From positions 1 through 27,104 of the IMG/VR virus record IMGVR_UViG_3300009103_000129: DNA of 27,104 nt, one strand, 5' to 3'. Shown here in pieces: positions 1 to 27,104 of the stretch (position 1 is the stretch's first letter; every line of letters starts with the position of its first letter). This DNA comes from a virus. The translations under genes and the position numbers were made by a program. The notes beneath the pieces are model-generated. The model searched no databases. It saw only the letters and a program-made list of their open reading frames with translations, and had not been told where the DNA came from.

Positions 1-1164
1 GGCACCGGCAAATCGACACTGAACGGCCGCCCGGATGAAGGCCAGGGCATCATTGCCCAGCTCTATGGCGATGCGCTGTTCCGCACCGGCAACACCAGCG
101 CCGCGGCTATCCGGCAGAGCCTGAAAAACAGCACCGTGCCGGTGATGATCGATGAAGCCGAAGCGAGCGGCGACAACCGCAAGATTACCGAGGTTGTCGA
201 GCTGGCGCGCGTGGCATCGAGCGGCGACAAGATGCACCGGGGCGGCCAAGACCACAGCGCGCACGAATTCACGCTGCAGTCGCCGTTCTGGTTCAGCTCG
301 ATCAACATGCCGCCGCTGGAAGGGTCGGACCGATCGCGCCTGGCCATCCTGGAGCTGCGGCCGTTCCGCGCCGGGGTGACGCCGCCGGATTTCGGGCGAT
401 ACAATTTCGAGGATCTTGGCCGCCAGCTGCATCGGCGCATGATCGATGCGTGGCCGATCCTGGCCGAATGCAAGAGCCTCTATCACAAGGCGCTGGCGGC
501 GGCGGGCCATGACGGGCGCGCGTGTGACCAGTTCGGCACGCTGCTGGCCTGCGCCTGGGTGCTCTTGAATGATGAGCTGCCCGATGAGGACGAGGTGCAC
601 GAATGGGCCACGCTGTGTGCACCACAGCGCCTGTCCGAAGTGTCGGACGCGATCAGCGATGAAGAGGCCTGCGTCAACCGGCTGATGACCGAGCTGGTGC
701 AGCCGCGCGGCCGCGATAGCCGCGAGGCGGTTTCGGAACTGTTGGGGCGCTGGCTGCAGAGCCGGACCAGCCAGCTCGCTGCGGTGGCCGGTGAAGACAA
801 GGGGCTGTATCTCGAGCAGCTGGGCCTGAAAGTCGTCAACCCCAAGCACAAGGGCGACGGCAAGTGGGGCGCGGAATCGTTCATGCCCTATGCCGCACCC
901 GGCTTCGTGGCGGTGGCCAACGCGCATCGCCAGCTCGATCAGATTTTCTCGGGCTCGCGCTGGCAGGGTGGCACCTGGCGCCAGACGCTGGCGCGGCTCG
1001 ACCATGCCATTCCATCGGTCACGATCAGCTTTGCCGGCCACAAGATCCGCGCGGTGCTGGTGCCGCTGTATCACCTTATGGATGATGAGGATTTGCCCGA
1101 GCTGTGCCGGCGCGAGGCCGTGGCGCAGTGGATGGCAGAGCAGACCGGCGAGGCAGCGGCGTAA
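1..1164 (+). CDS. Phage replication P-loop ATPase (helicase/primase type), C-terminal part; 5' end outside window
   Basis: The frame is open from base 1, so this is the C-terminal 387 residues of a longer protein. The first visible residues, GTGKST, fit the end of a Walker A loop. VPVMIDEAE near residue 44 is a Walker B-like hydrophobic strand with an acidic pair. A later segment, FWFSSINMPP followed by DRSRLAILEL, looks like a sensor 1/arginine-finger region of AAA+ or SF3-type ATPases. In phages such ATPases sit at the C-terminus of primase-helicase proteins, so a role in phage DNA replication is inferred. The N-terminal part that would settle the family (primase, DUF927-like or D5-like) is not in the window. 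It is followed by a GC hairpin and a converging gene pair. No starting ATG within the window needs to be invoked. Confidence 0.6.
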   Translation, partial: GTGKSTLNGRPDEGQGIIAQLYGDALFRTGNTSAAAIRQSLKNSTVPVMIDEAEASGDNRKITEVVELARVASSGDKMHRGGQDHSAHEFTLQSPFWFSSINMPPLEGSDRSRLAILELRPFRAGVTPPDFGRYNFEDLGRQLHRRMIDAWPILAECKSLYHKALAAAGHDGRACDQFGTLLACAWVLLNDELPDEDEVHEWATLCAPQRLSEVSDAISDEEACVNRLMTELVQPRGRDSREAVSELLGRWLQSRTSQLAAVAGEDKGLYLEQLGLKVVNPKHKGDGKWGAESFMPYAAPGFVAVANAHRQLDQIFSGSRWQGGTWRQTLARLDHAIPSVTISFAGHKIRAVLVPLYHLMDDEDLPELCRREAVAQWMAEQTGEAAA

Positions 1165-1224
1165 TGCGAGGCGCGCCGCCTGTCTTGCCGCGCGGCGTGG
1201 CCTGGTGCGGGCCGCGCATGCGAG

Positions 1225-1264
1225 ACGGCCGGCGCCGGGGAGGGGAAGCCCGGGCGCCGGCCGT
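1225..1264. terminator. GC-rich hairpin between converging genes, possible bidirectional terminator
   Basis: Perfect 12-base arms (ACGGCCGGCGCC at 1225-1236 and its complement at 1253-1264) enclose a 16-base loop. The hairpin lies between the stop of the replication ATPase (1164) and the stop of the minus-strand 65-residue gene (1275). There is no real T-run on either side, so intrinsic termination is uncertain; position and strength argue for it. Confidence 0.45.
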
Positions 1265-1274
1265 TGGTTTGGGG

Positions 1275-1472
1275 TTAGTCGTTCACCCCGGCCGGATGGC
1301 GCGGATCGAACGTGGCGGCCAGCAGGCGGGCTTCTTCGGCCAGCAGGGCGACGATGCAGCCCGTCTGGCAGCTTTCAACCACGATGCCCTGGGGCTGACT
1401 GCCAAGCAGGGCGGCAAGGCCATCCAGCGCCAGGTGCAGGCGATTGGCGCGGCTTTCGTTGTCGAGGTCCAT
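1275..1472 (-). CDS. Small hypothetical protein coupled to the antirepressor
   Basis: This 65-residue frame starts with ATG at 1472, three bases after the stop of the BRO-N gene. A GGGAGG ribosome binding site lies inside the end of that gene, eight bases from the ATG, so translation is probably coupled. The protein has an acidic start (MDLDNES), a leucine/alanine-rich helical middle (LHLALDGLAALLG) and two cysteines (ESCQTGC). No family is recognised and there is no signal peptide or clear membrane segment. Co-transcription with the antirepressor suggests an accessory role in the lysis-lysogeny decision, which is inference. The strong ribosome binding site and tight spacing are the main reasons to accept so short a gene. 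Confidence 0.55.
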   Translation of the reverse strand: MDLDNESRANRLHLALDGLAALLGSQPQGIVVESCQTGCIVALLAEEARLLAATFDPRHPAGVND

Positions 1473-1475
1473 GGC

Positions 1476-1964
1476 TCATGCCTCCCGCCGGCGATAGACG
1501 CGCACAAAGCCCTGGCGGCGCAGATCGCGCGCGACGGCGCGGCGCGTTTCGGAGCTGTCCTCGCGGTTGGGATGCGCGGCGAAGAATTCAGCCACGGTCA
1601 GTTCCTCGCGGCCGGCGATGAAGGCCAGCACGTCGGGATCGACGGTGTAAGTGCCGGTCTTGCGGATCGCGGGCAGGACTTCACTGGTCACCCACTTGCG
1701 AAACGCGCGCGCCTCGGGGCGCTGGCTGCGCAGGATGCAGGCGTAGAGGCCGCTCTCGGAGATGATGGTGGCCTGCTGTTGGCCGCCAGGGGTGTGCAGA
1801 TCGTGCACACCCTTTTCGTCGTCATCGAGCATGCGAACCATATCGGGCGCGCGACCGTATCCGAGAACCGCAGCGACATCGGTTGCCACGAACCATGGAT
1901 CGTTGCCGCGCTCGATCACACGGACCGAGTGTTCAGCAAAATCGAAGCAAATCAGATTGTTCAT
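1476..1964 (-). CDS. BRO-N domain antirepressor
   Basis: This 162-residue protein has the BRO-N domain over residues 1-105: MNNLICFDF, then PWFVATDVAAVLGY with a helix-turn-helix-like feel, then ISESGLYACILRS and ARAFRKWVTSEVLPAIRKTG, all hallmark BRO-N/Ant segments. The remaining ~55 residues (LTVAEFFAAHP ... ARDLRRQGFVRVYRRR) are basic and resemble a small winged-helix-type DNA-binding tail. In phages such proteins antagonise the prophage repressor or act as DNA-binding regulators. ATG at 1964 was chosen over the 81-residue N-terminal extension (ATG 2207) because BRO-N begins exactly here, GAGAGAGG precedes it, and the extension region is structured leader. The gene runs opposite to the late operon from the promoter at 2263-2290, and is followed by a coupled 65-residue gene. 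Confidence 0.85.
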   Translation of the reverse strand: MNNLICFDFAEHSVRVIERGNDPWFVATDVAAVLGYGRAPDMVRMLDDDEKGVHDLHTPGGQQQATIISESGLYACILRSQRPEARAFRKWVTSEVLPAIRKTGTYTVDPDVLAFIAGREELTVAEFFAAHPNREDSSETRRAVARDLRRQGFVRVYRRREA

Positions 1965-2083
1965 TGCGTTGCTGCCTCTCTCAGGGCCAACAGCACTGCA
2001 TCGCTGGTGGCCGGACGTGACGAGGTTTGCAGTACCGTGGAACGCGCACACGGTGGCGATTGCTCGCCCCTCACCACGCCCGA

Positions 2084-2120
2084 CCATAGGAAAAGCGCCT
2101 ATGGGAAGGCCATGGCGCTT
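2084..2120 (-). repeat. Overlapping, mutually exclusive hairpins in antirepressor leader
   Basis: Two inverted repeats overlap. CCATAGG (2084-2090) pairs with CCTATGG (2098-2104). AAGCGCC (2093-2099) pairs with GGCGCTT (2114-2120). Both cannot form at once, which is the usual layout of an RNA switch or of a target for an antisense RNA. Confidence 0.5.
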
Positions 2121-2148
2121 GATGCGCGCGTCGTGCTCGGGACTGCAA

Positions 2149-2257
2149 CCCCGGCCCGGCTCTCGCCAGGCACCGTGGAAGATGCCGATCGCGACGTGCG
2201 AAGTCAATCCTTGCTCTTTCCGACCATCGGCAAGAGCCTGGCCGGGGCTTTCGGACG
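2149..2257 (-). ncRNA. Structured leader RNA upstream of antirepressor, c4/CI-like candidate
   Basis: Downstream of the minus-strand promoter the transcript can fold into an element closed by an 8-bp stem (2240-2247 with 2149-2156). Inside is a hairpin with GCTCTT/AAGAGC arms (2213-2218, 2232-2237) and an inner CCGA/TCGG stem around TGG. The box ATGGTCGG in this hairpin recurs further down the leader at about 2081-2088. Parts of the element are complementary to downstream leader sequence: bases 2163-2168 plus 2173-2177 match 2049-2059, and bases 2142-2150 match 2024-2033 with a bulge. Phage P1 c4 and P4 CI RNAs are processed leaders that control antirepressor or early genes by such antisense pairing. 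Assignment to those families is inference from layout. Confidence 0.45.
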
Positions 2258-2262
2258 GTCTT

Positions 2263-2290
2263 ATTATTCAGACCAACTAAATCTAGTCAA
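2263..2290 (-). promoter_or_regulatory. Sigma70-type promoter for leader and antirepressor
   Basis: On the minus strand TTGACT (2290-2285) is followed after 16 bases by AATAAT (2268-2263), each five of six to the consensus. The surrounding AT-rich patch stands out in this GC-rich DNA. Transcription would start near 2257 and run through the structured leader into the BRO-N gene. Confidence 0.6.
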
Positions 2291-2629
2291 TATGGATCGG
2301 GGAAAAATTTTCGGCGCGTCCTTGAGCCTGCGTGCGATTGCAGCACGCGCCCGCGCCAAGCGGGCAAGTGCGGTGCGCAATCGCCTGCATTTCAGCCACC
2401 TAGCGCCGTGTGATGTGCCTGGCGCGCCGTTGCCGGTGGCGCCTACGCACGGCCGCAGCGGCGCCGCAGGCGTCGCGGTGCGCGGCCGTTCGCTCTGTCT
2501 CACCCCGGCCCGCTGCGGTGTGCATGGCGTGGCGATTCGCGCCCTGTCCCTGGCTTCGTCCTTGCCCCGGCCCGTTGGCCGTGCGATAAGGTTGGCGCGC
2601 CAGCTGGACGATGCCAATGGGTCCGGGGT

Positions 2630-2673
2630 GCCAGTTGCAAGCGCAACTGCCGTGCAACCGCGTTGCAACTGGC
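2630..2673. repeat. Inverted repeat with GTTGCA boxes
   Basis: GCCAGTTGCAA (2630-2640) is perfectly complementary to TTGCAACTGGC (2663-2673). Another TGCAAC box (2653-2658) lies in the 22-base loop. It is the left member of a cluster of GTTGCA sites. Confidence 0.8.
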
Positions 2674-2704
2674 AAGCGCTTGTTTTTCATACACAATTTT
2701 TGCC

Positions 2705-2806
2705 GGTTGCAGAGTTGCGCGCCCTCCTCACGCGCGATGCGCACGTGTGCGTATGTGCGCGCACACACGTGCACATGTGCGCGTGTGACGCTGCAACTCT
2801 GCAACC
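2705..2806. repeat. 14-base perfect inverted repeat around an alternating purine-pyrimidine tract
   Basis: GGTTGCAGAGTTGC (2705-2718) is the exact complement of 2793-2806. The 74-base interval is occupied largely by the 51-base alternating tract at 2737-2787. Both arms carry GTTGCA boxes. Confidence 0.85.
2737..2787. other. 51-base perfect alternating purine-pyrimidine tract (Z-DNA prone)
   Basis: From A2737 to G2787 every step alternates purine and pyrimidine, made of GC, AC, GT and two or three AT dinucleotides (for example GTGCGCGCACACACGTGC). Such (CG/CA)-rich tracts are the classical sequences that adopt left-handed Z-DNA under negative supercoiling. No codon-based explanation is evident. 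Confidence 0.85.
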
Positions 2807-2841
2807 ATCCATATTTATTCTTACATATCAGTATGTTGTTG

Positions 2842-2877
2842 GTTGCAGTTCAGTTGCAGCGCAGTTGCAGCTGCAAC
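2842..2877. repeat. Phased GTTGCA iterons beside an AT-rich stretch
   Basis: GTTGCA recurs at 2842, 2853 and 2864, exactly 11 bases apart, so all boxes face the same side of the helix. The third merges with an inverted copy into the 14-base palindrome GTTGCAGCTGCAAC (2864-2877). An AT-rich stretch (about 2806-2842) lies immediately to the left. Iterons next to an AT-rich unwinding region are the usual design of a replication origin; a multi-site operator is the alternative. Confidence 0.6.
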
Positions 2878-3137
2878 TGGCGCCGTGCGGTGGCTCGATA
2901 GGCCGATCTGGCGCCCGCGCCGGGAATATTCTGGCGGGCGGATATCGCACCGCGCTGCACCGGGGCTCGATCGATGCGCGCCAGGTGCTGCCCAGCAGTG
3001 TGATGCGGGGGAGGGGCGGCGAAACTTTTGGGGTTTTCGGCCTGGCGGCCGGGCGCGCGATCGGCGGTGCGGCCGCGATCGTGCGGGCTGGGCGGAATGG
3101 CGGATTTCTGCGGGTTTCGGGCGCCGCATCGGGGCGT

Positions 3138-3158
3138 GTTGGAATGGTCATGTTGGAA
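3138..3158. repeat. Pair of GTTGGAA direct repeats
   Basis: GTTGGAA occurs at 3138-3144 and 3152-3158, with a CTTGGAA variant near 3174. The same heptamer occurs three times at the right prophage end (26707-26736), suggesting that one protein may bind both places. Confidence 0.45.
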
Positions 3159-3228
3159 GGCATGGCGCAATGCCTTGGAAATGCTGGGCAAATCGGCCTG
3201 CGGCGTAAGCCTGTCAGGCTGAACGGCG

Positions 3229-3247
3229 AGACCCCCCTGGGGGGTCT
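3229..3247. repeat. Near-perfect C6/G6 palindrome
   Basis: AGACCCCCC (3229-3237) and GGGGGGTCT (3239-3247) are complementary around a single T, giving an 8-bp stem with a tight loop. There is no T-tract, so it is not a standard terminator. Confidence 0.6.
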
Positions 3248-3249
3248 AT

Positions 3250-3288
3250 CGCGCGCGCGGGTGGGTGGGCGCCCCCAAGCGCGCGCGC
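3250..3288. repeat. CG-repeat hairpin with G-runs in the loop
   Basis: Alternating CG tracts at 3250-3259 and 3279-3288 can pair over nine bases. The loop starts with GGGTGGGTGGG (3259-3269). With the G6 run at 3239-3244 this gives four G-runs, a possible G-quadruplex on the + strand. Confidence 0.45.
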
Positions 3289-3516
3289 ACATCCCCAGCC
3301 CGCTGGCGCACCACGTGAACAGGATTTGGATCGGCGTTTCGCGCCGCTCGATCTTGCCGACCCATGCCCAGGGTGCAGCCGGGGCCGGATCGTGGGTGCC
3401 CACCGGCGGGCCGGGGTGTGGGCATCGGGCGATGGTTGGGAGCGCGACGCGGGCCGGGGTGCGGGTGTGTGCACATGGGCGCGTCGCACCGTCAGTGATG
3501 AATCGGGAGGGTGGCC

Positions 3517-4104
3517 ATGTCAACGCGGCGTAACAAGACACCCGGTGGAAAAGTGGAGGCCGGCGCGCTCATTGAGCAAAGCAAGGCGCTAGTAGAAGCG
3601 GCGGCGGCCGAGGAACAACAGCTTTCGATGCTGGAACCGGTGACGCCCGAGGAAATGGCAGTCGCACGCGAGCAGCTGGGGGCGAAAGCCGGGCACCTGA
3701 CGGTGCTGCGCCAGGCCCGGCAAAACCGACGCGGCCGGCCGGCCGGGGTGAAGAACAAGCGGACCGAGGATTTCCGCAAGTACATCCTGGGCTTTGGACA
3801 AGATCCGGCGATCACGCTGATGCAGATTCAAGCGACCGATCCCGAGATCCTGGTGGAGCGATCGGCGGCGATGGACACGGTGAAGCGGCGCCTGTCGTAT
3901 GGCGACGCGCAGCAGCTGCGCGTGCGGTGCGCCGAAGCGCTCATGCCGTTCATTCACTCGAAACAGCCGGTTGCGGTGGACATGAATTTCACCGGGCTTT
4001 CCGATCTGGTGATCGCCGGCGTGACGCATAGCGAGGCCCAGGTGCAGGATATCATCGACGGCGATTTCCTGCCCCTGGACGACGATGGGGAGGCCGATCG
4101 ATGA
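3517..4104 (+). CDS. Putative terminase small subunit
   Basis: This 195-residue protein is the first gene of the late operon, directly before the large terminase, with which it overlaps by ATGA. ATG 3517 is chosen because GGGAGG (3505-3510) sits six bases upstream; GTG 3511 would abut that site. Around residues 70-80 the sequence RRGRPAGVKNK is a basic RGRP-type motif, common at the DNA-binding end of phage small terminases. Residues 85-125 are helical, and the C-terminus is very acidic (DGDFLPLDDDGEADR), as expected for a tail that contacts the large subunit. Function is inferred mainly from position and the basic motif; it would recognise phage DNA for packaging. A different head-region role is possible. 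Confidence 0.6.
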   Translation: MSTRRNKTPGGKVEAGALIEQSKALVEAAAAEEQQLSMLEPVTPEEMAVAREQLGAKAGHLTVLRQARQNRRGRPAGVKNKRTEDFRKYILGFGQDPAITLMQIQATDPEILVERSAAMDTVKRRLSYGDAQQLRVRCAEALMPFIHSKQPVAVDMNFTGLSDLVIAGVTHSEAQVQDIIDGDFLPLDDDGEADR

Positions 4105-5648
4105 GCAATCCCATGCGCAAGCTGATTTCGCCGGGGCCGGTCGCAGACGCGTTCATGCGCAGCCGCGCCTTCATCTGCGGGATTATCGGCCCGGTGGGGA
4201 GCGGCAAGACGATGGCCGCCCTGCAAAAGGGGCTGCGCGTGGCCGCCATGCAGGGCGGTGTACGTGATGCCAATGGGATCATCTGGCGCAAGGCGCGCAT
4301 CGGGATCATCCGCGAAAGCTATCCGTCGATTGAGTCCACCATCCTGAAATCGTGGTGGCAGATCATCCCCAAAAGCGAGGGCAAGTTCAGCCTGCGCGCA
4401 CCCTATACCCATGCGTTTCGCAAGGTGCTGCGCCGCGATGAAGACGGACGCCCGTGCGATATTCTCGATTGCGAGTTCGAATTTCGCGCGATCGGTGATC
4501 AGTCGGTGGAAGAAGCTTGCCGTGGTTGGGAAGTCAACGCGGTAATCGTCGACGAAGCGGATATTCAGCCGGTCGATCTGGTGCCGTTCCTGACGGGCCG
4601 TGTCGGGCGTTTTTCGGACCTTGATCCGTCAACGGTCTATGATCCGCAGATCATCCTTTCGCTCAACATGCCGGATATCGAAAATCATATCTATCAGCTG
4701 TTGATGACCAAAGACGGCGGCGATTTCCTTTCGGATGAAGACAAGGCCGAACTGGCGAAAGTCCTGGGCGAGCGCCCACTGATCGAACGCTTCGTGCAGC
4801 CCGGCGGCCGTGAGCCGGATGCCGAGAATATCCATAACCTGCCGGGCGGACGGGGCTATTACGTGCTGCAGGTCGCGGCAAACCGGCACAAGCCAGGCTA
4901 TGTCGACCGCATGGTCGACAACAAGCCGGTGCCGATCATGTTCGGCATGGCGGTCAATTCCGACTTTGTGCACCGGGTGCATGTGGTCAAATCCGGGGTG
5001 CTCAAGTGGGATCGCCGGCACAAGCTGATCGTGGGGATCGACCAGGGGCTGTTTGCCGCTGCCGCGATCTGCCAGCGCAACAGCTATGGCCAGCTGCGCA
5101 CGCTGGGCGAAGTGGTCAACCTGGCGCCTGGTGGCAAGAACCTGCTGAAAGTTGGCCCAACGGCATTCGGCAAAAAGCTGCGCGCCTTCCTGATGGAAAA
5201 CTTTCCCGGCATCCGGCCCGATGAAATCCGGTGCGTGGGTGACCCGGCAATGTTCGCCGCGACCGATCGCGAGGACGATGAACAGGACTGGCGCCTGGCC
5301 TGCCAGAAGGCGCTGGGGTTCCATATCTTTCGCGCCAAGAGCAACCGCCAGGGGCTGCGCAACGAGGCGATCTGGCGGGCGCAGAAGGAGCGCGAGGGTT
5401 ACCAGATCGATGAGCGCTGCAGCCATCTGATCAAGGCCCACAGCGGCGGCTATCGCTATGTCAAGGCCGAGCTGGGGACGGGTGAGACGCGCGGCCATCT
5501 CGACATTGCCGACACGATCTACACCCACGTAGCCGATGCCGAGCAATACGCCGCGCTCGAAGGCGAGAACGTGATTGCCGAAATCCGCGGGACCGAACGC
5601 AAGGGGCCGCCGATCCACGTCCAATCGGACTGGGACATCTACAGCTGA
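4101..5648 (+). CDS. Terminase large subunit
   Basis: This 515-residue protein is the packaging motor. Residues 30-37, GPVGSGKT, form Walker A. VIVDEAD near 148-154 is Walker B with the catalytic glutamate. The C-terminal nuclease fold shows the usual acidic residues: IVGIDQG near 313, GDPAMF near 381, and HLDIADTIYTHVADAE near 465. The length is normal for the family. It hydrolyses ATP to drive DNA into the prohead and cuts concatemers at the capsid portal. The start overlaps the previous gene by ATGA, so translation is coupled. No frameshift or missing motif is seen. Confidence 0.95.
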   Translation: MSNPMRKLISPGPVADAFMRSRAFICGIIGPVGSGKTMAALQKGLRVAAMQGGVRDANGIIWRKARIGIIRESYPSIESTILKSWWQIIPKSEGKFSLRAPYTHAFRKVLRRDEDGRPCDILDCEFEFRAIGDQSVEEACRGWEVNAVIVDEADIQPVDLVPFLTGRVGRFSDLDPSTVYDPQIILSLNMPDIENHIYQLLMTKDGGDFLSDEDKAELAKVLGERPLIERFVQPGGREPDAENIHNLPGGRGYYVLQVAANRHKPGYVDRMVDNKPVPIMFGMAVNSDFVHRVHVVKSGVLKWDRRHKLIVGIDQGLFAAAAICQRNSYGQLRTLGEVVNLAPGGKNLLKVGPTAFGKKLRAFLMENFPGIRPDEIRCVGDPAMFAATDREDDEQDWRLACQKALGFHIFRAKSNRQGLRNEAIWRAQKEREGYQIDERCSHLIKAHSGGYRYVKAELGTGETRGHLDIADTIYTHVADAEQYAALEGENVIAEIRGTERKGPPIHVQSDWDIYS

Positions 5649-5661
5649 AAGGAGAAGTCTG

Positions 5662-5901
5662 ATGCAAGCAGCAGCGATTATGGCCGCCACCGCATTTACG
5701 GCGAGCACGGTGGCATCGATGGTCACGCCCGGCCCAAAGCAGCAGCAGCTGCCTGTCCCTGTCGTTCGGGATGATGCGAGCAGCATGATCGATGCCAGCG
5801 ACAAGATGGCGCAACGGCGCGGGGGCGCCAGCGATATCCTCAATGGCGACAGCGGTTTCGCCAAGGCGCTGCCGGGACCCAAGACGACGCTTGGGTCGTA
5901 A
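5662..5901 (+). CDS. Small conserved phage protein, RRGxAS-type
   Basis: This 79-residue protein has a strong AAGGAGAA ribosome binding site before ATG 5662. The first 20 residues (MQAAAIMAATAFTASTVASM) are hydrophobic and could be a weak membrane or signal-like helix. The C-terminus has AQRRGGASDIL followed by KTTLGS. This matches a pattern (RRGxASTIL ... TLG) seen in small proteins of many podoviruses and siphoviruses near the terminase and portal genes. Their role is not established; a minor head or assembly part is likely from position. Confidence 0.65.
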   Translation: MQAAAIMAATAFTASTVASMVTPGPKQQQLPVPVVRDDASSMIDASDKMAQRRGGASDILNGDSGFAKALPGPKTTLGS

Positions 5902-5915
5902 AAAGGAGACACACT

Positions 5916-6269
5916 GTGGAACCGAACAACAATGCTTACAGCGTGGTGCTGGAAAAGCCGGTGCAGCTGATTGCCATCGTGCGCGGCAGGCCCAACCCCA
6001 AGTTGGCAACGATCGATGCCAAGCCGGAAGACTGGCATGGCGGCCATCCGATGGGTGCTGTGCTGATGAAGCCGGTGGACCTCGATTGCAGCGCAATGGC
6101 TAAGCCGCCGGTGATCGAGGGGTGGCGCGTGGTGCATGGCGATGAGGTGATCAGCGATGAACTGCTGCCCTCGCCGATCCGCCTCGAGCCGCAGGTGACG
6201 ATGCGCCTGGAACGCTGTGCGATCGTGCGCCGGCAGGATGCTCCCGCCAATCCGGCCCAGGCTGCATAA
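5916..6269 (+). CDS. Hypothetical protein between terminase and portal
   Basis: This 117-residue protein starts at GTG 5916, six bases after AAAAGGAGA. Valine- and isoleucine-rich strands (YSVVLEKPVQLIAIVRG, IRLEPQVTMRLERCAIVRR) suggest a small beta protein. No family is recognised and there is no signal peptide or membrane span. It sits tightly between the small RRGxAS protein and the portal, so a head-assembly role is inferred only from context. Confidence 0.65.
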   Translation: MEPNNNAYSVVLEKPVQLIAIVRGRPNPKLATIDAKPEDWHGGHPMGAVLMKPVDLDCSAMAKPPVIEGWRVVHGDEVISDELLPSPIRLEPQVTMRLERCAIVRRQDAPANPAQAA

Positions 6270-6284
6270 GGAAAGGCCCAAGAC

Positions 6285-7922
6285 ATGGCTGACGTGCGTG
6301 ATGAAGTGCAGGTGCTGTTGAAGCGGCATCAGGAACTGGTGACCGAACGCGGGCCGCGCGAAGCGCTGTGGCGCGAGTGCGAACGTTGGGTCGATCCTGA
6401 ACAGCAGGGCGGTTTTTTCCGCCGTCAGCCAGGTGGCCAGCGTGATGGCCATATCACGGAAAATTCCGCGCAGATGGGCCTTGAGGCATTTGTGGCGGCG
6501 ATGGACGCCATGCTGACGCCGGAAGGTGAGCAGGTCACCCTGCTGAAAACCAGCGATTCGGCGTTGAACGACGCGCCGGCGATGCAGCGCTGGCTGCAGC
6601 ATGCCAGCGATCGGCTGCATGCCTGCCGCAATGCGGCGCATACCGGCTTCCAATCGGCCAACACGCTGCGCTGGCGGATGCTGGGGCTGTATGGCTGGGC
6701 AGGCATGTGGATCGATGAATGGGTGGGGCGCGGCCTGTTCTATCAGACGCCGCACCCCAGCGAGCTGTTCATCGACAATGATTTTCGTGGACGGATCGAC
6801 ACGGTGCATCGCCGCCGCGAAGTGAAGGCCAGGCAGCTGGCGCAAATGTTTCATGATGATCAGTTGCCGCCCAAAGTGAAACAGGCACTGGCTGACAACA
6901 AGCCGGATACCGCGTTCACGCTGGTGCATGTGATCCGGCCCAACAGCGCGCATGAGCCCGGCCGGCTCGATATTCGGCGCTTCCCGATCCAGTCGATCTA
7001 CATGCTGGAGGAAACGCGCGATCTGATCCAGGTGGGTGGCTATTACTCCCACCCGCTGCCGGTTTCGCGGTACATCCTTTCGCCCTACGACGCCTATGGC
7101 GTGGGGCCGAGCGGCAAGGTGATCGGGACGATCCGCCAGCTGAACATCATGGCGAAAGACACGATCAAGGCCTTTCACCTGGGCATGCAGCCACCGATCC
7201 TGATGCCGGCAGACGGGACGATCAACCGGATGAACATGACGCCCGGTGCGCCAATCCCGGGCGGGATGGACAATGGCAAACCGCAGATTGCTCCGTTCAA
7301 CAGTGGGGTCAACCCGACCTATTCCGACAAGGCGATCGAAAAGGCGGTCAACACCGTGAACATGGCGTTCCTGGTGCATGTTTTCGCGATCATGCAGGAG
7401 CCGATCGACCGCCAGACGGCGACGGAATACCTGGGGCGCAAGCGGGAAGCCATGCTGCTGCAGGCGCCGAACGTGAGCCGCCAGATCGGCGAAGCGCTGG
7501 TGCCGCAGTGCGAGCGCGAACTGGATATCCTGATGCGCGCGGGGCAAATCGCGCCGCCACCGCCAGAACTGCGCGAGGCTGGCGCCGGCGTGATGATCGA
7601 GTGCGACAATCCGCTGACCCGCGCAGCGAGGTCTGCCGATGCGCACAATTTCATGGGCGCGCTGGAAATGCTGACGCCGATGGCGCAGCTCGACCCGTCG
7701 ATCTTTGACGTGATCGATACCGATGCGGCGCCGCGCGGGGTGATGCAGGCGATGGGTGTGCGCGCGGACTGGCTGCTCGATCCCGATCAAGTGGCGGCGA
7801 AGCGCCAGGACAAGGCCGAACAGCAGCAAGGGGCCAGCCTGGTGGAGGCAGCGCCGGCGGCGACGCAAGCGATGCTCAACATGGCCAAGGCGCGGCAACT
7901 GGCGATGGGTGGTGGCGCGTGA
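6285..7922 (+). CDS. Head-to-tail connector (portal) protein, T7 gp8-like
   Basis: This 545-residue protein has the features of podoviral head-tail connectors. These are an N-terminal EALWRECERWVDP segment, TENSAQMGLEAFVAAMDAMLTP (residues ~60-80), FIDNDFRGRIDTVHRRREV, a central region with prolines and glycines, and an acidic/glutamine-rich C-terminus (DKAEQQQGASLVEAAPAA). Twelve copies would form the channel at one capsid vertex through which DNA is packaged and to which tail tube A attaches. A GGAAAGG site precedes ATG 6285. The length fits T7 gp8 and relatives. The next gene begins in the stop (GTGATGG). Confidence 0.92.
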   Translation: MADVRDEVQVLLKRHQELVTERGPREALWRECERWVDPEQQGGFFRRQPGGQRDGHITENSAQMGLEAFVAAMDAMLTPEGEQVTLLKTSDSALNDAPAMQRWLQHASDRLHACRNAAHTGFQSANTLRWRMLGLYGWAGMWIDEWVGRGLFYQTPHPSELFIDNDFRGRIDTVHRRREVKARQLAQMFHDDQLPPKVKQALADNKPDTAFTLVHVIRPNSAHEPGRLDIRRFPIQSIYMLEETRDLIQVGGYYSHPLPVSRYILSPYDAYGVGPSGKVIGTIRQLNIMAKDTIKAFHLGMQPPILMPADGTINRMNMTPGAPIPGGMDNGKPQIAPFNSGVNPTYSDKAIEKAVNTVNMAFLVHVFAIMQEPIDRQTATEYLGRKREAMLLQAPNVSRQIGEALVPQCERELDILMRAGQIAPPPPELREAGAGVMIECDNPLTRAARSADAHNFMGALEMLTPMAQLDPSIFDVIDTDAAPRGVMQAMGVRADWLLDPDQVAAKRQDKAEQQQGASLVEAAPAATQAMLNMAKARQLAMGGGA

Positions 7923-8212
7923 TGGCGAGCATCAACGCGTGGGTGATCCAGGCGATTGCACGCATGCGGGCGCGGTCGTTCCGCGTGGTGTTCGATACCG
8001 ATGGGGAGAACGGCCGCGAGGTTGGCCATGTGCTGGCGGCGCTGCGCAATTTCTGCTGCGCGCAAGCGCCGGCCGTGGGGGCGACACCGGAAGAAACCTA
8101 TCGGCTGAACGGGCGCCGCGACGTGTGGCTGTTCCTGCAAGGCCAGCTCAATTTCACCGAAACCAAGATTTCTGAACAACAGGAGGCACATGATGACTAC
8201 TTCGGGGAGTGA
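7922..8212 (+). CDS. Bbp19-like small phage protein
   Basis: This 96-residue protein starts at ATG 7922, overlapping the portal stop. The conserved pattern is FDTDGENGREVGHVLAALR, a cysteine pair (NFCCAQ), then an acidic/aromatic linker and LNGRRDVWLFL. It matches the Bbp19-like phage family first noted in Bordetella phage BPP-1, which lies between portal and scaffold in many podoviruses. Its function is unknown; head morphogenesis is inferred from position. The end overlaps the scaffold gene by about 20 bases. Confidence 0.65.
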   Translation: MASINAWVIQAIARMRARSFRVVFDTDGENGREVGHVLAALRNFCCAQAPAVGATPEETYRLNGRRDVWLFLQGQLNFTETKISEQQEAHDDYFGE

Positions 8213-9134
8213 CAATGGTGGTGGCGCGGCCGATCAGGGCGGCGCGGGGGCATCGGCCGCCGGCGGGGCATCGTCCCTGCTGGATGGCGCAGTAGCGGCG
8301 GCGCCGGCCGCAGCGGCACCTGCAGCTGCGGCAGCGCCAGCGGCGGCGGCGGCCGATGGGCAAAGCGCGGCTGCTGCCGAGCCGGCGGAATGGATGCGCG
8401 GGCTGACCACGGATGCCGATGCGCTGGCGTGGCTGGCCAACAAGAAATTTGCCACGCCGGGCGCGCTGGTTGATGCCTATCGCCAGACGGAACGTGCGTT
8501 CCACACGGCGATCCCGGGTGAGAACGATCCGCAGGAACGGTGGGACGCGTTCTGGAAGCGGGTGGGACGCCCGGAAAACCCGGACGGCTATGAGGTTACG
8601 GCGCCGGAAGGGTTCGAATCCAACCCCGAGTTCACCGGTCGTTTCAAGGAAACCGCGCACAAGATGGGCCTTTCGGCCAAGCAGGCGGCCGGGATGGTGG
8701 AATGGTACAACGCCGAAGCGCTGGCCACGATGCAGGCGGAAGCCAATGCGACGCGGGCGCAGCAGGCAGCGCTGCGCAGCGAATGGGGCGCCGATTTCAA
8801 CAGGAATATCGAAACGGCGCGGCGCGGCATGCAGGTGCTGGGCATCGACAATGCGACGCTGGATGGCATGGGGCGTGGCATCGGCGTGGACCAGGCGCTG
8901 AAACTGATGGCCAAGCTGGGCACGATGACCAGCGAAGATATGCTGCGCGGCGGTGGCACCGTGCCCGGCTTTACCGTGTCGGAAGAAACCGCCCAGGCCG
9001 AGCTGGACAGCTTCATGGGCGACAAGGATGCAACCGCCAAGCTGCGCGCCGGCGATCCGACGGTGAAGGCGCGCTATGAACGCCTGATCGCAGCCGTGGC
9101 AGCGGCCAAGGAAGCGAAGAAACGCGCCGCCTGA
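8193..9134 (+). CDS. Capsid assembly scaffolding protein
   Basis: This 313-residue protein is acidic and mostly helical. The first ~25 residues are glycine/serine-rich, followed by an Ala/Pro low-complexity stretch (about residues 35-60) and then a scaffold-like core with ERWDAFWKRVGRPENPDGYEV, a pattern common to phage capsid-assembly proteins. The C-terminus is Lys/Arg/Ala-rich (AAKEAKKRAA), as needed to bind the capsid protein during prohead assembly. AGGAGG at 8181-8186 fits ATG 8193 better than the adjacent ATG 8190. It lies directly before the major capsid gene, as in T7 (gp9-gp10). Confidence 0.85.
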   Translation: MTTSGSDNGGGAADQGGAGASAAGGASSLLDGAVAAAPAAAAPAAAAAPAAAAADGQSAAAAEPAEWMRGLTTDADALAWLANKKFATPGALVDAYRQTERAFHTAIPGENDPQERWDAFWKRVGRPENPDGYEVTAPEGFESNPEFTGRFKETAHKMGLSAKQAAGMVEWYNAEALATMQAEANATRAQQAALRSEWGADFNRNIETARRGMQVLGIDNATLDGMGRGIGVDQALKLMAKLGTMTSEDMLRGGGTVPGFTVSEETAQAELDSFMGDKDATAKLRAGDPTVKARYERLIAAVAAAKEAKKRAA

Positions 9135-9325
9135 GATTGGCTCTTGACGCCCGCCTTACCCTTGCGGGATAAGGGGGGCCTTCGCTGGATTAGCCCGCCC
9201 CAGGCCGGCCCCGGCAGCGCTGGCCCCGATACGGCCCGCCCAAGCGAGCGATATCGCCAGAAACGGCCCCGTGGCGAGCGGACTAGCCTTTCGATCGATG
9301 CTCAAACCATCTTTCGGAGGCTGCC
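9135..9325 (+). promoter_or_regulatory. Structured leader element A before the major capsid gene
   Basis: This is a 191-base gap in an otherwise compact operon. It holds alternative hairpins near the start (CCCGC/GCGGG and CCCTT/AAGGG around 9150-9175), a GGATTAGCC box at 9187-9195 next to CGCTG/CAGCG arms, a hairpin CGCCA (9255-9259)/TGGCG (9272-9276) with GGCCCC in the loop, and a second box GGACTAGCC (9280-9288) followed by TTTCG. A clearly related element lies before the tail fibre gene (21951-22110). It could be a 5' UTR switch, a processing or stability element, or contain an internal promoter. No known RNA family is recognised. Confidence 0.65.
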
Positions 9326-10264
9326 GTGGTTGATCAGGTCAACACCACCGCTCTTGTCACGTACCAATCCAACATGAAGCTGGCTCTGCAGCCCAAGGGC
9401 GGCGAGCTGATCGGCACCTGCCTGGACGGCGATCTTTCGGGCGAGCTGGCCGAAATCGACGACTATTTCGGCGCGGCCGATACCCAGACGGTGCGCGAGC
9501 GCCACGTGCCGATCACGCCGAGCGATGCGCCCCAGGACCGCCTGTGGCTGGCGAAGCCCGATCCAGATTACTATGACCGCCTGGTCAACAAGCAGGATCA
9601 GCTGATGGCCGGCGTGTCGCTGCAGGGCGGCTATGTCATGCAGGGCGCGGCCGCGCTGCGCCGCTATTGGAACCGCCAGTGGCTGAACGGCTTTTTCGGT
9701 GGGCGCCAGACCGGCAAGAAGGGCACGATCATCACGTCGTTCCCGAGCGGCCAGATCGTGCCCTACAACACCGGCTTTGCTGCCGGCGGCACCAACCGCA
9801 TGAACGTGGAAAAGTTCTTTGCCGCGCGCGAAGTGCTGGGCCTGAGCAACGCCGACTTCACCGAAGAAGAGGCGTACATCAACCTGACGCCCAAGCAGAT
9901 CACCGATCTGCTGCGCGAGGTGCAGATCACCAGCAGCGAGTTCACCTCGCTGGGCGGGATGATGAGCCCGGACGGCAAGAAGCTGCTGCGCTTCCTGGGC
10001 TTCAACATCATCGAAATGAACCTGGCCGACGCGCTCTATGCGACCAAGGCGCCGACCACCGAAACGACTGCCGGGGGCACGGTGCGCAAGAACGCGTTCT
10101 GGCTCAAGTCCGGGGTCTATACCGGATTTTGGGAGCGGCTGTTCACCAACATCACGATCCGCGAAGATCTGCACTATGAAACGCAGGTCTATGCGCGCAG
10201 CGCGATGGCGGCGACGCGGACCCAGGACGGTCTTTCCGGCTATATCCAGAACAGCGAAGCCTGA
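9326..10264 (+). CDS. Major capsid protein
   Basis: This 312-residue protein follows the scaffold gene and has the composition of an HK97-fold phage capsid protein. It begins VDQVNTTALVTYQSNMKLALQP and contains the segment DDYFGAADTQTVRERHVPITP. It ends with TRTQDGLSGYIQNSEA, preceded by a beta-rich axial-domain region (NAFWLKSGVYTGFWERLFTNI). It resembles the 'phage capsid protein' family (Phage_capsid_2) of podoviruses and jumbo-type prophages rather than T7 gp10. Start is GTG 9326, five bases after CGGAGG. Many copies would form the icosahedral shell. Codons are the most biased of the window, consistent with high expression. The stop begins a 7-bp-stem hairpin (10263-10285). Confidence 0.9.
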   Translation: MVDQVNTTALVTYQSNMKLALQPKGGELIGTCLDGDLSGELAEIDDYFGAADTQTVRERHVPITPSDAPQDRLWLAKPDPDYYDRLVNKQDQLMAGVSLQGGYVMQGAAALRRYWNRQWLNGFFGGRQTGKKGTIITSFPSGQIVPYNTGFAAGGTNRMNVEKFFAAREVLGLSNADFTEEEAYINLTPKQITDLLREVQITSSEFTSLGGMMSPDGKKLLRFLGFNIIEMNLADALYATKAPTTETTAGGTVRKNAFWLKSGVYTGFWERLFTNITIREDLHYETQVYARSAMAATRTQDGLSGYIQNSEA

Positions 10265-10285
10265 TCGGCGCCGGCGCGGCCGATC
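10263..10285 (+). repeat. Hairpin at the 3' end of the capsid gene
   Basis: GATCGGC (10263-10269) pairs with GCCGATC (10279-10285) over a 9-base GC loop. No T-run follows, so it is more likely to stabilise or process the capsid mRNA than to terminate it. Confidence 0.5.
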
Positions 10286-10326
10286 GCCGCGCCTGCCCGG
10301 TTTGCTTCAACCAGGAGTGAAACAGA

Positions 10327-10776
10327 ATGGCGAAGGGTTACTCGCTTCAAGCGCTTGGGGTTCTGGATGGCTCGCTGCCGCCGGCCATTCCCGATGGCGC
10401 GATCGTTGGCGCGCGTCTGCGCCGCAACTCGATCTTTCTGTCTGGCGCGTCGCTGGTGGCGCAGGGCGTGGGGGCGGTCAATGACAACATCGTTGTTTAC
10501 GAATGGCCCGCCAATGCGCTGTTCGATTCGATCACGTTCCAGACCGATACGGCGTTCACCGGGGCCACGATCCAGTTCGGCACCGCCGCGAACCCCACCA
10601 AGTATGGCTCGATCGCGGCGGCGGCGGCCAATACGCTCTATACCCTGCGTCCCGTGGCCGCGCGCGTTGCCGGGCAGTATGCGGCGCCGGAACAGCTGAT
10701 CATCACGATCACCGGCGCCGCGCTGCCCAGCGCGTTCAACGCCGAAATCGCGATGACCTACCAGACGGCCAACTGA
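10327..10776 (+). CDS. Probable capsid decoration or minor head protein
   Basis: This 149-residue protein follows the capsid gene with an AGGAG site nine bases before ATG 10327. It is beta-rich with low charge: GAIVGARLRRNSIFLSG, VVYEWPANALFDSITFQT, ATIQFGTAANPTKYG and LIITITGAALPSAFNAEI. Small soluble beta proteins placed directly after the major capsid gene are often decoration or head-fibre proteins. No family is recognised, so this is inference from position and composition. Confidence 0.6.
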   Translation: MAKGYSLQALGVLDGSLPPAIPDGAIVGARLRRNSIFLSGASLVAQGVGAVNDNIVVYEWPANALFDSITFQTDTAFTGATIQFGTAANPTKYGSIAAAAANTLYTLRPVAARVAGQYAAPEQLIITITGAALPSAFNAEIAMTYQTAN

Positions 10777-10787
10777 CGGCCGCCACC

Positions 10788-10817
10788 ATGCCCGGCCGCC
10801 GCGTGCGCGCCGGGCAT
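10788..10817 (+). terminator. Hairpin between head genes, attenuator-like
   Basis: ATGCCCGGC (10788-10796) and GCCGGGCAT (10809-10817) are perfectly complementary with a 12-base loop. It follows the probable decoration gene. Only a short mixed T-stretch comes after (TGTGTATTTC), so partial termination or mRNA 3' end protection is more likely than full termination. Confidence 0.4.
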
Positions 10818-10846
10818 CTGTGTATTTCAAGCAAGGGAGCAAAGCG

Positions 10847-11044
10847 ATGGCGCAGGTTAACGTGGTGGCCAAGCGTGGCGACAAGCCCAAGGATTACACG
10901 ATTTCTACCGGCGCGCTGACGCTGGGTAACGAAAGCATGGCGCTGGTTTACAACAGCACCGGCCCGCTCAACCGCGGTGAAGTGCTCAAGTTCCTGGAAG
11001 AGCTCGAGCAGTTCATGACCACGCACAGCTTCCCGGCGGCGTAA
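10847..11044 (+). CDS. Small hypothetical head-region protein
   Basis: This 65-residue protein starts at ATG 10847, seven bases after AAGGGAG. It has a basic start (AQVNVVAKRGDKPKDY), a beta-like middle and an amphipathic C-terminal helix (RGEVLKFLEELEQFMTTH). No family is recognised. It lies between the probable decoration gene and tail tube A, so a virion or head-completion role is possible but unproven. Confidence 0.6.
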   Translation: MAQVNVVAKRGDKPKDYTISTGALTLGNESMALVYNSTGPLNRGEVLKFLEELEQFMTTHSFPAA

Positions 11045-11054
11045 GCGCGCGGCC

Positions 11055-11654
11055 ATGGGATCGAAGCTGACCGTCTATGCCCTGGTGGCGCAGCACCTAG
11101 CCCAGGACGAGGGCCTGATCGATCCCGATCAGGGCACGCGGCTGACGGTGGCGATCGATTCGGTATGGGATATCGCGCGCAAGGCGACCCTGCGGCGCAA
11201 CACCTGGAATTTCGCGGTCACGCGCGTGGCGTTGCCGGCGCTTTCGACGCCGCCCGCCTTCGGCTTTGGCTATCAGTTCACCCTGCCGGGTGATTTCGTG
11301 CGCCTGGCCGATATCGATGGTCCGGTGCCGCAGGCGCGGGACTGGAAGCTGGAAGGTGGCAAACTGCTGGGTAATTCGAGCCCGCTGCAGATCCTCTATG
11401 TGCGCGACTGCACCGAGGTGGAGCGGTGGGACGATCTGTTTGAGCTGGCGCTATCCTACAAGATCGCCGAGCTAATCGCGGTGCAGATCACTGGCGATGC
11501 CAACGTGAAGATCGAATGCCGCCAATCGTTCAACGACGTGTTCGGCGATGCCCAGGCAACCGATGCCCAGGAAAACCCGCCACAGGATTTCGATGAAGAC
11601 CCGTGGGTGACGGCCCGCTGGGGCTATGGATATTCAACCTACTGGCCGAGCTGA
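11055..11654 (+). CDS. Tail tubular protein A (T7 gp11-like)
   Basis: This 199-residue protein matches the podoviral gp11 pattern: an N-terminal helix region with acidic D/E, RRNTWNFAVTRVALP near residue 47, then GFGYQFTLPGDFVRLADIDG, LQILYVRDCTEVERWDDLF, and a helical end with a WGYGYSTYWPS tail. In T7 twelve copies form a ring beneath the portal and are the adaptor to tail tube B. The gene starts 11 bases after the previous stop with a poor ribosome binding site, so translation may depend on the upstream gene. Tail tube B starts four bases after its stop. Confidence 0.9.
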   Translation: MGSKLTVYALVAQHLAQDEGLIDPDQGTRLTVAIDSVWDIARKATLRRNTWNFAVTRVALPALSTPPAFGFGYQFTLPGDFVRLADIDGPVPQARDWKLEGGKLLGNSSPLQILYVRDCTEVERWDDLFELALSYKIAELIAVQITGDANVKIECRQSFNDVFGDAQATDAQENPPQDFDEDPWVTARWGYGYSTYWPS

Positions 11655-11657
11655 CCC

Positions 11658-13940
11658 ATGCCCGTTCACGCCCTGCAAAACAGTTTCAATGGCGGGGCGG
11701 TTTCGCCCCGGCTGTTCGGCCGCACGGACGCGGCGATCTATGACGGGGCAGTTGCCGAGCTGTTGAACTTTGCGCCGACCGTGGAGGGCCCGGCCATCAA
11801 GCGCGGCGGATCGATCGCGGCGGGGACGGCCGATGCCAGCGCCAGCACGATCGTGCCATTCGAGTTCAACGCGCAGCAAGCCTATGCCCTGGTGTTTTCC
11901 GACGATGGCGCTGGTGCCGGCGTGGTGCATTTCTTTGCGAACGGGGCGCAGCTGCTGGACGGCAGTGGCAGTCCGGTCGTGCTGGCGGTGCCCTATACGG
12001 CCGCCGACGCGCAGGCGCTGTATTGGCAGCAATCAGCCGACGTGCTCTATCTGACGCATCCAAGCTATCCTCCGGCCAAGATATCGCGCGTTGGGCCTGC
12101 GGCATTCACCTATGCCGTGCTGGCCTTGAGCGGCGGCCCGTTTGACGATCAGAACAGCGACAAGGGCGTGACGGTCTATGCCAGCGGCGCCACGGGCGTG
12201 GTGACGTTGACGGCATCGAGCGCGATATTCCGACCGGGGCATGTCGGCTCGCTGTTTCAATTGCAGGCGCAGGATTTCGCCACGATCCCGTTGTGGGAAG
12301 CGGGGATGAACGTGCCGAGCGCCGGGGTGTTGTGGCGCTGGGAAGGCAAGGTCTATCAGAATGTGGGTGCCGGGCAGACCGGCGCGACGCCGCCAACCCA
12401 CACCAGCGGCACCTATTACGACGGGACGAATACCACCGATCTGAACGGCAAGAACCTGGGGACGCGCTGGACGTATTATTGCGACCAGTTCGGGCAGGTG
12501 CTGATTACTGCGGTAGCCAGCGATGGGCTGTCGGCGACCGGAACGGTGATACGCACGATCCCGCCGGGCGCGGTGGCCACGTATGGCCTGGGCGGCGGGG
12601 TGACCAGCGGCACGAGCTGGCGCTGGAATTTCGCCCGCTTTTCAGCCGATCGTGGCTGGCCCAAGGCCGTGTGCATCTGGAACGATCGGTTGATGTTCTT
12701 TACCGATTTCGAAGTGATCGGTTCGGTGGTTGGCGATTACCTGAATTTCAGCACGTTCGATGACACGGGCCGGCTCGAGGCCGATCTGTCGTTCCGGTTC
12801 CGCATTACCGGATCGAACCCGATCAACTGGATCGCGCCAGATCTGCAGTTGTTGCTGTCCACCGACAAGGCGGAATGGACAGTCGGCCCGATCAACAGCC
12901 AGGCGGCGCCCAGCTCCACCAATCTGATGGTCACGCGCCAAAGCCATTTTGGCAGCATGCCGGTGCGGCCCGTGCAATCGGGCCTGAAAACGATCTTTGT
13001 CCAGCGCGGCGGAAAGAAGATCCGCGAGGCGGGGTATGACTATATCCAGAACCGCTATTCTGCGGCGAACCTGCTGATCTGGTGCCGGCATCTGGGACAG
13101 CCGGGCATCAAGCGCCTGGGTTGGCAGCAGGAAAGCGAGGAAATCATCTGGGCACTTCGCAATGATGGTGTGCTGCTGATGCATGCCTATGCGCCGGAAC
13201 AGCAGGTAAAAGGCTGGGGCGAATGCCAGATTGCCGGGTTCGATGGCGGCGCGGCCACGGTGCTGGATTTCTGCGTGATCCCGGATAGCGCCGGTTCGCC
13301 CGATGTGGTGTGGCTGCTGGTCGACCGGGGCGGCTTGCGATCGGTGGAAGTGCTCGATGCCTGGTGGATCGATGGCACCGACATTGCCGATGCGCGGTTC
13401 CTGGATGGGGCGATCTGGTATGACGGGGCGCCGGCAACGCATATCGGCATTGGCGGCACCGGTTTTCCCACAAGCTGGGCCGGCAAGATGGTGCAGGTGC
13501 TGGCCGATGGGCAGTATCTGAACCCGGTGACCGTGGGCAGCGATGGCAGCATCACGCTGCCGCAGGCGGCGAGCAAGGTGTGTGCAGGGCTGTTCTATCC
13601 GGCGCGCATCACCGGCCTGCCGCCAAAGCTGCCACAGCCGCATAGCGGCGGCGCGGGCGAAATGGTCAAGAAAAAGCTGATCAGCGTGCTGGTGCGCACG
13701 GTGCAGACGGCAGGCCTGTGGGCCGGCCAAAAATTCGCAAGCCGCCTGGCCGAAGTGTTCCGCCGCGATGCGGCAACGCGGATGGACAATGCCGACCCGT
13801 TGAACAGCGGGGTGAGCGACAAGATCGTCGTGGCTGGCGCCACCGATCGCGAAGGTTCCTGGGTGCTGGAAAGCCGCGCGCCTTTGCCGGCGATCATTTC
13901 GATGGTGCGTGGCAGCTACATGCCAGAGGACAAGGATTGA
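11658..13940 (+). CDS. Tail tubular protein B (T7 gp12-like nozzle)
   Basis: This 760-residue protein opens with the family signature NSFNGGAVSPRLFGRTD, then AVAELLNFAPTVEGPAIKRGG. Later come WNDRLMFFTDFEVIGSVVGDYLNF (residues ~335-355), LLLSTDKAEWTVGP and GGKKIREAGYDY. Nearly the whole protein is beta-strand, as in the T7 nozzle, and length is similar to gp12 (about 790). Six copies would form the tail nozzle through which internal proteins and DNA leave. The stop overlaps the next start (TGATG). Confidence 0.92.
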   Translation: MPVHALQNSFNGGAVSPRLFGRTDAAIYDGAVAELLNFAPTVEGPAIKRGGSIAAGTADASASTIVPFEFNAQQAYALVFSDDGAGAGVVHFFANGAQLLDGSGSPVVLAVPYTAADAQALYWQQSADVLYLTHPSYPPAKISRVGPAAFTYAVLALSGGPFDDQNSDKGVTVYASGATGVVTLTASSAIFRPGHVGSLFQLQAQDFATIPLWEAGMNVPSAGVLWRWEGKVYQNVGAGQTGATPPTHTSGTYYDGTNTTDLNGKNLGTRWTYYCDQFGQVLITAVASDGLSATGTVIRTIPPGAVATYGLGGGVTSGTSWRWNFARFSADRGWPKAVCIWNDRLMFFTDFEVIGSVVGDYLNFSTFDDTGRLEADLSFRFRITGSNPINWIAPDLQLLLSTDKAEWTVGPINSQAAPSSTNLMVTRQSHFGSMPVRPVQSGLKTIFVQRGGKKIREAGYDYIQNRYSAANLLIWCRHLGQPGIKRLGWQQESEEIIWALRNDGVLLMHAYAPEQQVKGWGECQIAGFDGGAATVLDFCVIPDSAGSPDVVWLLVDRGGLRSVEVLDAWWIDGTDIADARFLDGAIWYDGAPATHIGIGGTGFPTSWAGKMVQVLADGQYLNPVTVGSDGSITLPQAASKVCAGLFYPARITGLPPKLPQPHSGGAGEMVKKKLISVLVRTVQTAGLWAGQKFASRLAEVFRRDAATRMDNADPLNSGVSDKIVVAGATDREGSWVLESRAPLPAIISMVRGSYMPEDKD

Positions 13941-14395
13941 TGGCGGTGCTGTTCGTTCCGCTGCGGCCGAGCCATGTGCCGGCGATCAACCTGCAGGTGA
14001 GCCAGCAGGGCGCCATGGGGCTGTGGACGCCGGAAATGACCGAAGCCTATGGCCGCGAGCTGGTGGCGGGCGGCCCGGCGTGGGCGGGCATCGATGTGGC
14101 CAGCGGGCGCGTGATCGGCGCTGCCGGCTTTGCCGTGATCTTTCCGACCCATGCCAATGCCTGGGCACTGCTGTCAGACGCGATCGGGCGCCATGCGCTT
14201 GAGGTAACCAAGTTCGTGCGGCTGCAGATCAGCATGTCACCCTGGGCGCGGATCGAGGCGCTGACACGCGCGCAATATCCGAGCCAAGCGCGCTGGGCCA
14301 AGGCTTGTGGCTTTGCCCCGGTGGCGCGGATGCGGAACCACGGCCCGCTGTGTGAGACCGTGGAACTGTTCGAGGTGGTGCGCGATGGCATCTAG
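13940..14395 (+). CDS. GNAT-fold-like protein in T7 gp13 position
   Basis: This 151-residue protein starts at ATG 13940 inside the stop of tail tube B. Features of a GNAT acetyltransferase are AWAGIDVASGRVIGAAGFAVIF (strands beta2-beta3-beta4), a helical middle, RLQISMS and YPSQARWAKACGFAPVARM, which is like the C-terminal 'GF' region. The canonical acetyl-CoA loop (Q/RxxGxG/A) is not obvious. In T7 the same slot holds gp13, an internal virion protein with a related fold, so a structural or assembly role is as likely as catalysis. Confidence 0.7.
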   Translation: MAVLFVPLRPSHVPAINLQVSQQGAMGLWTPEMTEAYGRELVAGGPAWAGIDVASGRVIGAAGFAVIFPTHANAWALLSDAIGRHALEVTKFVRLQISMSPWARIEALTRAQYPSQARWAKACGFAPVARMRNHGPLCETVELFEVVRDGI

Positions 14396-14939
14396 CATGG
14401 GAGCGATCGGGATGGGCGCGCAGGCCCTGGGCACGTTCGCCCAGGGTTATGCCGGCTATCGCGCGGGATTGTTCAACGCGCGGGTGGCCGACGCCAACGC
14501 CAAGGCATCGTTGATGGATGGCGCCACCGCATCGGCCGCCAGCGACGCGAAATACCGCGCCGCGATCGGCGAGCAGCTGGCGGCGCAGGGCGCTGGCGGT
14601 TTCCAGATGGGTACTGGCTCTAACCTGGACGCGGTGATGGCAAGCCGGGTCAACCAAACCTATGCGGCGATGAGCATCCAGCGCCAGGCGGCGGCGCGTG
14701 CCGTCGGGTTTGAAAACCAGTCTGCCATGAGCCGGTTCAGCGCGCGGCAATCGCTGTTCCAAGGCATTTCCGGCGCCGCATCGGGGCTGATGAAGAACAT
14801 GGGCGATTACGCTCTGTCGGGCCAGCAATATGGCTATGACACGTCAGGCCAGAGCGGTGCGCTGACGCCTTCATCTCCGGCATTCGGAGATTACGGCCGG
14901 TATGATGTTACCAACCCTCCGTATGTGATCAACAACTGA
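14385..14939 (+). CDS. Internal virion protein B (T7 gp14-like)
   Basis: This 184-residue protein has a glycine/alanine-rich hydrophobic start (GAIGMGAQALGTFAQGYAGY), then long alanine- and glutamine-rich helices (IGEQLAAQGAGGFQMGTGSNLDA, QRQAAARAVGFENQS) and a Ser/Gly/Tyr-rich tail. The combination of an N-terminal hydrophobic helix with helical core matches T7 gp14, which is ejected first and forms a pore in the outer membrane. ATG 14385 overlaps the previous stop and has GAGGTGG seven bases upstream; ATG 14397 is the alternative. Confidence 0.8.
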   Translation: MASSMGAIGMGAQALGTFAQGYAGYRAGLFNARVADANAKASLMDGATASAASDAKYRAAIGEQLAAQGAGGFQMGTGSNLDAVMASRVNQTYAAMSIQRQAAARAVGFENQSAMSRFSARQSLFQGISGAASGLMKNMGDYALSGQQYGYDTSGQSGALTPSSPAFGDYGRYDVTNPPYVINN

Positions 14940-16936
14940 TGGCTGATATGTCGATAGCGCCTGAGCCTGCTCCCCAGGCAACGCCCGATTTGCCGATGAA
15001 CGCCACGCCGCAGGCGTTTGGCGCCGGCGTTGCCGGTGAGCTGGCCCAGGCTGGCAACAACATGGTTCAGGCGGCCATGCAGCGCAAGGAAATCGATCTG
15101 CGCAACCGCTATGAGGCGGACCTGACGCAAGGGCAGCTGCAGGTGGCCCAGCTGCGCCAGCAGATGGCCGAGCAGCTTCATGCGATCCAGACCGATCCCA
15201 ACCTGGATCTGAACGATTACGCCAAGCGCGTTGCCGGTGTGTTCGATACCATGTCGGCCAAGGTCACCGAAGGGCAGACCAGCACGCGCATCCAGCGCCA
15301 GCTCGCCAGCCAGCTGGGCGAAATGCGCGCGCAGTATGGCGAGCAGGCAGAGAACTGGCAGTCGCTGCAACAGGCCAACGTGGTCAACCAAGGTGCGCGT
15401 GCGCTGGGCGAAACGCTGGAAGGGCAGGCCTATCTGGCAGGTGATCCTGCAACGGTGCAGCAGCTGCAGCTGCAATGGGGCGATTACGTGCATGGGCTGG
15501 CCGATCTGACGCCTGACCAGCGCATGGCGCTGGTGGCTGAAAAGGTGCCCAGCATCGCACTGGCGTTTGGCCGCGGCCTGGCCGAGCGCGATCCCGATCA
15601 GGTGAAAAGCCTGGTGCAATCGGGCTGGTTTACCGATCACGGTATCAAGGGTGAGCAGCTGGCCGCGCTGGAACGCGCGGCGCAAGTGGAAATCCACACG
15701 CGCGACGTTCAGGCGCGCCAGGTGCAGGCGCAGGCCGTTGCCCAGATGCACGAGCAATCGGCCACCTGGGAAGAGGCGGCGCGCCAGGGGCTGGAACTGC
15801 CCACGGCGCAGGTGATGGCCACCGCGCAGGCGCTGCGTGCTGCCGGCGACACGTCAGGCGCGCTCAAGTTGGAAGGCCTGGTGGCCGAAAATTCCTATGC
15901 CAAGGTGTGGGGTGCAATGTCGCCGCTGCAGCGGCAGCAGCGCATCACTGCACTGTCAGGCGTGGCCAATCGCACGCCCGACCAGCAGCGCGAACTGAAC
16001 TGGGCACAGGGGCACGTGGGGGCGCTCGACAGCGCGTTCAACGCCGATCCGGTGGCCTATGCCGCCAGCCACCCGGAAGCGGGCGCCGTGCCGCCCCAGA
16101 TCGCCCTGAACGATCCGAACAGCATCGCGGCGCGGGTACAGTGGCGCCGTGCCTATGAGCGCACGACGGGCCGTGCGGTGCCGCTGTTGAGCAACGCCGA
16201 AGTGGCGCCGCTGCGCGAGGCGGTGCACCAGGGCGTGAACCAACGGCATGAAGTGCTCAACCAGCTCGATGCCATTCCCGCCGATGAGCGCGCGATCGCG
16301 GCCGAACAGATCATGCCGGGCGATGCAGGGTTTCGGCAGGAAGCCCAGCTGGCACCAACGGATCGCGCCACCGTGTTCAATGGCCGGGCCAAGCTGAAAG
16401 CGGATGCGGGATTTCTGACGCCCCATGCGAAGACGGCCGATGGCAAGGCAATTCCCGGCGCCGATACCGCGCGCACCTTGCTCAATATCGCAGGCAGCCA
16501 GCTGGATACCGCGCTGCGGGCGATTCCGCAGGGCGATGTGGCCGCGATCAAGCAAAGCGCCGGCGAGTGGCTGGCGGGGAAGCTGGCAGCAACAAACCGC
16601 AGCATCTATACCTTGAGCCCCACCGATATTCGCGATGCGGCGTTGGCAGCGCTGGGCGGTCGCGTGGTGGGTGGCCGCCAGATCGGCGGCATCGGGCATT
16701 GGACGGGTGACCGTGTGTTCGTGCTGCCCGACAGCATGAGCGAGCTGGATTTCGTCAATACCGTCAATCGCGACCAGACGTTCAAGAGCCAGGCGGGGGC
16801 CGGCTCCACGATGAACCTGCGCAATGCCTTTCCGGTGTGGATCGGCGGCAACCGGTATCGGTGGGAGACGGCCGCCGGGCGGATCGTGAAAGATGCCAAG
16901 GGCGCTGATTATATCAGCGATGTGAGCGTGCGATGA
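14939..16936 (+). CDS. Internal virion protein C (T7 gp15-like)
   Basis: This 665-residue protein is almost entirely helical with many glutamines and alanines (LTQGQLQVAQLRQQMAEQL, STRIQRQLASQLGEM). The last ~160 residues are more mixed and tyrosine/tryptophan-containing (WIGGNRYRWETAAG). Position between gp14-like and transglycosylase-bearing proteins and the helical composition match T7 gp15, which builds the periplasmic tube of the ejectosome. No enzymatic motif was seen. It starts in the previous stop (TGATG) and its end overlaps the next gene by ATGA. Confidence 0.75.
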   Translation: MADMSIAPEPAPQATPDLPMNATPQAFGAGVAGELAQAGNNMVQAAMQRKEIDLRNRYEADLTQGQLQVAQLRQQMAEQLHAIQTDPNLDLNDYAKRVAGVFDTMSAKVTEGQTSTRIQRQLASQLGEMRAQYGEQAENWQSLQQANVVNQGARALGETLEGQAYLAGDPATVQQLQLQWGDYVHGLADLTPDQRMALVAEKVPSIALAFGRGLAERDPDQVKSLVQSGWFTDHGIKGEQLAALERAAQVEIHTRDVQARQVQAQAVAQMHEQSATWEEAARQGLELPTAQVMATAQALRAAGDTSGALKLEGLVAENSYAKVWGAMSPLQRQQRITALSGVANRTPDQQRELNWAQGHVGALDSAFNADPVAYAASHPEAGAVPPQIALNDPNSIAARVQWRRAYERTTGRAVPLLSNAEVAPLREAVHQGVNQRHEVLNQLDAIPADERAIAAEQIMPGDAGFRQEAQLAPTDRATVFNGRAKLKADAGFLTPHAKTADGKAIPGADTARTLLNIAGSQLDTALRAIPQGDVAAIKQSAGEWLAGKLAATNRSIYTLSPTDIRDAALAALGGRVVGGRQIGGIGHWTGDRVFVLPDSMSELDFVNTVNRDQTFKSQAGAGSTMNLRNAFPVWIGGNRYRWETAAGRIVKDAKGADYISDVSVR

Positions 16937-19452
16937 GCGTTCTATCCGTTGTCCAGACCAGCCCGGACGAACCGCAGATGCGCCCAAAGGCGCCGGGTTC
17001 CGATCTGGATGCCGTGAAATCGCAAGGCTGGTGGGACAGCACGAAAGCCGCCACGGCCGTTGCGGTGGACGAAGTGCCGTTCATGCAGGATGTGCGGCTG
17101 CAAAGCGCCTATGCGCCGGTGCTGGCGGCGATGGCCGATGCGACAGGGAAATCACGGTTCTTTGCGTATCAATCGATCCTGAAAATGGTCAACCCGCTGG
17201 GTGGCCCCGATAACACCGACTATGATGCGCTGTGGGACGATATCAATCGGTTGTCCAAGCTGGGCAAGCTACCTGCTGGCGTACCGACCGATCGGGCCAC
17301 ATTTGAAAATCGGGCCCTGACACGCGATGGACAGCGCCAGCGCGATATGATCGTGGCTGGCCAGGGCAGCGCGAGTTCACGCTTGATTGGCGGGTTGGCT
17401 GCGGGCTTTACCGATCCCTATATGACCGGGCTGGCGATTGCGACTGGGGGTGCCGGGGCAGAGCTTTCCGCCGGCCGCGCCATTCTGGCCGATGGCCTTG
17501 CGAATGCCGGGATCGCGGCGGTGGAAACGCCGGCGACAATGAACGCGCGGGCGCGCCTGGGCGAGCAAACCAGCGCCGGCGATCTGGCGCAGAACGTGGG
17601 CACCGCGTTTCTATTTGGCGCGGCGGCCGGCGGCATGGCGCGGGCGATCGGCGCGGGATGGCGCGCGGGCAAATCGGCGATCGGGAACCCTGAAGCCCGC
17701 TCCCCCATGGAAATTGCCAAGGCCTTTGCCAAGGCTGTGCCTGAACAACTGCGCACGCCCGACCAGGCGGCCGCGCTGGCGGTGATCGACCGCGATGCCG
17801 ATCTGGCGGCCAAGAACCCGTTCGAGCCGGGCAGCGCCGGCGAAGATGCGCATTTCAGCCTGGTCGATGCGGCGCAGCGGCGCATCGTTGACCCGGCCGC
17901 GCCGGGACCGCGCATGGTGACGCCGCAGCGCCTGGCGCAGGGTGGCGCGGTGGACAGCTATCTGGCTGCGGTGCGCAAAAGCGAAAGCGGTGGCAACCCC
18001 AATGCACGCAACCCGATGCCCGGGCAGACGGCATCGGGCCTGTATGGCTTTACCAACCAGACGTGGATCGGCACCTATCGCGCGGCGTTTCCCAAGACAG
18101 GGTTGAGCGATGGCGCGATCCTGGCGCTGAAAGGCGATGCGGCGTTGCAGGAAAGCCTGATGCGGCGCCTGACCGAAGACAATGCGGCGCGGCTGCAGCG
18201 GATCGGCGCCGAGGTGGACCCGGCGAACCTCTATATCATGCATCATCTGGGCACTGGCGACGGTCCCAAAGTGCTGCGCGCCGCACCCGATACGCCGCTG
18301 TCATCGCTGCTTTCGGAAAAGATCATCGACGTGAACCCCTACATGAAGGGGATGACGGTGGGCGATTTCGTGTCCTGGGCGCGCGAGCGCATGGGGCAGG
18401 AGCGCGGCGCGATCGATGCGCCTGCCGCGATCGGCGCGGGCGATGATCAGATGCTGGCGGCGCTCGAGACAGAACGGGCGCAGGTTGAAGCCGAGCGCAT
18501 GGCGGCGCAACGCGATCTTGACCTGGACAACGAGGCAGCGACGCCGGCGGCGATCGAGGAACCGCCTTTGGCCGATAACATGATCCGCGTGTATCACAGC
18601 GGCGCAATCGGCGATGGTGAAACCGGGCGTTGGGTGAGCACCGATCGCCAGTACGCATCGGATTATCGCAGCGATCTGCCGCTTCACTACACCGACTTGC
18701 CGGCCAACGATCCACGCGTGAACAATGCTGATTGGCCGGATCAAAATGCCGCGCGCGGGTTCACATTCAATTTCGAGTTGAGCGCGCAAGAGGCGGCGCG
18801 CTTAACGGAAATCCGGCGCAGCCGCGCACCGGTGGATCAAGAGCAGCCGATGCTGCGGCGGGACCAGTTTGCCAGTGAAGAAGATTGGCGGTCTGCGCAA
18901 GGCCACGTGGATGATGCCCGACGCGGTGCTGATCCAAGCGATGCGCAAATGGCGGCGGCCGATGCGGTGATCGGCAAGCCGGCCCAGGCATGGGAATTGC
19001 GCCTGGGCGATCAGGTGCGCTTGGCGGGCAGCTATGCCGGTGTGCGCCGCGCAGCGGCCGAAATGGCACAGCGCGCGGGCGTGCTGGATGAGCACTTTGA
19101 CCGCATCATGAAGTGGCGCGGCAAACAGGGCGATCTCGGCCCGCTGACGATCGCAAAGCGAACCGAGCCAGCGACGATAAAGGAAGCGCTTGCCGCCGCG
19201 CGAAATGCGCAGGAAACCCAGGTGGCACCCATGCCCGAGGCCATGGTGCAGCGGTATATCGATCCTGCAGCGGCCGAGACCAAGGCGCAGGCGGACAGCT
19301 TCACCCATGACGTGGCCGCCAGTGTGGATGCCGGGCAGTGGCAGGCCGTGCCGTTCGCGGTCGATGCGCAGCGCACGGTGACGCCGGAACAGCTGATGCT
19401 GCAGCTGGACGATGAAGACGCGGCCCTGGCCGCCATGAGGGGGTGCCTGTGA
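16933..19452 (+). CDS. Internal virion protein with lytic transglycosylase domain (gp16-like, N-terminal half)
   Basis: This 839-residue protein carries an SLT-type lytic transglycosylase domain at about residues 335-450. Evidence is the catalytic-looking Glu351 in RKSESGG, ASGLYGFTNQTW downstream, and YIMHHLGTGDGPKVLRA. It cleaves peptidoglycan during genome ejection, as in T7 gp16. The first ~330 residues are helical and include hydrophobic Gly/Ala segments (LIGGLAAGFTDPYMTGLAIATGGAG). Residues ~548-620 (MIRVYHSG, GRWVSTDRQYASDY, LPLHYTDLPANDPRVNN) form a separate module that recalls ADP-ribosyltransferase-like folds; this is tentative. It overlaps the next gene, with which it seems to make a split gp16. 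Confidence 0.85.
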   Translation: MSVLSVVQTSPDEPQMRPKAPGSDLDAVKSQGWWDSTKAATAVAVDEVPFMQDVRLQSAYAPVLAAMADATGKSRFFAYQSILKMVNPLGGPDNTDYDALWDDINRLSKLGKLPAGVPTDRATFENRALTRDGQRQRDMIVAGQGSASSRLIGGLAAGFTDPYMTGLAIATGGAGAELSAGRAILADGLANAGIAAVETPATMNARARLGEQTSAGDLAQNVGTAFLFGAAAGGMARAIGAGWRAGKSAIGNPEARSPMEIAKAFAKAVPEQLRTPDQAAALAVIDRDADLAAKNPFEPGSAGEDAHFSLVDAAQRRIVDPAAPGPRMVTPQRLAQGGAVDSYLAAVRKSESGGNPNARNPMPGQTASGLYGFTNQTWIGTYRAAFPKTGLSDGAILALKGDAALQESLMRRLTEDNAARLQRIGAEVDPANLYIMHHLGTGDGPKVLRAAPDTPLSSLLSEKIIDVNPYMKGMTVGDFVSWARERMGQERGAIDAPAAIGAGDDQMLAALETERAQVEAERMAAQRDLDLDNEAATPAAIEEPPLADNMIRVYHSGAIGDGETGRWVSTDRQYASDYRSDLPLHYTDLPANDPRVNNADWPDQNAARGFTFNFELSAQEAARLTEIRRSRAPVDQEQPMLRRDQFASEEDWRSAQGHVDDARRGADPSDAQMAAADAVIGKPAQAWELRLGDQVRLAGSYAGVRRAAAEMAQRAGVLDEHFDRIMKWRGKQGDLGPLTIAKRTEPATIKEALAAARNAQETQVAPMPEAMVQRYIDPAAAETKAQADSFTHDVAASVDAGQWQAVPFAVDAQRTVTPEQLMLQLDDEDAALAAMRGCL

Positions 19453-21950
19453 CGTTTCTGGTGTGCTTGGCCAAGCTGCGCGAGGAAGGCAAAATCGATC
19501 GCGAGCGGGCCGATCGCTTTGCGCGCGAATATCAGCGGCTGCACGCGAATTTCGCCAAGCAGGTGGGCGACGTTGCGGCCGAGGATCTGGCCACGCGCGA
19601 GGCGATGGACGCGCTGGAATTTCAGGCGCTGACCGATCGGCGGCAAAAGCTGATGCAGATCCGCAACCAGCAGAACCTGCTGGGCCAGATGCAGGCGCAT
19701 ATCGAGGCGGGCGGATCGGCCAAGCATTTCGCAATCGCAGTGATGGATCACCATGAAGCCGTGCCCGGGGTGCAGTCGGTGGACAATACCAAGGGCGCGA
19801 TCGCGCGCCTGGCATGGTCGCGCATGGGCGATTTCCTGCAAACGCATGGGCGCGACGTGCTGGGCCGCGTGCGCGACCAGGCCGGGCTTGACGACGTGGT
19901 GCGCGCGCTGCGCGGCGAGAAGGTGGAGAGCGACAGCGCGCGCGAAATGGCAGCGGCCGTGGCTGATACCATGGAATGGCTACGCGGGCAGTTCAACGCC
20001 GCAGGCGGGGCGATCCCCAAGCTCAAAGACTGGGGCTTGCCACAGAGCCATGACGGATTGGCCGTGGCCCAGGCCGGCTATCAGGAATGGCGGGATTTCA
20101 TACTGCCCAAGCTCGATTGGCAGGCCATGATGGATGCCAGCACCGGCAAGCCATTCGTGAGCCAGGAAGCGCTCGAGCCGGCGCTGGAACAGGCGTGGCG
20201 CAACATTTCCAGCAACGGGCTGGATTCGGCCGAGCCCGGCGCTTTCAGTGGATCGGGAAAGCTGGCCAACCGGCACAGCGATCACCGGTTCTTCACGTTC
20301 CGATCGGCCGATGACTGGCTCGCCTATAACGAACGGTTTGGCGTGGGCACGGTGTTCGACGCGATCACCGGTCATATCGAAAGCATGAGCCGCGATATCG
20401 CGGCGATGCGCGTGCTGGGGCCGAACCCTGATGCCACGGTGCGGTGGATGGGTGACATGCTGCGCAAGGAAAGCATGCCCACGATCGAGGGCGGCAAGAG
20501 CATGCCGCTGGAAAAGGACGCGGCGCGCGGCGCGAAAATCCTGAACGATCTGTGGGATTACTATTCCGGCGAGTTGACCCGGGTGGCACCGGAAAACCGT
20601 TCCACGGCCAGACTGTTCAGCGGGGTGCGCAACTGGAACGTGATGAGCAAGCTGGGTTCCGCGGCGTTTTCAGCGCTGCCGACCGATCCGATGTTTGCGG
20701 GCGTCACGGCGAAATTCAACGGCCTGCCGGTGATGGAGCAAGCGGGCACCTGGCTGCGCACGTTCAACCCTGCCGATGCCTCGCACCGTGAAGCGGCGTT
20801 GCATGCCGGCCTGGTCTTTGCCGAGATGACCGGACGGGCCGAGCGCATGTGGCGGGACGGGCGGTTCAACATGCATGAGTTCACCCGGCGCGGCGCCAAT
20901 GCCCTGCTGGAAACCACGCTGCTGACGCCGCACACGGTGGCGGCAAAGCAGGCAATGGGCCTCGCGTTCATGAAAGACTGGGGCGAGCATGCCGGCGTGG
21001 CATTTGCGGATCTGCAGGAACCCAAGCGCCTGGCGCTGGAACGCTATGGCATCGGGCCCAGCGAATGGGATGCACTGCGCGCCGTGGGGCCGGTCGAGCA
21101 GGGCAGTATCCGGCTGTTGCGCCCGGCCGATCTTGCGCGCCAGGGCGATGACGCGTCGATCGCGGCGGCGGTGAAGTTCATGAGCTTGATCGACAGCGAA
21201 ACGAAGTTCGGCACGCCCGGGGAGAGCCTGCGCGCGCAGGCGGCCGTGGCCACGCTGGGGCATTCTTCGCGCATCGAGCGCGGCACGCTGGGCGGCGAAA
21301 TCGTCCACAGCATGAGCCAGTTCAAAACCTATTCCGTGATCTGGATGATGACGCACCTGGAACGCGCGATCTATGGGCGCGGTGGCATGGGGCGCCTGCA
21401 GTATGCCTTGTCGCTGCCGATCTTCCTGACCATTGGCGGCTTCATCGCTGATACCCTGATCGACATTTCCAAGGGTGAGCAGCCTACGCTGCAGCCAACG
21501 CCGATCCGGCTTTCGCGCGCGTTCGTGCGCGGCGGCGGCCTGGGTATCGTGGGCGATCTGATTTCGCAGGGCGCTGCCGGCGATCGCGGCACGGCCGGCC
21601 CCGTAACCGGGTTCATCGCCGGCCCCACGCTGGGTGCCATTGCCGATCCGATCGCCGCGCTGACGCTGGGCAATCTGGGGGATGCGGCCGGCGGAAAGGC
21701 GACGCATGCCGGCAGCGAGCTGGTCAAGCAGATCCGCACCAGCCTGCCAGGCAGCAACGCCTGGTATGCCCGGGCGGCGATGAACCGGCTGTTGCTGGAC
21801 CAGCTGCAGATGATGGCCGACCCGCATTATCACCAGAGCTTTGCCCGGATGCAGCGCGCGGCGCAGGAACGCGGTTCAACCTACTGGTGGGCGCCTGGGC
21901 AGGCGGTGCCCGAACTTGGCGCAGAAGGCGGCCAGCAGCCGGCGCCTTGA
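19449..21950 (+). CDS. Large internal virion protein (gp16-like, C-terminal half)
   Basis: This 833-residue helical protein begins at GTG 19449 within the stop of the transglycosylase protein (GTGA). An AGGGGG site is five bases upstream; GTG 19443 is the alternative. The C-terminal ~80 residues contain LPGSNAWYARAAMNRLLLDQL, AMMADPHYHQS-like and AQERGSTYWWAPG segments, very characteristic of the largest internal proteins of podoviruses. One hydrophobic stretch (LQYALSLPIFLTIGGFIADTL, near residue 650) could enter the inner membrane. T7 has a single 1318-residue gp16; here the role is divided between two overlapping genes. Confidence 0.85.
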   Translation: MTFLVCLAKLREEGKIDRERADRFAREYQRLHANFAKQVGDVAAEDLATREAMDALEFQALTDRRQKLMQIRNQQNLLGQMQAHIEAGGSAKHFAIAVMDHHEAVPGVQSVDNTKGAIARLAWSRMGDFLQTHGRDVLGRVRDQAGLDDVVRALRGEKVESDSAREMAAAVADTMEWLRGQFNAAGGAIPKLKDWGLPQSHDGLAVAQAGYQEWRDFILPKLDWQAMMDASTGKPFVSQEALEPALEQAWRNISSNGLDSAEPGAFSGSGKLANRHSDHRFFTFRSADDWLAYNERFGVGTVFDAITGHIESMSRDIAAMRVLGPNPDATVRWMGDMLRKESMPTIEGGKSMPLEKDAARGAKILNDLWDYYSGELTRVAPENRSTARLFSGVRNWNVMSKLGSAAFSALPTDPMFAGVTAKFNGLPVMEQAGTWLRTFNPADASHREAALHAGLVFAEMTGRAERMWRDGRFNMHEFTRRGANALLETTLLTPHTVAAKQAMGLAFMKDWGEHAGVAFADLQEPKRLALERYGIGPSEWDALRAVGPVEQGSIRLLRPADLARQGDDASIAAAVKFMSLIDSETKFGTPGESLRAQAAVATLGHSSRIERGTLGGEIVHSMSQFKTYSVIWMMTHLERAIYGRGGMGRLQYALSLPIFLTIGGFIADTLIDISKGEQPTLQPTPIRLSRAFVRGGGLGIVGDLISQGAAGDRGTAGPVTGFIAGPTLGAIADPIAALTLGNLGDAAGGKATHAGSELVKQIRTSLPGSNAWYARAAMNRLLLDQLQMMADPHYHQSFARMQRAAQERGSTYWWAPGQAVPELGAEGGQQPAP

Positions 21951-22110
21951 CGTGATTCGCGGCTTGTGGGAAACAAGCGGCGCCGGACTAGCGGGAACGC
22001 CCCGGCGCCCGTGGTGTGGATCACCCGGCGAGCGGCCGTAAAGCGCCAGAGGTGGCCCCGCGTGGCGGATTAGCCCTTCGCTCATGACTGATCATGTGCG
22101 GGGCGTTGCT
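21951..22110 (+). promoter_or_regulatory. Structured leader element B before the tail fibre gene
   Basis: This gap holds a hairpin GCTTGT/ACAAGC (about 21963-21978), an 8-bp stem GGCGCCGG/CCGGCGCC around a GGACTAGCG box (21985-21993), GCGAGCG, then CGCCA (22044-22048)/TGGCG (22063-22067) with GGCCCCG in the loop, and GGATTAGCC (22067-22075) plus CTTCG. The order and boxes mirror element A before the capsid gene. The last box lies 36 bases from the preferred start, compared with 38 in element A. Confidence 0.65.
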
Positions 22111-24081
22111 ATGACCGTTGGGGTTGAGACCCTTCCTACCACCTATACCGGCGACGGCTCGACCGTCAGCTTTCCGCTGGGGTTCACCTATTCGCAAACC
22201 AGCGATGTGGTGGTCTTGGTGGCGGGCGCGCGCCTGACCGGTGGGTATGCGGTTCTATCCGGGAACGTCGTGTTTGACGTGGCGCCGGCGGCCGCTGCTG
22301 CGATCGTGTTCGACCGCGACACGCCGGTTACCCAGGACGCGGACTTTCCCGCCGCTGGCCCATTCCCGTCGACGGCGTTTGCCAAGCAGCTCGACAAGAA
22401 CGCGCGGATCGCCACCGAGCACAAGCGCAGCCTGGGCGATCTCTACACGCGGTCGCTGATGGCGCCGCTGGGAGAATCCATAGTTTCTTTGCCTCCTGCT
22501 TCAATGCGGATGAATCAGTTTCTCGCATTTGACAGCCACGGCAACCCAGTCATGAGTTTCGGAACCGGTACTGATGCTGGGCTTAGGAACGACCTCGCCT
22601 CCGGCGCATCAGGCAAGGGCGCAGGGCTTGCTGGATTGTCTCTGGATGCAACGTACCCCACCGGCACAGTTGGCGACAGACTGCAGCGCCTAATCTTTGC
22701 GACCGATGCGCCGTTCGCCTGCAAGACCGATGGCACCGACAGCACAGCCGGCATGCAGGCCCTTGCCGCCTTTGTGAACGACACCTCGAAGTGCCCGAAC
22801 GGTGCAATGGTGTGGATGCCTGCGGGGACGATCAAGATTACCTCCAACGTCACGTTTACTAACGACGTGACTTTCGTTGGTCACGGCCCGAACATTTCGT
22901 ATCTGCTTTGCTCCAGCAACGCGCGGCTGATGCTGACCGGCTCGCGGCAAGGCCCTTTCAATACGGCATTCACGCTGCAGGGCTTCGCCATCCTCACCGA
23001 CAACGTGCATGCGTCCAGCCCCATGCATGTGGATTATTCGGCCACCTATACCGGCGACGGTGCGCTGTCGCAGACCTTGACCATGCGTGATGTGCTCATT
23101 GCCGGGCAGAATACATCCTGCGGCTTCAACATCGGGCTGGAATTGGTCGATTGCCCGTGGCCGCGCCTCGAAAACGTGGTGTTTCGCGGCGACAATGCGC
23201 GGACCAGCGCTTACGGCATCAAATACACCGGGACCGATGGCTCGCCTACGTTCCGGTCTGTCCGCGCCTATTTCCTGCAGGACGCGATCTACTGCGAAGG
23301 CCAGATGGAGGGCTACGTCTTTGACGACCTCGAAATCGTCTCGGTGCAGCGGGGGGTGACAGCCAAGGACACGACCAACGGCTTGCAGCCTCGGTTCGTC
23401 GTGCGCAACAGCCATATCAATGCCGAGGAGTGCTGCATCAAGACGGTCGGCATCGACCTTATGCATATTGACGAAAGCAACGACCTTTACGGCCAGGTTG
23501 CTGCTGGCACGTCCACGACTTGGACTGCCGTGGACGTTACCCCGACACTCGCCACCGGCACCAGCAACACGATTGTTTGTAGCGCAGATATTCGGCCAAC
23601 GGTCAACGCCGACGGGGCCTATGCCGCAACCAAGATCGGCGTGCGTGTGCGAGGCGCAGATGTGAGCCTGGAAGATTACGTGCTGGGCGGCATGTATCGC
23701 GGCTGCACGACCGGCATTCAGTTGGGCACCAACACCAACGGTGTCACGATCGACGCTGACACGTTGTTTCGGAATTGCACCACTTCGGTATCCGACGGCG
23801 GCGGCAACAATATCCGCCTGCAAAAAACGAAGGCCGGGACGACGGTTGGAACGACGGCAACCGGTGGTTTGATCGCCATCAGTTTCGGCTCTCTCATACA
23901 GTTCTCCGGGACGCCGATCGTGATCGCGGCCGGCGGCGATGGGGGCAACGAAACCTATACCGTTGTGCAATCAAGCGTGACCGCCGCAGGCTGCAACGTG
24001 CTGGTTGCGAACAGTTCTGGGCCGTTGGCCAGCGGCCAGACGCGACGCGTCAACTGGATCGTTGCGGGTAACGCGCCATGA
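22111..24081 (+). CDS. Tail fibre protein with T7 gp17-like N-terminus and beta-helix
   Basis: This protein of 656 residues (665 if ATG 22084 is used) would bind the host surface. The N-terminus (LPTTYTGDGSTVSFPLGFTY, dVVVLVAGARLTGGYAV, IVFDRDTPVTQDADFP) matches the T7 gp17 attachment domain that docks to the tail. The stretch GAMVWMPAGTIKITSNVTFTN starts a pectate-lyase-like right-handed beta-helix, followed by repeated beta strands (residues ~220-560). The end is strand-rich without a clear enzymatic motif. ATG 22111 fits the domain start and the element B spacing; neither start has a strong ribosome binding site (GGGG at 22100-22103). From roughly 22900 the bases look less GC-biased than neighbours, typical of exchanged receptor-binding modules. 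Confidence 0.85.
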   Translation: MTVGVETLPTTYTGDGSTVSFPLGFTYSQTSDVVVLVAGARLTGGYAVLSGNVVFDVAPAAAAAIVFDRDTPVTQDADFPAAGPFPSTAFAKQLDKNARIATEHKRSLGDLYTRSLMAPLGESIVSLPPASMRMNQFLAFDSHGNPVMSFGTGTDAGLRNDLASGASGKGAGLAGLSLDATYPTGTVGDRLQRLIFATDAPFACKTDGTDSTAGMQALAAFVNDTSKCPNGAMVWMPAGTIKITSNVTFTNDVTFVGHGPNISYLLCSSNARLMLTGSRQGPFNTAFTLQGFAILTDNVHASSPMHVDYSATYTGDGALSQTLTMRDVLIAGQNTSCGFNIGLELVDCPWPRLENVVFRGDNARTSAYGIKYTGTDGSPTFRSVRAYFLQDAIYCEGQMEGYVFDDLEIVSVQRGVTAKDTTNGLQPRFVVRNSHINAEECCIKTVGIDLMHIDESNDLYGQVAAGTSTTWTAVDVTPTLATGTSNTIVCSADIRPTVNADGAYAATKIGVRVRGADVSLEDYVLGGMYRGCTTGIQLGTNTNGVTIDADTLFRNCTTSVSDGGGNNIRLQKTKAGTTVGTTATGGLIAISFGSLIQFSGTPIVIAAGGDGGNETYTVVQSSVTAAGCNVLVANSSGPLASGQTRRVNWIVAGNAP

Positions 24082-24605
24082 GCATGGTTTCATTATCGTT
24101 CGGCCTGAAGAACGTAGCCAATGCTGGCGTCCACCTGGATGCACCACAGCCTGCGCAATGGTTTCAAACCCAGTATTTGCGCATGTGCAAGGCGCTAGGC
24201 AACGTGGGTCGCAAGATCTTGCTCTCGACAATCCTGCCTAGGGTCATGACCACCGACGCGAACGCCACCTATGCCAACCAGACCAAGCTATCTACCGAAA
24301 ATCTGCGGGTGCAAATCAACAACTGGCTGCGCGACAAGAGTAGCAGCGGCGCTTTTGCCTATCTGAATGCAAATATGGGCAGCGGTGCTGGGTCGGTAGC
24401 TGCGATCTTTGATCCATGCGTGCAGCTTGAGCGGAATTGGGACGGCACGACGGCCACGCCGATCGTGCTGGACAGCAACGGCCAGCAAACAATTGGCACG
24501 GGCGGTTACTGCCTGATCAACTGCTGGGCGGATGGGACGCATCCTAACGTCGCAGGGGCTACCTTGGCCAAAGCGGCTGTGCCCGTCTCGCTGATCAAAC
24601 TGTGA
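24078..24605 (+). CDS. Truncated SGNH-hydrolase-like protein beside the tail fibre
   Basis: This 175-residue protein overlaps the tail fibre stop by ATGA. GRKILLSTILPRV and ENLRVQINNWLRD resemble the middle of SGNH/GDSL esterases, and CWADGTHPNVAGATLAKAAV near the end is the family's block V with the catalytic-type Asp and His. The N-terminal half with the GDS nucleophile and the GxND block is missing. It may be a remnant of a larger sugar-deacetylating tail protein, or a tail accessory that no longer catalyses. The neighbouring tail fibre supports a receptor-related origin. Less GC-biased codons than the core genes suggest transfer. Confidence 0.6.
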   Translation: MSMVSLSFGLKNVANAGVHLDAPQPAQWFQTQYLRMCKALGNVGRKILLSTILPRVMTTDANATYANQTKLSTENLRVQINNWLRDKSSSGAFAYLNANMGSGAGSVAAIFDPCVQLERNWDGTTATPIVLDSNGQQTIGTGGYCLINCWADGTHPNVAGATLAKAAVPVSLIKL

Positions 24606-24615
24606 TGGTTGCCTG

Positions 24616-24870
24616 GTGACCCAACCAAACAGCCAAGATCTAAGCCGCGCCCTGGGCCGCGTGGAGGGGGAAATGGGCGCGGTGAAAGACAGCGTGGCGC
24701 GGATCGAAAAGGCTGTCACCGACGGGTTTAAAAGCGTGGGCGAACGGCTCGATGCGCTCGAGGCGAAGGAAAACCAGCGCAAGGGCGCGCTGGCGGCGCT
24801 GATGGTGTTCAGCGGCTTTGTGGGTGGGCTGATCGCCAAGTTCGGCGCGGCCATTTTTGGAGGGCATTGA
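24616..24870 (+). CDS. Holin-like protein with coiled coil and C-terminal membrane segment
   Basis: This 84-residue protein starts at GTG 24616 with no clear ribosome binding site. Residues ~8-52 are a charged heptad helix (LSRALGRVEGEMGAVKDSVARIEKAV, ERLDALEAKE), and residues 58-80 form one membrane segment (ALAALMVFSGFVGGLIAKFGAAIF). This is the layout of XhlA-type or DUF1515-like phage membrane proteins found beside endolysins. It lies directly before the amidase, so a holin or holin-partner role is inferred. Confidence 0.6.
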   Translation: MTQPNSQDLSRALGRVEGEMGAVKDSVARIEKAVTDGFKSVGERLDALEAKENQRKGALAALMVFSGFVGGLIAKFGAAIFGGH

Positions 24871-24871
24871 G

Positions 24872-25297
24872 ATGCAACCTTTGGGGCCTATCAAGTTCCT
24901 GACGATCCATTCCGCGGCCACGCCCGAGGGGCGCGACGTGAAGGCGGATACGATCAGCCAGTGGGATATCGCCCGGTTCGGGCAGACGTCTTACCACTAC
25001 GTCATCGAGCTTGATGGCAGCGTGCACGCTACCTTGCCCGACACGATCAAGGGCGCGCACGTCGGTGGGGCGAATACCGGCAACGTGGGCGTCTGCTATG
25101 TCGGCGGCGTCGACAAGGCGGGCAATCCCAAGGACACGCGCACGCCGGCCCAGCGCGCTGCGCTGCGCGAGCTGGTGCAACGCTATCAGCGCGAGCACCC
25201 GGGCATCATTGTTCGCGGCCACCGTGAATGGCCGAACGTCAAGAAGGCCTGCCCGTCGTTCGACGTGTCGGCCTGGCTGAAGGGTGGGATGGCATGA
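24872..25297 (+). CDS. N-acetylmuramoyl-L-alanine amidase endolysin (T7 lysozyme type)
   Basis: This 141-residue Amidase_2 protein starts at ATG 24872 after GGAGGG. Likely zinc ligands are His13 (FLTIHSAATP), His117 (VRGHREW) and Cys127 (KKACPSFDV), with Tyr41/Tyr43 and Lys125 as catalytic helpers, equivalent to T7 lysozyme. It cuts the amide bond between muramic acid and the stem peptide at lysis. In T7 the same enzyme also inhibits the phage RNA polymerase, but no phage polymerase is seen here, so only lysis is proposed. There is no signal peptide, so export should rely on a holin. Confidence 0.92.
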   Translation: MQPLGPIKFLTIHSAATPEGRDVKADTISQWDIARFGQTSYHYVIELDGSVHATLPDTIKGAHVGGANTGNVGVCYVGGVDKAGNPKDTRTPAQRAALRELVQRYQREHPGIIVRGHREWPNVKKACPSFDVSAWLKGGMA

Positions 25298-25482
25298 ACG
25301 AACAGCACAGCCTTATCGCGTTCCTGGCGACGCTGGCTGCGATCGTGATCCTGGTGCTGGTGGGCGCCTGGATGGCCGGGCAGGGCAAGAATGCCGAGGC
25401 GCTGGGCATCGGTGCGGCGGTAACGGGCCTGATCGGCGTGATCGGCACGTTCCGCCCTCGCACGCCGCAGGTGACGACATGA
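25294..25482 (+). CDS. Putative holin, two membrane segments
   Basis: This 62-residue protein overlaps the amidase stop by ATGA. It has two hydrophobic segments, LIAFLATLAAIVILVLVGAWMAG (about residues 7-29) and ALGIGAAVTGLIGVIGTF (about 36-53), with short polar ends. The size and topology fit a class II holin. It could instead be a pinholin or antiholin working with the coiled-coil membrane protein upstream. Confidence 0.65.
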   Translation: MNEQHSLIAFLATLAAIVILVLVGAWMAGQGKNAEALGIGAAVTGLIGVIGTFRPRTPQVTT

Positions 25483-26027
25483 ACGGCCTGTGGGTCGGCA
25501 TAGCCCTGGCATGGCTGCGCAAGGTGCTGGCGCCTGTGCTGCCGGCGATCGCCGGCGTGGTGGTGGGGCTGCTCATCATCCAGACGGTGCGCATCGAGGG
25601 CATCAGCATCTGGCCGATCCATATCGATGGCCTGAAGGCTGAAATCGCGACGGCGCGCAAGAACGTGCAGGATGTGAAGGACGCGCAGGCGACGGCCACC
25701 AAGCAGTGGCAGGACGCGGTGCAACACCAGGAAGCGGCCTCGCGCATGGCGGCGGCCGTGGGAGAAACCGAACATGGAAAAGAAGTGGCTGCAGCCCGCG
25801 CTGCTGGTGCTGCCTATGCTGATGCTCACCGCGTGTGCGCCGCGCCAGCTCGCCGTGATGCCGTCGACGCCGCCAGCGCCCCCGCGCCTGGCGATCCCGG
25901 AGTTCGCGAAAGCGTGCCCGACGGTTCCGTCGTGGTATCCGCCGGGGACGTGCAAGCCTGCTCCGACAGCGCGGCCTACGCCGTAGCGCTACACAACTGG
26001 CTTGTCGACCAGCCCAACCAACAGTGA
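25479..26027 (+). CDS. i-spanin (Rz-like)
   Basis: This 182-residue protein has an N-terminal membrane anchor at about residues 18-38 (VLPAIAGVVVGLLIIQTV), then a periplasmic coiled-coil (LKAEIATARKNVQDVKDAQATATKQW). It starts in the previous stop (ATGA). A second lysis gene for a lipoprotein is nested in another frame (25774-25986), the typical Rz/Rz1 arrangement. Rz-like proteins span the periplasm with the lipoprotein and fuse the inner and outer membranes in the last step of lysis. The C-terminal third is Ala/Asp-rich, constrained by the nested frame. Confidence 0.8.
   Translation: MNGLWVGIALAWLRKVLAPVLPAIAGVVVGLLIIQTVRIEGISIWPIHIDGLKAEIATARKNVQDVKDAQATATKQWQDAVQHQEAASRMAAAVGETEHGKEVAAARAAGAAYADAHRVCAAPARRDAVDAASAPAPGDPGVRESVPDGSVVVSAGDVQACSDSAAYAVALHNWLVDQPNQQ
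25774..25986 (+). CDS. o-spanin lipoprotein (Rz1-like), nested in i-spanin gene
   Basis: This 70-residue frame lies wholly within the i-spanin gene in another frame. It begins MEKKWLQPALLVLPMLMLTAC, a lipoprotein signal peptide with lipobox LTAC and acylated Cys21. The mature part is proline-rich (STPPAPPRLAIP, WYPPGTCKPAPTARP), as in Rz1. It would sit in the outer membrane and bind the i-spanin tip. The combination of nesting, lipobox and proline content makes it convincing despite the short length. Confidence 0.85.
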   Translation: MEKKWLQPALLVLPMLMLTACAPRQLAVMPSTPPAPPRLAIPEFAKACPTVPSWYPPGTCKPAPTARPTP

Positions 26028-26034
26028 GGTGCAC

Positions 26035-26349
26035 ATGAGCGATGAAGCGAACGACGCTGGCGAGGCCCTGGGCCCGGCGCTGGCGGTGCTGACCAACCAC
26101 GATGAAGCAGCGTTGGCCGAGGCGGCCGAGCTGGGCATCGTGCTGCCGCCGGTGGAGTATGATCTGCCCGAGCCGGAAATGCCCTCCGAGGCCCCGCCCA
26201 GCGATACGCCGCCTTCGAGCGGTGAAGGTCAGGGCGAAGGCGCTGGCGCGCCTGACACGGCCGCGCAGGGCGACGGCGCACCAAGTCCCGAGGGGGGGCA
26301 GCCGCCCAGCCAACAGGATGGTTCTGTTTCCGGTGAGGGTGGCGCCTGA
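26035..26349 (+). CDS. Acidic, disordered protein of unknown function
   Basis: This 104-residue protein starts at ATG 26035 after GAGGTG, eight bases after the i-spanin stop. It is acidic and low in complexity: an Ala/Glu helix (EAALAEAAELGIVLPP) followed by a Pro/Ser/Gly/Gln-rich disordered tail. No family is recognised. Its place between lysis genes and the final small gene gives no clear role. Confidence 0.55.
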   Translation: MSDEANDAGEALGPALAVLTNHDEAALAEAAELGIVLPPVEYDLPEPEMPSEAPPSDTPPSSGEGQGEGAGAPDTAAQGDGAPSPEGGQPPSQQDGSVSGEGGA

Positions 26350-26377
26350 CTGGATCGATTTGAACAGGAGAAAGTCT

Positions 26378-26653
26378 ATGCCGAAATCCAATACCCGGAT
26401 GCGCGCCAAACTGCAGGTTGGTGCGGTTTTGCCGCTGTTCGATCACGAAAAGAACAAGGTGGGCGAAATGCTCCACATGCACGGCGTGGCTCGCGCGCAG
26501 GGCTACGCCGACACGGATGGGGCCGACGAGGACAACACGTTTGCCCGATACTCGCCCAGTGCGGCGCTGCAGATCCACATCGCCAACCCGGCGCTGTTCG
26601 ACACGTTCGAGCCCGGCCAGAAGTTCTACGTGGATTTCTCGCCAGCGGCCTAA
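26378..26653 (+). CDS. Small conserved phage protein, last gene of the late operon
   Basis: This 91-residue protein has a CAGGAG site nine bases before ATG 26378. Its sequence (MRAKLQVGAVLPLFDHEKNK, DGADEDNTFARYSPSAALQI, NPALFDTFEPGQKFYVDFSPAA) resembles a small conserved phage protein of unknown function found in many tailed phages. The FYVDF end and compact beta content suggest a virion or assembly role, but this is inference. It is followed by a strong terminator. Confidence 0.65.
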   Translation: MPKSNTRMRAKLQVGAVLPLFDHEKNKVGEMLHMHGVARAQGYADTDGADEDNTFARYSPSAALQIHIANPALFDTFEPGQKFYVDFSPAA

Positions 26654-26671
26654 GGCTCCGGCGATCATGGC

Positions 26672-26706
26672 AAAGCGGCCGGTGGGGTGACCTGCCGGCC
26701 GTTTTT
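26672..26706 (+). terminator. Intrinsic terminator of the late operon
   Basis: AAGCGGCCGG (26673-26682) pairs with CCGGCCGTTT (26695-26704), including one G-T pair, followed by a TTTTT run (26702-26706). It is the only classical hairpin-plus-T-run terminator in the window and closes the + strand operon before the host tRNA. Confidence 0.85.
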
Positions 26707-26736
26707 GTTGGAATGATTGTTGGAACGATGTTGGAA
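26707..26736. repeat. Three GTTGGAA direct repeats near the attachment site
   Basis: GTTGGAA occurs at 26707-26713, 26719-26725 and 26730-26736, spaced 12 and 11 bases. About 40 bases later is the 3' end of tRNA-Gly. Repeated heptamers at helical spacing beside a tRNA att site are typical of integrase arm-type or Xis sites. No integrase is in the window to confirm. Confidence 0.55.
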
Positions 26737-26749
26737 GGTTTGGCGAAAT

Positions 26750-26769
26750 TTCAGACTAAACCACTGAAA
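26750..26769. repeat. Short inverted repeat beside the tRNA
   Basis: TTTCAG (26750-26755) and CTGAAA (26764-26769) form an inverted repeat with an 8-base gap, between the GTTGGAA repeats and the tRNA 3' end. It may belong to the attachment-site region. Confidence 0.4.
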
Positions 26770-26773
26770 AACT

Positions 26774-26847
26774 TGGAGCGGGTGAAGGGAATCGAACCCT
26801 CGTATTCAGCTTGGGAAGCTGCTGCTCTACCATTGAGCTACACCCGC
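26774..26847 (-). tRNA. tRNA-Gly (anticodon CCC), probable attachment site
   Basis: On the minus strand the sequence folds as a 74-base tRNA. The acceptor stem GCGGGTG/CACCCGC is followed by discriminator T and an encoded CCA. The D arm is GCTC/GAGC, the anticodon loop TTCCCAA gives CCC (glycine), and the T arm is closed by GAGGG/CCCTT-type pairing around TTCGATTC. Its 3' end points toward the prophage, the usual orientation for tRNA-targeting integrases, so this is probably attR. The left partner site lies outside the window. Confidence 0.93.
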
Positions 26848-26884
26848 TCGGGTGCGGCGCGATTGCCACAGGGGGGCGGGGCGG

Positions 26885-27104
26885 TCAACCGTCTTGTTTG
26901 GCGCCTGCGGCAAGGTCTGGCAGGGTCTGCGGGGGCAGCACCTGGGGCAGCTTGGTGGGGGTTGCGGCGCCCGGCGCGTACCACAGGTAGAGCGGCACGC
27001 CCGCCGCGCCCTGGGCTGTCAGGAAGGTGGTGATCGCTGGGTCGGCCCGCGTCCAATCGCCCACGATCACCTGCACTCCGGCCTTGGCAAAGGCCTTGGC
27101 GGTG
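26885..27104 (-). CDS. dsbD: Thiol:disulfide interchange protein DsbD-like, C-terminal end
   Basis: The frame is open from the window edge and ends with TGA at 26887-26885, so only the last 72 residues are visible. VIVGDWTRADPAITTFL, then AAGVPLYLWYAPG and KLPQVLPP match the C-terminal thioredoxin-like domain of DsbD/ScsB proteins, which pass electrons from the cytoplasm to periplasmic thiol proteins. The CxxC motif would lie upstream, outside the window. It is a host gene beside tRNA-Gly and marks the end of the prophage. An internal GTG at 27076 is not the true start. Confidence 0.8.
   Translation of the reverse strand, partial: TAKAFAKAGVQVIVGDWTRADPAITTFLTAQGAAGVPLYLWYAPGAATPTKLPQVLPPQTLPDLAAGAKQDG

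Follow-up and report, generated by a model that had tools for sequence, protein, structure and literature searches.

A conserved leader RNA upstream of the capsid and tail fibre genes of a T7-like podophage and its relatives

Introduction

The analysed window, a stretch of 27,104 nt of viral DNA (IMG/VR record IMGVR_UViG_3300009103_000129), carries two copies of a conserved RNA element, one before the major capsid gene (element A, read at 9144–9293) and one before the tail fibre gene (element B, read at 21947–22080). Each is a leader RNA of about 110 nt that begins 3–11 nt past a sigma70-like promoter (TTGACG-N17-hexamer). The existence of a conserved RNA is close to certain: its arrangement is kept in relatives, its helices covary, and a covariance model scores at both sites, all beyond chance. 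The function can be addressed only tentatively.

The window is part of a T7-like podophage in which the head-tail adaptor, capsid, tail, internal virion proteins and fibre were recognised. A near-identical 41.8-kb relative (G002) encodes an integrase, a repressor-like HTH protein and an anti-repressor, and the phage is therefore temperate. No Pfam or PHROG match was found for the large ORFs at 1104–3533 and 4101–5648. The latter is, by position, probably the large terminase, diverged past the profiles. A 197-aa ORF at 3511–4104 tracks the element and adjoins the 4101–5648 ORF on its upstream side; since it lies directly before the presumed large terminase, it is read as the small terminase.

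C4 RNAs usually target an anti-repressor. A match to the Rfam C4 antisense RNA (RF01695; 52 bits, cut-off 45) lies at 2003–2091 on the minus strand, inside the plus-strand ORF 1104–3533; the anti-repressor gene of G002 is located elsewhere, away from the C4 RNA match. At the end of the phage region, a tRNA gene (26777–26847, minus strand, 70.7 bits) may mark an attachment site or flanking host DNA. The window and G002 are similar up to 26653, and over these 26,653 aligned bases the sole difference is at position 9175 (G in the window, C in G002 and L003). This change disrupts the perfect 10-bp arms of an inverted repeat that overlaps the element A promoter, and is either a sequencing error or a real mutation.

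The two elements in the window

The features of the two elements and of the genes downstream are as follows.

9144–9172, plus strand: element A promoter, with -35 TTGACG (9144–9149), a 17-nt spacer and the -10-like GGATAA (9167–9172)
9184–9215, plus strand: element A P1, GCTGG-[ATTA]-GCC-loop-GGC-C-CCGGC, bulge at 9189–9192
9244–9257, plus strand: element A P2, GCGA-gcgata-TCGC, then conserved CAGA
9265–9288, plus strand: element A P3, GGC-C-CCGT-ggcga-GCGG-[ACTA]-GCC, bulge at 9282–9285
9289–9293, plus strand: element A conserved unpaired YTTCG after P3 (alignment A5)
9326–10264, plus strand: major capsid gene (phrog_3437 major head protein, 7e-31)
21947–21975, plus strand: element B promoter, TTGACG, 17-nt spacer, GAAACA
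21979–22009, plus strand: element B P1, GGCGCCGG-[ACTA]-GCG-ggaa-CGC-C-CCGGCGCC
22027–22047, plus strand: element B P2, GGCG-loop-CGCC, then AGAGGT
22054–22075, plus strand: element B P3, GGC-C-CCGC-gtg-GCGG-[ATTA]-GCC (54.4 bits with covariance model R1, below)
22076–22080, plus strand: element B conserved CTTCG after P3 (alignment A5)
22111–24081, plus strand: tail fibre gene (phrog_36601 tail fiber, 2.7e-18), start kept in relatives

The capsid gene starts with GTG at 9326. The fibre start is placed at the ATG at 22111 by conservation in relatives; the longest ORF runs from 22084 in the same frame. The element A promoter is the same in L004-L006 and L007 and overlaps the inverted repeat GCCCGCCTTA/TAAGGCGGGC, one arm of which is altered in the window at 9175. 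The element B promoter is kept in G003 and G004 and reads TTGACG-N17-GACACA in G005.

The initial annotation had described an ordered set of parts common to both gaps, and these are present. The final box ends at 9288 in A and at 22075 in B, which places the start codons 37 and 35 nt off (given as 38 and 36). Its detailed secondary structure was wrong. The CGCCA/TGGCG hairpin that it drew is possible in both A and B but shows no conservation (39.1% paired against 37.1% in shuffles), and the conserved pairing is that of P1, P2 and P3. The promoters, TTGACG at 9144 and 21947, had been missed. Its proposal of a cis-regulatory RNA or an internal promoter is borne out in both halves, as a conserved leader RNA has a promoter-like sequence directly upstream.

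Conserved fold and covariation

Capsid-based searches gave five viral relatives, including a Novosphingobium prophage also present in a host genome. Ten more prophages came from Sphingomonadaceae genomes, and 80 loci were retained from 204 matching stretches in IMG/VR, together with seven of a second branch. The comparison set amounts to about 85 non-redundant capsid-upstream regions. A 19-base pattern of the core only was found in 29 stretches, and the arrangement was identical in all that were not interrupted by a contig end.

The shared order is a sigma70-like promoter, P1, a small variable hairpin, P2, a linker containing AGA or GAA, P3 and an unpaired YTTCG, followed mostly by 33–63 nt to the start codon. 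Many alphaproteobacterial copies have an additional strong hairpin between the promoter and P1. P1 has the form S - NYWA - three bases - loop - three complementary bases - C - S', and P3 the form three bases - C - S - loop - S' - NYWA - three complementary bases. A 4x1 internal loop (NYWA opposite one C) is present twice, in P1 and, topologically permuted, in P3. In both it lies between a GC-rich stem and a stem of 3 bp, the hairpin being closed at opposite ends. The GGAYTAGCC box consists of the end of S, the 4-nt NYWA bulge and one strand of the short helix. The boxes that the initial annotation had singled out keep their arrangement in relatives, but GGAYTAGCC alone is at chance, with 8 occurrences at no more than one mismatch against 7.3 expected. 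AT-rich phages have the same fold with other stems (GAC/GTC, CCA/TGG); in these relatives P1 is within the scaffold gene, at its 3' end, where no promoter is evident. Prophages G044, G131 and G350 form a diverged class with CCTC- or TTTC-type loops, as judged by eye.

The fold was compared with shuffled sequence in several ways. With the bulge unconstrained, a P3 score of at least 19 was reached in 60% of the 85 non-redundant regions and in 5.5% of shuffles. In MAFFT alignments, the P3 helices were paired in 95.8% of cells (72.2% when shuffled, 21–50% when slid) and the P1 helices in 98.5% (81.1% and 22–54%). Covariation was 0.596 in P3 against 0.190 in shuffles and 0.469 in P1 against 0.159, values reached by none of 500 shuffles for either helix; it was still visible in a wider P1 set that MAFFT had partly misaligned. 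Because the aligned segments had been delimited by descriptor matches, pairing in them is favoured. The switches from GGC/GCC to GAC/GTC and from GCG/CGC to GCA/TGC (the latter seen in element B P1 of G003 and G004), as well as the many S stems, are apparent regardless of this cut. Compensatory change, for which the initial annotation had asked, is found in P1 and P3 but not in its own CGCCA/TGGCG stem.

The evidence for P2 is weaker than for P1 and P3. P2 was tested by a hairpin search because its register in MAFFT failed across groups; the hairpin was found in 51 of 70 elements against 22.9 expected, with over 20 distinct stems. Single-sequence folding gave stabilities no greater than expected in DNA this rich in GC (z about 0) and is not used as evidence, although P1 appears exactly in the minimum-energy fold of element B.

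Concerted bulges in P1 and P3

The bulge letters of P1 and P3 agree within each phage and drift jointly between phages. P1 was found to carry the exact 4-mer of its own P3 bulge in 40 of 72 elements. Matches with the bulge of another element averaged 8.1 and reached at most 18 in 2000 permutations, and shuffled sequence gave 0.24; the permutation is not a strict probability, because related elements share bulges. Unusual bulges are paired as well: ATAC/ATAC in L050 and Vibrio phage 1.182.O (L166), CTTC/CTTC in L062 and ACTC/ACTC in L147. Where P1 has another observed bulge, it differs by a C/T change. In the window's group, the A and B copies have AYTA at all four sites, and in the Novosphingobium prophage the two copies have AYAA at all four. 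One loop type per genome is as expected for one trans-acting reader, and the loop letters drift among prophages of a single host family, which argues for a phage-encoded reader rather than the host RNA polymerase.

Promoters

Of 59 elements, 33 have TTGAC in the 130 nt upstream of P1 (5.2 expected), and these are of the GC-rich alphaproteobacterial type. From the end of the -10 hexamer to P1 there are 3–13 nt or 40–60 nt in most elements. The Vibrio phage has TTTGCA-N17-TAAAAT 15 nt before P1. The spacing between promoter and P1 differs between A and B and between phages, and the boxes therefore act as RNA and not as a promoter-bound DNA operator. A stricter consensus promoter scan did not list these promoters because their -10 hexamers are poor. 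Inverted repeats with arms of 8–10 bp lie over the promoter in L021, L022, L007 and element A (GGGGGCGG/CCGCCCCC, GGGGCGGCAT/ATGCCGCCCC, GGGCGCCCT/AGGGCGCCC) and are a possible operator for a late regulator.

Distribution

A whole-genome descriptor scan was dropped as unspecific in GC-rich DNA (144 forward and 169 reverse matches), and a covariance model, R1, was therefore used instead. R1 covers the core of P2 and P3 and was built from 54 training sequences. Both window sites are among these and score 53.4 bits (A) and 54.4 bits (B). In 1.1 Mb of phage DNA, all matches above 27 bits lay before capsid or fibre genes. The 401 Sphingomonadaceae genomes gave eight matches above 43 bits, seven of them directly before the T7-like capsid genes of the Sphingomonadaceae prophages from the capsid-based search. 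The eighth, in G223, lies where a contig ends and immediately precedes a capsid-like start. The fibre copy of the Novosphingobium prophage scores 31.4 bits. The remaining matches were below 30 bits; the ten that were inspected had no phage context and were taken for noise. These scores are not independent, because several training sequences come from the same genomes; the lack of other strong matches is independent of the training set. Nothing further was found in 385 Alphaproteobacteria genomes, and nucleotide BLAST of element A against phages and plasmids gave no match. Within the genomes searched, the element is restricted to phages, before capsid genes in many T7-like phages and prophages that are only distant relatives of one another, and the homologues that the initial annotation had called for do exist, with its boxes retained in their arrangement. 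Tail-fibre copies were found in the window's group and in the Novosphingobium prophage. BcepC6B, a relative by its portal protein, has a 10-nt gap before the capsid gene, without the element.

The family may extend to pelagiphages, whose membership is tentative. In HTVC010P, Lederberg, Greip and Skadi-1, the 3' end of a small gene that precedes the capsid gene holds a P1-like hairpin with the sequence GGTAAG-ACAA-TTC-loop-GAA-C-CTTACT or a close variant, and the P1-like bulge is ACAA or AAAA in pelagiphages L164, L170, L203 and L206. No clear P3 was found in the capsid-upstream region of the four named phages. In Skadi-1 the loop of the hairpin is enlarged and the stems are kept. Upstream of the capsid gene of L208 (MW202510), a single TTGG-ATAA-TCT strand can pair with an upstream AGA-C-CC or a downstream AGA-C-CCAG, so that P1-like and P3-like forms of the motif compete for one strand.

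Relation to known elements

The initial annotation had recognised no described family, and this stands: Rfam release 15 had no match on it at the gathering cut-off, and none in ten related loci at E<=0.5. No description was found in the literature; most subscription journals were outside the search, so this is no proof of novelty. We judge it to be a new RNA family of the kind of the phage cis-acting leader RNAs, and do not file it as a member of put or nut.

In phage HK022, put RNA acts on the zinc-binding domain of the RNA polymerase beta' subunit and suppresses pausing and termination. The putL and putR sites are cis-acting RNAs downstream of promoters, with two main bulged hairpins and two copies per genome, and work with the host RNA polymerase (PMC9378689). 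The elements described here resemble them in being phage cis-acting RNAs with bulged hairpins, present in two copies per genome at transcription-unit starts. They differ in that put is about 70 nt long, has two hairpins and belongs to early promoters and operons, whereas the present elements sit downstream of a promoter-like site before late genes. They also differ in loop letters that vary within one host family, which suggests a phage-encoded reader. The best R1 match on the HK022 genome (9.7 bits at 10109, in the late region) is at chance level, and put was not detected.

In lambda, the nut leader RNA has a recognition element that, along with its reader N, changes from one related phage to the next. 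The elements share with nut their place in a leader RNA, a recognition element varying between related phages, and copies in two operons. They differ from nut in that the anatomy seen to be conserved is that of two permuted internal loops (P1/P2/P3, NYWA) rather than an evident boxA with a boxB hairpin, in that they precede late and not early genes, and in that no N-like protein was identified.

Function

The best explanation is a promoter-proximal cis-acting leader RNA giving elongation control of late operons. A host-type sigma70 promoter would start the late transcript, the first ~110 nt of which would fold into P1, P2 and P3. P1 and P3 would then display one asymmetric internal loop in two topologies, and a single co-evolving partner, in the simplest case an RNA-binding protein of the phage, may bind both loops. 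The complex would most likely act on the transcribing host RNA polymerase, as with lambda nut/N or HK022 put, and the outcome would be read-through of long late operons, one running from capsid to internal virion proteins and the other from fibre to lysis. By analogy, such an RNA would be nut- or put-like in position and logic, with two late-unit starts and one loop type per genome. What the two sites have in common is the start of a transcription unit and not a high protein demand. The protein partner, its phage origin and elongation control itself are inferred. Apart from structural and replication genes, a gene-content comparison showed no small gene that followed the element, there was no candidate for an N-type protein among ten G002 genes, and the late operon had no convincing terminators (11 terminator-like sites against 13.9 expected, both strands). 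Because no partner was found, no terminator target is evident and translational or stability control is nearly as good, elongation control is held at a little short of even confidence.

Translational or mRNA-stability control, in which the stability or translation of capsid and fibre mRNAs would depend on a phage protein bound to the two loops, or on a fold that blocks RNase, remains a real possibility that is given a sizeable minority of the credence. The element always lies directly before a gene, mostly 33–63 nt from the start codon and in nearly all cases that of the capsid. The extra strong hairpin between promoter and P1 in many alphaproteobacterial copies is like that of mRNA-stabilising leaders, and an adjacent promoter is not evident in AT-rich phages. 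However, no conserved pairing masks the ribosome-binding site, and the element of the sphingomonad group is located at the promoter end. Since the fibre is present in few copies, a shared demand for high translation is unlikely.

It is improbable that the conserved feature is only a late promoter with a DNA operator, the hairpins being by-products of GC-rich operator DNA. The promoter is indeed conserved, and inverted repeats lie over it in A, G005, G355 and G333. The covariation already contradicts this idea, as P1 and P3 undergo compensatory changes with the loop letters kept, AT-rich phages form the same fold with different stems (GAC/GTC, CCA/TGG), and the distance to the promoter varies. 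Equally little weight is given to a structural or trans-acting RNA, for instance a counterpart of pRNA, the packaging RNA of phi29, or a small stable RNA liberated from the leader. A compact multi-hairpin fold of ~110 nt with duplicated loops and its own promoter would suit such a role, but one clade has two copies per genome, no U-tract terminator follows P3, and T7-like packaging is not known to use RNA.

In T7, phi10 and phi17 are DNA promoters for the phage RNA polymerase, before capsid and tail fibre (genes 10 and 17), and the elements occupy the same two positions in gene order. That they are promoters for a T7-like phage polymerase is hardly credible, since the sigma70-type -35 is correctly placed, the promoters are host-type and the conserved part is a large folded RNA rather than a 20-bp DNA box; the lack of a match to single-subunit RNA polymerase (PF00940) in the window or its relatives is weak evidence, as control genomes were also unmatched.

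Concluding remarks

Skadi-1, a pelagiphage of the HTVC010P type, is reported to encode no RNA polymerase, and only predicted promoters, with no terminators or riboswitches, were found in it (PMC10504331). In its widest form, the proposal would cover T7-like phages that have no RNA polymerase of their own, whether temperate or lytic, with marine pelagiphages and a Vibrio phage among them. These would share an undescribed, deeply conserved RNA that controls late genes, and a single factor encoded by the phage would recognise both permuted copies of the loop and license the host RNA polymerase for late transcription. So broad a claim is speculative and, on balance, unlikely to hold in full. Among the T7-like phages that lack an RNA polymerase are very common marine viruses, and little is known of the way in which their late genes are turned on through the host polymerase. 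The conserved leader RNA, placed as it is at the capsid promoter, offers a concrete candidate for this late switch. A loop that is repeated in permuted topologies and drifts in concert makes its binding partner and specificity directly testable, and the covariance model provides a marker for the late promoters of this phage group.
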